64,000 nt of DNA, from contig CAJOEM010000003.1 of NCBI GenBank assembly GCA_905233725.1, positions 43,148 through 107,147 of the forward strand, in the 5' to 3' direction. Shown piece by piece: positions 1 to 64,000 of the stretch (positions are counted from its first letter, which is position 1; every line of letters starts with the position of its first letter). The position numbers and the translations under genes are program-made. Under the pieces are notes generated by a model, which searched no databases, was not told the origin of the DNA, and saw nothing but the letters and a program-made list of their open reading frames with translations. The DNA is from an uncultured Synergistales bacterium. GTDB taxonomy: Bacteria; Synergistota; Synergistia; Synergistales; Aminobacteriaceae.

Positions 1-161
1 AGTTCGTTCCAGCGATTATTCCAGGCTAGTTCGGCTTTGCACGGCGCGTTTATGTCACGTTGATCCACGGCGTTAATATCATTCGGCTGCCTGTGAATCG
101 TGAACTTCTCGCCATCAAACGAAACGGACGAACCATCATCAAACGGAATGTACACTCGCAT
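1..161 (-). CDS. 5' end of a CDS running off the left window edge (MRVYIPFDDGSSVSFDGEKFTIHRQPNDINAVDQ...)
   Basis: Open frame on the minus strand from ATG at 161 to the window edge; co-directional with downstream genes; no family recognised. Confidence 0.45.
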   Translation of the reverse strand, partial: MRVYIPFDDGSSVSFDGEKFTIHRQPNDINAVDQRDINAPCKAELAWNNRWNE

Positions 162-170
162 GTCTCACAC

Positions 171-653
171 CTAAACTTGAACTTGAACCGGGATCTTCGA
201 ACTCATCACGAAAGCGTCTTCCCCGTTCGAATAATATCCAGAAATAATCGACTCTTTCCTGAACGAAAATTTCTCGTAAAGCGCAATCGCTGCGAAATTC
301 GATTTTCTAACACGCAGCTTTATACGTTTATAGCGCAAATATTCCGCACAGTCACTCACTGCAAAAATTAATTGCGTGCCAATGCCCATCCTGAAATAAT
401 CCCTATGAACTATCAGAGCCATCAGCACGCCGCATTTCTTCACGCCATGTTCGCAGCCAAGCACCGCGTATCCCAATAAAGGAGCTTCCAACGTCGTCGC
501 GAAAGCCCCTATATACGAGACCTCATCAATCGAGTTATTATTCAAGTCGTCCTCGATTATGTCATCAGACCAGGGATTAAGAATCTGCGAATTTATTTCC
601 AGGACTTGTGAGAGATTTTCTGGCGTGAGAAATTTTATATCAGCTACGTACAT
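171..653 (-). CDS. GNAT family N-acetyltransferase (RimI-like)
   Basis: 160 aa ORF; GNAT-like pattern (ALIVHRDYFRMGIGTQLI... LRVRKSNFAAIALYEKFSF). Confidence 0.8.
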   Translation of the reverse strand: MYVADIKFLTPENLSQVLEINSQILNPWSDDIIEDDLNNNSIDEVSYIGAFATTLEAPLLGYAVLGCEHGVKKCGVLMALIVHRDYFRMGIGTQLIFAVSDCAEYLRYKRIKLRVRKSNFAAIALYEKFSFRKESIISGYYSNGEDAFVMSSKIPVQVQV

Positions 654-675
654 GCAAAATATTCATGCAAAATAT

Positions 676-1962
676 TTACATGCCCTTCACAATCGTCTGA
701 GATCTATCTTGTCCAACGCCAATCAAGCCAATCGGTGTCTTCAAATTCTGCTCGATATACTTGATATAAGCCTGAGCGTTTGCCGGTAATTCTTCGACGT
801 TCTTGCACCACGAAATATCCTCGTTCCAACCCGGCAGCGTCTCGTAAAGCGGCGTGATCTCACTCAGCATGCGCATATCTGTCGGCCACGTGTCGAATCT
901 CTCGCCGTTATGCTCATAAGCGACACAGACTTTTATATTTCCCATGCCGGTTAAGACATCAAGTTTCGTCAATGCGATCACGTCCGCGCCGTTCAGTTCC
1001 ATCGCGTATTTTAACGCAGGCATGTCCAGCCAGCCGCAGCGTCTTGGTCTACCCGTAACAGCGCCAAATTCTCCGCCGTTCTTGCGCAAAGTCTCGCCAA
1101 CTTCCGTGAAATCTTCCGTCGGGAATGGACCTTCACCAACTCGCGTCGTGTAAGCTTTCACAACTGCAATCGTTCGCGTCAAATCTCTGGGAGCAAGTCC
1201 AGTGCCTGTGAACGCACCTGCAGCTGAAGTCGATGAACTCGTAACATACGGATACGTCCCGTGATCAATATCAAGCAGCGCAGCCTGAGCACCTTCGAGT
1301 AAAATATGCTTGCCATCATCAACCGCCTGACGCAACAACGCTCGAACATCAGCAACGTATGGCTTCAGAGCTTCTCCCCAATTTTTCGCCGGCTCGTAAA
1401 TCTCATCGAACGGCAACGGGCTGTGATTATACAATTTCGTGATCAGCGAGTTCTTCTCTTCAAGAACATAACTCAATCGCTCACGCAGCAAATCCGCGTC
1501 CAACAAATCCTCAATTCTTAAACCCGAACGCGAATACTTGTCAACGTAACACGGACCAATGCCACGGCCAGTTGTGCCGATTTTACGAGTTTTGCCTCGT
1601 GCTTCTTCCTGTAATTTATCCAGCAGCTTGTGATACGGCATGACTACGTGTGCGTGCGGACTGATTGCTAATCTCGCGCGATCCTGTCCTCTGGAATACA
1701 GCTCCGAAGTTTCCTTCAAGAATTGCTCCGGATCAATAACAAGACCATTCCCAAGAATGCATAATTTCCCAGGATAAAGCATTCCAGACGGCAGCAGCTT
1801 GAAAACAACTTTCTGACCATCAGCCACGACCGTGTGACCGGCATTTGCACCGCCCTGATAGCGCACAAAAACATCAACATCAGAGCCGAGTACGTCAACA
1901 ACTTTGCCTTTACCTTCGTCGCCCCATTGTGAGCCGACCAAAAGATCTACGTTTTTACTCAA
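676..1962 (-). CDS. purA: adenylosuccinate synthase
   Basis: 428 aa; GSQWGDEGKGKVVD, GGANAGHTV, GTTGRGIGPCY, VAVVKAYTTRVGEGPFPTE motifs. Confidence 0.98.
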   Translation of the reverse strand: MSKNVDLLVGSQWGDEGKGKVVDVLGSDVDVFVRYQGGANAGHTVVADGQKVVFKLLPSGMLYPGKLCILGNGLVIDPEQFLKETSELYSRGQDRARLAISPHAHVVMPYHKLLDKLQEEARGKTRKIGTTGRGIGPCYVDKYSRSGLRIEDLLDADLLRERLSYVLEEKNSLITKLYNHSPLPFDEIYEPAKNWGEALKPYVADVRALLRQAVDDGKHILLEGAQAALLDIDHGTYPYVTSSSTSAAGAFTGTGLAPRDLTRTIAVVKAYTTRVGEGPFPTEDFTEVGETLRKNGGEFGAVTGRPRRCGWLDMPALKYAMELNGADVIALTKLDVLTGMGNIKVCVAYEHNGERFDTWPTDMRMLSEITPLYETLPGWNEDISWCKNVEELPANAQAYIKYIEQNLKTPIGLIGVGQDRSQTIVKGM

Positions 1963-1987
1963 GATTAAATCTACAACTCCTTAAAAA

Positions 1988-3193
1988 TTATTTTCTAAAA
2001 TTCTTCTTGACTTCCTGAATTGCTCGCTGCAACTGCACATCGTTCGAGATATTTCGATCCGGCTCTCCCTTGACTTCAATATCAGGCGAGAGTCCAACAT
2101 GATCAATCACAACTCCCGACGGCGTGTAATATCTTGCAATAGTAACATAAAGTCCAGAACCATCAGTCAACGGGAACAAAGTCTGCACTGAGCCTTTGCC
2201 GAAACTTTTCTCGCCGATTAATTTCGATCTGCCACGATCGCGCAATGCACCCGCGACAATTTCCGACGCACTCGCACTGCCGCCGTTGATTAAAACCGTC
2301 ATCGGCATATCCGTCATGAATAGCGATTTATCGACGCTATACTTTTCATTCGCACGCTCAGAACGACCGCGAGTTTCGACAACCGGACCGTCCTTCAAGA
2401 ACATGCTGACGATTTTAACCGACGCATCAAGCAAGCCGCCGCCGTTATTTCTTAAATCCAGAATCAATGCCCGTGCGCCTTTACGTATCATTTCACGCAA
2501 CGCACTGCGCGCCTCTTGATCCGTGTTATGCTTGAACTGTGTGAGCTTCAAATACGCAATATCATCCGAGAGCATCTCATACCTGACACTCTTGAGCTTG
2601 ATAATCTCACGCGTAATCTTGAACTCAAGCAATTCTTCCTCGCCTTCACGACGCACCCAAACCGTAACTTGTGTGTTAGGCTCACCGCGCAATTTCTGCA
2701 CAACTCGATCCGAAGTCCAGCCCAAAACCACATCGTCATTCACTTTCACGATATGATCTTTCGCTTTCAAACCTGCTTTTTCAGCCGGAGAATCTTCCAT
2801 TGGGGCTATGACAAGAATTTGCCCGTCACGCTCGCCGATATACATTCCCAAGCCGCCGTAATGACCTTCGAGTTCAATCTCTTCATCTTTGAGCTGCGAT
2901 GGCGAAACGAATCTCGTATACGGATCTTTCCATGCTTCGACCATTCCGCGCGCTGCACCGTAAAGCAAATCGTCCTCAGAAGTTTCTTTTTGGTCAGCGT
3001 CAACCTGATAATTCTCGATAATATAACGAATCTGGCGCAACAACCATAGTGATCTCACCGGCGAAATATTAAACGGCGAAATCCGATTGAAATCAGCTTC
3101 CGAAAAATCCGCAGCCAATGCACACGCAACAAATCCGACACTCGCAATTAATATTACAACAGCAATTTTTCTTAAATAACGCAATTTATTCAA
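1988..3193 (-). CDS. S41 family C-terminal processing peptidase with PDZ domain
   Basis: PDZ segment (PMEDSPAEKAGLKAKDHIVKVND) plus S41 core (LRNNGGGLLDASV; GSASASEIVAGALRD; GEKSFGKGSVQ); N-terminal signal/TM. Confidence 0.95.
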   Translation of the reverse strand: MNKLRYLRKIAVVILIASVGFVACALAADFSEADFNRISPFNISPVRSLWLLRQIRYIIENYQVDADQKETSEDDLLYGAARGMVEAWKDPYTRFVSPSQLKDEEIELEGHYGGLGMYIGERDGQILVIAPMEDSPAEKAGLKAKDHIVKVNDDVVLGWTSDRVVQKLRGEPNTQVTVWVRREGEEELLEFKITREIIKLKSVRYEMLSDDIAYLKLTQFKHNTDQEARSALREMIRKGARALILDLRNNGGGLLDASVKIVSMFLKDGPVVETRGRSERANEKYSVDKSLFMTDMPMTVLINGGSASASEIVAGALRDRGRSKLIGEKSFGKGSVQTLFPLTDGSGLYVTIARYYTPSGVVIDHVGLSPDIEVKGEPDRNISNDVQLQRAIQEVKKNFRK

Positions 3194-3229
3194 ACACCTG
3201 CCTCCGAAAAATTATAGCAAATACACAAA

Positions 3230-4522
3230 TTATTTTCGCAAGAAATTCATGGGATTTTGCGCAGAACCGTTCTTTCTGACTTCGAAATGCAACGCGAAAT
3301 CTGAATCCGTCCCGGAATTTCCAACGCGCCCGATCACAGTCCCGGCATTAACTACGCTGCCTTCACGAACCGACGTTGAACTCAAATGTGCGTACACAGT
3401 CGATAAATCGCCGCCATGATCGATTATTACAACCTGACCAAATCCACGCAGCCAGCCTTGATATAAAACTTCACCTGACGCAGCAGCCTTCACCGGTGTT
3501 CCAGATGCGGCTTTAATATCAATTCCTGAGTTAAAAATCTTTGTCTTAAACGTTGGATGAACTCTCGAACCGTACGGAACTGAGACGCTGCCGTTCACTG
3601 GCCAGGATAATCTCGTGGGAGCTGTGCCGGAATATGACGCAGCCGGTGTAGCTTGCGTATTCGAGTTGGACTTCGTGTTAGATTTCGCGTTCGATTTCGT
3701 ATTTGTCTTTGTGTTAGTCTTCGTGACGTTTGGACCGTTCATGACGATTCTTGTCTGACTGGATGCCTGAGCTTGAGCAGCTTTCTTTTTCTTCATGAGC
3801 GAGTTTATCTTGTTGCCGACTTCCCTCTGAGCGGCGACTAATTCCGCGGCAGCAGTTTCAGCCTTTTTCTGCGCACTCTGAACATCTTTCAACAACGCGT
3901 CCGTTTGCTTGATATTATTATCATACTCAGCGCGTTTTTTCCTCAGCTCGTCCGTCTGCTTCTGAATTTGCCTGCGATCACGTTCGAGTTCTGACTTAAG
4001 CGCCTGTAACTGACTCTGCTTATTCAGCAATTCCGCCAAAACCGCCTGATCCTGAGCTGCAAATCTATTCAGCAAGTACGCCGTGTTCAAAGCATCATGC
4101 GCATCTTCTGAGAACAAAAGCAAACTCAGACTATTTTCCGGCGGCGAATATTTATACATGTCCGTCAATCTCGCACTGAGCATTTGCAACATGAGCTTAA
4201 TATCACGTTCTATGTTCGCAAGATTCTGGTTTAAACTCGCCATCGACGTATGCAGCTTGGAATTTTCGCGCTCTAACACATCAATTTTCTCCTGTGAATC
4301 GCTTGCACCACGCTTTAATTTGCCGAGTTTGCCAAGTAGCGTCTGCGATTGCTTGGACTTTTGCTTGATAATCGTGTTATATTGCTGAATTTTCTTGTCA
4401 ATATCTTTCTTGTTGCGCTGCTGTTTCTTGATCTGCGAGTCAATATTCGCTCCGAACGCAAGTCCAAAAAACATAATCACGATCATAATTACGCTGAAAA
4501 AAACTCTCGAAATCTTTCTCAT
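3230..4522 (-). CDS. EnvC-like murein hydrolase activator (coiled coil + M23 peptidase domain)
   Basis: Signal peptide, long coiled coil, C-terminal M23 (GSRVHPTFKTKIFNSGIDIKAASGTPVKAA..HGGDLSTVYAHL). Confidence 0.9.
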   Translation of the reverse strand: MRKISRVFFSVIMIVIMFFGLAFGANIDSQIKKQQRNKKDIDKKIQQYNTIIKQKSKQSQTLLGKLGKLKRGASDSQEKIDVLERENSKLHTSMASLNQNLANIERDIKLMLQMLSARLTDMYKYSPPENSLSLLLFSEDAHDALNTAYLLNRFAAQDQAVLAELLNKQSQLQALKSELERDRRQIQKQTDELRKKRAEYDNNIKQTDALLKDVQSAQKKAETAAAELVAAQREVGNKINSLMKKKKAAQAQASSQTRIVMNGPNVTKTNTKTNTKSNAKSNTKSNSNTQATPAASYSGTAPTRLSWPVNGSVSVPYGSRVHPTFKTKIFNSGIDIKAASGTPVKAAASGEVLYQGWLRGFGQVVIIDHGGDLSTVYAHLSSTSVREGSVVNAGTVIGRVGNSGTDSDFALHFEVRKNGSAQNPMNFLRK

Positions 4523-4556
4523 TCGAACTATCTAAACCTCCTCGAAAAAAAATTAA

Positions 4557-5768
4557 TCACTTCATATATTTCGCAGGATTCTCAGGCGTTCCGAAAACTC
4601 TGACTTCAAAATGCAAATGATAACCTGTTGTATTGCCAGTCTTGCCAACTCGCGCTATTGCTTGACCTGATTGCACAACTTGACCGGTTTTCACGAGACT
4701 TGCTGACAAATGCCCGTACAAAGTCGAATAGCCTCTGCCGTGATCCAGAACAACAACTCGACCGTAGCCGCGCATCCAGCCGTCATAAATCACTTCTCCA
4801 GCAGCCGCAGCTTTAACCGGAGTTCCATTCGGTGCAGCAATATCTATTCCTGAGTGCAAAATTCTGCGCTTCAAAATCGGGTGATTCCTGTAGCCGTAAT
4901 TGCTCGAAATTTTCCCTTGAACCGGATGAATAAATATTTTCTTGCCAGCGCCACTACCTGAAAGCGAGATATAAATTTTCTGTTTTCGTTCTGCATCGCG
5001 TTTTTTCTGCAGTGAGGCGATTAATACACCGGCTGCTTTCTGAGCTTGTTCGGCTTCACGTGCTGCTTTTTCTGCCAGAGCCTTCTTTTTCTGAATGCTT
5101 GTGATGAACGCGTTCGTCTCTTTAATGCTCTTATTATATTTATCGCGCTGAGTTTTCACAGCCTGAGTTTTCTCGCGCAATTTCGCCTGCTGGTCGTCCA
5201 TCGTGCGTTTCGACAAATCCAGATTCTGCAACTTAGCGTACAACTGCGACAAAATTTCCTCGTCACGATCATTCACACGCTTGAGCAAATACGCCATCTC
5301 TGCCGCCTCAAAAACACTACGCGACGCAAATAACGTGCGCATTTCACTCGATGACCTGTACTTGTACATATCCAGCAAAATTCCGCGCATCTTCTCAGTC
5401 AACTCGTTAATCTTGACCTGCTCGTCCCGAATATTCACGTTCAAGACATTAATATTATCCTGAATCTTCTCATTCTGCAGCTCCAGAACCGTAAGCTCCT
5501 GACGCGCCATCGACTCGTCCTGTTGCAGCGTGTTTACTTTCGTGAGCAATCCCTCGACTTTTACGCCCATTTGCTTAATCTGGGTCTTGTACTCCTGAAT
5601 TTGCTTTGTCAAATCGCTACGTTTTTTCTCTTCGGCAGCAATTTTCGCATCAATCGTCTGAGGCTGAGTTTTTGCTTTAACCTGAGTTTTTTTCGCGGCA
5701 GCCCCGAATGCTACACACGGCAGAATAAGCAAGATTAACGCAACTAATATCGTTTTATTATTATTCAT
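4557..5768 (-). CDS. EnvC-like murein hydrolase activator, second tandem paralogue
   Basis: Same architecture as the neighbouring gene; M23 segment GYRNHPILKRRILHSGIDIAAPNGTPVKAAAAGEV...HGRGYSTLYGHL...HLHFEVR. Confidence 0.9.
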   Translation of the reverse strand: MNNNKTILVALILLILPCVAFGAAAKKTQVKAKTQPQTIDAKIAAEEKKRSDLTKQIQEYKTQIKQMGVKVEGLLTKVNTLQQDESMARQELTVLELQNEKIQDNINVLNVNIRDEQVKINELTEKMRGILLDMYKYRSSSEMRTLFASRSVFEAAEMAYLLKRVNDRDEEILSQLYAKLQNLDLSKRTMDDQQAKLREKTQAVKTQRDKYNKSIKETNAFITSIQKKKALAEKAAREAEQAQKAAGVLIASLQKKRDAERKQKIYISLSGSGAGKKIFIHPVQGKISSNYGYRNHPILKRRILHSGIDIAAPNGTPVKAAAAGEVIYDGWMRGYGRVVVLDHGRGYSTLYGHLSASLVKTGQVVQSGQAIARVGKTGNTTGYHLHFEVRVFGTPENPAKYMK

Positions 5769-5782
5769 GCTAATTATTCATG

Positions 5783-6679
5783 CTAAAGCGGCTTCGTAAT
5801 CGCGTTAATAAATCTCGTGACGATTAAATAGCTGCAAACCCATCCCAAAGTTGCGCCAAATCCCGCGAGCAATAAGCAAAATCTGATTATAATATTCCGA
5901 TCCGTTATCAAACTCGACGACAAGAACGACAAGCTATTCTGCAACAATACCGTCCCAGGGAAATACGCAGCAATTATTCCGCCGCCAGCAAGTAACGCTC
6001 CGAGTAAAGCCAACAACGTTCCTTCGAGAACAAACGGTGTAGCAATATACGCACGAGTTGCGCCGACTAAGTACATGATGCCAATCTCATCACGGCGCGA
6101 ATAAAGCGAAATATGAATCGTGTTATAAACAACCAACGCCGTAATTATAACCGAAAGCACGAACATAACTAACGCAGCTCTCGACGAAACACTCGACAAC
6201 GCCGAAATTCTGCGCACGACCATTCCTGCGTAAACTACATCGTCAACTTCAGGCATTTCCTGCAAATTTTCAACCAGTGGCTCAACATCAACAGCATTGT
6301 TCACGTGAATCTCGAAATTCCACGGAATCGGATTATCCCCGAGCATGTCCAAAGCACGAGACTGCGAGCCCATCTTTTCCTGCAATTTCGCCAGAGAATC
6401 CGACGGTGAGAAAACTTTCACGTTAGCTACTCCGGGCAAAGTCTTAATCTCAGCTGTGATTTTCTCGACATCAATCGTATTATCGCGCTTCAAATACGCC
6501 TGAACGACTAATTCACTCTCAAGTTTCGAAAGCAAGTTCTCAAGATTCAGCGAGAACAGCGTCGTAACTCCCAAAATCCATAACATTACGCCGGCAGTGA
6601 TAAGCGTCAATAATCCCAAAACCCAATGATGCGTTATTAATCGCCACGTGTCGCGTAACACATATTTAAACGCAGTCAT
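5783..6679 (-). CDS. ftsX: cell division protein FtsX (permease-like)
   Basis: FtsX topology, MYLVGATRAYIATPFVLEGTLLALLGALLAG; adjacent to ftsE. Confidence 0.95.
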   Translation of the reverse strand: MTAFKYVLRDTWRLITHHWVLGLLTLITAGVMLWILGVTTLFSLNLENLLSKLESELVVQAYLKRDNTIDVEKITAEIKTLPGVANVKVFSPSDSLAKLQEKMGSQSRALDMLGDNPIPWNFEIHVNNAVDVEPLVENLQEMPEVDDVVYAGMVVRRISALSSVSSRAALVMFVLSVIITALVVYNTIHISLYSRRDEIGIMYLVGATRAYIATPFVLEGTLLALLGALLAGGGIIAAYFPGTVLLQNSLSFLSSSLITDRNIIIRFCLLLAGFGATLGWVCSYLIVTRFINAITKPL

Positions 6680-7362
6680 TACACCGTATAACCTCCTCTT
6701 TGCTCATCGCGAACTAATTTGCCCTCGTCGAGTTCAAGCACACGTTGGCGTGCAGCGTTCACTATGCTTTGATTATGCGTTGACATTATAACCGTAGCGC
6801 CTGCAGAATTTATGTCAAATAATATTTTCATGACATCGGCTGCCGTATGAAAATCAAGATTTCCCGTTGGCTCATCCGCTATGAACAGCGACGGGGAATT
6901 TGCCAACGCTCGCGCAATAGAAACTCTCTGTTGTTCTCCGCCGGATAATTGCGCAGGTTTCATGTGCCTTCTGCGCCACAATCCGACACGGTTAATAACT
7001 TCTTTGGCACGATCCTCAACAACTGAGCGCGGCATAGACATAGCTTCCATAACGAACGCGATATTCTCGAAAACCGTCAAACTCGGAATCAGCTTGAAAT
7101 CCTGAGCAACTAATCCAACATCGCGCCTGTAATACGGAATGTCTGCCTTGCGCATTTTTCGCAAATTCACGTCGCCAATCTCGACAACGCCCTTCGTCGG
7201 CAAAATCTCGCGCGTCATTAATCTAAGCAGCGTAGATTTCCCAGAGCCAGTCGCGCCAATCACGAAAACAAATTCGCCCTGTTCAATCTTGAACGAAACA
7301 TCAAGCAACGCAGCAATATCAGGTTCGAAAACTTTCGTCACACCCGAGAATATAACTTTCAT
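6679..7362 (-). CDS. ftsE: cell division ATP-binding protein FtsE
   Basis: ABC ATPase, GATGSGKSTLL, LSGGEQQRVSIARAL, FIADEPTGNLD. Confidence 0.97.
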   Translation of the reverse strand: MKVIFSGVTKVFEPDIAALLDVSFKIEQGEFVFVIGATGSGKSTLLRLMTREILPTKGVVEIGDVNLRKMRKADIPYYRRDVGLVAQDFKLIPSLTVFENIAFVMEAMSMPRSVVEDRAKEVINRVGLWRRRHMKPAQLSGGEQQRVSIARALANSPSLFIADEPTGNLDFHTAADVMKILFDINSAGATVIMSTHNQSIVNAARQRVLELDEGKLVRDEQRGGYTV

Positions 7363-7364
7363 GT

Positions 7365-8327
7365 CTAGCTCACGTCCTCTCCTTTCTTGTATTTCAGACG
7401 CTCTCTCACGGCCTGGTCAACTTCATATGCTCCCCAGAGCGCGAGAATCATGTCCTGAATATTTGCGCGCCTGCTCTCGAATTTTTTCCAAAGGTCAAAT
7501 TTCACGTACTGCCACATGAAAAACGCCCCAGCCTCATCAAAGCCGAATCTCGCCAAAACAAGCCAGCCCGAGTTCGGATTATATATTCTCACCGGAGAAA
7601 CTTTCTGGTTCAAGGCTCTCTCAATATCATCACGCGAAAATTCCAGTTCGTTAATCTCGCGCATGATTTTCTCATCGGGCATTTCAAGAATCGAAAACCA
7701 AATCCGGAATCCAGAATCATTTTCAAAATCGCCATCGTGATTCTGCGCAAGATAATCTTCAAATACGTCATGAAATTTCGTCCAACGTTCAATCTGCACG
7801 ACGTGTTCCATTTCGTTGCGAACCATAGCAAATCTAACTGCCCAATATATCTTGAACAAAAGCGGATTTTCTCCCAGCATCGACATAAATTCACGCTCGT
7901 CTGCTCTTGCAAATTCCCGCGTTAAAGCTTGTCCCGAAACATAATTGCTGCTCTTCAAAATCGACTGCAATATCAAAACCGTCGAAAAATGTTCCCCGGG
8001 TGGCTCCATCTGCGAATATAATTCCCGATTCAGCTCATTCACTGTCTTGCTCGACAATATAATCTGCTCGCTCAAATTCTCAGACGATGCCGGCAAACAC
8101 AAATTCTCGCCATCATACAGATTCACGTCCGTAATTTTCTGATTCTCCGGACAATATACCCATTTCGGAGTTTTTGAAAAAGTTTCCGTCCCCAATAAAT
8201 ACTTATTCCTCGGCAACAGCAGCATCACCGACGGGCTATCAGGTAACTTCAGACCTTCTGGGATATTATCCGGCGGCAACTGTGCTAGACTTCCGTTTGA
8301 CATCAGTTCAAGTAACAATTTTTTCAC
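7365..8327 (-). CDS. uncharacterised protein, ftsE-adjacent
   Basis: 320 aa ORF in tight spacing with ftsE; no family recognised. Confidence 0.8.
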   Translation of the reverse strand: MKKLLLELMSNGSLAQLPPDNIPEGLKLPDSPSVMLLLPRNKYLLGTETFSKTPKWVYCPENQKITDVNLYDGENLCLPASSENLSEQIILSSKTVNELNRELYSQMEPPGEHFSTVLILQSILKSSNYVSGQALTREFARADEREFMSMLGENPLLFKIYWAVRFAMVRNEMEHVVQIERWTKFHDVFEDYLAQNHDGDFENDSGFRIWFSILEMPDEKIMREINELEFSRDDIERALNQKVSPVRIYNPNSGWLVLARFGFDEAGAFFMWQYVKFDLWKKFESRRANIQDMILALWGAYEVDQAVRERLKYKKGEDVS

Positions 8328-8361
8328 CCCAGTCTATATATTAACATCTCAGCTTAACATC

Positions 8362-9327
8362 TTAACGCTGCAAAAATCTCTCGATCAATATTCCGTTTCT
8401 CAATCCGTTAATACTCACCGTGCAGAAACACTCATGTCTCGAACGCGCAAAATTCTTCAGGATCTCATGCACTATGCACGCGCTTCCCAAAATCACGTCC
8501 GCACGATTCGCCGGCAAGCCGATTATATTCTGACGTTCCCTCAAAGTTAATGACGAGTACAATTCTATCTGACGCCTGACATCTCGCTGAGTTATGCGCA
8601 TTCCGTGTAAATTCGACGGCATGAATATCTCGTTCGCACTTTTCACTCCAGCCATCGCGACAACTCCGCCGCCAACTCCGATAATTTTCACCGGTTCAGG
8701 ACTCTCACAAAGATTTTGAATGCCGTATTCGTGCAATTTCTCAGCAATATATTCCAGAGCCTGAGTAATATTTCTGCGCTTGATTATCTCCTGGTTCGCG
8801 AAAAATTTCTCCGTGATATTCACCGCTCCAATCGAGACACTCGTAACTTTCTCAATCTTAGAGCCGCGTCCGAAAACAAATTCCGTGCTGCCTCCGCCGG
8901 AATCAAACATCACGATATTATCATCTTCACTCTTGCTTATATCATGAATCGCACCCAGCCACGAGTATTCAGCCTCTTCTTGACCCGACAAAATCCGGAT
9001 ATTATAGCCCGTCTCTTCACGAACCGCGTTCAGAAACTCCTCCGAATTATCAGCCGCACGCAGCGCCATCGTGCCGACAAGAATTATCTCACTCGCATGA
9101 CGAGCCTGTGATACCATCTTTTTTATCGCGTCAATCGTCTTGACAAAATTCTCGCGCTTGAAATTCTTCCCCTGAATATCACTCAGCACGAACCTTCCCA
9201 ATTTCGTAACTTCTGTCTCATCACGAATTATCAACAATTTCCTTTCGCCACTGAGACGACCGATTCGCATTTTCACCGAATTGCTGCCAACGTCTATTAC
9301 TGCAATATTTCCGCTAAACTCACTCAT
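8362..9327 (-). CDS. Ppx/GppA family phosphatase
   Basis: AVIDVGSNSVKMRIG; FDSGGGSTEFVFG; GVGGGVVAMAG motifs. Confidence 0.93.
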   Translation of the reverse strand: MSEFSGNIAVIDVGSNSVKMRIGRLSGERKLLIIRDETEVTKLGRFVLSDIQGKNFKRENFVKTIDAIKKMVSQARHASEIILVGTMALRAADNSEEFLNAVREETGYNIRILSGQEEAEYSWLGAIHDISKSEDDNIVMFDSGGGSTEFVFGRGSKIEKVTSVSIGAVNITEKFFANQEIIKRRNITQALEYIAEKLHEYGIQNLCESPEPVKIIGVGGGVVAMAGVKSANEIFMPSNLHGMRITQRDVRRQIELYSSLTLRERQNIIGLPANRADVILGSACIVHEILKNFARSRHECFCTVSINGLRNGILIERFLQR

Positions 9328-10450
9328 CTCGACGCTTTATTCCCTCCTGAATTACGAAAAAGAACGCTGTAACCGGAATCGTAAATAATAATCCTAACGT
9401 GCCCGCCAAGCTCTGAATAATTTCCTGTCCAATATACGGGTCATTCAAAATTCCTGCGATATTCACACCGCCGCTGGATATTAACACAGCCATCGGCAAC
9501 GAACTGCCAATATACGCCAATATCAGCGTGTTAATCATACTGCCTAAAACTTCATTGCCAACGTTCAGACCTGCCAGCAATAATCTATCCAACGGGATCT
9601 CCGGGTCATAATCAACAAATTCTGACATCGAAGCCGTGATCGAAACTCCAACATCAAGCACTGCTCCAATCGCTCCGACCATGATCGACGCAAGCAAAAT
9701 CCCGCGCATGTTCAAGCCGGGTAAAGTCGAAGCTAACAATGCTGCACCTTCTCCGCCAAGACCGTTCAACTGCCAGGCATAAACGACTATCATGCCAACA
9801 GCAAATCCGCAAAATACTCCGCCAAGACTTCCCAATAACGCGACGAATCTATATCGCGAACGGCGAACTACGCAAAGAATCGTCAGCGTCGAAATTATAA
9901 ACACGCTCGCCATCGACAGCATAACCGGAGACCAGCCCTTCACAATTAACGGGATCATCACGAATATCAAAATCCCAATCGACGCGAATAATCCTAACAC
10001 TGCGTATAATCCAGATCTGCCAGTAAGCAATATCACCGTCAGAAAAACTCCGACAATAAACGCTCCGACTTCAGGCACTCGAAACGCATCTGAAACCGAA
10101 TATTGCAGCGTGCCGTCTTCAAACACGTCCCAAATCAGCAAATATTTTTTCCCGACGACTATATCAACGCCCATGTTCTCAAGGCGTGAAACCGTGATTT
10201 TCTGCACATTCGAATTCGGATTCGATAGCGGCGAAATTACAATCTCACGCTCAAACACGCGATAATTATCTTTCCCTGAATCCGTGCCTTCGAGAATTTT
10301 CTCATGTTCATCATTGGCTGCGAGAATTTCAACAATTATCGATTCCGTATTACTCCACTTGCGAATTACGACATAACTCAGCGCGTAATAAAACATAATC
10401 GACACAGCCGTCGCAATCATAAGCTTAAAAATAATTTTCCCGATTTTCAT
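9320..10450 (-). CDS. YibE/F family membrane protein
   Basis: Multi-TM protein; GAIGAVLDVGVSITASMSE..., GNEVLGSMINTLILAYIGSSLP typical of YibE/F. Confidence 0.88.
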   Translation of the reverse strand: MKIGKIIFKLMIATAVSIMFYYALSYVVIRKWSNTESIIVEILAANDEHEKILEGTDSGKDNYRVFEREIVISPLSNPNSNVQKITVSRLENMGVDIVVGKKYLLIWDVFEDGTLQYSVSDAFRVPEVGAFIVGVFLTVILLTGRSGLYAVLGLFASIGILIFVMIPLIVKGWSPVMLSMASVFIISTLTILCVVRRSRYRFVALLGSLGGVFCGFAVGMIVVYAWQLNGLGGEGAALLASTLPGLNMRGILLASIMVGAIGAVLDVGVSITASMSEFVDYDPEIPLDRLLLAGLNVGNEVLGSMINTLILAYIGSSLPMAVLISSGGVNIAGILNDPYIGQEIIQSLAGTLGLLFTIPVTAFFFVIQEGIKRRDE

Positions 10451-11403
10451 AACTCAATATCCCAAGCACGAAGCTTTATAAATTCCTGCATATCAGCTGG
10501 CAAAGGCGCACGAAAAATTTTGCCCTCCAGTTCTGCAATCGAAGGGGGCAAATCGTCAGGAAAGCTTATCTCGTATGCGTGCAATAACGGTCGCTTGATT
10601 TTCTTGTCAGTCTTTGCGTTGAACAATCCGTATTTCCTATCGCCGATTATTGGGTGTCCAACGTGTGACATGTGTACGCGTGCCTGATGAGTTCTGCCCG
10701 TGACAAGTTCCAGCATAACAAGCGAATATTGCGAATCTCCGGTCAACTTTCTGCAAAGCGTAATCGCTGGCAATCCGTCAGTCAAATCAACCTTCACGAT
10801 ATTATTCTGCGAGTCTTTCTTCAGTGGCGCGTTAATCTCAAATTCATAGCGATTCTTTATCTCTCCGGAAACAATCGCTGCGTAATATTTCTTAACCGAA
10901 CGTTCCCTGAATAATTCAATCAGCGCTCGAGACGAATCACCGTGTAACGCAAGTGCAATCGCTCCGGTCGTGTTACGATCAAGCCTGTGAACCGCAAACG
11001 CTCGGCCAAAAAGCGAAACTGCTCTCGTGACAATGCTATCTCCACCGGCAACATCCGGCTGAACCAAAATCCCCGCGGGTTTATTCAGGATTAGCACGTT
11101 CTCAGACTTGTAAATAATCCCAACGTTTCCCAAATCCGAAAATTTCCTGGCAAATTTCTTGGCTGCAAAATCTGTAAAATCTGCAGATTCATCGCGCGAA
11201 TCCAACGCCCACGGCACGAGTAACTCATCGCCATCGAACACGTGAACACCTGGATCTCTAACTCTCGACGCATTCACACGAATTGCACCTTTGCGAATCG
11301 CACGCATTATCTCGGACAAGGCTACATTCTTGAATTGCGAACGCAGAAACCTGTCCAAGCGCCTGTCATCATCTTCTCGGGAAATTTTCAATGCGTAACT
11401 CAT
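10447..11403 (-). CDS. RluA/RluC/RluD family pseudouridine synthase
   Basis: S4-like N-terminus; VHRLDRNTTGAIALA; LVTGRTHQARVHMSHVGHPIIGDRKYG. Confidence 0.95.
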   Translation of the reverse strand: MSYALKISREDDDRRLDRFLRSQFKNVALSEIMRAIRKGAIRVNASRVRDPGVHVFDGDELLVPWALDSRDESADFTDFAAKKFARKFSDLGNVGIIYKSENVLILNKPAGILVQPDVAGGDSIVTRAVSLFGRAFAVHRLDRNTTGAIALALHGDSSRALIELFRERSVKKYYAAIVSGEIKNRYEFEINAPLKKDSQNNIVKVDLTDGLPAITLCRKLTGDSQYSLVMLELVTGRTHQARVHMSHVGHPIIGDRKYGLFNAKTDKKIKRPLLHAYEISFPDDLPPSIAELEGKIFRAPLPADMQEFIKLRAWDIEL

Positions 11404-12446
11404 GGCTGCAAATTATAATCCGGAAATCCTCGCCAGAATTTTCGCTCCAACAGCGGCAAGTAATCCGTCATTTCAAACTGCGGATTCAAGTCTTCAATCT
11501 GACAGCGCCAGTAATTCAACTGGAAATCGAGATTATCGGCTGCACTCACAATTAACGCTTCGGGCATCATCGGCGCAACTGGTGAGCCAAATTCAGGTTT
11601 TCCGTGATGGCTGATTATTATATGCGAAATCGCCGTGACAAAGCGCGAATCCAAATTCTGACTCTCAGCAAACTGCATGAATTTCTCATAACCAAGCGAC
11701 ACGTGTCCAAGCAGATTTCCGTCGAGACTCATCTGTGAGAGCGGCACGTTATTATACGAGTACAGTTTTCCCAGATCATGAAGCAATCCTCCAGCAATCA
11801 CGAGATCTTTATTCACCGGAACTTTGAACGCGTCGTAATGCTTAGCAATCTCCAGTCCCAAATTCGCGACACTCAACGAATGCTCAAGCAATCCGCCAAC
11901 ATACGCATGATGAATCGAAATCGCTGCCGGATAAACTTTGAATTTCTCCCACAAATTTCGCTCGAAAAACACGTGCTGCAAAAATTTTCTCAGCGGCTCC
12001 GAAACCTGCTCTAACAAATTCCGGAATCTGCTCTCAAGTTCCTCGTCAGAAATCGGTGAGCGTTTCGTATAATTTTCCCTGGGATTTTCGCTTGGGTCGA
12101 GATAATACAAGTCGCTGACGTTATACTGCAACTGCTCACGAAATTCCGAAGTCTTACCCGAAATCGACACGACTGATCCGAGAAATTTCAAATCCGAACT
12201 CATCGGGTCAATCGGCACTTCATCGCCGTCAAGCAAGCTCCACCACGTTGAGCCGCCCCAGATTTTCGCATCTAAATCGCCGCTCTTGTCACTAAGCGTA
12301 ATATCCCAGAACGGGTTATCATTGCGATCTTTGCGCTGAGTTAATCTCGAGATCACGCCGGTTGTCATGAACTGAGAATCTTTCGCTAATTGCTTTACTT
12401 CTTTTATCGCTATGTTCTTGATATTCTTGATATTCTTGTTATTCAT
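11400..12446 (-). CDS. OB-fold + HD domain 3'-5' exoribonuclease (YhaM-like)
   Basis: OB-like N-terminus, HD motif (GGLLHDLGK), IIISHHGKPEFGSP. Confidence 0.88.
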   Translation of the reverse strand: MNNKNIKNIKNIAIKEVKQLAKDSQFMTTGVISRLTQRKDRNDNPFWDITLSDKSGDLDAKIWGGSTWWSLLDGDEVPIDPMSSDLKFLGSVVSISGKTSEFREQLQYNVSDLYYLDPSENPRENYTKRSPISDEELESRFRNLLEQVSEPLRKFLQHVFFERNLWEKFKVYPAAISIHHAYVGGLLEHSLSVANLGLEIAKHYDAFKVPVNKDLVIAGGLLHDLGKLYSYNNVPLSQMSLDGNLLGHVSLGYEKFMQFAESQNLDSRFVTAISHIIISHHGKPEFGSPVAPMMPEALIVSAADNLDFQLNYWRCQIEDLNPQFEMTDYLPLLERKFWRGFPDYNLQP

Positions 12447-12559
12447 GTCATTCGTGATAAATTTTTCGTACTAAAATAATTTTTGTATTATTATATCAGC
12501 GTTTTTCAGGCAATATTTTTCACGTGTAATCTAAGCATATAATCTAAGGGAGTGTTTTT

Positions 12560-13081
12560 TTGATTCTATCAGGCATCGAGATTAAAAAACGAATCGGCTC
12601 AGACATAATAATCGACCCGTTCAACGAAAGCAAAATCAACTCGAACAGCTATAATCTTTCGCTGCACAATGAATTACTCGTATACAAAAACGATTTACTC
12701 GACATGCGCGCGCAAAATCCAACCGAGCGAATCATAATTCCAGAATCCGGATTCATTTTGCAACCCGGGAAATTATATCTGGGACGCACCGTCGAATTTA
12801 CCCGGACTGAAAACTTGATCCCAATGCTCGAGGGCAGGTCATCAATCGGCAGGCTCGGCATTTGCATTCATGTCACAGCAGGCTTTGGTGACGTTGGTTT
12901 CGCGGGCTACTGGACGCTGGAATTATTCTGCGTGCAGCCGGTGAGAATTTTCGCGGGCGTATCAATCGCGCAGATCTATTATCACACCGTAACAAAGCCA
13001 TTCGAAACTTACAAGAGCGGCAAATACCAGAACAATCGCGACATTCAAGCCAGTATGCTCTACACAGAATTTGCGAGATAA
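12560..13081 (+). CDS. dcd: dCTP deaminase
   Basis: LEGRSSIGRLGICIHVTAGFGDVGFAGYWTLEL motif; TTG start consistent with RBS AAGGGAG. Confidence 0.95.
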   Translation: MILSGIEIKKRIGSDIIIDPFNESKINSNSYNLSLHNELLVYKNDLLDMRAQNPTERIIIPESGFILQPGKLYLGRTVEFTRTENLIPMLEGRSSIGRLGICIHVTAGFGDVGFAGYWTLELFCVQPVRIFAGVSIAQIYYHTVTKPFETYKSGKYQNNRDIQASMLYTEFAR

Positions 13082-13961
13082 GCTCATCATGAAAAACTTG
13101 GGAATGATAGTCAATCTTCGAAAGCCTGAAGCCGTAAACATGGCGAAATTTCTACTCCAATGGGGACTTGATAATAATTGCCCGTTTCTCTTGCCTCATC
13201 AGGAAGCCAGCGCTCTGACAACTTCGGGACTTGACGACGAACAATGGCTCAAAACCGTAAAATTAGCAATCGTAATCGGTGGTGACGGAACTTTTCTGCG
13301 AGCTGCTAGATATATCCTGGGAACAGAAATTATTCTGCACGGGATCAATCTTGGCAATCTGGGATTCTTAGCGTCAAGCAAGCCCGAACAGGTCGAACTC
13401 GATCTGCAAAACATAATCAGCGGCAAATTCGAAATACTTGAACGCGACGTATTATCCTGCACGATTAACCGCGATGGCTCACAGCTTCACAAACTCTACG
13501 CTCTAAACGACGTAGTTCTCAACACAAACGCAATCGCAAGATTATTACAAATCGAAATCAGATTTAACGACAAGTTTTTCTGCGTGTTGCCTGCTGACGG
13601 TGTGATAATTTCCTCGCCAACCGGCTCAACTGCTTACGCGCTATCAGCTGGAGGCCCGATAATTCCGCCGCACATGGACGCATTATTACTCGTGCCACTT
13701 TGCGCACACACGCTGTATTCAAGACCGATTCTCGCATCAAAAGACGATTGCATATCACTGATCCCTCGGGGAGCTTCACGGGATATTATGCTCACTCAGG
13801 ACGGACAATTAGCATACGAAGTTTTCCCTGGTGACAGGATCGACGTGAAATTATCTTGCTCAAAAAAAATCAGAACCGTCACTCTCGAGAACAAATCATT
13901 CCTGGACATCGTCAACGAGAAATTAGGCTGGGGAGAACGCGTAAAATTATCACATGCTTAA
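13071..13961 (+). CDS. nadK: NAD kinase
   Basis: VIGGDGTFLRAAR; LGNLGFL; SSPTGSTAYALSAGGPI. Confidence 0.96.
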   Translation: MRDKLIMKNLGMIVNLRKPEAVNMAKFLLQWGLDNNCPFLLPHQEASALTTSGLDDEQWLKTVKLAIVIGGDGTFLRAARYILGTEIILHGINLGNLGFLASSKPEQVELDLQNIISGKFEILERDVLSCTINRDGSQLHKLYALNDVVLNTNAIARLLQIEIRFNDKFFCVLPADGVIISSPTGSTAYALSAGGPIIPPHMDALLLVPLCAHTLYSRPILASKDDCISLIPRGASRDIMLTQDGQLAYEVFPGDRIDVKLSCSKKIRTVTLENKSFLDIVNEKLGWGERVKLSHA

Positions 13962-15537
13962 ATCTTTGCAAATCAAGAACATCGGCGGCATATCCGACGC
14001 GAAAATAAATTTTTATCCCGGATTAAACGTCATCACAGGCGAATCCGGCTCGGGAAAAAGCAGCATTATACGTTCTCTCGAATTAATCGCAGCATCACGC
14101 GCATACAACAAATTCATTCGTGCGGGTGAAGCTCGTGGCGAAGTCTGCGCGGAATTCTACAACGGCTTAAAAATTTCACGCAGCGTCTCAAGTTCAGGTC
14201 GCTCAAAATCACGAATCAATTCTGACACAGTGCCGGCTTCAAAAGCATCAGATTTGATAAACTCACTCATGAAAATTCAGAGCCAGTTTGCGAATCTGGA
14301 CCTGCTGAATCAAGACAAGCAACTCGAATTGCTGGACTCATGTCTGCCAGAGAATATCAAGAGCGAATTAATCCCGGAATTTCAGAAAACTTTCGAACTC
14401 GCAAAACAATCTAACCTGAATTTGCGCGCGATGAAAAAACTACGCTCCGAAACTGAGAAAACTTACGGAAATTACCGCGAAATTTTCCAGCTCATGAATC
14501 TCGCACAGCCTGAGCAGAATTTGCAGACATCGCTCGAAAATGCGCTATCCGACACTTCACACAAAATCTCCGCACTCGAAAAAGCGATTCTCAATCTAAA
14601 TATCCTGACTGGCGGTCTATCCGGCGAGGGATTGCTCGAAAACGTGCGCTCTGCATTCGAAAATATTGCTGCTTCACTCACAGCCGAAAATCGCAAAATC
14701 GCAAGTCATTCACTCGACAATCTCGACAAAATCCTCAGAACGCTCAACATATCGCACGAACAAATCCAAGCCGAACAGATAAAACGCGACAAAATCGAAT
14801 CACGCCTCGGGGCACTGCGAAAGCTCAAGCGCATCACGAATATCTCAGACGAAAGCGAACTCATAAAATTCTGCTCAGAAATGCGCGAAAAGCTCAAATG
14901 GCTCGAAAACAGCGAACAGGACTCCGAGAAATTATCCAGCGAAACTTTCGAGTTAAGACGCGAGGCAAATATTCTTGCTCTGGAATTGCGTCATGCCCGG
15001 CAAATTTGCGCCTCAGAATTATCCGAACGTGTGAATAATATTCTCGCAAGTCTTGGAATGCAGGATATAAAATTCGCGATCAAGTTCCAGCCGCTGCCAA
15101 AATTACGCAGCACCGGTGCGGACGAAATCGAGTTCGTATTATCCGAGGGATTGCGTTCAGGTCGTGCGGAAAAAATCGCGTCCGGCGGTGAACTCAGCAG
15201 ATTATTACTCGCGCTGCAAATCTCGCTTCCGGAACGTTGGCTCACACCCGTGATAATCTTCGACGAGGTTGAAGCTGGCTTAGGTGGACGTGCGGCTGTC
15301 TTAACCGGAATGCAGCTGAAGAATCTCTCGAAAAAATGCCAGGTCATTCTCGTAACTCACGAGGCATCAATCGCGGCTCTCGGTGAAAAGCATATTCTCG
15401 TATGTCGCGAAAATTCCGAAACATTCACACGTGAAATTTCCGGTGAAGAACGAGTTCAGGAAATTGCACGAATGCTCTCAGGTCAGCCGGATATAACACA
15501 GGCTCTCGAACACGCAAGAATCTTGCTAAAATCATAA
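13954..15537 (+). CDS. recN: DNA repair protein RecN
   Basis: LQIKNIGGI..., GESGSGKSSII, IASGGELSRLLLALQ, IFDEVEAGLGG. Confidence 0.95.
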   Translation: MLKSLQIKNIGGISDAKINFYPGLNVITGESGSGKSSIIRSLELIAASRAYNKFIRAGEARGEVCAEFYNGLKISRSVSSSGRSKSRINSDTVPASKASDLINSLMKIQSQFANLDLLNQDKQLELLDSCLPENIKSELIPEFQKTFELAKQSNLNLRAMKKLRSETEKTYGNYREIFQLMNLAQPEQNLQTSLENALSDTSHKISALEKAILNLNILTGGLSGEGLLENVRSAFENIAASLTAENRKIASHSLDNLDKILRTLNISHEQIQAEQIKRDKIESRLGALRKLKRITNISDESELIKFCSEMREKLKWLENSEQDSEKLSSETFELRREANILALELRHARQICASELSERVNNILASLGMQDIKFAIKFQPLPKLRSTGADEIEFVLSEGLRSGRAEKIASGGELSRLLLALQISLPERWLTPVIIFDEVEAGLGGRAAVLTGMQLKNLSKKCQVILVTHEASIAALGEKHILVCRENSETFTREISGEERVQEIARMLSGQPDITQALEHARILLKS

Positions 15538-15539
15538 TC

Positions 15540-18500
15540 ATGCCAAACGCAAATATAAATCAACAAATCGCAATTCAATCACGCGCAAATCGCATCACAG
15601 TAGACGCATCAGCCGGAACTGGAAAAACCTGGGTATTATCACAGCGTTATTTCTCGATCTTGCTTCAGGACGAACTCACGCCGAATGACATATTAACGCT
15701 GACATTCACTCAGGCAGCAGCAAACGACATGAAAAAACGAATCCAGAATCGCTTTCCTGATTCAAAATCCGAAATCTCAGCTTCACTCGCACAATCCTGG
15801 ATCTCAACAATTCATGCGTTCGCGTCACGATTGCTCAAACAGTCCGGGCTTTCTCTTGACTTAGACCCAACTGCATCTGTAATTTCTCCGCGTCAACAGT
15901 CAGATTTCTGGCTGTCAATCAGGCTTGCACTCGCGTACTCAAATCTGCATTCACTAACAGCTTCTCACGAAAAATTTCTAAACGACACGGCAAAATTCCT
16001 AGACAGCAATTCAACACTATCCGCAGCAGTCAACAAATGGGGCGCAGAATTTCTCACGAGGCTTGCTGAAGATTTTTCAGACTTGCATGCTTCACGTGGG
16101 CTTTCATGGCGTGAGGTCCTCGCAAATTCCGACGAGCCAAAACTAATCGAACGCGCAAAAATCCCCGTCACAAAAATTCTCTCGCAACATTGGGAGCAAA
16201 TTTACTCAAACTGGCAAAACATTCACGACTTGCCAGAGCCGAATCCGAAATCCAAAGGCTACGAAAACGCTCGCATGTTCAACGAAATTTTAAATCATCA
16301 CGACGATTTCACGCCAAGAGATTTCTACACGAAACTCACCAGCAAAAATCTCAGGGCAAGCACAGGCGAACCGTTCAAAAGCTTGAAAGAATTTCTCGGC
16401 GTAACATTCGGAGTATGGCGAAGTTCCCAGCCAAAGCGGATCACGAAAATCACGCAAAATCTCGACACAAAAATCTTAACTCAGGAACTCGAATTACGCA
16501 GCGTCTTGATAAAATTCTGCGCACTGTGTTGGGGAATCTGGGACATTACTAAGCGTCGTCGCGGAATCATGTCATTCTCAGATATGATCTCTCACGCTTT
16601 GCAAGCAATCGAAGAAGGAGCCGTCACGAAAAATTTCGCGCACATTCTTGTCGATGAGTTTCAGGACACAGACCCGCTGCAATACCGAATGATTTGCGCA
16701 CTGGCTGACCAGTCCGAGAACAACAGCTTCTTCGCAGTCGGCGATCCCAAACAGTCAATCTACAGATTCAGGCACGCTGAACCCGAACTATTCGCTCAAG
16801 CAATCGACGCAGCTTCCGAGCGTGTTACTCTCGACGTAAGTTTCAGAACGCGCCCGTCATTGCTCGAACGCATAAACAGAATTTTCGGCTCAATCTGGAA
16901 ACACAGTCTGGGAAATTCCGCGGCAATGTCAAAACTCAGCTACAAGCGCATTCAACCGGCAGAAATTTCACCAGAACGCAACAACGGCACCATGAAAGAC
17001 TTCGAGACGATCTTTCAGGTAAAATACGACTCAGACTCCGTGAAAAATCTCGCGCTGAAATTAGCTCAGAAAGTCAGAACCTGTGTCGATAACAAGCTCA
17101 CAATCTGGGACAAAGATTCGCAAATGATTCGCCCGATTGAATTTGCAGACTTCGCTGTGTTATGCCGAAGCCGAACTCATTACGAAATTCTGGAGGAAGC
17201 TTTTGCCTCGTTCGCAATAAAAACTATTCAGGATCGCAGCACGGGATATTTCGGACGCGGTGAAGTCAGCGATATTATAAGCATGTTGCGTGCATGTGCA
17301 GATTTCAACGACGACGCATCTGTTGCTGGCTGGCTAATGTCGCCATTCTCCGGCGCAAATGAATCGGACGCGCTGAGAATCCTGAAATTACGCTCACAAG
17401 ACAGCAATCGAAAAATCATCAGCATTCTCGAACAGGAACTCCCCGAAATTTTTCACAGGCTCGAACACCTGGCATTAATCGGCGAGATAAAAGGCGCAGC
17501 TTCAGTGATAGAAATCTTTGACCGTGATCGATCCTGGCTGACTGATTACAAATTCGAGAATCGCTTGCGAATAATCCGTAATTTGCGTCAGGCAATTTCA
17601 ATCGCGATGAGTTTTCAGGAGGGCGGAGTTTCTGGATTGTCGGCTTGCAGTGAATGGCTCGGGCGTGCTATGAGCGGCGGCGTTACTCTCGATGAACCGT
17701 CATGGCGCGATAAAAACGAGAACGCTGTCTCATTAATATCTATTCACGGTTCAAAAGGCCTCGAATATCCAGCCGTCGCAATCTTCGAAACAAAGACAAC
17801 TCACAGTGAACACTACGACAATCTCAGAGCGTCACGAGAATTGGGCTTGGTCTTCAGCGATATTCCCGATGAAATGAAACCCGAAATTTTCGATTCAGAA
17901 TCTGACTTGCAAATCTCAGACTGGGACAAGCTACTCAACGAACAGGGCGAACGTGAGGAAGACTTGCGCTTATTCTACGTTGCAGCAACACGTGCGCAGG
18001 ACAGCCTTATATTCTGCTCACTTCTGAAAGAATCCGGTGAAGCCTACGAAAATTCCTGGGCGAAAATTCTGTTCGAACACGCAGCTGAATACATGCAAGA
18101 CTCCGAACCTGAATCCGAATCCAAAATCCAGATTCAAATGCTGGATAAGCCGGATAATACTCAGGATTTGCCAAATTTGCAGCGAGTGAATCTTGCGAGA
18201 ATTAACACACATTTGCGACAGATTTCTGCGACGTCATTTTCACTCTACGAATTTTGCGGCAATGCCTGGCGTAGAAAATATCTGCAGGGGATCAATCTCA
18301 CGTGGGAAAGTCCGGAGAAAGATTTTGCGAACGATGACAACTCAGAATTTTTCGGCGGTGCTGACATTGGCAGCTTGGCTCATTGGGTCTTGTCGAAAAT
18401 TAATCTCAAGTCAGGCGATCATGAATCCGAAATTGCGAAATTGCTAAACAGTCGCGAATCCCTGAATCATTTGCCGGTGAAATTGCGCGGAGTTTGGCGT

Positions 18501-18983
18501 GATGAAAGCGTGAAGAAAATATTGACAGTTTGGCTGCTGAGATTTTTCGCTAGTCCTGAAGGCGTGAATTTGCTCAGACACTCCGGGGATCTAAAGCGTG
18601 AATCCGCATTCAGAATAGAGCTTGGTAATCTGATTTTGGCGGGCTCGATTGACGTGTTGTATCAAGAGCAAGATTTCTACAAATTGCTGGATTACAAGAC
18701 GACTTTGAGCGATAACGCACCTGATGGATTATACGAATCACAGATGGATTTCTACGCTTTTGCATTGAGCCGCTGCGTGAAAAATCCGACTTGCAAAATC
18801 AAAACTGGGATCGTATTCTTGCGTGAGGGGAAATATCTTGAGCGTGAATATTCAGAACGTGACTGTGAAAATATCCGCGAGAGAATCATAATTGCGTCTA
18901 AGAATTGCCTGCTTGAAAATCAAAAGCATAATCATAACTGCGAAAAATGTCCGTTTAGAAAGGGTTGCAAAAATCATGAGTAA
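15540..18983 (+). CDS. UvrD/AddA-like helicase-nuclease
   Basis: 1147 aa; VDASAGTGKTWVLSQRY; LVDEFQDTDPLQYRM; GDPKQSIYRFRHAE; C-terminal nuclease-like region with Cys cluster (C..CPFRKGC). Confidence 0.93.
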   Translation: MPNANINQQIAIQSRANRITVDASAGTGKTWVLSQRYFSILLQDELTPNDILTLTFTQAAANDMKKRIQNRFPDSKSEISASLAQSWISTIHAFASRLLKQSGLSLDLDPTASVISPRQQSDFWLSIRLALAYSNLHSLTASHEKFLNDTAKFLDSNSTLSAAVNKWGAEFLTRLAEDFSDLHASRGLSWREVLANSDEPKLIERAKIPVTKILSQHWEQIYSNWQNIHDLPEPNPKSKGYENARMFNEILNHHDDFTPRDFYTKLTSKNLRASTGEPFKSLKEFLGVTFGVWRSSQPKRITKITQNLDTKILTQELELRSVLIKFCALCWGIWDITKRRRGIMSFSDMISHALQAIEEGAVTKNFAHILVDEFQDTDPLQYRMICALADQSENNSFFAVGDPKQSIYRFRHAEPELFAQAIDAASERVTLDVSFRTRPSLLERINRIFGSIWKHSLGNSAAMSKLSYKRIQPAEISPERNNGTMKDFETIFQVKYDSDSVKNLALKLAQKVRTCVDNKLTIWDKDSQMIRPIEFADFAVLCRSRTHYEILEEAFASFAIKTIQDRSTGYFGRGEVSDIISMLRACADFNDDASVAGWLMSPFSGANESDALRILKLRSQDSNRKIISILEQELPEIFHRLEHLALIGEIKGAASVIEIFDRDRSWLTDYKFENRLRIIRNLRQAISIAMSFQEGGVSGLSACSEWLGRAMSGGVTLDEPSWRDKNENAVSLISIHGSKGLEYPAVAIFETKTTHSEHYDNLRASRELGLVFSDIPDEMKPEIFDSESDLQISDWDKLLNEQGEREEDLRLFYVAATRAQDSLIFCSLLKESGEAYENSWAKILFEHAAEYMQDSEPESESKIQIQMLDKPDNTQDLPNLQRVNLARINTHLRQISATSFSLYEFCGNAWRRKYLQGINLTWESPEKDFANDDNSEFFGGADIGSLAHWVLSKINLKSGDHESEIAKLLNSRESLNHLPVKLRGVWRDESVKKILTVWLLRFFASPEGVNLLRHSGDLKRESAFRIELGNLILAGSIDVLYQEQDFYKLLDYKTTLSDNAPDGLYESQMDFYAFALSRCVKNPTCKIKTGIVFLREGKYLEREYSERDCENIRERIIIASKNCLLENQKHNHNCEKCPFRKGCKNHE

Positions 18984-19719
18984 TATCACTAATCCAAAAG
19001 CCGCAAAGAACAATCAAGAATTTTACTTGACATGCGAACGTTATTACATATTCGAGTTACTGACGCTTGCTGGCGGAATGATGGGACTTTACACGTACAA
19101 TATGCGCGGAGGAGTTTTCTGTAACGCTCAGACCGGAAATGTTGCCATGATGTCTATGGCGTTCGGCAAGGGAAATTTTCGTGAAGCCGGGTATTATTTG
19201 ATCCCGTTGATTGCGTATATTCTTGGAACAATCGTATCCGAAGTTATGCCGCTGAAAATTCGCAAATCACACTTCATGCGCTGGGATACTTTGCTGGTCG
19301 GTATCGAAGCTACGGTCTTGATCTTAATCGGCTTCATTCCGTTGACGATGCCGCACCAAATCGTGCAGGTCATGATAAATTTTCTGTGTTCGATGCAGTT
19401 CAACACGTTCAGACAAGCCGAGGGAATCCCAATGGCTACAACTTTCATAACGAATCACGTTCGGCAAATCGGCGTGAATATCGCGTCCGTAATCCGGGAT
19501 CACGAAAACTCAAGCGCAAAACAGAAATTACGCAAACACTCGCAATTACTAATCACGTTCTTTACCGGTGGAGCAATCATGACGTTCATGAGCAAATTTT
19601 TACAAGAACGCGCAATCTGGTTAGCTGTGTTGCCGCTGGTTATCTCGTTCGTATTTTTGCTGCACGCTGACCTTGTGAACGAGAAAAGCAAACTAGACGT
19701 CAAGCCGCACGGTCATTAA
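18976..19719 (+). CDS. DUF1275 (YoaK-like) membrane protein
   Basis: GGMMGLYTYNMRGGVFCNAQTGNVAMMSMAFG is typical of DUF1275; ATG at 18976 preferred over the upstream ORF start at 18892. Confidence 0.85.
   Translation: MSNITNPKAAKNNQEFYLTCERYYIFELLTLAGGMMGLYTYNMRGGVFCNAQTGNVAMMSMAFGKGNFREAGYYLIPLIAYILGTIVSEVMPLKIRKSHFMRWDTLLVGIEATVLILIGFIPLTMPHQIVQVMINFLCSMQFNTFRQAEGIPMATTFITNHVRQIGVNIASVIRDHENSSAKQKLRKHSQLLITFFTGGAIMTFMSKFLQERAIWLAVLPLVISFVFLLHADLVNEKSKLDVKPHGH
19537..19700. repeat. Copy A of a ~164 bp local direct duplication (3' end of the DUF1275 gene)
   Basis: Near-identical to 19720-19883 by eye: cactcgcaattactaatcac...aatcatgacgttcatgagcaaatttttaca...gagaaaagcaaactagacgt. Confidence 0.95.
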
Positions 19720-20639
19720 CACTCGCAATTACTAATCACATCGCATTCTTTATCGGCAATCATGACGTTCATGAGCAAATTTTTACAGGAACGCGCAATC
19801 TGGATAGCTGTGTTGCCACTGATTATCTCGTTCGTATTTTTGCTGCACGCTGACCTTGTGAACGAGAAAAGCAAACTAGACGTTACGTCGCCGTACAAAA
19901 ATGCAACGTAGCAGCCAACGCTCAAAAACGGAACTAACGGCACGGATTCTTTTTTCCCCCAGTGAATTTTGCCGATTAAAAGCAATATCAAAACGCAAAT
20001 TCCGCCGAACATGATCCCGATATAAAACGCAAGTATCGCAAGTTTCCAGCCGAGCAACGCTCCCATGCCAGACATGAACGTCGCATCTCCCCAGCCCATG
20101 CCGCCACGCGAGAGAATTATTATCAGCGCGAAAATTCCGAAGCCAAACAACGCTCCAAAAAATCCATCAAGTATCGCGTCAAATCCCCAGTAAATTCTCA
20201 GCAGCAATCCCAGAATAACGAACGATAACGTGTACGCATCAAAAATTTCTCCGGTCTCAATATCCGTCAGAGAGTTAATCATGATCCCGCAAATTCCCAC
20301 GCACGCCAGCAAAGTCTCGAACGATAATCCGTGCCTGAAAATTATTGATGCAAAAGCAATTCCTGTTATCAACTCGACGAGCAAATATCTCACTGAAATT
20401 CTCGCTCCACAGTTCTTGCACCTGCCGCGCAAACACAGCCAAGACAAAATCGGTATTAATTCCCAAAATCCCAGCTCATGCTTGCAAGTCTCACAAATCG
20501 AACGCTCACGTCCCCACCATGGACGCCCCTCGATGCTACGATGCGCAACAACGTTCAAGAACGAGCCGAAACTCGCTCCCAAAATCGCAAATATCACTAC
20601 ACAAAATTCACGCTCAAACTCGAACTCAAATCCCATCAT
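19716..20639 (-). CDS. A24 family prepilin peptidase (GspO/PilD-like) with an atypical chimeric C-terminus
   Basis: GASFGSFLNVVAHRS, C..C...C..C zinc motif (ICETCKHEL...RCKNCGARIS), TDIETGEIFD, GMGWGDATFMSGMGALLGW; last ~55 aa are encoded by the antisense of duplication copy B. Confidence 0.9.
   Translation of the reverse strand: MMGFEFEFEREFCVVIFAILGASFGSFLNVVAHRSIEGRPWWGRERSICETCKHELGFWELIPILSWLCLRGRCKNCGARISVRYLLVELITGIAFASIIFRHGLSFETLLACVGICGIMINSLTDIETGEIFDAYTLSFVILGLLLRIYWGFDAILDGFFGALFGFGIFALIIILSRGGMGWGDATFMSGMGALLGWKLAILAFYIGIMFGGICVLILLLIGKIHWGKKESVPLVPFLSVGCYVAFLYGDVTSSLLFSFTRSACSKNTNEIISGNTAIQIARSCKNLLMNVMIADKECDVISNCEC
19720..19883. repeat. Copy B of the ~164 bp local direct duplication (degenerate DUF1275 3' fragment)
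   Basis: Same block as 19537-19700 with a few substitutions and small indels; lies antisense inside the 3' end of the prepilin peptidase ORF. Confidence 0.95.
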
Positions 20640-21022
20640 CTATAACGCCTGCGAGACTCGTAATCCCGCGCATAAATTTTCCCACCGTATGTCCTCAACT
20701 GGTTTTTCTCTTTCAATCTGTCTACTTCTCTCTGGAATTCCTCCGCCTGTTGTTTACGTGCTTCAGCTGAACTCGTGTAGGTCTGAATGTCACGCTCAAG
20801 CCAGCCAATCTCGACCAAAATCTGCACATCATACGAATTCAGGTCACAATCATACGCAAGTTTACGCACATCGAATCTCTCATTCGGATGATCTCGCAAA
20901 TATTCGTGAGCGCGTCCGTAAACTGACTCCAAATGTCTGTAACAATCCGTACACAAATTCCCTCTGCCCTTATCAACTCCAATGAAAGCTTTTCCGCACC
21001 TTCTGCACGCAATCAACGGCAA
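20636..21022 (-). CDS. YvyF/TIGR03826-like flagellar operon protein
   Basis: C..C...C..C zinc-ribbon N-terminus (CRRCGKAFIGVDKGRGNLCTDCYRHLESVYGRAHEYLRDHPNERFDVRKLA). Confidence 0.7.
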   Translation of the reverse strand: MPLIACRRCGKAFIGVDKGRGNLCTDCYRHLESVYGRAHEYLRDHPNERFDVRKLAYDCDLNSYDVQILVEIGWLERDIQTYTSSAEARKQQAEEFQREVDRLKEKNQLRTYGGKIYARDYESRRRYR

Positions 21023-21123
21023 TTCTCAAATCCTCCCTTCTGCTTATAACATGCTTATGATAATTACGTATTTTTTCATATTTTAGCATTCAGGATTCAT
21101 TTCTCCAAAACTTGTGAATTTTT

Positions 21124-23442
21124 TCAGAACAGCAAATTATTCTCGCTATCGTTCACACGTCGTCCGGGCGTAAAAACTTTCACATTCACAGACGCAGTTT
21201 TCCCGGCAGAATCTACAGCACTAACCAAATGCTCTCCGTCTTGAAGCGAACAGAAAAACGTGTTATCCGGCGACGAACTCCCGGCAAATTCTCCGTCGAT
21301 ATACCACCAGACACGCCTGACTCCCCCCTCGGATTTCAACGGGATTTTGCGTTCAAGATCAAACGGCGCGATAAAATACGAAGCTCCAGGAATTGGCGAA
21401 ATAATTTTCAGCGCGTAATTTCTGCGTTCGACTCTGGACGTGGGATTATTTCTGGCGATATTTGCGAACTCTGGCGACAAACTCAGAATAGATTTTCCGG
21501 CTCTGATCTTGTGCATGTCACACGGAACTGTGCGAGTTACTCCGGCGATCGCCCACTCGTATTTCACCGACGGACACGCTGCTGTCGGGGGCATTCCTGA
21601 GACCGAACACACACGGCGCAATTCTAAACCTTCAGGACGTTCATACCAAGTTGACTTCGGCGAAATCACTCTCAGGATTTTCATAGCAATCGGTGCAGCA
21701 GCTCTCGCTCCAACCAATCCGCGCCAGGAAATTCCCTCGGGACTTCCTACCCAAACGACCGTCGTATAATCCGGAGTCCACGCAGCCGTCCAAGCATCAC
21801 GCAATCCGTAAGACGTTCCAGTTTTCAGCGCAACCTGCCATTTTCTCCCCAAAGTTCCACGCGCAAATAACGTCAAATTACCCCGATGATTCAAAATATC
21901 GTTTACCAACCAGCACGAAGCTTCAGAAGCAAATCTCGAATCTGAATCCCAATCCGAATGCGAATCTTGATCTTTCAGCAGCGAAATCTGTCTGTATTTT
22001 CCCAACGACGCCAAGCCACAGAAAGCCTCAAGTTCCTCGAACAGCGTAACCTCACAGCCACCGAGAATCAGCGAGTCCCCGTAATATTCCGAATTCTGCG
22101 TTAAATGCTTCAAGCCAAGCGAACGCATCAAACTCAGCACGCGATCATTCCCGGACATTCGCAACACACGAACCGCCGGCGCATTCAGCGATTCAGCAAG
22201 AGCAACTCGTGCAGTGACAGCCCCGTGATATTTCAGGTCAAAATTCCTCGGAGCACGCCCGGAAAATGCCATCGACGTATCCGCAAGCAAACTCGACGGT
22301 GTCAAAATTCCCTGTTCAATCGCAAGCAAATACGCAAACGGCTTCAAAGTCGAACCAGGTGATCTCGGAGCACGTCCGCAATCCACCCATGATGACGCAT
22401 TCTGAGTATTATTCAGATTAAAGCGCGCATTGCCAACCCACGCTACAAGTGACGCATCACGATTATCGACAACTCCTGCAGAAATCGTGACTTCATTTGG
22501 AAAATCCGAGAGTGATTGGCGCAAAATTCCTTCAAGTTTCGTCTGAGTTTCCAGATTCAGCGACGTGTGAAAAATTCTCTGGTGAAAATACGTGTCGTCA
22601 AAATCTGGATTCGAGCTCAGCACCATGTCCGAAAAATGCCACGCTCTCGACGGCAGATCATTTTTTCGAACGGGTAATTCTTCGAGCAATGCCAGTCTGG
22701 TTTCTTCAGGCGTGAAAACACGTTTCTTGCGCATGAGATTTATGATTTCGTCACGGCGTTTTTTCGCAGCGATTGGCTTTGTGTCCGGACGGTACAGTGT
22801 TGGACCTTTGAGCATTCCGATTAAAAGACACGCTTCACCCCGAGAAATTTTCGACGCTGGTTTGCCGAAATATATCAACGACGCTGCCTGAACTCCGCGA
22901 ATATTTCCGCCGAATGGTGCGAGATTCAAATAGCATTCCAGGATTTTCTCTTTTGAGATTTTTCGCTCAAGTTTCATAGCCATGACAAATTCACGAACTT
23001 TTGTAGACGGTGTGCGTTTGCGATTCTCACGCTCAGAAACTGCAAGCCTGATTACCTGACTGGTGATTGTCGATGCTCCGGAAATTACCCGCCCAGAGAT
23101 TGCGTCCTGAAAAATTGCTCGCGAAAGTGAAAGCAAATCTATCCCGATGTGCCTGAAAAATCTCCCGTCCTCAGCATTCACAGCAACCAACGGCAGCCAT
23201 TTTCCCATCTCGTCAAGCTTAATCGGAATTTGCCACTCAGAATCCGGCGAAAGTCTCACGTGAAACAATCTTCCCTCACGATCATATAACGCCGACGAAC
23301 CGTTGATATTCACGACCTGATTCACATTCACGTCAACGCTGAACCAAACAAAAATTCCCGACGCGAATATTGCCGCAAAAAAAATCGCTCCCCAAAATTT
23401 CCAGGGAGCAAAATTACGGGATCTATTGCTATTTTTTGCCAT
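21124..23442 (-). CDS. pbpC: penicillin-binding protein 1C (transglycosylase/transpeptidase)
   Basis: VNAEDGRFFRHIGIDLLSLSRA; GASTITSQVIRL; SPGSTLKPFAYLLAIEQG; KTGTSYGLRDAWTAAWTPDYTTVVWVG; PbpC-type C-terminal domain. Confidence 0.95.
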   Translation of the reverse strand: MAKNSNRSRNFAPWKFWGAIFFAAIFASGIFVWFSVDVNVNQVVNINGSSALYDREGRLFHVRLSPDSEWQIPIKLDEMGKWLPLVAVNAEDGRFFRHIGIDLLSLSRAIFQDAISGRVISGASTITSQVIRLAVSERENRKRTPSTKVREFVMAMKLERKISKEKILECYLNLAPFGGNIRGVQAASLIYFGKPASKISRGEACLLIGMLKGPTLYRPDTKPIAAKKRRDEIINLMRKKRVFTPEETRLALLEELPVRKNDLPSRAWHFSDMVLSSNPDFDDTYFHQRIFHTSLNLETQTKLEGILRQSLSDFPNEVTISAGVVDNRDASLVAWVGNARFNLNNTQNASSWVDCGRAPRSPGSTLKPFAYLLAIEQGILTPSSLLADTSMAFSGRAPRNFDLKYHGAVTARVALAESLNAPAVRVLRMSGNDRVLSLMRSLGLKHLTQNSEYYGDSLILGGCEVTLFEELEAFCGLASLGKYRQISLLKDQDSHSDWDSDSRFASEASCWLVNDILNHRGNLTLFARGTLGRKWQVALKTGTSYGLRDAWTAAWTPDYTTVVWVGSPEGISWRGLVGARAAAPIAMKILRVISPKSTWYERPEGLELRRVCSVSGMPPTAACPSVKYEWAIAGVTRTVPCDMHKIRAGKSILSLSPEFANIARNNPTSRVERRNYALKIISPIPGASYFIAPFDLERKIPLKSEGGVRRVWWYIDGEFAGSSSPDNTFFCSLQDGEHLVSAVDSAGKTASVNVKVFTPGRRVNDSENNLLF

Positions 23443-25057
23443 TCAATTTTATTATATCCAGCGTATAACCAGCGATGTTATTGCTATGATCGCCGATCCT
23501 TTCGAGATTGCTCAGTAATGTGATAAAATTCACGCCTTTCTCCGGATCACATTCGCCGCGATTGAGTCTGTCGATATGTGCCTTTCTGTAGGCGCGTTCC
23601 TGAGAATCGATTTTTTCTTCGAGTTCCTTCACGACCATCAGAGCTTCAGCGGAATTTTCATTATAGAGCGAATCAACCGACGAACTCACAGCCTTCACCG
23701 CCGTATCGAACATGTCTTGCAATTCGTCATGAGCTGCTCCGGACAAATAATCCGCGCTATTTACACTTTCACTCATTTCGATCAAATTCTCAGAATGATC
23801 GCCGATTCGTTCAAGATCAAGTGACGCGTTCACGTAGCAGCCAAGAACCGTCGAAACCTGTCCGGAAACGCCTCTCTGCCAAATTTCCGACGCATATTCA
23901 GAAATCGCTCTCGTCAAGGAATTTATGCTTTGTTCGTAAGATTCGAATCTTTTTACGCGATTTTCACGTTCTTCGGGCTTGTAATCAAAAAATGACTCGT
24001 GAACCAGTCCAAGCATTTTCTGGATCACGCCGCCCATGTGTCCGAGTTCATCACGAACAGCTTCGACAGCAGCAGACGTTGACGCAGTGATCAAAACCGG
24101 ATTCAAATACATGACTTCTTCGGGGCGATCTTCGGGTAATAACGGCAGAACTCTCTCGATCAATTTCGCGAGCAATGACACAAACGGGAAGAATATTACT
24201 GTATTGAGTACGTTGAAAATCGTGTGAGCGTTTGCGATTTGTCTGCCAATATCCGACGCACTCGCAACTACGATTGACTTGTAAATCGGAAACGCAATCA
24301 GGAATATAACAGTGCCGAGCAAATTAAATAATACGTGTGACGCAGCAGCTTGTTTTGCAGGACGGCTCGAACCCATCGCTACGACTATTGCAGTGAGTGT
24401 CGTTCCCAAGTTATCGCCCAAAATTATCGGAATAGCAGCATCAAGCGTAATCAATCCCTGAGAAGCAACCGCCATCGTTAGACCAATCGTTGCAGCACTA
24501 GATTGAATCAAAATTGTCAGGATCATTCCGGCTAAGACACCTGTCAGCGGATTCTGGCTCAGGATTAGCAGCATGTCTTTGTGTTGCGAGATCAAGTGTG
24601 TTGCGCCTTCCATAGTTTGCATTCCCATGAAGAGCAATCCCAAACCGACAATGCCGTTTCCCATGTACGCCAGCTGTTTCTTTTTGCCGAAGACTGTCAG
24701 GACAACTCCGAACGCAATCAATGGCAACGCGAACGCCTCGATTTTGAACGCGATGATTTGCGCCGTGATTGTCGTTCCGATATTTGCGCCCATGATAATT
24801 CCGATTGCCTGCTTGAGTGTGAGCAATCCTGCATTAACGAAACTCACCGTCATGACCGTTGTACCCGTACTGCTCTGAATCAAAACCGTAACGAGTATTC
24901 CGACGAAAACTCCGCGCAAAGGTGTCTTAGTCAAATTGCCGATTATCTGACGCATTTTGTCGCCTGCGATGAATTGCAAAGATTCACTCATCATTTTCAC
25001 GCCGTACAAGAACAGCGCAACTCCACCAGCTATGTTAAAAAAACTCTTGAGATCCAA
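23429..25057 (-). CDS. Na/Pi cotransporter family protein with C-terminal PhoU-like domain
   Basis: Internal repeats GANIGTTITAQI / GDNLGTTLTAIV and QSSTGTTV / QSSAATIGL; helical PhoU-like tail. Confidence 0.94.
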   Translation of the reverse strand: MDLKSFFNIAGGVALFLYGVKMMSESLQFIAGDKMRQIIGNLTKTPLRGVFVGILVTVLIQSSTGTTVMTVSFVNAGLLTLKQAIGIIMGANIGTTITAQIIAFKIEAFALPLIAFGVVLTVFGKKKQLAYMGNGIVGLGLLFMGMQTMEGATHLISQHKDMLLILSQNPLTGVLAGMILTILIQSSAATIGLTMAVASQGLITLDAAIPIILGDNLGTTLTAIVVAMGSSRPAKQAAASHVLFNLLGTVIFLIAFPIYKSIVVASASDIGRQIANAHTIFNVLNTVIFFPFVSLLAKLIERVLPLLPEDRPEEVMYLNPVLITASTSAAVEAVRDELGHMGGVIQKMLGLVHESFFDYKPEERENRVKRFESYEQSINSLTRAISEYASEIWQRGVSGQVSTVLGCYVNASLDLERIGDHSENLIEMSESVNSADYLSGAAHDELQDMFDTAVKAVSSSVDSLYNENSAEALMVVKELEEKIDSQERAYRKAHIDRLNRGECDPEKGVNFITLLSNLERIGDHSNNIAGYTLDIIKLNGKK

Positions 25058-25174
25058 AACGCTACCCCCTAAAAAATTCTCGTGTTCATGCTATTAAATT
25101 TAGCATAAATTATATAATATTCGCAATTCAAAATTATTTTCAAAATTATTTTTCAACAGGGGGATTTTTACAAA

Positions 25175-26380
25175 TTGCTTACACTGGATAAAGTCTATCA
25201 CGCAGCGTACGTCTTGAAAGAATGTGCGCGAAAAACTGATTTGATTGCGGCACCGTTATTGAGTGCGGACGGCGGATTGTATCTCAAGACCGAAAATCTT
25301 CAAGTCACCGGAAGCTTCAAGTTACGTGGCGCATATTACAAGATCTCGCAATTATCTGACGAGGAAAAATCTCGCGGGATCGTTGCGTGTTCTGCAGGAA
25401 ATCATGCTCAGGGTGTGGCGCTTGCTGCTTCGAAAAAAAATATTGCCTCGACGATTTGCATGCCGGATTCTGCACCGGTTATGAAAGTCGAAAGTACGAA
25501 GCGTTTGGGAGCGAATGTTGAACTTGTGAACGGAGCTTACGATGACGCACATGACAGGGCTGTGCAGCTTGTGAACGAAACCGGAGCAACTTTCATTCAC
25601 CCGTACGATGATGATTACGTGATTGCTGGACAAGCTACGATTGGTCTGGAAATTCTGGATCAGCTCGAAGATGTTGAGAACGTGATTGTGCCGATTGGTG
25701 GTGGCGGATTAATTTCAGGAATTGCTTTTGCGATTAAGTCACTCAAACCCAGCGTGAAAATTTTCGGGGTTCAAGCAGCCGGAGCTCCCAGCATGTTCAA
25801 CTCGTTCAAGAATCATCAGCGTGAAAGTTTGGCGAGTGTTTCGACATTTGCCGATGGAATTGCCGTGAAAAATCCTGGTGAGACGACGTTCGAAATAATT
25901 TCGCGATACGTTGATGACATAGTCTGCGTGAGTGAGGACGAGATAGCCGCAGCGATTCTTGCATTAATCGAGAAGCAGAAGTTAATCGCCGAGGGAGCTG
26001 GAGCAGTTTCTGTAGCAGCAGCCATGTTCAGGAAATTGCCGATTGATTCGCAAAAGACCGTTTGCATAATTTCTGGTGGGAATATCGACGTGAATATTCT
26101 GTCGCGTGTGATAACTCGTGGACTTGTGATGACGGGACGTAACGTGAATCTCACGATTGAGTTAATCGACAAGCCCGGGCAATTACAGGAAGTTTCGGAA
26201 ATTATCGCGCGCTGTGGAGCTAACGTTGTGTCTGTTTATTACGATCGCGGCGACACGAACATGGCAATCACGAGCTGCTTCTTGAAACTTGCCTTAGAGA
26301 CAAAAGACAGCGAACAGATACAGTTAATAAAAGACAAGCTCACGGAATCCGGCTTCAAAATCGTTACGGAACGCGTGTAA
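25175..26380 (+). CDS. ilvA: threonine ammonia-lyase (threonine dehydratase)
   Basis: LYLKTENLQVTGSFKLRGAYYKI; SAGNHAQGVALAA; PIGGGGLISG; C-terminal ACT-like domain; TTG start after AGGGGG. Confidence 0.93.
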   Translation: MLTLDKVYHAAYVLKECARKTDLIAAPLLSADGGLYLKTENLQVTGSFKLRGAYYKISQLSDEEKSRGIVACSAGNHAQGVALAASKKNIASTICMPDSAPVMKVESTKRLGANVELVNGAYDDAHDRAVQLVNETGATFIHPYDDDYVIAGQATIGLEILDQLEDVENVIVPIGGGGLISGIAFAIKSLKPSVKIFGVQAAGAPSMFNSFKNHQRESLASVSTFADGIAVKNPGETTFEIISRYVDDIVCVSEDEIAAAILALIEKQKLIAEGAGAVSVAAAMFRKLPIDSQKTVCIISGGNIDVNILSRVITRGLVMTGRNVNLTIELIDKPGQLQEVSEIIARCGANVVSVYYDRGDTNMAITSCFLKLALETKDSEQIQLIKDKLTESGFKIVTERV

Positions 26381-26389
26381 TTATGCAAC

Positions 26390-26437
26390 AAAATCTCCGT
26401 CCAAGAAATATTCAGGCGGGGATTTTTGTTTTTTACG
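26390..26437 (+). terminator. Rho-independent terminator after ilvA
   Basis: aaatctccgtc...ggcggggattt stem (with G-T pairs) followed by a T-rich run tttttgtttttt. Confidence 0.7.
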
Positions 26438-26443
26438 AGAGAT

Positions 26444-27514
26444 ATGAGAACAGAACAGAATAAAACGAGGATTGTGTATCTTGACGCGTTGAGAATTTTT
26501 GCAACTTTTGCTGTAATGATTCTACACGTAGCAGCGTCTAAATGGGGCGAGACTGACGTTGACAGCGTTGAATAGTGCGCTATGAATTTTTACAACAGCG
26601 CTGTAAGGTGGGCTGTACCGGTTTTTGTTATGATAAGCGGCGCGTTATTCTTGAAAAATGATTCACCAATATCAATCAAGACGATATATCACAAAAATAT
26701 TTTCAGGATAGCAAGAGCATTCGTTTTTTGGTCTAGTGTGTATGCGATTTTACGCTTTAGCAAAAAAATTTTTGTTTCAAAGCAAAGTTTGAGCTTGACA
26801 ACCTTGGCAGGATATTTTGTTAATGGGCATTATCACTTGTGGTTTTTATTCATGATTGTCGGAATTTATATGATTTTGCCGTTCATGAAAGAAATTTCTC
26901 GCTCAGGATTTTTGACGAAATATTTTTTGGCTCTTGCGTTCGTGTTTGCAATTCTTATTCCACAGAGCAAAAGTATCGCTATTATGTTTATTCACGGACA
27001 CGACAAGGGCATAGGAAGTTTTTACGAGAAAGTAAGCGTGAATTTCGTCATGGGCTTCCCAATTTATTTTTTGCTCGGTTATGTTTTGAGTAAGGCGGAA
27101 ATATCCAAGAAAATGGAACGAATCATATATGCTGCCGGCTTAGTTGGCTTTGTTGCGACATTTTTGCTCACACATGTTATTTCAAACTTCAAGCACAACG
27201 CGAGCGAAATTTTTTACGACACACAAACAGTGAACGTTTTTCTTGAGAGTGTATGCGTGTTTGTATTTTTCAGGCAACACATGAATTTCAAGGCGAAAAA
27301 CTCGAATTGGTTAATCCTGCTTTCTCAGTACAGTTTCGGAGCGTATTTGGTGCATGATTTAGTGATACAGATGCTTAGATTTATCGGACTCAACACAGTT
27401 TCTTTTGCGCCTGCGTTATCAATTCCTGTCATAAGTGTTATAGTCTTTGTGATTTCTTTTGCGTTTTCGGGAATTTTGAATAATATTCCGGTCGTAAAAA
27501 AATATGTTTTGTAG
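26444..27514 (+). pseudogene. acyltransferase family 3 membrane protein, interrupted by an in-frame TAG
   Basis: MRTEQNKTRIVYLDALRIFATFAVMILHVAASKWGETDVDSVE[TAG 26573-26575]CAMNFYNSAVRWAVPVFVMISGALF... reads on in one frame. Confidence 0.85.
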
Positions 27515-27516
27515 TG

Positions 27517-28521
27517 TCAGGGATCAATCTCAAGCTTGAAAATTTCGCAGTTGTATTTCTCGTGGGCTGAAAAATTTTCCGGAGACGTTACGAAACATTG
27601 CCAGTTAGTTTGAGCGAGTTTTTTGAAGCTGAACGCGCGATTTTCGGGGTCTAATTCTGCGAAGAGGTCGTCGAAGAACAGCACAGGATTTTTCCCGAGA
27701 GTTTTCGCGATTAATTCTGCGGCTGAGATTATGAGTTCGAGAGTCAGTTTGCGTTTTTGACCGCGGCTGAGAGCGATTGCCAGGTCGTCGTAATTTGCGC
27801 CAACGATCGGGTGTAATGCGTAGCGTTCGCGTTGAGAAGTTCTCTGGATTTCCCTGAAAAGAAATTCTGCGCTTGATGAGTCAGGAATTTCTGGAAATAG
27901 CTTGAGTGTGAAATCTTTATGCGAAATTTGTGTGAGAACTCTGCGACGTGCGTCCATGATCCAGCCGCCCAATTTGCAGAACGGAATATCAGTTGCTGAG
28001 GCGGGGAGATTTTTTCGAAGTAAGTCGATTCGATTTCGCGTTATGAATCTGAACTCGGATAATCTTTTCGCGAACGCTGGGAAAATTAGCGCACAGAGTT
28101 TGTTCAGGAAGCTGCGTCTGATTGATGGAGCGCCGTCGATGAGATTCACGCTTGTTGGCGAGAAGAATATCGTTGGGATTTCGAGGCGTAATTCTGTGCT
28201 GGAGATTCTTTTCTCGTTGAAGCGCAGTGAAATTTGGCTGGAAATTTTCGCTTGAATATTGCTTGAGAGATTTTGCGCAGAACGAACACCCTGCCCAATA
28301 TTTGCGTTGAGCAGAGTGTTTTGATTCATGGAATGATTCCAGTTCTGAAGGTCGCGAATTTTCCCGAAAGCACCCCAACCTGAGAGAATACTGAAAGCCT
28401 CGAGGAGATTAGTTTTTCCTGAAGCGTTTTTGCCTATAATGAGATTGAGATTTGTTGACCAGCTGAATTTTCTGGAGTCGAAATTCCGAAAGTTAATTGC
28501 GCTTAAATTTTCGAAGATCAC
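27517..28521 (-). CDS. recF: DNA replication/repair protein RecF
   Basis: NLIIGKNASGKTNLLEAFSIL; LSRGQKRKLTLELI; FFDDLFAELDPENR. Confidence 0.95.
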   Translation of the reverse strand: MIFENLSAINFRNFDSRKFSWSTNLNLIIGKNASGKTNLLEAFSILSGWGAFGKIRDLQNWNHSMNQNTLLNANIGQGVRSAQNLSSNIQAKISSQISLRFNEKRISSTELRLEIPTIFFSPTSVNLIDGAPSIRRSFLNKLCALIFPAFAKRLSEFRFITRNRIDLLRKNLPASATDIPFCKLGGWIMDARRRVLTQISHKDFTLKLFPEIPDSSSAEFLFREIQRTSQRERYALHPIVGANYDDLAIALSRGQKRKLTLELIISAAELIAKTLGKNPVLFFDDLFAELDPENRAFSFKKLAQTNWQCFVTSPENFSAHEKYNCEIFKLEIDP

Positions 28522-29849
28522 GCGTTGAATCCGTCGTCCTGTTCAGAATTTGTGTTGTCCCAAGAATCTTGCTCTTGTTCTGGCTCTTGAGTTTCAAAAT
28601 TTTCCGGAACTGGTTCTTGTTCTGGTTCTGGGTTTGAGTCTGTTTCGGAAATTTGCGTTTGAGAACTGGGAGCGAAATCTGAGATCTCGTCGTCAGTTAT
28701 TATGTCTTGCGGACTTAATCTTGCGGGCATGAGCATGTATAGGAAATCTTCGCTGTTGCTTCTGAACAAGCGGGCTTGACCTTCTACGTCACTGAACTCG
28801 ATTGAGACTTCGCACGCGCCCATAGCTTTGAGACCGTCCTGTAAATAACCGACGTTAAAGCCTATGACCATTTGAGCGCCGTCGATTTTAGCGTCGTTTG
28901 AATCTATGACTTCGCTTGAAGCGCCTAAATCTGGAGCACGAGTTGTGATTTTTAGCTCGCCGTTTGGGATCATGGAGATAGCCGCGATGTGAGTCGGAGT
29001 AGTTTTCGCGATAACGTCGATGCGATCGAGAGCCGAGTTAAATTCGTCGCAGTCGATTTTGAGAGTAGTTCTGATGTCTTTATTGAGAATGCGTTCGTAT
29101 GCTGGGAAAGGAGCTTCGATTCGCCTGATAGAGAATTCTATGTCGTCGAGTTTGAACCAGACAGTTGAGCCATCTGAGAGAATCTTGACGAGAGATTCGC
29201 TTTTGGAATTTGACTGGATATTTTTTGCGAGTTCTTTCAGAGCTGCGGCAGGTAAGAGCAAGTCGTCGATTTTTTTGATTGTGCAGAAATTCTGAGAGAG
29301 AGAAAGTCTTTTGCCGTCAGTTGAGACAGCTTTGATGCAAGTTTCGTTAGTTCGCAGCAGGCACGTTCCGAGATATTTTGGGAAATCTGCTGGAGTTGAA
29401 CTGGCGCAGCTGCCTTCGTTTACGAGTTTGATGAAGTCTTGAGCCAAGATCTCGCAAATTTCCTCTGCGGAGTTGCTTTTTGGGATTCCCGGAAAATCTG
29501 CGACAGGAATGATCGTGAAGCGAGTGCGGCTTTTTCCTGCTGTGAGTACACCGCGTTCGTTATTGACCTCGATGATGATTTTGTCGGCTTTGATTTTTTT
29601 GAGTAAGCTGCCCAGAAGCGAGACTGGCAGAACGGCAGAACCTGGTTCTAGAACGTTTACGCCTTGAGCGCAGCATTTCACGGAAGTTTTTAGGTCAGTA
29701 GCTTCGAGAGTAACGATTGGCTGGTTAAATTGCGAATCTGCGTTGATGAAGATTCCGGAGGTAGACTCGACAGTAGTTTTGGAGCTTGCGGATTTTTCAG
29801 CGAGTTGCCATGCTTTGAGGAATTCAGAGCGTTCGATTTCAAGTTTCAT
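28518..29849 (-). CDS. dnaN: DNA polymerase III beta subunit
   Basis: MKLEIERSEFLKAWQLAEKSASSKTTV... sliding-clamp N-terminus; ORF extension to 29969 is a Lys-rich read-through of the oriC-proximal tract. Confidence 0.94.
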   Translation of the reverse strand: MKLEIERSEFLKAWQLAEKSASSKTTVESTSGIFINADSQFNQPIVTLEATDLKTSVKCCAQGVNVLEPGSAVLPVSLLGSLLKKIKADKIIIEVNNERGVLTAGKSRTRFTIIPVADFPGIPKSNSAEEICEILAQDFIKLVNEGSCASSTPADFPKYLGTCLLRTNETCIKAVSTDGKRLSLSQNFCTIKKIDDLLLPAAALKELAKNIQSNSKSESLVKILSDGSTVWFKLDDIEFSIRRIEAPFPAYERILNKDIRTTLKIDCDEFNSALDRIDVIAKTTPTHIAAISMIPNGELKITTRAPDLGASSEVIDSNDAKIDGAQMVIGFNVGYLQDGLKAMGACEVSIEFSDVEGQARLFRSNSEDFLYMLMPARLSPQDIITDDEISDFAPSSQTQISETDSNPEPEQEPVPENFETQEPEQEQDSWDNTNSEQDDGFNA

Positions 29850-29958
29850 GTTGTGTAATATACGTCCTTTCAGAAATAATTTTTTGTCTTTTTCAGATTT
29901 TTTTTGTTTTTGTTTTTTGTCTTTTTTGTTTTTTGATTCAGGTCGCGTTTTCAAAAAC

Positions 29959-30221
29959 TTGTCCACCATACACCACCTAGTATTACTTTTTTAAAGCAGT
30001 AGTAGTAGTAGAGTAAGGTTTTTTTGGTGGATAACCTCAAAAAATGCGGATGAAGCCATGTCAGAACTGAAAAGCATATCCACCAAGATTTGCGATTTTT
30101 GGTGGATAAGTGGTGGATAGTTGGTGGATAGTGGTGGATAAATAATGAACTCTCAAAAAGTTGTCCACCAAAACTGCGAGTTATTCACCAAGTATCCACC
30201 TAGTTATCCACCTTGTCCACC
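29959..30221. other. oriC: oriC: about 12 DnaA-box-like 9-mers (GGTGGATAA/G and TT[A/G]TCCACC) plus a DnaA-trio-like track
   Basis: Boxes at ~29959, 30026, 30076, 30101, 30112, 30123, 30133, 30161, 30181, 30192, 30204, 30213; trio track agtagtagtagtagag at 29998-30013; located between dnaA and dnaN. Confidence 0.92.
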
Positions 30222-30372
30222 AAAATTTTCACCAGACCTCCGCCCAGTCATCACAAAGCTTTAAGTCACTTTTTTGGGAATCATTTCTGAACTCGCTTCA
30301 AAACGTGATTTTTTTTGAACTGGATTTTTGCGAAAATTCACTTTTTCTGACTAATCATGACTACAAGCATGG

Positions 30373-31926
30373 CTACCAGTAATATAATCGATTGAGCTTG
30401 TCCTTCACTTCTGAGACAATGAACTTGATTTTACTGTCATGTTCGAGCAAACTCGCAATCTTTTTTTCAGCGTGCAATACCGTCGTGTGATCCTTCTTGT
30501 GAAACGCTCGCGCAATCTTTCGCAGGTTTACATCAGTCATGTTGCGGCTCAAATACATCGCAATCTGACGAGCCAAAGCCAAATCATTCGAACGTCCCGA
30601 GCCATCAATGTCATCGTACGAAACGTTTAGATATTCCGCGACCGTGACTTTTATGTCTTCGATTGAGATTTGCGACTTCGGCTGCTCAAATTTCAGAACG
30701 TCCGACAGCCATAATTTCACGTGGTCAATATCAACCGGCTCTTTCTTAAGCTCAGACGAAACCATAACGCGATTCAGCGCACCCTCAAGCTCACGGATAT
30801 TACTCGGAATATGCCGCGCCAAAAATCCCGCGACTTCATTAGGCAGATCATAATCTTTCAACATAGCTTTCTTCTGCAAAATCGCAACTCGCGTCTCAAA
30901 ATCCGGGGGCTGAATATCCGCAACTAATCCCCAGGCAAAGCGGCTGATCAACCTGTCCTCGATTCCGCGCAACTCAGATGGCGGTCTGTCCGAGCAAATC
31001 ACAACCTGCTTGTTAAAATCTCTAAGCGTGTTAAACGTGTTGTAAAATTCCTCCTGACTCTGGTCCTTATTGCCCAAAAACTGAATATCGTCAATAAGCA
31101 ATATATCAACGCTGCGATAACGCGCACGAAATTCTCGCATCTTCGACGTTGCAATCGCGTTCACGAATTCATTCAGGAATTTCTCAGTTCCAAGATATTG
31201 CACTTTAAGATTTGACGACCTTGAATTTGACAATGCGTGATGACATATTGCGTGCATCAAATGCGTCTTGCCAAGTCCAACGCCTCCCCAGATAAACAAC
31301 GGGTTATACGCTTTGCCGGGCATTTCCGCAACTGCCAAACTCGCCGCATGTGCCAACCTGTTCGATTTCCCAACGACAAACGTCTCAAACGTGTATCCAG
31401 GATTCAAATTCGCAAATTTCACGTTAGCTCTGACAGAATTACTGGACTTGTGAATCTTAGAGAACGAATCAGGATTCTTTTTATCGAGATTCTTTTCGGA
31501 CTGAGGCTGATCGTCAAATGCTAAATCCAACTGCACACTTTTCTCCGGAGTACTCGACGTTAACTTAACAGAATGCAAATTATTCTTCACAGCCCCATTA
31601 TCTAACTCCTTCAAAAAATTTTGCGCCACGTATTCTTTTACAAACGGATTCTGCGTATCTACAACAAGCGCATTATTCTCATCAATCTTCAGCGGAGTAC
31701 AGCTACTCAGCCACAAAGACACCCTGTCTTGGGGAAGTCCGGATTTAGATATAATATTTTCCCATAAGTTTTTCAGGTCTTGACAGTTCCCGTGATCATG
31801 ATTTTTACTCTGATTTTTCTGATTCTCCTGTTCCCGATTATCGCTAATATTATTCTGCAATTCTTCGTTCACAATATCACACTCCGCTGCGCAAATTATA
31901 AAATCCCTCCAGATCGCAAAATCCAA
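30373..31926 (-). CDS. dnaA: chromosomal replication initiator protein DnaA
   Basis: YNPLFIWGGVGLGKTHLMHAI; VDILLIDDIQFLGNKDQSQEEFYNTFN; C-terminal LARQIAMYLSRNMTDVNLRKIARAFHKKDHTTVLHA; exact start uncertain. Confidence 0.97.
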   Translation of the reverse strand: MDFAIWRDFIICAAECDIVNEELQNNISDNREQENQKNQSKNHDHGNCQDLKNLWENIISKSGLPQDRVSLWLSSCTPLKIDENNALVVDTQNPFVKEYVAQNFLKELDNGAVKNNLHSVKLTSSTPEKSVQLDLAFDDQPQSEKNLDKKNPDSFSKIHKSSNSVRANVKFANLNPGYTFETFVVGKSNRLAHAASLAVAEMPGKAYNPLFIWGGVGLGKTHLMHAICHHALSNSRSSNLKVQYLGTEKFLNEFVNAIATSKMREFRARYRSVDILLIDDIQFLGNKDQSQEEFYNTFNTLRDFNKQVVICSDRPPSELRGIEDRLISRFAWGLVADIQPPDFETRVAILQKKAMLKDYDLPNEVAGFLARHIPSNIRELEGALNRVMVSSELKKEPVDIDHVKLWLSDVLKFEQPKSQISIEDIKVTVAEYLNVSYDDIDGSGRSNDLALARQIAMYLSRNMTDVNLRKIARAFHKKDHTTVLHAEKKIASLLEHDSKIKFIVSEVKDKLNRLYYW

Positions 31927-31994
31927 AGGGATTATATTCTACACTAAAATTCAGCAAGTTTTATCAAGTTCTATCAAGTTCTATAGCAAAATAA

Positions 31995-34643
31995 TTATTT
32001 CAGCACACCGAGTGCAGCATGTGCAGCAGCAATTCTCGCAACAGGAACTCGATACGGCGAGCAGCTCACGTAATTCAACTTAACTGAGTGACAGAACGCG
32101 ATACTCTCAGGATTTCCACCGTGTTCTCCGCAAATTCCAACTGACAATTTCGGATTAACGCTGCGGCCTTTCTCGACAGCATTTCTGACCAGCGCGCCAA
32201 CGCCATCACGATCCAAAACTGCGAACGGATTCTCTTTGAACACGCCTTTATCAACATACTGGAACAGGAATTTATTCTCAGCATCGTCACGCGAATATCC
32301 GAACGTCGTCTGCGTTAAATCATTCGTTCCGCATGAGAAGAACTGCGCGTATTCTGCCAGCTGATCCGCAACTAATGCAGCTCTGGGTACTTCGATCATT
32401 GTGCCGACCAGATAGCCAAACTCGACTCCGCTAGCTTTCTTGACTTCAGCAGCGATTCTATCTGCCATTTCCCTGAAGAATTTCATTTCGGGTTTCGTGC
32501 CGACTAACGGGATCATGACTTCGGGTTTCACGACTAAGCCGGCCTTCGTTAATTCCGCGACCGCCTCGAAAATTGCGTTCATCTGCATTTCGTAAATTTC
32601 CGGGTAAATCATTCCCAAGCGGCAGCCTCTGAAGCCCAACATCGGGTTATTCTCGTGCAACTGGTGAATCTTTTCCAGCGTGGCGTTCAAACGCGCTTCT
32701 TCAGGTGAACCCTTCGCAACTGTTTTCAATTCTTCGAGAACGTTCGGCTCTTTCGGCAAAAATTCGTGTAACGGCGGGTCAAGCAAACGAATAATAACCG
32801 GCAAACCTTCCATTGCCTTGAAAATTCCCAGGAAATCTTCTTTCTGCATGACCTTCAATTTTGCAAGAGCTTCTTTGCGTTCTTCCAGACCTGACGCGTC
32901 ATTACTCAGCGCAACGACTAAACGCTGCATAACCGGCAATCTGTCAACGCCCATGAACATGTGTTCCGTTCTGCAAAGTCCGACACCCTTAGCTCCGAAA
33001 TCACGCGCTCTCTTTGCATCTTCGGGTGTATCAGCATTTGCCCAGACCATCTGTTCAGCATTCTCGTCAGCCCACGATAAAATCTGCTTGAAATCTTCCG
33101 TGAACGTAGCGTCAATCATTTTTGCCTCACCAGCGAGGAATTTTCCAGATGTGCCGTCAACCGTTACCCAATCGCCCTTCTTGAAAACGCGATCTCCTAC
33201 CGTCAAAGTCTCAGCATCGAAATCAATCTCAACAGCTTCACAGCCGCAAACAGCCGGTTTACCCATTCCGCGCGCAACAACTGCAGCATGGCTGGTCATT
33301 CCGCCACGGCTAGTTACGACACCGTTTGACGCGAATAATCCGTGAATATCATCAGGGCTTGTCTCAGTTCGTGCAAGAATCGTCGGTTTACCAGCACGCG
33401 CCCATTCTTCAGCCTCGTCAGCCGAGAATACTAACATACCAGCACCAGCTCCCGGTGACGCAGGAAGTCCCTTAGCTAACACGTCTTGTTTCGAATCCGG
33501 GTCAACCTGCCTGTGTAATAACTGCTCAACCTGTTCAGGAGCAACACGTGTAACAGCCGTCTTCTTGTCGATTAAGCCCTCACGCACCATGTCAGCAGCA
33601 ACTTTCACCGCAGCAGAAGCAGTTCTCTTGCCGGCTCTGGTCTGAAGCAGGAATAATTTTCCGCGCTCAATCGTGAACTCGATATCCTGCATCTCGTGAT
33701 AAGCTTTCTCTAACTGGCTCGTCAAACCGCAAAGCTCTTTGTAAATTTCCGGCATTGCTTTCTCAAGCTCAGAAATTGGCATCGGGGTTCTAATTCCTGC
33801 GACAACGTCCTCACCCTGAGCATTGATCAAAAACTCGCCGTATAATTTATTCTCGCCGGTTGACGGGTTACGCGTGAAGCAAACGCCGGTTCCGCAATCA
33901 TCGCCCAAGTTTCCGAAGATCATAGCGATTACGTTTACTGCTGTGCCGAGATTATCATCGATCTTGTTGATTTTTCGATACGTGATAGCTCTGGGAATAT
34001 TCCAGCTCTTGAAGACTGCCTCGATTGCGCGGCGCAACTGCACCCATGGATCTGTCGGGAAATCTTGACCCGTAGCTTTCTTGTAAATCGCTTTGTACTC
34101 GACGATTAATTTCTCGAGTGCTTCTGCCGGAATCTGGTAATCGAACTGAGCATTGACGGACTTTCTGCATGCTGCCAACGCTTCCTCGAATAAATCAAAA
34201 TTCACTTCGTCGACAACGCTGCCGAACATCTGGATAAACCTGCGATAACTGTCAAGCGCAAATCTTTTATTACCTGAAGCCTCGATAAGTCCCTGTAATG
34301 TCGCGTCATTCAAGCCGAGATTCAAAATCGTTTCCATCATGCCCGGCATCGAAATCGGCGCACCGGATCTGACTGAGACTAACAACGGGTTCTTCGCATC
34401 GTTAAAGCCTTTACCGGAATCTTTCTCAAGATCAGCAACTGCTTTTTTCACATCGTCCCAAACTTCGTCCATGATTTTGGGATCTTGCATGTATTTTCTG
34501 CAAACTTCCGTTGTCAAAATAAATCCAGGAGGTACAGGCAAATTATTCTGCTTCATCGTGCAAAGATTCGCACCCTTGCCGCCAAGTAAGAGGCGATTAC
34601 TTCCGTCGCCATCTTTCAGGCTATAAACATAACGTTCTGACAT
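31995..34643 (-). CDS. ppdK: pyruvate, phosphate dikinase
   Basis: GGKGANLCTM; GGMTSHAAVVARGMGKPAVCG; GLCRTEHMF; PSIAFCHSVKLNYVSCSPYRVPVARIAAAHAAL-type C-terminus. Confidence 0.97.
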   Translation of the reverse strand: MSERYVYSLKDGDGSNRLLLGGKGANLCTMKQNNLPVPPGFILTTEVCRKYMQDPKIMDEVWDDVKKAVADLEKDSGKGFNDAKNPLLVSVRSGAPISMPGMMETILNLGLNDATLQGLIEASGNKRFALDSYRRFIQMFGSVVDEVNFDLFEEALAACRKSVNAQFDYQIPAEALEKLIVEYKAIYKKATGQDFPTDPWVQLRRAIEAVFKSWNIPRAITYRKINKIDDNLGTAVNVIAMIFGNLGDDCGTGVCFTRNPSTGENKLYGEFLINAQGEDVVAGIRTPMPISELEKAMPEIYKELCGLTSQLEKAYHEMQDIEFTIERGKLFLLQTRAGKRTASAAVKVAADMVREGLIDKKTAVTRVAPEQVEQLLHRQVDPDSKQDVLAKGLPASPGAGAGMLVFSADEAEEWARAGKPTILARTETSPDDIHGLFASNGVVTSRGGMTSHAAVVARGMGKPAVCGCEAVEIDFDAETLTVGDRVFKKGDWVTVDGTSGKFLAGEAKMIDATFTEDFKQILSWADENAEQMVWANADTPEDAKRARDFGAKGVGLCRTEHMFMGVDRLPVMQRLVVALSNDASGLEERKEALAKLKVMQKEDFLGIFKAMEGLPVIIRLLDPPLHEFLPKEPNVLEELKTVAKGSPEEARLNATLEKIHQLHENNPMLGFRGCRLGMIYPEIYEMQMNAIFEAVAELTKAGLVVKPEVMIPLVGTKPEMKFFREMADRIAAEVKKASGVEFGYLVGTMIEVPRAALVADQLAEYAQFFSCGTNDLTQTTFGYSRDDAENKFLFQYVDKGVFKENPFAVLDRDGVGALVRNAVEKGRSVNPKLSVGICGEHGGNPESIAFCHSVKLNYVSCSPYRVPVARIAAAHAALGVLK

Positions 34644-34727
34644 GAAAATATCAACTTCCTTTCTAACAAATTACGTTAGCATTATAAATAATTTTTCCCG
34701 AAAATAATCGCGTTATTCTCGGGATTT

Positions 34728-35177
34728 TCAGTAATCAATCTCACTCACATTTCGCAAAATCCTGTTAATCACACGCGACGAAAAACCACGACTAATCAAG
34801 CGCGAACGAATCTTCCTGTCATCGCAGCTTTTCCGAAGCGAATCGAAAATTTCACGCGCACGTTCCAGTTCAGGCGTAATATTCTCCAGAGCGTAATTTA
34901 CACTCTCAGAATTAATTCCTCGCCTTGACAACTCGAACTTTATTTTCGCATCGCCCCACGAGTCATGCCCCTGAGCAAATAACAGAGCATACGCATCATC
35001 ATCGACCAAGCCAATCTCCTGAGCCTCTCGCATCAACGCAGAAATTTCATCATCTGAGATTCGCAGCTTCTCCAAAAATTCCAGAGCCTGCTTTTCCGTG
35101 CAAGTCTTTCGCAACAGGAACTCAAAGAATTTCTCACGCGCAGTTTCAATTTCACTCATGATACACACATGCTTCAC
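34728..35177 (-). CDS. recX: regulatory protein RecX
   Basis: 149 aa; repeated helical pattern DDDAYALLFAQGHDSWGDAKIKFELSRRGI...KIRSRLISRGFSSRVINRIL; overlaps recG. Confidence 0.85.
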   Translation of the reverse strand: MKHVCIMSEIETAREKFFEFLLRKTCTEKQALEFLEKLRISDDEISALMREAQEIGLVDDDAYALLFAQGHDSWGDAKIKFELSRRGINSESVNYALENITPELERAREIFDSLRKSCDDRKIRSRLISRGFSSRVINRILRNVSEIDY

Positions 35178-37252
35178 GCCGTAATAGCAAGTTCAAGAGC
35201 ATTCCCCAATCTACGCAGCAATTCGCTTTTCAACGCCGGTTCAGATTCCAGATTCGCATCTTCTGAGAGCAAGTCAATCGCCTCTTTACGCGCAACTCTT
35301 AGAATCTTGTAATCCCGCAGCAAATTCGCAACTCTGAAATCCGTCACGCCATGTTGGTGCACGCCGCAAATTTCACCCGGTCCACGCTGAAACAGGTCCA
35401 TCTCGGATAATCTGAATCCGTTGGAAATTTTCGTCATGAACTCGATTCGCTTGCGTCCGTCACCAGTCGTCGAGGCACCGAACAGCAACACGCACGTACT
35501 CGCAGATTTTCCACGGCCGATTCTTCCGCGCAACTGGTGCAACTGAGCCAGACCGAATTGTCCAGCGTCCTCGATTATCATCAACGTAGCATTCGGAACG
35601 TCAACGCCGACTTCGATCACAACCGTCGAGACCAGCAAATCAATTTTCCCGTCCGAGAACTCCTGCATGATGCGTTTTTTCTCGTCACCGGACATTTGCC
35701 CGTGAAGCATCTCCACTTTGAAGAACTCACCGTCATGCGAGAATTTCTGCAAGTCACGGAATCTTGAAGTCACAGCACTCAAGCCTCTGTCGCCCTCTTC
35801 AATCGTTGGACATACCCAGTAAACCTGATGTTTCTCAACAATCGCGTCGTGAATCATTTTTGCGAGTCTGCGTGTGTCGCGTGAGTCTATCGCGATCGTC
35901 TCGATTTTCTCACGGCCTGGTGGCATCTCGTCAATCTCGGAGACTGCTAAATCCCCGTAATTCGACATGACAATCGTTCTTGGAATCGGTGTTGCTGTCA
36001 TGGATAATACGTGCGGAGAAATTCCTTTTGAGGCAAGAGCGTTACGCTGCAAAACTCCGAATCTGTGCTGCTCGTCGATTATCACAAGTCCAAGTTCACG
36101 AAAATTCACTTGTTCTGCGAAAATTGCGTGTGTTCCTACGATGACGTTTATTTCGCCATTTTCGAGCGATTCTAGAATAATTTTGCGCTCAGATTGTTTC
36201 ATGCTTCCGGTCAATAATGCGGTTTTAATTCCCAACGGTTCGAGACTTTTCTGCAACTTTATGAAATGTTGATCTGCCAGAACTTCAGTCGGAGCCATGA
36301 ACGCAGCCTGAACTCCTGAGTCAATCGCCGCCAGAATCGCACAGAATGCAACCAGAGTTTTCCCTGAACCAACGTCACCCTGAAGCAAGCGATTCATCGG
36401 GAAGTCTTTTTCTAAATCCGCGAATATCTCACTTATAACTCGTTCTTGAGCGTTCGTGAGTGTAAATTGCAAATCATTTCTGAACGCTTCGTAATATTTC
36501 CCTGGTTTGATTCGAATGGATTTGTTAGCGTATTGCAAGTAATAATTTCGTCGCATTAATATTCCGCATTGAAGCAAGAACAGCTCATCGAATGCAAGCC
36601 TGCTGCGTGCGCGTCTGTACATAGTTGCGTTAAGTGGATTGTGAATCTGAATTAGTGCCTCTCGAAGACTGAGCATTTTGTATTTATCCAGAATTTTTTG
36701 CGGCAAAAACTCGTCCAGGCAAATATCCGAGTATGCTTTGAACGCTTTGTCAATCAATTTTGCTATCGAGTTCTGTGACAAGTCCGCGTTTGCTGCGTAA
36801 ATCGGGAAAATTCTGCCGATAATCGTCGGAGGTGCGTATTCGTCCATGACTTCGAATTTCGGGTGTGTGACGCAAAGTTCGCCGTTAAATTCCGAGGCTT
36901 TACCGTAGAATGCGATTTTCGAGTTATATTCAAAGCATTGAGCGATTCGTGCTGAGAACCAGGTTGCTTTGATTTTGCCGGTTCCGTCACTTATGGTTGC
37001 TTCGGTCAAATCGTGTGCGTAATCAGTTTTGTAGCTTGTGACCATTGCCAGCGCGCAAAAAAACTGACCGTTCTGTACGTCCTTGAGTTGAATGACTTTC
37101 TGACGGTCTTCGTATCTTCTCGGAATAAAGAAAAACAGATCTTCGATAGTGCGAATATTCAGTTTTGAGAGAGCGTATGCTGTTTTTCTGCCAACTCCGC
37201 TAATATTTGTGACGGGTGTTTCGATCTCGAAAAAATTTTCTTCTTGCGGCAT
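35174..37252 (-). CDS. recG: ATP-dependent DNA helicase RecG
   Basis: RLLQGDVGSGKTLVAF; IIDEQHRFGVLQR; MTATPIPRT; QLHQLRGRIGRG. Confidence 0.97.
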   Translation of the reverse strand: MPQEENFFEIETPVTNISGVGRKTAYALSKLNIRTIEDLFFFIPRRYEDRQKVIQLKDVQNGQFFCALAMVTSYKTDYAHDLTEATISDGTGKIKATWFSARIAQCFEYNSKIAFYGKASEFNGELCVTHPKFEVMDEYAPPTIIGRIFPIYAANADLSQNSIAKLIDKAFKAYSDICLDEFLPQKILDKYKMLSLREALIQIHNPLNATMYRRARSRLAFDELFLLQCGILMRRNYYLQYANKSIRIKPGKYYEAFRNDLQFTLTNAQERVISEIFADLEKDFPMNRLLQGDVGSGKTLVAFCAILAAIDSGVQAAFMAPTEVLADQHFIKLQKSLEPLGIKTALLTGSMKQSERKIILESLENGEINVIVGTHAIFAEQVNFRELGLVIIDEQHRFGVLQRNALASKGISPHVLSMTATPIPRTIVMSNYGDLAVSEIDEMPPGREKIETIAIDSRDTRRLAKMIHDAIVEKHQVYWVCPTIEEGDRGLSAVTSRFRDLQKFSHDGEFFKVEMLHGQMSGDEKKRIMQEFSDGKIDLLVSTVVIEVGVDVPNATLMIIEDAGQFGLAQLHQLRGRIGRGKSASTCVLLFGASTTGDGRKRIEFMTKISNGFRLSEMDLFQRGPGEICGVHQHGVTDFRVANLLRDYKILRVARKEAIDLLSEDANLESEPALKSELLRRLGNALELAITA

Positions 37253-38106
37253 TAACCCTCTTGAGGCAAATTTGCATTTGGTGTTGCGTTTCCCTGATCG
37301 AGATTCTCGTGTTCGTCCAGCATTCTCGACAAGTCCCGTTCTTCCTGATTATCCTGCGCGTAATATTGCGATGTTTCGTGTGGTTCGGCTTCTGCGTCTG
37401 CTTCCTGCTGAGCCTTATCAATCGTGCGCCCGAAATCCAGCAAGAGTGACACAGTATCTTTCAGGAATTGCTGTTTTCTCATGTACAGGAACTTGATCTG
37501 ATTCTCGTATTCTTCGACATCTTTTGCAGCTTCATTTACGATTCTGCGAGCCTCGACGCGTGCTTGAGCGAGTATGTCATCAGCCTGTAATTTTGCCTCG
37601 TTGCGCTTATCCTGAAGCTCGTTCTCAATATTTGCGCGGATTTGTTCGGTCTTGAGAGTTTTCTCTTTGGATTCTTTTATAATATCATCAGCGGTATTTT
37701 TTGCACGGGCAAGTATTTCAGCGGCTTTTTTCTCAGCGTCATCGATTCTGGATTGGACTTTCTCGTCTGCGCCGGTGATTAATTTTGAAGCTTCGAGATT
37801 TGCGTCCGAGAGAATCTTTTCCGTGCGGTTTTTCGCCTGAGCTTCCATGTCATTTGCGGCTTTGCGTGCCTGAATCAGTGCGTCTTTGATCATGTCCGAC
37901 ATGGATTGCTGTTTCTGAACGTATTCTTCGAGTTCACGGATTCGTGCGTCTTTTTCTTCGATTTGTTCAGCGTAGACTTCGAGATCATCTGCAACTTGAT
38001 TCAAAAAATCCTCAACTTCGGCAATCGCGTAGCCACCAAAACGAACTTTCTTGAAGACTTTTATCTCGACATCTTTTGCCGTCAATAATTCCATGTTATC
38101 TGACAT
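37252..38106 (-). CDS. divIVA: DivIVA domain protein
   Basis: LLTAKDVEIKVFKKVRFGGYAIAEVEDFLNQVADDLE; long coiled coil. Confidence 0.9.
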   Translation of the reverse strand: MSDNMELLTAKDVEIKVFKKVRFGGYAIAEVEDFLNQVADDLEVYAEQIEEKDARIRELEEYVQKQQSMSDMIKDALIQARKAANDMEAQAKNRTEKILSDANLEASKLITGADEKVQSRIDDAEKKAAEILARAKNTADDIIKESKEKTLKTEQIRANIENELQDKRNEAKLQADDILAQARVEARRIVNEAAKDVEEYENQIKFLYMRKQQFLKDTVSLLLDFGRTIDKAQQEADAEAEPHETSQYYAQDNQEERDLSRMLDEHENLDQGNATPNANLPQEG

Positions 38107-38621
38107 TACAAATCACGCTCCTGCATAGAAATTCCGGGTTTGTCATTTTCTGATTCTTCCTCGGGAAGTGTGACAAACATTTTCGCATGTGGCACGACGA
38201 TATATTGCGATGGCTCTATGAACTCAATCTCACCGCCGCGGTTAAAAGCCATGCCGCCCATGAAAGTGATAAATCTGCGGCCTTCTTCTTCGAAATCACG
38301 CTGGGATAATTCGTGCAAATCGAGCAGCAACATCGTGCCGCTATTAAACGCATCTCGCAAAACTTTTTTCTCTTGATCATTGGGAATGCCTTTGAACATG
38401 ATTAACGCCGGGGAATTTCTGTCATGATTCGGATTCGAATCGCGTGCGTCATCTGGTTCTCTGCGCCGTGTGTTTCGTGAAGAATTTTGCGAACCTGATC
38501 TTGAGCCGGATCGTGATTTGCTGTTTTCGTAATCATCGTTCTCGTCATAATCGTCGTCGTCGGTTTCAAACCCCAAGAACTTCATCAAATTCAATTTCAA
38601 AATCGCTCCTTTGTATTGCAT
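38106..38621 (-). CDS. sepF: SepF-like cell division protein
   Basis: Acidic N-terminal linker and SepF-like C-terminal domain (VLRDAFNSGTMLLLDLHELSQRDFEEEGRRFITFMGGMAFNRGGEIEFIEPSQYIVVP). Confidence 0.88.
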   Translation of the reverse strand: MQYKGAILKLNLMKFLGFETDDDDYDENDDYENSKSRSGSRSGSQNSSRNTRRREPDDARDSNPNHDRNSPALIMFKGIPNDQEKKVLRDAFNSGTMLLLDLHELSQRDFEEEGRRFITFMGGMAFNRGGEIEFIEPSQYIVVPHAKMFVTLPEEESENDKPGISMQERDL

Positions 38622-38789
38622 GTGATAAAAATATCAAAACCTTCAAGAATTATATCAAGAAAGTCGCGCGAAACAACTTTGCAAATAATAACGAATAATC
38701 AGCTTGCGATTGCTAAATTTCTGTGCTATTCTGAGTCGTCGGAGAATATTTTTTGAAAAATCTCTTAACAAAGGAGGAGAAGGATTTAC

Positions 38790-40349
38790 ATGGCATTAAA
38801 AACTATCGAAGAACTTTGCGATGAACTTTCCGAGAGACGCAAATCGGCGAGTTTGGGCGGAGGTCAGGAAGCGATTAACAAGCAAAAATCGAAAGACAAG
38901 GGAACAGCTCGCGAACGAATCGATTGGCTGTTAGATCCGGGAACATTTGTCGAAGTTGATGAGTTCGTAACACATCGCTGCACAAATTTCGATCTTGATT
39001 CAAGAAAACCGCTCGGTGATGGTGTCGTTACAGGTTGGGGCGAAATTGACGGGCGAAAAGTTTTCATTTACAGTCAGGATTTCACAGTTTTTGGCGGCTC
39101 AATCGGCGAACGTCACGCGGAGAAAATCTGCAAAATTCTCGACATGGCTATGGAATCAGGCTGTCCGGTCATCGGCATAAACGATTCCGGCGGCGCAAGA
39201 ATTCAGGAAGGCGTTGACTCACTCAACGGTTACGGGAAAATCTTCAAGCGAAACACTCTCGCAAGCGGCGTAATTCCGCAGATTTCCGTTATCATGGGAC
39301 CAACAGCTGGCGGCGCAGTTTACAGTCCAGCACTGACAGACTATATTTTCATGGTCGACAAAACGAGCATCATGCACATCACGGGTCCTGCAGTAATCAA
39401 AGCAGTCACTGGCGAAACGATCACAAGCGAAGAACTCGGCGGCGCAAAGACTCATAACACCAAGAGCGGTGTCGCACACTTCGAAGCTAAAGACGAGCAG
39501 GAATGTTTCGAACAGATTCGCAAAATCTTGTCGTACTTGCCGTCGAATAATCTCGAGGACGCACCGTTCAGACCGACGAATGACAACGTAGAACGCGCTG
39601 ATGATTCCCTGCGTCAAGTCGTACCCGTAAACACGAACAAAGAATATGACGTTCATGACGTGCTCACGAAAATTTTCGATGATGCAGAATTTACCGAAGT
39701 GCAGGCAGGTTTCGCGAAAAATATCGTAATCGGCTACGGAAGAATTGGCGGAAAAACTGTCGGAGTAGTCGCGAATAATCCGGACGAAATGGCAGGCTGT
39801 CTCGACATCGACGCTTCAGATAAAGCCTCAAGATTCGTCAGACATTGTGATGCGTTCAACATTCCAATCGTGACTTTCGTTGATGTGCCCGGATATTTGC
39901 CCGGCGTTAATCAGGAACAGGGCGGAATAATTCGCAAAGGCGCAAAATTATTATATGCGTACAGTGAAGCAACAGTTCCGTTAATCACGGTTATCATGCG
40001 CAAGGCTTACGGTGGAGCGTATCTGGCAATGAGCAGCAAGGCTCTCGGAGCGGATTTTGTTTTCTCGTGGCCTCAGGCAGAAATCGCAGTCATGGGTGCA
40101 GAAGGCGCAGCTAGCATCGTCTTCAAGAAAGAAATCGAAAATTCCGAAGACCCCAGCGCAACACGCCTCGAAAAAATCGACGAATATCGCAAGACTTTCT
40201 CGAATCCGTACGTTGCAGCCGAGCGTGGATTTGTTGACCGCGTAATTCTCCCCGAAGAAACTCGACACGCAATTTACGAGGCACTCTCCGGGATCGAAAA
40301 CAAGCGACAGTCAAGACCCAGCAAGAAACACGGCGTGATCCCTCACTAG
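38790..40349 (+). CDS. mmdA: acyl-CoA carboxyltransferase (methylmalonyl-CoA decarboxylase alpha-like)
   Basis: GINDSGGARIQEGVDSL; GPTAGGAVYSPALTDYIFMV; VDVPGYLPGVNQE; RKAYGGAYLAM; RBS AAGGAGGAGAAGG upstream. Confidence 0.93.
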   Translation: MALKTIEELCDELSERRKSASLGGGQEAINKQKSKDKGTARERIDWLLDPGTFVEVDEFVTHRCTNFDLDSRKPLGDGVVTGWGEIDGRKVFIYSQDFTVFGGSIGERHAEKICKILDMAMESGCPVIGINDSGGARIQEGVDSLNGYGKIFKRNTLASGVIPQISVIMGPTAGGAVYSPALTDYIFMVDKTSIMHITGPAVIKAVTGETITSEELGGAKTHNTKSGVAHFEAKDEQECFEQIRKILSYLPSNNLEDAPFRPTNDNVERADDSLRQVVPVNTNKEYDVHDVLTKIFDDAEFTEVQAGFAKNIVIGYGRIGGKTVGVVANNPDEMAGCLDIDASDKASRFVRHCDAFNIPIVTFVDVPGYLPGVNQEQGGIIRKGAKLLYAYSEATVPLITVIMRKAYGGAYLAMSSKALGADFVFSWPQAEIAVMGAEGAASIVFKKEIENSEDPSATRLEKIDEYRKTFSNPYVAAERGFVDRVILPEETRHAIYEALSGIENKRQSRPSKKHGVIPH

Positions 40350-40426
40350 AATATAAATCTCAGTTTCACACTTACATCTTACGAATTTTTACGAATTTTT
40401 ATGATTTTTATGAAGGAGGAAATGTT

Positions 40427-40849
40427 ATGCACTTTGAAGGACTTGCAGGCGCGATTAACGTGAGTATAGTTGCGTTCTCGATAGTGTTCGGAGTTTTGCT
40501 CGTTCTCACCGGAACAATCTTCGCGATGAAACTTTTCGCCGGTTCGGGCGCTGAAAAAAAAAATGAAGTAACACCAGCTCCAGCCAAGCCCGCAGCTAAA
40601 CCAGCCGCACCAGTCGCGCAGATTTCACCAGTTGCCCAAGTTTCTCAAATCGACAACAAGAAACTCGTCGCAGCAATCACGGCAGCAATCGTGAAATTCT
40701 CAGGCAGCAATAATTTCAGGATTCTCTCAGTCACGCCTGAAGCACAGGGATTTGCAGCAGCAAGCGCAACGTTCAGACCTGTCAGTCGCTGGAAGACTGC
40801 TGGAATGCTCGCGCTGAATAATAACGGGCTAGTTCGCAAATGGAAATAG
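40427..40849 (+). CDS. OadG-like (delta) membrane subunit of the decarboxylase
   Basis: Single N-terminal TM helix then an Ala/Pro linker and small C-terminal domain; directly after mmdA. Confidence 0.75.
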   Translation: MHFEGLAGAINVSIVAFSIVFGVLLVLTGTIFAMKLFAGSGAEKKNEVTPAPAKPAAKPAAPVAQISPVAQVSQIDNKKLVAAITAAIVKFSGSNNFRILSVTPEAQGFAAASATFRPVSRWKTAGMLALNNNGLVRKWK

Positions 40850-40890
40850 AATGTGAATAATTATAAATAAACTCGAAAGGAGATTTTAAC

Positions 40891-41316
40891 GTGAATAAGT
40901 ATAGAGTAATTGTTGATGGCACGGCGTACACCGTCGAAGTTGAAGACCTCGGGACAAGTTCCGCACCAGTTGCGGCAGCTCCTGCACCAGCTCCTGTAGC
41001 AACACCTGCAGCCGCTCCGGCACCAGTTGCAGCTCCGGCTCCTGCTCCAGCGGCTCCTGCAGCCCCAGCTCCGGCACCAGCACCGGCTCCAGTCAGTGAA
41101 GGCGCAAGCACAGTCACAGCTCCGATGCCTGGGAAAATTCTCAGCGTGAAAGTCAATGTCGGCGACACAGTCAACAACGGCGATCTCGTAATCATGCTCG
41201 AAGCCATGAAGATGGAAAATGAAGTCTTCGCAACGGCATCAGGCAAAGTAACTGAAGTTCGCGTGAAATCCGGCGACAGCGTCAATACCGACGACGTATT
41301 ACTGGTTATCGCGTAG
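40891..41316 (+). CDS. biotin carboxyl carrier protein (gamma subunit) with a long Ala/Pro linker
   Basis: VTAPMPGKILSVKVNVGDTVNNGDLVIMLEAMKMENEV biotinylation motif; APAPAPVATPAAAPAPVAAP linker. Confidence 0.95.
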   Translation: MNKYRVIVDGTAYTVEVEDLGTSSAPVAAAPAPAPVATPAAAPAPVAAPAPAPAAPAAPAPAPAPAPVSEGASTVTAPMPGKILSVKVNVGDTVNNGDLVIMLEAMKMENEVFATASGKVTEVRVKSGDSVNTDDVLLVIA

Positions 41317-41358
41317 AAATAAATAATAAATTACTAATAGCGCAAATATACAAAACAA

Positions 41359-41389
41359 GCCGTCACTCAATAACAAGTGGCGGTTTTTT
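41359..41389 (+). terminator. Rho-independent terminator after the mmdA operon
   Basis: gccgtcact-caataaca-agtggcggtttttt hairpin with T run. Confidence 0.85.
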
Positions 41390-41423
41390 CTTGGCTGTGA
41401 TTGCGTTATGATTATAATTGCGA

Positions 41424-42140
41424 TTATGACTCAGAGATTGCGATTGCGTCCTTGAGATTTATAGCTCCGTTGTAGTATGCCCTGCCAATTATCGCTCCGT
41501 AAACTCCGAGGCGGTGCAAATTCTTCACGTCATCAAGCGAACTCACGCCTCCAGACGCTATGAAATTTATCCCGGAGAATTGCTGCAGCTCGCGATATAA
41601 TTCCAGATTCGTCCCTGACATCGTGCCATCTCGCGAAATATCCGTGCAAATCACGTACTTGACATCAGCAGCTCTCATTCGTGCGAAAAATTCCAATATG
41701 CTGACTTTCACACTCTCCTGCCAGCCTTTAATCGCAAGTTTACTCCCACGCAAGTCAATGCCGACAGCGATTTTTTCCCCGAAGACTTTCACAGCGTCCT
41801 CGACGAATTTCTCCTGAGTTACCGCAGCTGTGCCGATGATTACGCGATCGATTCCTGCCTGAACATAGCGTTTTATCGCAGCAAAATCTCGAATGCCGCC
41901 GCCAACTTCGCATGATAAATTTGTCATTTGCTTTATACGCTTGATTACTTCGAAGTTTATCACGTCACCGGATTTCGCACCGTCCAAGTCCACAATATGC
42001 AGCCATTTCGCGCCCTGATTCCGAAAATTCAACGCAGCATTCAGCGGATCATGATTATAAACCGTGACTTCAGAATAATCGCCGCGCATTAACCTGACAA
42101 CTTTGCCGTTCAAAAGATCTATCGCAGGAAGTATTATCAT
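41424..42140 (-). CDS. hisA: HisA isomerase
   Basis: IILPAIDLLNGKVVRLMRGDY; CEVGGGIRD; IASGGVSSLDDV. Confidence 0.96.
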   Translation of the reverse strand: MIILPAIDLLNGKVVRLMRGDYSEVTVYNHDPLNAALNFRNQGAKWLHIVDLDGAKSGDVINFEVIKRIKQMTNLSCEVGGGIRDFAAIKRYVQAGIDRVIIGTAAVTQEKFVEDAVKVFGEKIAVGIDLRGSKLAIKGWQESVKVSILEFFARMRAADVKYVICTDISRDGTMSGTNLELYRELQQFSGINFIASGGVSSLDDVKNLHRLGVYGAIIGRAYYNGAINLKDAIAISES

Positions 42141-42143
42141 GTT

Positions 42144-42779
42144 CTAAACAACTCCCATTTCACAAAAATTCCTGAGAATCTGCAAGCCAACTTCGCCGCT
42201 CTTCTCCGGATGAAACTGCACGCCGAATATATTCTCACGCCTGACTGAAGCCGTCAATAATGCGCCATACTCAACTTCTGACGAGACATATTTTCTTTCA
42301 CAAAACGCCGCGTAAGAATGCACGAAATACACGTGTGAGCCATCTGGGATATTCTTGAACAACGGGTCATGAGCTTGATCTTGATTTATAATTAACGCGT
42401 TCCAGCCAATCTGTGGAATTTTTAGACCTGAATCTTTCGGCAAGACTTCAGAAATCGCGCGAACCGAGCCGGGAATAAAGCCAAGTCCAACATGCTCCCC
42501 GAACTCGAAGCTCCTGTCGAATAATAATTGCATTCCGACGCAAATTCCCAAAAGCGGAACTTTTTTCCCGAACGCGGCATTCTTCAACGGCACATCTAGA
42601 CCGGACGCGAATAATTTCTCCGCAGCATCACCGAACGCGCCAACTCCGGGTAAAATTATGCGTGACGCGCACAAAATCTCGTTTGCATCCGACGTAACAT
42701 TCACATCATAGCCAATTTTCCGAAACGAACTCTCAAGCGAGAACAAATTCCCAACACCGTAATTTACGATTGCGATCAT
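42144..42779 (-). CDS. hisH: imidazole glycerol phosphate synthase glutaminase subunit HisH
   Basis: IVNYGVGNLFSLESSFRKIG; LPGVGAFGDA; LLGICVGMQLLFDRSFE; GVQFHPEKSG. Confidence 0.96.
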   Translation of the reverse strand: MIAIVNYGVGNLFSLESSFRKIGYDVNVTSDANEILCASRIILPGVGAFGDAAEKLFASGLDVPLKNAAFGKKVPLLGICVGMQLLFDRSFEFGEHVGLGFIPGSVRAISEVLPKDSGLKIPQIGWNALIINQDQAHDPLFKNIPDGSHVYFVHSYAAFCERKYVSSEVEYGALLTASVRRENIFGVQFHPEKSGEVGLQILRNFCEMGVV

Positions 42780-42826
42780 AATATACTATTTCACCCATGA
42801 TTATAAAATTCTGCCGTCTCTGGAAA

Positions 42827-42856
42827 GAGGATCGAGGATCACCCCAGCGTGTGCGG
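42827..42856. repeat. Solitary degenerate type I-E-like CRISPR repeat unit
   Basis: atcgaggatcaccccagcgtgtgcggagaacag; close to the I-E family consensus GGATCACCCCCGCGTGTGCGGGGAAC with two stem mismatches. Confidence 0.75.
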
Positions 42857-42955
42857 AGAACAGCTGCCGATAATATTTTAGTAAGTTCAGGAAATCTCGT
42901 CAAGCAATAAACGCTACTGAGAAGCAATCTCTCAACTCCGCTGCGATTAACAATT

Positions 42956-44341
42956 TCACGCCCGCAATTCCCGAAACGTTCTCGCAATCACAAGCGCAGC
43001 AATCGCGAACGTCAGCGCATCAGAAAGCGGCATAGAATATAGTACACCGTCCAGCGCAAAAAATACAGGCAACAAAATCGTAAATCCAACGCCGAATAAT
43101 ATCTCACGTATCATCGAAATCAAAGTCGAAGCCAGAGCCTTACCTAACGACTGCAAATATATAAACGTACCCTTGTTAATCACCGCGAAAATTATCATGC
43201 AAAGATATATCCGGAAACTTTTCACCGCAAATTCCGTATAATGCACGCTCTCGTTACCAGCTCCGAAAATTCCGATTAAATCTCTCGGGAAAAATTCGAC
43301 AATCAATAACGCTACAAATCCCAGAACAAATTCGCACGTCAGCAGCAGCTTGAACAGACTCAACGCACGATCACGCCTGCCAGCACCGATATTATAGCCA
43401 ACAATCGGGATACAGCCAGCAGCCATTCCAACAGAAATCGATATAACAATCTGGAAAAATTTCATCACTATACCAACAACAGCCATCGGTATCTGCGCAA
43501 ATTCTGCCCGCCCGAAAATCTCATCACGCAATCCGTACTCACGAAGCATATTATTCACGGCAGCCATGGACATAACAACCGAAATCTGTGACAAGAAGCT
43601 CGTGATTCCCAACGGCAAATATTTTCGCAGCAAATCTGGATATATGCCGAAATCTTCACGTGTAAGTTTCACGGACTTCATGTGGCACATGTAATACACT
43701 GAGATTATCACCGTCAGAATTTGTCCCAGCACCGTAGCAATCGCAGCTCCAGCCATTCCCATTCTCAACGGGAATATAAATATCGGGTCGAGAATTATAT
43801 TCAGAATTGCCCCTGCCAAAGTCGCAAACATTGCAAAGCCAGGACTGCCATCAGAGCGAATTATCGGGTTCATAGCCTGTCCCAACATGTAGAACGGCAC
43901 ACCCAACGCTATACAGAAAAAATATTCCTGCGCAAGCCTGAAAGTTTCAGAATTTACTCCGCCACCGAACGCGTAAATAATCCAGTCCATGAACGCGAAA
44001 TACACGCCCGTCAAAATCACACTCGAAATCAAGCATGACACAATCGCACTGCCGATACTGCACGCAGCTTCATCAATCTTGCCAGCTCCGAGCGAAATAC
44101 TCACGAACGCACAACAGCCATCACCGAGCATAACAGCTATTGACAACGCAATAATCGTCAACGGAAATATAACGTTATTAGCGGCGTTTCCGTATGAGCC
44201 AAGATAACTCGCATTAGCTATGAATATCTGGTCAACGATGTTATACAACGCAGCAACAAGCAACGAAATCACACACGGAACAGAAAATTTTCGCATCAAC
44301 TTCGCTACGGGCAGTTCCAAAAGAAATTTGTTATTATCCAA
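42956..44341 (-). CDS. MATE family efflux transporter
   Basis: 12-TM MATE pattern (LMRKFSVPCVISLLVAALYNIVDQIFI; GMAAGCIPIVGYNIGAGRRDRALSLFKL); TTG start at 44341 preceded by AGGAG preferred over the ORF start at 44437, which reads through the CRISPR-like repeat. Confidence 0.92.
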   Translation of the reverse strand: MDNNKFLLELPVAKLMRKFSVPCVISLLVAALYNIVDQIFIANASYLGSYGNAANNVIFPLTIIALSIAVMLGDGCCAFVSISLGAGKIDEAACSIGSAIVSCLISSVILTGVYFAFMDWIIYAFGGGVNSETFRLAQEYFFCIALGVPFYMLGQAMNPIIRSDGSPGFAMFATLAGAILNIILDPIFIFPLRMGMAGAAIATVLGQILTVIISVYYMCHMKSVKLTREDFGIYPDLLRKYLPLGITSFLSQISVVMSMAAVNNMLREYGLRDEIFGRAEFAQIPMAVVGIVMKFFQIVISISVGMAAGCIPIVGYNIGAGRRDRALSLFKLLLTCEFVLGFVALLIVEFFPRDLIGIFGAGNESVHYTEFAVKSFRIYLCMIIFAVINKGTFIYLQSLGKALASTLISMIREILFGVGFTILLPVFFALDGVLYSMPLSDALTFAIAALVIARTFRELRA

Positions 44342-44400
44342 AATACTACACTCCTGATTTTTTGCATATAAAAACGAGCTGCACAAACTGGATTTACGCA

Positions 44401-44430
44401 GAGGAGCACCCCCGCGTGTGCGGGGAACAG
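44401..44430. repeat. Solitary intact type I-E-like CRISPR repeat unit
   Basis: gaggagcacccccgcgtgtgcggggaacag; spurious translation EEHPRVCGEQ is the hallmark of translated I-E repeats; no second adjacent repeat. Confidence 0.85.
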
Positions 44431-44557
44431 TATGCAACTCGTTTTGAAATTATTTTATCAGATCAGTGTCAAGTCCTCGAGCAAAACACACCTAAAGTAT
44501 ACGTTTTGGTCGTGTATAATATTTTCAAAATCAGGAATTTTTGCAGGAGACAGAATT

Positions 44558-45880
44558 TTGCAATCACTCACATTACCAGTTCAGAAACACGCGCTCATGA
44601 AAAACGCAATGCTCAAGTCTCTGGGCTACAAATATTTCAGAACATTGCGCATAAATTACATCAACGTTATCGAGTTCTTCACGCGAAAATACGCGCCGGA
44701 AAATCTTTTCGCACACGCAGCTCTGAAAGTCTATCGGGAAAAGTTTCTCGCAAAACCTCAGGAATATTTCTACCCGAACGACACCGAGAACATTTCACGC
44801 ATTCTCAGGAAAATGACGCGACACAAATTCAGGAATTTCTTGCTGGTTGATTGCCTGAATATCTGCGCCGGAGATAATCGAGACATTGCTCAGGAAATTC
44901 TCGGGGACTTTTGCAGCGTTCGTGATAGAAAAACATTCAGGAGAATTTTCGCGCACTTCTATGACGATAACAACGAAAAATTACCCGTACTCTCAAGAAA
45001 TCTCGTCAAGCAAATTTCTCTCTGGGATTCGATCCGCAATTTCCGTAACAAACCCACGCGCAAAATATTATTCACGGCACTCATGAGCGCGGGGAAATCC
45101 ACTCTCATAAACGCTCTCGTCGGCAAAATCATCACGCGAACTCAGAACGAAGCCTGTACCGGACGCATTCACAGAATTTACAACAAGCCCATTAATGACG
45201 GATTCGTCTCAACGCTTGAAAATAATCTCGTGAATATAAACGCGAATGAAAAGCAATTTCTTGATTTGGATTCAGATTCTTCAGAAATCAGCGTATTCAC
45301 ATTCTTTGATTCATACAGATCCGATAATTTCAGATTTTGCTTAATCGACACTCCCGGCGTGAACTTCTCGGCAAGTTCAAAGCATCAACACATCACTCAA
45401 AACGAAATCAAGTCCGGCGATTGGGATCTGCTCGTGTACATAATCAACGCCCAATACATCGGCACAACGGACGAGCTGCAGCACCTGAAATTCGTGCGCG
45501 AAAACGTCTCCGCAAACAAAATAATATTCGTGCTGAACAAACTTGACCGCTACAGAACTGACGACGATAACATTCCCGAAACTATCTCGAAATTACGCGC
45601 TAATCTGGAGAAAATCGGCTTCAAATCTCCGGTAATTTTCCCAGTATCTGCTTATGCTGCGTTGCTGACGAAACTCGAAAAGATCACAAAACTTAATGAC
45701 GACGAACTCGATGAATTAATGCTCATAAACATGAAATTCTCAAAATTCCAAGAATACGATCTCTCGCGATATAATCAAACAGAAAACTCTCAAGAAAATC
45801 TCGACTCTCACGAATTGCTGCAAAAAAGCGGCGTTCTGAATCTGGAAAAATTTCTCACAGGAAAGGATCTGACGCTATAA
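44558..45880 (+). CDS. dynamin-like GTPase 1
   Basis: G1 ALMSAGKSTLINALVG, G3 IDTPG, G4 VLNKLD; TTG start at 44558 with AGGAGA RBS. Confidence 0.85.
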   Translation: MQSLTLPVQKHALMKNAMLKSLGYKYFRTLRINYINVIEFFTRKYAPENLFAHAALKVYREKFLAKPQEYFYPNDTENISRILRKMTRHKFRNFLLVDCLNICAGDNRDIAQEILGDFCSVRDRKTFRRIFAHFYDDNNEKLPVLSRNLVKQISLWDSIRNFRNKPTRKILFTALMSAGKSTLINALVGKIITRTQNEACTGRIHRIYNKPINDGFVSTLENNLVNINANEKQFLDLDSDSSEISVFTFFDSYRSDNFRFCLIDTPGVNFSASSKHQHITQNEIKSGDWDLLVYIINAQYIGTTDELQHLKFVRENVSANKIIFVLNKLDRYRTDDDNIPETISKLRANLEKIGFKSPVIFPVSAYAALLTKLEKITKLNDDELDELMLINMKFSKFQEYDLSRYNQTENSQENLDSHELLQKSGVLNLEKFLTGKDLTL

Positions 45881-45881
45881 C

Positions 45882-48173
45882 ATGTCACAATGCGAAGTCT
45901 TCATCAAGTACAATCCATACAGACTCGAAACGAAAGTCGAACTCAACAACAAACCCGTCCCAGAAAACAGCCAACTCTTGATAAAAAACGGACGCAGACT
46001 TCAGGAATGGATCGAACGATTGCCCGAAATTTTACGCGACGAATGCAACGAGGAAGATTTTCACATAATTTTTCAGGGAACAACGCCCGATTATGAAGAC
46101 CTGCTCGAAGTCAAAGCATTAGCTGCACAATCCGGAATTAATCTCGAATGCGATCACATACGCGCAATCGAAACTCAGGAGAAATTACCTGTTATTGAGC
46201 AAATTTTCCGCGATATTCAGAACGGTCCAATCCCAGAACTCAGAGACCCACAACTCACGGATTCGTTCGAAAAAGCTATGGGTTCGGAATTTCACATAAA
46301 CGTAGTTGCGACAATGAGCGCAGGGAAATCCACGCTTATAAACGCGCTGCTGGGACGCAAACTCATGCCGTCAAAACAAGAGGCGTGCACGGCTACGATC
46401 ACTGAGATCAAAGACACCGAGATCCCAAATTTCAGAGCAAAAGTTGTATATAAGAATGACGAAATAATTGACGTTCCGGATTTGACTTACGAGTTAATGC
46501 AAAAATTCAACGCTGATCCAAACGTTGCGGAAATTCATGTCGAAGGCAATATCCCGTTCACATCTTCAAAAGAAACTTCACTCGTTCTCGTCGATACACC
46601 AGGCCCGAATAACTCAAACGATCCAAACCATCAGGCAGCAACTGAGGGTGAGATCAAAAAATCCTCGAACACTCTGATACTTTACATACTCAATTCAACG
46701 CAGCTCAGCACGAATGACGATAACAAGTTATTGGATTACGTCGCGGCAAGCATGAATGTCGGCGGCAAACAATCCAAAGACAGATTCTTGTTCGTCGTGA
46801 ATAAGCTCGATGATTTCAGACCGGGTGAGGACAAAGTGGAAACAGCTCTCGAAAACGTGCGGAAATATCTCAAACGTCACGGAATAGAAGACGCGCAGAT
46901 TTTCCCGGCTTCAGCTTTGACCGCTCTGGACATAAACACGACTCTCGAGAATATAGACTTAAGGAATTTTGACCCGTTCGAAGCTGATGACAACGTTCTG
47001 GAAGCTTTTCAAAAAATCCGCAAGTTTAACCGAAATTCCGAACTTCATCTGGAACAATACGCGAATTTGCGCCCAAGTCTCAGACACGAAATCGAAAATA
47101 CTCTGGCAAAAGCTAAACTCGAACACGATCAGAAACAGGAAGCTCTCATTCATACCGGAATCATTCCAATCGAAGCAGCAATCCGCATGTACGTCGAGAA
47201 ATACGCTAAGACAGCCAAGATAAAAAACGTCGTCGATCAATTCACAAAAAAACTCGAAAGCAGCCAAGCCCTCGAAAATATCAAGTCCGAAATCGCCTCA
47301 GGAACAGAACGCGCCAAGAACATTCAGGAAACAATCGAAGAGCTTAACGGCAAATTACAATCCGGGAAAAATGCTCGGGCATTCGAACGCATGATTGACA
47401 AAATCGACTACAAATCCGAAATTTCTAGAATAGTCGATGACGCGAACAAAAACGAATTTTACCCAAGAATCAGAGCCGAACTCGAAAAATCTCGCGGAAA
47501 ACTCGAGAAGGAACAAGCCGAATATGAACTGCGAAAAATCAAATCATTCTCGGACAGGTTGCAGGCAGATGTAGAAATCAAACTCGGGAAAGTCATAAGC
47601 GAACACGTCAAAAAACAAGCTAATAATCTGTTCGAAGCCTACAAGAAAGAACTCGACAAATTAGCCGGTGAATTGAAAATCGGTGAAGTATCTTTGAATC
47701 CATTCGAACTTGTCTCTGGAGAATTGGGCGCAAATTCCGATGAACTTCTGCAGAAACTCACTCAAACAGAGCGCGTTAAAACCGGCAGACACTGGGTCGA
47801 AAACACAAATAAACGCTGGTACAAACCTTGGACTTGGTTTCAGGAGTCAGGTCACTGGACCGATGATTACGAGAACAGAACTTATATTGACGGTAACGAA
47901 CTCGCGAAAAAATCTCTCGCACCATTGCAGGCAAGCTTGATCGAAAATATGAACTCCGCGAAAAATTACGCCGAACAACAAGCTCAGCTCGTGAAAGAAG
48001 CTTTCAAGAAAATGTTCCGTGAACTTGACGCAGCTCTTGAGAAGAAACTCGCCGAACTCCGCGATTACGCTAATCAGGCAAAAGATAACGCGCAGGCTCT
48101 CGAAGAATCTCAGGAAAAACAACGCTGGCTCGAGGAAATGAATTCAAGAGTTGACGCTATTCTGGAAATTTAG
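45882..48173 (+). CDS. dynamin-like GTPase 2 (763 aa, C-terminal helical region)
   Basis: G1 ATMSAGKSTLINALLG, G3 VDTPGPNNS, G4 VVNKLD; helical C-terminal half; starts 2 nt after GTPase 1 stop. Confidence 0.9.
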   Translation: MSQCEVFIKYNPYRLETKVELNNKPVPENSQLLIKNGRRLQEWIERLPEILRDECNEEDFHIIFQGTTPDYEDLLEVKALAAQSGINLECDHIRAIETQEKLPVIEQIFRDIQNGPIPELRDPQLTDSFEKAMGSEFHINVVATMSAGKSTLINALLGRKLMPSKQEACTATITEIKDTEIPNFRAKVVYKNDEIIDVPDLTYELMQKFNADPNVAEIHVEGNIPFTSSKETSLVLVDTPGPNNSNDPNHQAATEGEIKKSSNTLILYILNSTQLSTNDDNKLLDYVAASMNVGGKQSKDRFLFVVNKLDDFRPGEDKVETALENVRKYLKRHGIEDAQIFPASALTALDINTTLENIDLRNFDPFEADDNVLEAFQKIRKFNRNSELHLEQYANLRPSLRHEIENTLAKAKLEHDQKQEALIHTGIIPIEAAIRMYVEKYAKTAKIKNVVDQFTKKLESSQALENIKSEIASGTERAKNIQETIEELNGKLQSGKNARAFERMIDKIDYKSEISRIVDDANKNEFYPRIRAELEKSRGKLEKEQAEYELRKIKSFSDRLQADVEIKLGKVISEHVKKQANNLFEAYKKELDKLAGELKIGEVSLNPFELVSGELGANSDELLQKLTQTERVKTGRHWVENTNKRWYKPWTWFQESGHWTDDYENRTYIDGNELAKKSLAPLQASLIENMNSAKNYAEQQAQLVKEAFKKMFRELDAALEKKLAELRDYANQAKDNAQALEESQEKQRWLEEMNSRVDAILEI

Positions 48174-48210
48174 TATTTAGTATTTATATTATGTAGAAAG
48201 GGGAATTATT

Positions 48211-48684
48211 ATGCCGGTAAATTCAGATTTTAGAGACGCTGTCCAGAACAAGAACGTTCTGATGGTTCGTATCATGATGAAAGACAGCCTGATTCTCGAT
48301 CCGACTTTTGCGGAATTTGACGCAATGACACGTGAAGCAGAAAGCGAACTCGGTGCGAAAGTTCTCTATGATAAGCACGACGGCGCAAGATTTGACACGA
48401 ACGAAGCCAACTGGAACAAGACTTATCTTGACGAGCAAATCGCGGACTTAATGTCGAATTTCTCACGCGAAAGAATCTCACATGTCAAGAAAATTTGCAG
48501 CGTAATTTATGCCGACGAAATCGATAATATCAAGCGCAAACGTCACGAAAAATCACGCACCCTCGAACACGATCACGATCAGTATAGCGATCAGGGTAAC
48601 GATACGAACAAAGCATTCTGGCTAATTATGTTCGCATTTGCCGTGTTGATTATTATTCTAGTGTTGTGCTGGTGGTTCTTTTAG
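48211..48684 (+). CDS. small predicted tail-anchored membrane protein
   Basis: 157 aa; hydrophobic C-terminus AFWLIMFAFAVLIIILVLCWWFF; RBS AAAGGGG; within the cassette. Confidence 0.85.
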   Translation: MPVNSDFRDAVQNKNVLMVRIMMKDSLILDPTFAEFDAMTREAESELGAKVLYDKHDGARFDTNEANWNKTYLDEQIADLMSNFSRERISHVKKICSVIYADEIDNIKRKRHEKSRTLEHDHDQYSDQGNDTNKAFWLIMFAFAVLIIILVLCWWFF

Positions 48685-48708
48685 CGAGTATAATACGGAG
48701 GCTTTAAT

Positions 48709-51700
48709 ATGATGGACGATTATTTCCCAGCTAAAACAGACTCGCCACTCGGAGCAATTCCAGAAGCAGCGTTATCTGCCGTGAATGACATCGTGTGCAA
48801 AAATTTCTTCGCGGAACTTGAGAAGCTTGACGTGTTGCCAATGTCAGCCGGCTCGGACTCAGCAAGACAAATCCGATTATTCAGGCTCGACGAGATTTCC
48901 AGCAGCAAAGACGAACCGATCTCACAGAAATTAGCGACGGTTTATAACTCACTCAGCATGATTGACTGCACACTGTTCATGATAATCTCGAGTAACGGAC
49001 AGACCAGCAAATTCTACATAGGAGTTCGCGTCAAAGATAACAGACATACTGCAAGCTCCGTGAAAGAGACACTCAAACGCGCAATGACCGGACAATTCCC
49101 GGGTGTGAAAATTCACGATAAATTCCTGAACAGCGATATAACGGATCTAATTCAGAATATTAACTCAGATAGCATCAGCTCAGTTTCATGTATAGCAAAT
49201 AATCGCGAGAAATATATTCAGGGTCTGGAGAAATTCACGCAATCAATGCAGGGTGAAAAATACACGGCTCTGATTTTGGCGGACAACAGTTCACGCGAAC
49301 AGATAATAAAATTACGCGAAGATTACGAAAGAATTTACACGCAGCTTTCGAGATACGCAAATTATCAGGTCAGCCAGTCGCAGAATCAATCTACAAGCCA
49401 GTCGGATGGCACAAGCTCAAGTCAAAGCACAAGCTCAAGTTACACAGACAGCACGTCACGAACAAACGGCACAAGTTACACGAACAGCGACAGTGAGAGC
49501 AACAGCACAAATTCTAAAACATTCCTCGGAGCACTAGCAAATTTGACCGTAATATTAGCTCCGTTAGCTACAAAGACTAAGAGCCATTCAATCACAAATT
49601 CAAGCTCAAAATCTACGAATAAATCCGAGAGCTTCAGCACAAGTTCAGGCACAAGCCAATCCAGCAGCCAAAGCACCAGTCACACTCAGACACAGCAATC
49701 CGGAACAAGCGCAAGCTTCACACTAACTCACAAAGACAGAAATATCACAAGCATTCTTGAACAAATCGACACGCAGCTGAAACGCATAAAAGAATTTGAG
49801 AGTTTCGGAATGTGGGACTGTGCAGCTTATTTCATGTCGCCTAATTCCTACGTGAGCGAGATTGCAGCCTCGAATTACAAAGCGTTAATGAGCGGAGAAA
49901 ATTCCGGTCTCGAGATGAGCGCGATAAATTCCTGGAGCATTAACAGCCGTGACGAGCATATAAAATCTCAGGCTATGAAAATTGCGGAGTACGTGAAAAA
50001 TTTCCAACATCCGGTATTCAGGTATAGCGAAAATTTGACAGTTACGCCGTCTACGTTTGTGAGTGGTCTTGAATTATCGCTTCACATGGGATTGCCGCAA
50101 ATTTCGGTTCGAGGTCTGCCTGTAATCGAGCACGCGCCGTTTGCTCCTGAGATTGTGCGTTATGATAAGAATCATGATAACAGCGAATCAATCGAGTTGG
50201 GAAATATTTTCAATATGGGAGCGGATTTCCCCGGGAAAGTTGAGCTTGAATCCGAAAGTCTGACTATGCACACGCTTGTTACGGGTTCGACGGGTTCGGG
50301 CAAAAGCAACACGATTTATAATATTCTGGATGACCTCGCAAAATCCGGGAAAAAATTCATGGTAATCGAGCCATCGAAGGGTGAATACAAACACGTGTTC
50401 GGAACTCGCGAAGATTTGAAAGTGCGTGTTTTGGGTACGAATGAGAATGTGTGTGAGTTATTGCGCCTGAATCCGTTCAAGTTTTGCGAAAAGATTCACG
50501 TTCTCGAACATATAGACAGGCTTCTTGACGTATTCAACGTTTGTTGGGGAATGTATGCAGCGATGCCGGCGTTATTGAAGGCTGCGATAATCCGTGCGTA
50601 CGAGACTTGCGGCTGGGACGTTGCGAAATCCGAGTGCAAATACGAGAATACATTTCCGAATTTTCATGACTTGCAATTTGAGATAAAGCGTGCGATTAAT
50701 AACTCGTCATATTCAAGCGACACGAAATCAGATTATGCAGGAGCGTTATTAACACGCATAAGTTCGCTGTCAAACGGCATAAACGGGAAAATATTTTGCG
50801 AGACTGAGCCGGAAATTTCGGATTCAGAATTATTCGACGAGAACGTTATAATAGATTTGAGCCGCGTTGGTTCGATTGAGACGAAAGCGTTAATAACAGG
50901 AATTTTGCTTATCAGATTGCAGGAATACAGACTGAGCGAATCAGAAAGCGTAATGAACTCGAATTTGCGACATGTTACGGTTCTCGAAGAAGCTCACAAT
51001 TTGCTCAAACGCACAAGCACCGAACAGAATATGGACTCGTCGAACGTAACGGGAAAATCTGTTGAAATGCTTTCGAACTCGATTGCCGAAATGCGAACGT
51101 ATGGCGAGGGCTTTATAATTGCGGATCAATCACCGAATGCGCTGGACATGTCAGCTATAAGAAACACGAATACGAAAATCATAATGCGTTTACCCGACGA
51201 ATCGGACAGGTTTTTATCCGGTAAATCTGCTTCACTGAGTGATTCGCAGCTTGATGAGTTGTCGAGATTGCCCAGCGGTGTTGCAGCGATTTATCAGAAC
51301 GATTGGCAAGCTCCGGTTTTGTGTCATGTCAGGAAATACGTGAAATCTGAGAATCGTTTTTACGAGTACAGAAACGCTCGTGAAAATTATTCTCCCGAGA
51401 AAATCATGGGTGACTTGATGCGATTATTGCTAAATTCGCGATTGAATCATGATGTTCGTGACAAAACTGAAATTGATTTACGAGAACTTGAGTCTGGTCT
51501 GAGAAAGCTTCCGGTTAGAACCAGCACGCGCATAGAGCTTGAGAGAAATATTCGTGAATACGAGCGTTTGGGGAAAATCTTGTTGTGTGACGAGAAAAGA
51601 TATTCGGAATTATCGAATCTTGTGACGGAATTGATTTGCGGAGAGCCTGAGAAACTTGAGCAGATTCTTGACACGGATTTTTCGGCGAGTGATTTGCAGA

Positions 51701-51846
51701 GGATTTTGTCGCGTGAAGTGAGTTTGCGAGTGCCGGATTTGTCGTTGATTTACAAGCTTGAGATTTGTCAGTGTTTAATGCGTACGTATACGGGGCGTGA
51801 TTCTGAGCGTGAGAGATTATACGCTGAGTGGAGGGAGAGTTTGTAA
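48709..51846 (+). CDS. HerA/DUF87-like ATPase with a Ser/Thr-rich low-complexity insert
   Basis: Walker A TGSTGSGKSNTIYNIL, Walker B VTVLEEAHNLL, sensor/finger region TNTKIIMRLPDESDR; STS/QSTS repeats around aa 225-340. Confidence 0.9.
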   Translation: MMDDYFPAKTDSPLGAIPEAALSAVNDIVCKNFFAELEKLDVLPMSAGSDSARQIRLFRLDEISSSKDEPISQKLATVYNSLSMIDCTLFMIISSNGQTSKFYIGVRVKDNRHTASSVKETLKRAMTGQFPGVKIHDKFLNSDITDLIQNINSDSISSVSCIANNREKYIQGLEKFTQSMQGEKYTALILADNSSREQIIKLREDYERIYTQLSRYANYQVSQSQNQSTSQSDGTSSSQSTSSSYTDSTSRTNGTSYTNSDSESNSTNSKTFLGALANLTVILAPLATKTKSHSITNSSSKSTNKSESFSTSSGTSQSSSQSTSHTQTQQSGTSASFTLTHKDRNITSILEQIDTQLKRIKEFESFGMWDCAAYFMSPNSYVSEIAASNYKALMSGENSGLEMSAINSWSINSRDEHIKSQAMKIAEYVKNFQHPVFRYSENLTVTPSTFVSGLELSLHMGLPQISVRGLPVIEHAPFAPEIVRYDKNHDNSESIELGNIFNMGADFPGKVELESESLTMHTLVTGSTGSGKSNTIYNILDDLAKSGKKFMVIEPSKGEYKHVFGTREDLKVRVLGTNENVCELLRLNPFKFCEKIHVLEHIDRLLDVFNVCWGMYAAMPALLKAAIIRAYETCGWDVAKSECKYENTFPNFHDLQFEIKRAINNSSYSSDTKSDYAGALLTRISSLSNGINGKIFCETEPEISDSELFDENVIIDLSRVGSIETKALITGILLIRLQEYRLSESESVMNSNLRHVTVLEEAHNLLKRTSTEQNMDSSNVTGKSVEMLSNSIAEMRTYGEGFIIADQSPNALDMSAIRNTNTKIIMRLPDESDRFLSGKSASLSDSQLDELSRLPSGVAAIYQNDWQAPVLCHVRKYVKSENRFYEYRNARENYSPEKIMGDLMRLLLNSRLNHDVRDKTEIDLRELESGLRKLPVRTSTRIELERNIREYERLGKILLCDEKRYSELSNLVTELICGEPEKLEQILDTDFSASDLQRILSREVSLRVPDLSLIYKLEICQCLMRTYTGRDSERERLYAEWRESL

Positions 51847-52355
51847 TGTTGCATTTTGGGAAAATTTTTTCTGAAGTGCGTGAGATGAAAAAATCCGAGA
51901 TAACCAGTCCTGAAAATTTTTCGAAACTTGACGCACCTGTTACGCGCGAGATCAAATTTCCGTTTTCGAGTGAGATAATGCGCTATATAGATTCAGCAGA
52001 AGAACTCGAGATTTACAAGAACGCGAAACTCAGAGAAGGTGTAGTTAATGGTCGAGTGTGTTTGCTCAGAGATGATATAGACTGGACGCAACGTGACGAA
52101 TTTGGACAGACCAATATTGAGCGAATCAAGAACGGAAATCCGCCGATTTATTCTAACGGGGAGATAATCGAGCTGCATCACATCGGGCAAAAACCTGACT
52201 CGCCATTTGCTGAGTTGACGCGCACTGAACACAGAGGCAAAGGCAATGATTTGATCTTGCATGATAAAGCTAAAATTTCGGAGATAGATCGCAATGTTTT
52301 CCAGCATGAACGTCGAGAGCATTGGCAATATAGGGGGAGTGAAATTCGTGAGTGA
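51846..52355 (+). CDS. LHH-type HNH/ENDO VII nuclease toxin domain protein
   Basis: IIELHHIGQKPDSPFAELTRTEHRGKGNDLILHDKAKISEIDRNVFQHERREHW; TAATG overlap with the ATPase stop. Confidence 0.88.
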   Translation: MLHFGKIFSEVREMKKSEITSPENFSKLDAPVTREIKFPFSSEIMRYIDSAEELEIYKNAKLREGVVNGRVCLLRDDIDWTQRDEFGQTNIERIKNGNPPIYSNGEIIELHHIGQKPDSPFAELTRTEHRGKGNDLILHDKAKISEIDRNVFQHERREHWQYRGSEIRE

Positions 52356-52749
52356 TATTATCGCTGTAATCGAAAAATTGGAAGGTTTGAGACATTTGCC
52401 GGTTCTGACTGAACGAGAAATTTCGGATTCAGAATCGGAATTAGGCGTGAAATTTGCGGCTGAATTTGTTGAGTACACGCTGAGATTCGGGGCAATTTCC
52501 GCGCATGGAATCGAATTAACCGGAGTAGTTTCGTCGCCTAGATTGAACGTTGTGAAAGTTACGCTGAGTGAGAGAGCCTTGAATCCAAATATTCCTGATG
52601 ATATGTACGTAATCGAGAATACCGGAATAGACGGGGTAATAATGCTGCAAGATTCTGACGGGAAAATTTACGAGATTGCGCCGAACTCGAAGCCCGTGAA
52701 AAAATTTTCGAGCCTGAGCGAATATTTGCGTGAATATCTGCGTGAATAA
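52348..52749 (+). CDS. SMI1/KNR4 (SUKH)-like immunity protein
   Basis: LTEREISDSESELGVKFAAEFVEYTLRFG...; GTGAGTGA overlap with the toxin stop, RBS GGGGGAG. Confidence 0.8.
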   Translation: MSDIIAVIEKLEGLRHLPVLTEREISDSESELGVKFAAEFVEYTLRFGAISAHGIELTGVVSSPRLNVVKVTLSERALNPNIPDDMYVIENTGIDGVIMLQDSDGKIYEIAPNSKPVKKFSSLSEYLREYLRE

Positions 52750-52751
52750 AA

Positions 52752-53746
52752 ATGTCGCGTGCAATTTCATCGTTTAGAATACGCCGCTTGATAAACTTGC
52801 TTACGTTCTTGCGAAAAAAGTCTGAAGCCGGAGCAGAGACTGGCGAATTACTGCGAGTTTGCGAGTATCGTGATCGTCGTGCGTTGCAGGCAGATATACG
52901 AATGCTGCGTGATGAGTATCGAGCCGAGATAATTTTCAAGCGAAGTTTGCCTCAGAGATATTGCCTTAAATCCGAGGGAGATTTTCTTTTGACGATTAAT
53001 CTGAATGAACAGGACGTTATTTCGCTGGTTACTGGATTGGGAATGCGCATTTTTTGCCGCACATGAGATCGAATTGCGAATTTTTGTGGCGTAAAGTTGA
53101 GAAGATATTGCCCGAGAGTTCCGTAAAATTTGGCAAGTGGCTGGCAGGAGCTGCTACTGTTGCGACACCTGTTTCAGGAATGGACGCGCAGATATTCCGG
53201 CTGATACTCGAAGCGTTGCGTGAGCGTTGTGTGTTGGGATTGATTTACAAATCGCCGTATAAAAATCGTGAAGAGCGTGAACATGTTCTTGCGCCGTGGG
53301 GAGTGTTTTTTCGGGAACATGCCTGGTATTTGCTGGCGGGTAAGTCTCGTGAGCAAGTGCCGTATTTGTTCAGGCTGTCGCGTATAATTCGAGCGGAGAA
53401 GCGTCCGGATTTAAAATATATCGAGCCGCCGGAGAATTATTCTCAGGAGAAATTCACGTCCTCAGCATGGTACGTAACGCCCGGAGATTTGGCTTATAAG
53501 ATCAAGCTGCGAATTTTTGAACCGATGGCGACGATTGTTTCTGAGACGCGATGGAATCCCACACAAGAGATAACGCGATTGGATTCGAACACGATTGAAT
53601 TATCGGCTGAAGTCCCGTATTTGAAAGAGCTGGCGCGCTGGATTATGTCGTCAGCTCCGTATGTTTCGGTGATTGAGCCTCTCGAGTTGCGCAACATTGT
53701 CTACGATTTGGCTCAGAAAATGATGACTCTGAATGCTCCGGAATAA
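52752..53746 (+). pseudogene. WYL-domain transcriptional regulator, split by a frameshift
   Basis: N-terminal HTH part ends IFCRT* at 53066; frame -1 restores AHFLPHMRSNCEFLWRKVEKILPESS... and WYL region (LGLIYKSPYKNREEREHVLAPWGVFFREHAWYLLA) to 53746. Confidence 0.8.
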
Positions 53747-53888
53747 TTAATAATTCGCGAATGAATCTTTTGACCATAAATCGTTACGCTTCGGGCGATT
53801 CGTCTCTTGCGTTTGTTCCAGCATGTTATGAAATTTTTCACTGACGCAGCACACGCACTCGAACGCAACGCCGTAACTAGCAGCAATA

Positions 53889-54353
53889 TTAAAATTCAGG
53901 CGGATTACAAACTTTGCACGGAGTAAGACCTTCAGCTTTAGCATCTGCAACGGATATGGGTGTAAACTCATTTCTAACCGTTGGGCAATTTGAGTAATGA
54001 TATTTTTCACCACGGGGTGTTCTTACAATCGAAATCGAACCTGAATGCGCACGCTCGCGTTTGGTTTTCTGATTATTCTGAGGGGCTGGTTTCGAGTAAT
54101 GCTGTGTACCTTTGGTTGTTGTGACGGTCATGTCACTGCCGTAGCCATCTATTCGCAAAATCCGCTCTTGCTCTTGAACGTGTGTTTTTCGTGACGGAGA
54201 TTTCTTGCGTTTTTTGCTGGCGACAAATTCAAGTTCGTTGTGTGAATCCGTCAGCGGTGTACTTGAACTTTCCATCATGAAGCCCCACGCACAATCACAC
54301 ATAGCAAGCATCGTCAACATCAACATAACTGCTGGAACTCTCTTAATAATCAT
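53889..54353 (-). CDS. exported protein with C-terminal Cys-rich motif
   Basis: Signal peptide MIIKRVPAVMLMLTMLAMCDCAWG; C-terminal YHYSNCPTVRN...AKAEGLTPCKVCNP. Confidence 0.75.
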   Translation of the reverse strand: MIIKRVPAVMLMLTMLAMCDCAWGFMMESSSTPLTDSHNELEFVASKKRKKSPSRKTHVQEQERILRIDGYGSDMTVTTTKGTQHYSKPAPQNNQKTKRERAHSGSISIVRTPRGEKYHYSNCPTVRNEFTPISVADAKAEGLTPCKVCNPPEF

Positions 54354-54394
54354 AATCGATCACAACACTCCCTTCCGGATTCTTTGCAAAAAAA

Positions 54395-54471
54395 TGGTGG
54401 CGGCACCTGGATTCGAACCGGGGACAACGCGGGTATGAACCGCGTGCTCTAGCCAACTGAGCTATACCGCC
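54395..54471 (-). tRNA. tRNA-Met (CAT)
   Basis: Cloverleaf ggcggta-tagctcagttggctagagc-acgcggttcatacccgcgt-...ggttcgaatcc...tgccgccacca with encoded CCA. Confidence 0.93.
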
Positions 54472-54498
54472 ATGATTGATTGATCACGATTGATAATT

Positions 54499-54575
54499 TG
54501 GTGGCGGGGAAAGGATTTGAACCTTTGACCTTCGGGTTATGAGCCCGACGAGCTTCCAGACTGCTCCACCCCGCG
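54499..54575 (-). tRNA. initiator tRNA-fMet (CAT)
   Basis: cgcggggtggagcagtctggaagctcgtcgggctcataacccgaaggtcaaaggttcaaatcctttccccgccacca; GGG/CCC anticodon stem and position-1 mismatch. Confidence 0.95.
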
Positions 54576-54579
54576 ATAT

Positions 54580-54666
54580 TGGTGCCGGACGAGGGACTTG
54601 AACCCTCACGGACTTTACGCCCCCGGGATTTTAAGTCCCGTGTGTCTGCCATTCCACCAGCCCGGC
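54580..54666 (-). tRNA. tRNA-Leu (TAA)
   Basis: gccgggctggtggaatggcagacacacgggacttaaaatcccggggg...ggttcaagtccctcgtccggcacca; long variable arm. Confidence 0.94.
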
Positions 54667-54747
54667 TTTAGCAAACACGTTGTATTTTAGCGCACGATGT
54701 TCAACTCGTCAAGATCGTCAAGAGATTATCATGTATAATTCTGAATT

Positions 54748-55836
54748 ATGAATAGCATGATTAGAATTAATTTGCAATTTTTCGCCGAAGAACGTACTGA
54801 ACCGGCAACCCCCAGAAAACGCGAGAAAGTTCGTGAAGAAGGTCGCGTGTGCATGAGCAAAGATCTCAACGCTGCAATCGAAATTATCACGGCTCTGTCA
54901 GGCTTGGCTGCGTTTGGTGCGTTCATGTGGAAGATGTTGTCGAGTTTATTGACTTTCTGCGTGAATTTCATGTCGGACAGATCGCTCTTGAAAGACGGCT
55001 GGCTGTATTTAGTTTCGTGGGAAGCTATAAAAGATTATTTCGCGACGTGGCTGCCGGTTGGAGTTCTGGTTGCGATTTTTTCGACTGCGGCGGTGATTTC
55101 ACAAGTTGGTCTGGCGATGAGCAGTGAAGTTTTCAAGCCGAAATTTGACAGGCTTAATCCGTTCACTGGCATGAAGAAAATTATCTCGTTACGTTCAATC
55201 GTGGAATTGTTGAAAGGACTCTTGAAAGCTACGTTATTCGCTGTCGTTATATATTCGGCAATCCGGAATTATTTGCCCTCGACTTCGAAAGCTATGCAGA
55301 TGCCGCTGGAAATTGGCAGCGTGGAATTTTGGGATATGCTCTGGTCACTGGCTATGAAATTGGCGTTCATGTTGCTGGTGATGGCGTTCGCTGATTATGC
55401 GTACCAGAAATGGGATTTCGAAAAATCGATTCGCATGAGCAAGCAGGAAATCAAAGAAGAATATAAACAAATGGAAGGCGATCCTCAAGTTAAACAGAAA
55501 ATTCGCCAGAAGCAGCGTGAGATGGCAAAGCAGCGAATGATGTCAGACGTTCCGAAAGCTGACGTTGTAATCACGAACCCGACACGACTTGCAATCGCGA
55601 TTCAATATGACAGAGCCGTTATGGGCGCGCCGCAAGTTATCGCGAAGGGTCAGGATTTTACGGCGAAACGAATCCGTGAGATCGCAGAAAGCTATAACAT
55701 TCCGATTATCGAGAATAAGCCGCTAGCTTGGGCACTGTATCAGAATGTCGAAATTGGCGAAGAAATCCCCGAAGATTTTTACAAGTCCGTTGCAGAAGTC
55801 CTCGCCATGGTCTACAAGTTAAAGGGCAAAGCGTAG
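54748..55836 (+). CDS. flhB: flagellar export apparatus protein FlhB
   Basis: EERTEPATPRKREKVREEGRV; VVITNPTRLAIAIQYD (NPTH-like cleavage site) ; PLAWALYQNVEIGEEIPEDFY. Confidence 0.95.
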   Translation: MNSMIRINLQFFAEERTEPATPRKREKVREEGRVCMSKDLNAAIEIITALSGLAAFGAFMWKMLSSLLTFCVNFMSDRSLLKDGWLYLVSWEAIKDYFATWLPVGVLVAIFSTAAVISQVGLAMSSEVFKPKFDRLNPFTGMKKIISLRSIVELLKGLLKATLFAVVIYSAIRNYLPSTSKAMQMPLEIGSVEFWDMLWSLAMKLAFMLLVMAFADYAYQKWDFEKSIRMSKQEIKEEYKQMEGDPQVKQKIRQKQREMAKQRMMSDVPKADVVITNPTRLAIAIQYDRAVMGAPQVIAKGQDFTAKRIREIAESYNIPIIENKPLAWALYQNVEIGEEIPEDFYKSVAEVLAMVYKLKGKA

Positions 55837-55888
55837 TCCAAAATTTTTCCGGCAAATCAACGATGATCGTTATTTCAGAATCGTTATT

Positions 55889-57985
55889 TCAAGACTCAGA
55901 TTCAGAATCAGATTCATTTTCATCGCGCAAGTAAAATACTAAACCTGCAGGATCTTCGTTGTAAAGTTCGAATAGGCGCTTCAAAACGTAAAGTTTGCTT
56001 TGAGTGCTGGATGTCTTGTAAAGGTAAATTCCATCGTCAAGCTGAATGTATCTCTGGAAAGCGTTCATATTTGTGCTGAAGTAAATCGAAATCTTATCGC
56101 TTTTAGATATGGCTAATTTTGTGATAATTGTTTTATCCTCAGCGTACAAAATCTGTATGACTTTCTGGTACATTTCGATCCAACTCGTGACGGGCTGTTC
56201 GGTGTTCTTGAAAGCGAATTTTACAATTGATTGACCAGTTAATAATTCAGCGTCATCGTCTAGGCTAAACGTCTCAAGTTGTTTTTTTTCGGGCTTGTAA
56301 CTTGTGACGGGAGCAGCCCAAATTTTCAAAGCAAATCCCATGAGATAATCGGAGCGTTCTTCTAGTTCAGATAGCGTCCACTTGCTTTTTTGCGCGAGCC
56401 ACTGATTAAGCCTGATGCCACTTTCAATGAAGCCGTTTTGCATAGTCTTCTTGTTCGTGAATGAATCATTGCTGTATTTTGAGTTGTACGCTGTCAATGT
56501 TAGATTTGCGATTCTGTCCAAATATTCTTTGTGAATCCGTTCGTAATCATCGCCGAGTTCTCTTTGCCAAGTCGGTGTTAAATTCTGCGGCATGATATGC
56601 TCGATTGAGTATGTACCGTTGTTGCAGCGTTCATAAATATCTTTGGTCTCAAGCGTGCCGAAATTCTCGAAGCGTTCAAGAATGTAAATCTTGTTTTTGC
56701 TCTGCATTGAGTAAATGTTACGCTGTGAAAATTTCGTTACGAACTCGTTATTATCTGGGAAACGTGCGCGTTCTTTCCTGGACAACAGAGCGTATTTAAG
56801 TTTCTCGACGTAATTATCACTGGTACCGTCGTATCGAATAATTTCGCGGTGCAGAAACGGGAAAACTTTGCTCTGATGGCCCATCGGTAAATCGCAAATA
56901 ATTCCACGAAACAAGTAACTTTCCACAATCTTGAAAATTTCCGTGACTTGTGTGAGTGTAAATTTGTTTTCGTCACGCAATCTCAGGACTTCGAGAAAAT
57001 ACGGTCGTGTCACAGTTGTCTCTAGACGATTCAGCCTCAATATGCAATTATCAAGTTCACGTTCGCCGGAGTTGCTCTTCCCAATCAGAATCTCGTAACG
57101 TTTTGCGTAATCCAGAATATTTTCGAGCAAAGATTTCGTATCAAGTTGTGAGTTCTCGACAAACTCTTTAAAGTTGATATAAACTCTCTGTTTTTGCGGA
57201 ATTGTTTGCTGCTTAACAGTCAAATAATCGCGAATGAATGAACTCACGTCGTATTTCGTGCGAATCTCAATCTGATTCCAATATTGCTCGTAGTAATTCT
57301 CTTGTTCTTTTGGCGACAGATTCATCAAGATAAAATTCCGGATTTTGTCGGCTTCAGTGAGATCTAAGCCGGTTGAGTTCAAGCTCTCGAAAATTAGCTG
57401 CGGATTGTCATCGTGATTCAGCTTTATATCTATGATCTGAAGTCTGCAAATTGCGTCGAAGAGTTCATCAACCGTTACTTCCTGTTTCTGGATTCTATCG
57501 TAAAAATACTCGTAATTCACCGTCAGATTCGATTCGCGAACATATTCCGAAGGTTTATCAAATAATTTTCTAAACGCTACTTTGTCATTTTTAACGGATT
57601 TCAATTTCATACGAGTTTCTTGCGGTTGCCACTTGTCTATGAGATATTCTTCGAGAATTTGCTGTTTCAAGCTAGACTCACTCGATGCGATAACGCCATT
57701 ATTCAGCAGATTATACATAGCAAGAAATAGCAACGACACCGTAGTAATTCGCTGTTGCCCGTCGATAATCAAAAATTCCTGATTGCGCCCGTTAGAATCA
57801 TAAACTGAGACAATGCTGCCGAAAAAATGACTTTTGCGATTTTGCGTGATTATTTTCACGAGATCGTCGTAAAGTCGTCTGCAATGCTCGATTTTCCAAT
57901 CATAATTTCTCTGATACACGGGAATAACGAAACGTTTTTTTGAACCGTCCATATATTCTACAAATTTGCATTCTGTACCTTTCAT
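55889..57985 (-). CDS. DUF262 + DUF1524 (GmrSD-like) protein
   Basis: FVIPVYQRNYDWK; LIIDGQQRITTVSLL; C-terminal HNH-like YSIEHIMPQNLTPTWQ...NLTLTAYNSKYSNDSFTNKK. Confidence 0.9.
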   Translation of the reverse strand: MKGTECKFVEYMDGSKKRFVIPVYQRNYDWKIEHCRRLYDDLVKIITQNRKSHFFGSIVSVYDSNGRNQEFLIIDGQQRITTVSLLFLAMYNLLNNGVIASSESSLKQQILEEYLIDKWQPQETRMKLKSVKNDKVAFRKLFDKPSEYVRESNLTVNYEYFYDRIQKQEVTVDELFDAICRLQIIDIKLNHDDNPQLIFESLNSTGLDLTEADKIRNFILMNLSPKEQENYYEQYWNQIEIRTKYDVSSFIRDYLTVKQQTIPQKQRVYINFKEFVENSQLDTKSLLENILDYAKRYEILIGKSNSGERELDNCILRLNRLETTVTRPYFLEVLRLRDENKFTLTQVTEIFKIVESYLFRGIICDLPMGHQSKVFPFLHREIIRYDGTSDNYVEKLKYALLSRKERARFPDNNEFVTKFSQRNIYSMQSKNKIYILERFENFGTLETKDIYERCNNGTYSIEHIMPQNLTPTWQRELGDDYERIHKEYLDRIANLTLTAYNSKYSNDSFTNKKTMQNGFIESGIRLNQWLAQKSKWTLSELEERSDYLMGFALKIWAAPVTSYKPEKKQLETFSLDDDAELLTGQSIVKFAFKNTEQPVTSWIEMYQKVIQILYAEDKTIITKLAISKSDKISIYFSTNMNAFQRYIQLDDGIYLYKTSSTQSKLYVLKRLFELYNEDPAGLVFYLRDENESDSESES

Positions 57986-58009
57986 GATAAATTCTCCTGT
58001 TAATTCGCG

Positions 58010-58507
58010 CTAGTTCACGTAATGTATGCGATTCTCGTCGAAGCGATCTTCCTGATGATTTTTCCGAGCCGGATAGCCCAGCGCAAAAATCGAGAACGCC
58101 TCAAGATTATCCGGCAACGAGAGAATATTTCGCACGAGAGCCATGCGTTCCTGTTGAGGAGCAATGCCAAGCCACACGCCGCCAAGTCCAAGTTCGTCAG
58201 TCATGAGCCACATGTTTTCCTGAGCGATTGACATGTCAATATGCGCGTATTCAGGCAGCCACAAGCCAGTTTTTCGATAAACCGGAACTATTGCAACAGG
58301 AGCTTTTGCCGCACACGATGCGTATTTATGTGATTTCGAAAGTTCCAGTAATTTCTCGCGATTCGTAACGACGTAAAATTCCCAGGGCTGTTGATTACCG
58401 CAAGATGGAGCCTGCATTCCAGCACGAATAATTTCCGTGATTTTCTCAGGCTCAACGGGACGATCTTCAAATTGCCTAACGCTGACTCTTGTGTAAATAC
58501 TGCTCAT
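58010..58507 (-). CDS. nitroreductase family protein
   Basis: RVSVRQFEDRPVEPEKITEIIRAGMQAPSCGNQQPWEFYVV; ELGLGGVWLGIAP. Confidence 0.92.
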   Translation of the reverse strand: MSSIYTRVSVRQFEDRPVEPEKITEIIRAGMQAPSCGNQQPWEFYVVTNREKLLELSKSHKYASCAAKAPVAIVPVYRKTGLWLPEYAHIDMSIAQENMWLMTDELGLGGVWLGIAPQQERMALVRNILSLPDNLEAFSIFALGYPARKNHQEDRFDENRIHYVN

Positions 58508-58511
58508 AATT

Positions 58512-59582
58512 TCACCTCAGTTTTGATTTTACCATTTCTAAGTTGCTGCTTGTCAATAGCGGAATTAGAGCATTGATTTCGTCGATACTTTTGTCCCACC
58601 ACTTGAAGCTCAGCATTAACTCGATCAGTTCGTCATCGAAGCGTTTCCTGATCAGTTTTGCCGGATTACCCGCAACGATCGTATACGGAGCAACACGACT
58701 ACCCACGACGCTGTTTGCTCCGATAATCGCTCCGTCTCCAATGTTCACTCCGGGAAGTATCACGGCGTTCTGACCTATCCAAACGTCATTGCCAATCACT
58801 GTGTCTCCTTTGAACGGCATGTCTGATTTTTCAGGAGCTTTCATGTGCCAGCCATCGAGCGTATAAAACGGAAATGTTGTTACAGCGTTCATCTGGTGAT
58901 TAGCGTCGTTCATGACAAATTCTACACCTGCTGCAATCTGGCAGAATTTCCCAATGATTAACTTGTCTCTGCTCCACGGGTAAAAATTCGTAACGTGGCT
59001 CTCGAATTCAGAATCTGCAATGTACGTAAAATCTCCGACGATTATGTTCGGATTCTTAATCGTGGGCTTAACGTAAATTTCGCGATCATATCCTGCAATC
59101 GGATTGATCGTGTTTGGGTTTGGTGTGTTCATTCGGGTTATTTTTTTGCCAGAATCCAGAATATCCTGCATTCCCGTCCTCAAATCCGCTATCGTGTACT
59201 TTTTCATCTCGTTCTCCATAGCGCTTTGGATTTCTTTCAGCTTGCCATCCAGAAGGGCGTGGATGTTTTTGCCTACAGGACACTGTGGACTAGGATTTTC
59301 ATGAAACCTGAATAAGTCTCCGTCCTCCACTGGATCTATGGCCTGATATACATCATAGAAAGATATTTCCGACAGTTCTCTTGTTGGCGAGATTCCTCCA
59401 GTTCCTCTTGCTACTGTGATAAGACCTGCACCTTGCAGCTGTGTGAGTATTTTTCGAATGATGACCGGATTAGTTCCTATGCTATCTGCGAGGAAATCAC
59501 TCGTAACTTTGTATTCATCCTTAAACGTAGCCACACATGTGAAGATATGCAAAGCCACGGTAAATCTGCTTGATATCTGCAT
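58512..59582 (-). CDS. Rrf2 family regulator fused to a Vat-like (xenobiotic) O-acetyltransferase
   Basis: N-terminal MQISSRFTVALHIFTCVATF...NPVIIRKILTQLQGAGLITVARGTGG; C-terminal left-handed beta-helix KGDTVIGNDVWIGQNAVILPGVNIGDGAIIGANSVV; ATG at 59582 preceded by GGAGGT. Confidence 0.88.
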   Translation of the reverse strand: MQISSRFTVALHIFTCVATFKDEYKVTSDFLADSIGTNPVIIRKILTQLQGAGLITVARGTGGISPTRELSEISFYDVYQAIDPVEDGDLFRFHENPSPQCPVGKNIHALLDGKLKEIQSAMENEMKKYTIADLRTGMQDILDSGKKITRMNTPNPNTINPIAGYDREIYVKPTIKNPNIIVGDFTYIADSEFESHVTNFYPWSRDKLIIGKFCQIAAGVEFVMNDANHQMNAVTTFPFYTLDGWHMKAPEKSDMPFKGDTVIGNDVWIGQNAVILPGVNIGDGAIIGANSVVGSRVAPYTIVAGNPAKLIRKRFDDELIELMLSFKWWDKSIDEINALIPLLTSSNLEMVKSKLR

Positions 59583-59617
59583 ATAAACTACCTCCGGCTG
59601 TAACTTCAATGATTACA

Positions 59618-60388
59618 TTAGAATTTGCCGTTCTGGTTCTGCCATGTTTCTTTTGCGGCAAGTGTTTCTATTACATCCCAGTGTTCTGCGATAAAGCCGT
59701 TTTCCACACGGAACAGATCATAATAGGTAGTCGGTACACCGCCTAAAGAACCTTCACTGCAGGCAAGCGCATAGTCACCGTCAGCAAGAACCATGTGCGT
59801 CTTGTCGTAAATCATAGAAATGCCTTGTTTTGCCATTGCTTCAAGAGCAGCACCAAGTCCCGACAGTCCGTCAGCGATGGAAATGTTGTGCTGAATGTAT
59901 TTATCGCCATCGTAGTAAGATGTCAGCTTACCCGGATTTTCTCCGCGAAGCACATCGCCAACAAATCCGGCAACGATACGGCGAGTTTCTTCCTTGTCAA
60001 CGTCTTTCTTTTCAAGTGTTCCGTCAATCTGAGTATGACCGGAAGGATTCGGCTTTGCAATATTCTGAAGGTTATCCCAGTGTTCGTCGATTTTTCCGTC
60101 GGCGTTGAAATGGAAAATGTCAAAAGCCACCTGCTCACCTGCTCCGGCAAAATTGTAAACGCTATGAAGGAAAACGCAATCAGCGTCTTCGAAAGCGCGA
60201 ATGTTGTTGACCGTAGTCTTTACGGGTGCTTGCTGAAGACCTGCGACGGCGGCTACGAATGCGTCTGCACCAGTACCGAAAGCGAGGTTGTGCTGCTTGT
60301 ACTCAGGCGCGAGAAGAGACTTTGCTTTCTCAACATCACCGGAAACGAATGTGCCAATTAGGGTCAATGCCTTTTCTTTATTTGTCAT
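59618..60388 (-). CDS. tandem SnoaL-like (NTF2 fold) protein
   Basis: Two related halves (YKQHNLAFGTGADAF...HWDNLQNI and YIQHNISIADGLSGL...HWDVIETL). Confidence 0.82.
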   Translation of the reverse strand: MTNKEKALTLIGTFVSGDVEKAKSLLAPEYKQHNLAFGTGADAFVAAVAGLQQAPVKTTVNNIRAFEDADCVFLHSVYNFAGAGEQVAFDIFHFNADGKIDEHWDNLQNIAKPNPSGHTQIDGTLEKKDVDKEETRRIVAGFVGDVLRGENPGKLTSYYDGDKYIQHNISIADGLSGLGAALEAMAKQGISMIYDKTHMVLADGDYALACSEGSLGGVPTTYYDLFRVENGFIAEHWDVIETLAAKETWQNQNGKF

Positions 60389-60496
60389 GTTAGTATTCTC
60401 CTTAGATTTTTACGAATTATATTTTAGATGTAATCGCTGTGATTTCATCTGATGGATAAAATATAACATAGCGGATATGTAATGTCAATAGTTACA

Positions 60497-60931
60497 TCAG
60501 GATTTTTCAGTATTAATATTAATGTCAACAGTTTCGCAAATTTTGGATTTGGCACAGTTCGCGCTTGAGGTTTCTTTCTTCATTTCCTTCATTTGATCTT
60601 CAGCCCATTGATACACCGACTCCAACGCAGGAATCAATGTCTTTCCCCTATTCGCAAGTGAATACTCAACAGTTGGCGGTATCGTACTGTACTGCTTTCT
60701 TGTAATGAATCTGTCCTGTTCCAGCTCTCTCAGGCACTTTGTCAACATGGTTGCCGTAATGCCTACGACCTTTCTCTCCAGTTCACGATAACGGAGCGTC
60801 TGGTTTTCAGCGTCTGCAATATACCACAGGATCGGCAGTTTCCATTTCTGTCCGATTAGTTCCATAGCATACAGTATGGGACAATCTGTCTCATAGATAT
60901 TCTCTTCTTTGGGCAATGGTTTTTTAGTCAT
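60497..60931 (-). CDS. HxlR family winged-helix transcriptional regulator
   Basis: CPILYAMELIGQKWKLPILWYI...LRYRELERKVVGITATMLTKCLRELEQDRFITRKQYSTIPPTVEYSLANRGKTLIP. Confidence 0.93.
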   Translation of the reverse strand: MTKKPLPKEENIYETDCPILYAMELIGQKWKLPILWYIADAENQTLRYRELERKVVGITATMLTKCLRELEQDRFITRKQYSTIPPTVEYSLANRGKTLIPALESVYQWAEDQMKEMKKETSSANCAKSKICETVDININTEKS

Positions 60932-61051
60932 CTCGAACTCCTTACAATATTTTTTATAGTGACAAAGAATATTCTGCCTTCTTGTTTTTTATTTGAACCT
61001 AATTATAATAAAGGCATGAACAAAAATCAAGCATGAAAGAGAGATTTCATC

Positions 61052-62083
61052 ATGAAGAAAATATTTGAGTCCGTAATTCTGAATAATATAGCCCTAAAGA
61101 ATCGTCTTATCCGCTCTGCTACCTGGGAAGGAATTGCAAACATTGACGGCAGCATTACAGATGAGACGTATGAAATTTACGAGGAACTGGCAAAAGGCGG
61201 AGTCGGTGCCATAATCACAGGCTTCACCAGTGTTGCGCTTCACGATTACTATTTTGGCGGCATGATGCGGCTCTGTGATGATTCACTCATTCCACAATAT
61301 AAAAGACTGACGGATATCATTCATGCAGAAAGGATTCCCGTTATCACGCAGCTTGCTCTTGGAGCATATTACCGGGAAATCAAAGGGCGCTTTATGCAAG
61401 TTGAACCTGATGATATGACTTCTGATGAGATAAAATTTGTCATCAAACACTTCATCTACGCCGCTATTCGAGCCGAAAAAGCAGGCTTTGACGGTGTACA
61501 GATTCACGCTGCACACTTCTTTTTCCTGAGTCGTTTTATCAGTCCTGCAGTCAACCATCGCACCGATGAATATGGCGGATCAACAGAAAATCGCTCCCGT
61601 ATCCTTCTTGATATTATGAACGGAATCCGAAAAGCTGTGCCAAAGCTTCATATTACGATCAAAATCAACAGCAGCGACTTTACTTACGGCGGACTGGAAG
61701 CGTCAGAATCCATTGCCATATGCAAACTTCTTGATCAAAACGGCATTGATTCCATCGAGGTCAGCGGCAACGGAACATCTGTCGGCGGAATCAAAGCTCA
61801 TGTGAATGAGGGATACTTTGTTCCTGTCGCAGCAGAGATTGCCAAGAGCGTTAGCTGTCCTGTCATAGTAGTCGGCGGTTTCAGGAGTTTGGATGTTATG
61901 TGAGAAGTTCTGAACAAGACTGAGATTGAACTTATTTCCCTTTCAAGACCATTGCTTCGTGAGCCGGATTTACCAAATAAAATTAAAGTCGATCCAAATG
62001 TTGTGTCAAAATGCGTTTCGTGCAATGCCTGCTATTCATCGCATGCTCACAAATGCGTTTTCAGAAGGAGAGATCAGGCATGA
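61052..62083 (+). pseudogene. NADH:flavin oxidoreductase (Old Yellow Enzyme family), interrupted by an in-frame TGA
   Basis: IALKNRLIRSATWEG...GGFRSLDVM[TGA 61901-61903]EVLNKTEIELISLSRPLLREPDLPNKIKVDPNVVSKCVSCNACYSSHAHKCVFRRRDQA*. Confidence 0.85.
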
Positions 62084-62961
62084 TGTTCCAATTAAATGTA
62101 CCGACCAAAAGAGGCTCCGTGCTGAATGGCGTACTTTTCCGCTCTGAAGAAAAACGTTCCGTTGACACGGTTATGATCGCAATCACTGGTATACACGGAA
62201 ATTTTTATTCCAATCCGTTTTATTACAATATCGGAGATACTCTGAACAGTGGAAATATCGATTTTATCTATGCCCAGACAAATGATGCCTTCGGGCGGAT
62301 TGAAACTCTCAACGTAAACACCGGAAAAACAGAAATTATAGGTTCATGGAATGAGCGTTTCTCTTATACAGACGAAGATATAAATGCGTACCTTTCTTTT
62401 GCCGAAGAAGAAGGCTATGAACACATCGTCCTTGCCGGTCACTCCCTCGGAGCGAACAAAGTGATCTATTATTTGTCGCATAATCATGATAAACGTGTGG
62501 GACACTTCTTTTTGCTCTCTCCTGCCAACCTGACATACATGATGTCCGCTGTGACAACAAGAGAAAAGCAGATTATCAAAGAACAGGTAGAACGCGGAGA
62601 CGGCGATAAGATGCTTCCCTTCCCGTTCATGGGATGGGTAGAGTGCATTGCTAATACTGCTTATGACTGGCAATTTTCCGGGCTGCTTAACAATGTCCAT
62701 ACGGCCAAGGACGGTGATTTTTCACAGGCAGAAAAGATCACTCACACCGGAGCACTTCTTGTCGGAACTTACGATAATTTCACAGACGGAGAGCCTTCTG
62801 AGTTTCTCCGCAACCTGAACGAGCACATGCCCAAACATAAAGAAAACAAATTGATTTTCATCGAAAAGACAGGTCACACCTACCAGATGAAAAATCAGGA
62901 AGTAGCCGATGATATACTTCATCAGCTTCAAGAATGGCTACCACCCTGTAAAAGGGATTAG
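62080..62961 (+). CDS. alpha/beta hydrolase (DUF1749-like)
   Basis: HIVLAGHSLGANKVIYYLSH nucleophile elbow; start near MMFQLNVPTKRG after AGGAGAG; ORF extension upstream reads over the OYE 3' end. Confidence 0.85.
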   Translation: MMFQLNVPTKRGSVLNGVLFRSEEKRSVDTVMIAITGIHGNFYSNPFYYNIGDTLNSGNIDFIYAQTNDAFGRIETLNVNTGKTEIIGSWNERFSYTDEDINAYLSFAEEEGYEHIVLAGHSLGANKVIYYLSHNHDKRVGHFFLLSPANLTYMMSAVTTREKQIIKEQVERGDGDKMLPFPFMGWVECIANTAYDWQFSGLLNNVHTAKDGDFSQAEKITHTGALLVGTYDNFTDGEPSEFLRNLNEHMPKHKENKLIFIEKTGHTYQMKNQEVADDILHQLQEWLPPCKRD

Positions 62962-62992
62962 CATAAATAATAATTAAACCAGGAGGATTAAC

Positions 62993-63865
62993 ATGAACAA
63001 TCGAGTTTGTGAAATCTTAGGTATTACAAAGCAAACAAGTGTTACACGTGATCCTGACGAGACAGCTGAACGTATGAGGCAGGAAATACGCAAAGTGCGG
63101 GAATTAAGCGATAAGCCGTTTTCTGTAAATGTGCTTCCGGTGCAGAACGGCACGGATATTTACACGCCGCCTATGTTAAAAGTCATTTAAGAAGAGAACG
63201 TTCCCGTTGTAACTTTTGTCGGAGAACCGGATGAAAAAATGTTCTGTGATTTTAAGAAGCGTGGGATCAAAATCGTATACCGCTCTCTGAATCCAACACC
63301 GGAAAATGCACGTCTTGCGGAGAAATACGGTGCGGATATTATTGTTGCAACCGGATTTGATGAAGGCGGAACACTGCCGGACAAGGTTCTTGGAACTTTC
63401 TCTATTGTTCCGCTCATTGTCGATTCTGTTGGGCACACTCCTGTAATGGCAGCAGGCGGTATTGCAGATCACCGTGCATTCAATGCAGCATTTGCTCTTG
63501 GAGCAGAGGGTGTATACTGTGGCACGGCGTTTTTGATGAGCAAAGAGAGCCGCATGGCAGAAAATGTCAAGGAAGCTGTTTTGAAAGCCAATGCCCAGGA
63601 TCTACTTCTTTTCAGAACCATACCAGCTTATTACCGTTCACTTCCCGGCAGCTTTGCAAATACTCTTGTAGCAATGGATAAAGCAGGCGCAACGAATGCA
63701 GAGCTCGGAAAAAAGATGGGTGGTTTTGCCAACCTGCGTGTCGGAATGCTTGAAGGCGACATGGACAGTGGCTATGTATCTGTCGGTCACGGAATCAGCC
63801 AAATCAATGAAATCAAGAGTGCAAAAGAAATTATCGATGCTTTATGCAGAGATTTTAAGAACTGA
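62993..63865 (+). pseudogene. nitronate monooxygenase (NPD family), internal deletion and in-frame TAA
   Basis: ...IYTPPMLKVI[TAA 63188-63190]EENVPVVTFVGEPDEKMFCDFKKRGIKIVYRS...MAAGGIADHRAFNAAFALGAEGVYCGTAF; N-terminus GITKQTSVTR lacks the usual family segment. Confidence 0.8.
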
Positions 63866-63935
63866 TCATAATAAATCGGCAGCCGGGGTAGTAATGAGCT
63901 TCTCCGGCACTGGTTCTGTTCGGAGGTAATAGTAA

Positions 63936-64000
63936 TGCCATTTATCAAAGCAAAGGTCAGCTGTCCAATATCGAAAAAACAGGAAGCCGAATTGAAAACA
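63936..64000 (+). CDS. tautomerase-like protein, truncated by the window end
   Basis: MPFIKAKVSCPISKKQEAELKT with Pro-2; RBS GGAGGT. Confidence 0.55.

Follow-up and report, generated by a model that had tools for sequence, protein, structure and literature searches.

The prepilin peptidase encoded in this genome of an uncultured rumen-type bacterium has lost the native C-terminal end found in its relatives and terminates instead in 55 residues read from the antisense strand of a partial duplicate of the neighboring DUF1275 gene. The tail is most likely an accidental by-product of duplication and rearrangement, not a designed function. We analyzed a window of 64 kb, by which we mean the whole stretch of DNA under study, and the features of the locus are collected in Table 1. 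The four named records matched by our search are all metagenome bins assigned to Synergistaceae or Synergistales; two came from the rumen or reticulum of goats and one from red deer, and the source of the fourth, Th196P3bin106, is unstated. The recF-like, dnaN-like, and dnaA genes at 27517-31926 on the minus strand of the window place the rearranged locus close to the likely replication origin.

Table 1. Features at the junction between the DUF1275 gene and the prepilin peptidase gene (positions in the window)
Feature	Position	Strand	Basis
DUF1275 gene, 247 aa, native C terminus ...LDVKPHGH*	18976..19719	+	PF06912, orthologue ends, conserved pair
Copy A, source of the duplication, 3' end of DUF1275	19535..19700	+	Repeat search, orthologue consensus
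Copy B, partial tandem duplicate, non-coding for DUF1275, without PHGH*	19718..19883	+	
Prepilin peptidase (A24) ORF, 307 aa, convergent to DUF1275; residues 1-252 native core (within a codon or two)	19716..20639	-	
New 55-residue tail, T253-C307	19719..19883	-	Genus matches mostly antisense DUF1275
TTAA common to both stops: DUF1275 TAA 19717-19719 (+), peptidase TAA 19716-19718 (-)	19716..19719		
Putative breakpoint joining the peptidase core to copy B; site of loss of the native peptidase tail and stop	19884..19890		
Putatively relocated block: peptidase, yvyF-like, penicillin-binding protein, Na/Pi cotransporter	19716..25057	-	
yvyF-like gene	20636-21022	-	Weak TIGR03826 match
Penicillin-binding protein gene (pbp)	21124-23442	-	
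Na/Pi cotransporter gene (NaPi)	23429-25057	-	
PLP enzyme gene, beyond the putatively relocated block	25175-26380		

An earlier note on this DNA had claimed that a block of ~164 bp (19537-19700) is repeated just downstream. This was borne out by our comparison, in which 149 of the 166 bases at 19535-19700 are identical between copies A and B in an ungapped alignment with an offset of 183 nt. For the second copy, placed by the note at 19720-19883, the end was correct and the start was not, as copy B begins at 19718. The repeat search detected 22 identical nucleotides at 183-nt spacing (19535-19556 / 19718-19739), and the same repeat continues for 136 nt at 95% identity (19573-19708 / 19756-19891). 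Over 19535-19700, the exactly matching runs are 22, 32, 15, 13, and 61 nt long. This pair is the sole direct repeat of at least 45 nt in the window. The two copies differ by four substitutions and, toward the left end, by a single compact +5/-5 change, and no other match that might have been the template for the changed stretch of copy B was found in the window or the genome. A lone, simple tandem duplication of 183 bp is ruled out. The sequence following 19700 (..CAAGCCGCACGGTCATT) is unlike the one following 19883 (..TACGTCGCCGTAC), and a second event is therefore needed.

The DUF1275 protein matches Pfam family PF06912 (E=8e-42) and has the C terminus conserved in the genus, because all DUF1275 orthologue loci that we read end in PHGH*. 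Copy A runs into KPHGH*, and copy B lacks this end. At the sites that can be polarized (W-L, CCG, and FFxGG), copy A has the common state and copy B the changed state; the complex change in copy B destroys the conserved FFxGG motif. Based on the PHGH* end and the common states in copy A, the comparison with orthologues marks copy A as the native source and copy B as a derived, incomplete copy, in support of the local partial duplication with copy A as its source that had been proposed before. The DUF1275 gene itself is intact beside the duplicate.

Type IV prepilin peptidases (A24) cleave and methylate prepilins. In the window enzyme, both domains, A24_N_bact (PF06750) and Peptidase_A24 (PF01478), score above the Pfam cut-offs (99.1 bits against 23 and 50.3 against 26.5, respectively). 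The catalytic aspartates D126 and GWGD185 are intact, the C49/C52 and C74/C77 pairs are invariant in the alignment, and the catalytic core is complete. Nearly all orthologue matches in a search of 60 relatives stop at query residues 250-263, and the orthologues of the genus and the order lose similarity at residue ~251. A native tail of ~24 residues, 'G.EIFAYLSxR....EIF..SWPF', was present at nearly all genus loci that we read; this tail is a trait of the genus and does not define A24. The window peptidase has VTSS...SNCEC at this position, and the genus-typical EIFAYL..SWPF tail is absent after residue ~251. Pseudomonas aeruginosa PilD stays active with a C-terminal His tag, and the C terminus therefore tolerates additions (PMC3584216). 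Together with the intact core motifs, this suggests that the window enzyme probably still works.

By coordinates, peptidase residues 253-307 (55 aa) are encoded by the antisense strand of copy B, and copy A read in the same antisense frame encodes a peptide 86% identical to the tail. No Pfam family matched the tail, of which NTNEIISGNTAIQIAR is a tryptic peptide. When 43 genomes of the genus were searched, only weak matches were obtained beyond the two copies in the window genome; in the 42 other genomes, the relatives of the tail lie mostly antisense within DUF1275 genes and are usually interrupted by stop codons. Several expectations of the earlier note were thus confirmed: similarity to orthologues ends where it had predicted, orthologues lack the window tail, the last ~55 residues come from the complementary strand of copy B, and copy A encodes nearly the same antisense peptide. 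Its statement that the enzyme acquired its tail from the reverse strand of a neighbor is right as to the gain and incomplete, as a conserved native tail was also lost. The term "overprints" did not hold. An overprinted antisense gene lies in a host sequence that is still coding, and copy B has neither a start nor the conserved end of DUF1275. Because copy B lies past the DUF1275 stop, the two convergent coding sequences share just the 4 nt TTAA at 19716-19719, and no other sequence is doubly coding.

In relatives, the genes at this junction belong to different neighborhoods. Across the genus, DUF1275 forms a conserved pair with the RecB-like helicase-nuclease gene that precedes it, and yvyF-peptidase is another such pair, located apart from the first in the genomes examined; DUF1275 was not near the peptidase in the relatives that we examined. 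The relatives thus retain the ancestral state of separate gene pairs and native peptidase tails. In one relative (G011, L079), the only one from which this adjacency is known, DUF1275 is directly followed by the orthologue of the PLP enzyme (85% identity, ~100 nt spacing). In another (G020, L086), peptidase-yvyF-pbp-NaPi occur in the same order elsewhere, without DUF1275, and the peptidase there ends normally. Read most simply, the block of four genes would have been inserted in the lineage of the window with DUF1275 on one side and the PLP enzyme gene on the other, and its left junction would lie inside copy B. The window holds a single yvyF-like gene, compared with two or three in tandem upstream of the peptidase in many relatives.

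We consider it probable that the locus arose by duplication of the 3' end of DUF1275, followed by a breakpoint in the dispensable copy that cut off the end of the peptidase. The last ~166-183 bp of DUF1275 would have been tandemly duplicated just past its stop, leaving DUF1275 intact with a dispensable second copy behind it. The peptidase-yvyF-pbp-NaPi block would then have been set beside DUF1275, or a deletion would have followed, with the breakpoint inside the dispensable copy and inside the last peptidase codons. Such a breakpoint would remove the native peptidase tail of ~24 residues and its stop, and translation would then run antisense through copy B to the TTAA from the conserved end of DUF1275. 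The locus has an adjacent direct repeat, a complete source gene, and a partial copy joined to another gene, as expected of a breakpoint chimera. An intermediate in which copy B and the peptidase tail are both intact was not seen among the relatives, for which the best peptidase identity is 60%. The order of the two steps, which we infer, could also be reversed. In this unlikely alternative, the block fused into the only DUF1275 3' end, which is today's copy B and hence the older, broken end, and copy A was restored later from another allele. The four substitutions between the copies are indeed allele-like: in the frame of DUF1275, two are synonymous, and L/I and V/I exchanges also occur. However, copy B is derived at the polarizable sites and has lost FFxGG, and the reversed order requires a second allele together with a non-homologous join exactly past the stop. 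Somewhat less likely still is an assembly artefact, in which two strain variants were joined and copy B or the peptidase fusion exists in no cell. The genome is a draft of 57 contigs that resembles metagenome bins, and several contigs start or end within short tandem repeats, which are hard to assemble. Against this, several differences, spaced by at most 61 nt, distinguish copy A from copy B, and the copies are therefore not one read set assembled twice; they join with just a few bases in common, the reading frame is open across copy B, and comparable structures are present in several different assemblies from the genus.

A selected novelty, in which the tail helps the peptidase by membrane anchoring, partner binding, or cysteine chemistry, or in which the antisense mRNA end controls the DUF1275 mRNA, is very improbable. 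The composition of the tail (5 Cys, net charge 0) might suit such a role. If expressed, the peptidase mRNA would carry ~165 nt with ~90% complementarity to the DUF1275 mRNA end, and no convincing RNA terminator was found at the junction between the convergent genes; any antisense pairing of the two transcripts is a guess. The fold of the DUF1275 end was no better than those of shuffled sequences. The open frame, however, is expected by chance. According to the genetic code, an antisense stop can occur in this frame relation only where, in the DUF1275 frame, a Tyr codon follows one with C or T in the third position or a His or Gln codon follows one with T there. The final stop requires no extra change, as the terminal His codon of DUF1275 and the TAA behind it together spell TTA or CTA, which the peptidase frame reads as a stop on the opposite strand. 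Open antisense stretches make up 16% of the 56-codon stretches in this relation in the genes of the window, and 8 of 30 orthologue DUF1275 ends are open in this frame; no selection is therefore needed. Selection on the reading frame of copy B, for which the frame-neutral +5/-5 change might speak, is unsupported. Retention of the frame is weak evidence because either half of the change alone, as a single indel, would shorten the ORF by just 5-7 codons. Moreover, the tail belongs to no conserved family, and an AlphaFold2 model of the peptidase, based on a shallow alignment of four sequences (mean pLDDT 56), falls below 50 from residue 251. There is no sign of selection on the tail, and it is most likely neutral, as judged from one genome.

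Duplications at gene boundaries are not confined to this locus. Elsewhere in the genus, the 3' end of a Na/Pi cotransporter gene is present a second time, in tandem behind the gene (338 nt, 95%), and forms a 113-aa ORF (L118:1137-3114, G005), the 3' end of DUF1275 is repeated ~3 times (L095:7243-8199, G027), and the 3' end of a prepilin peptidase gene is repeated together with the spacer (94.5%; L031:1477-2567, G003). A 464-kb sample of the window genome (G000) contained two more cases away from contig ends, on contigs C13 and C1, where the names bioA-like and mtaB were assigned by reading the sequences. The bioA-like gene has its 3' end repeated ~2 more times downstream (79-86%; L171:11271-12735, C13), and a ~145-bp unit occurs three times at the boundary between mtaB and the next gene (L157:5943-8527, C1). 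Similarity of MtaB to most orthologues stops at residues 427-437 of 469 (full-length matches are 411-437), and its last ~33 residues, absent from orthologues, are encoded in a shifted frame by a duplicate of the 5' end of the following gene. As read from their sequences, at least two proteins of this genome, the peptidase and MtaB, carry tails from boundary duplications. This recurrence in the genome and the genus argues against a one-off artefact. We counted six boundary tandem duplications in the 464-kb sample, of which three lie at contig starts, versus two in 400 kb in each of the genus and order controls. A strong excess in the genus was thus not upheld, the counts being suggestive for this genome and unconvincing against the controls, and we claim no unusual rate because the counts are too small. 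The starts of contigs C2, C11, and C12 (L158, L168, and L170) and the end of C2 (L218) lie within short tandem repeats; the assembly thus seems to break at repeats of this type, which would leave them undercounted. It seems hardly likely that boundary tandem duplications are a recurrent source of new C termini on either strand in this Synergistaceae genus (antisense in the peptidase, shifted sense in MtaB), with some tails selected or some transcripts mutually antisense. At another locus (L069:274-3756, contig C9 of G009; the same locus as L032), the prepilin peptidase and an upstream lectin/LRR/Ig-like surface protein, which ends in GGGGCNIGFNFAMLGLLLGFF, lie together in a single ORF of 1160 aa; this ORF is either a real fusion or an assembly or frameshift effect.

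The peptidase tail locus is probably a neutral breakpoint chimera, and it provides a clean and still readable case in which a conserved enzyme end was replaced by sequence that never coded in that direction, with the source copy, the breakpoint, and the ancestral state all visible. Together with the MtaB case, it points to a route to new protein ends that can be put to the test, in which a short tandem duplication past a stop creates spare DNA that can absorb a breakpoint and may then serve as template in any frame. In chimeric ORFs formed where a duplication or rearrangement breaks, coding sequence is joined to whatever adjoins it across the breakpoint. Existing coding sequence was likewise joined across a breakpoint here, but the added part is antisense, and the same genome has a second tail from a boundary duplication in MtaB. 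Our literature search returned papers on overlapping genes and overprinting and no case of exactly this antisense-tail kind. Convergent overlapping pairs need stop-codon changes (PMC4161906). As in overlaps created by stop-codon relocation, the peptidase gene lost its stop and reads toward its convergent neighbor to a new one; in contrast to those pairs, the read-through lies in a duplicated scrap of the neighbor, which limits the overlap between the working genes to 4 nt, and the stop was lost together with part of the native tail and not by mutation of a single codon. The antisense overprinted genes of Escherichia coli O157:H7, laoB (PMC5810103), ano (PMC5960689), and pop (PMC7103648), also derive a new peptide from the antisense of existing coding sequence. 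They are described as complete ORFs inside a gene that still codes, whereas the present case is a C-terminal tail on an old enzyme with a non-coding duplicate as its template. Finally, the window enzyme shares with PilD (A24; PMC3584216) the A24_N and Peptidase_A24 domains, the two catalytic Asp residues, and the four-Cys motif, but differs in that 55 foreign residues stand where the genus-typical tail is missing.
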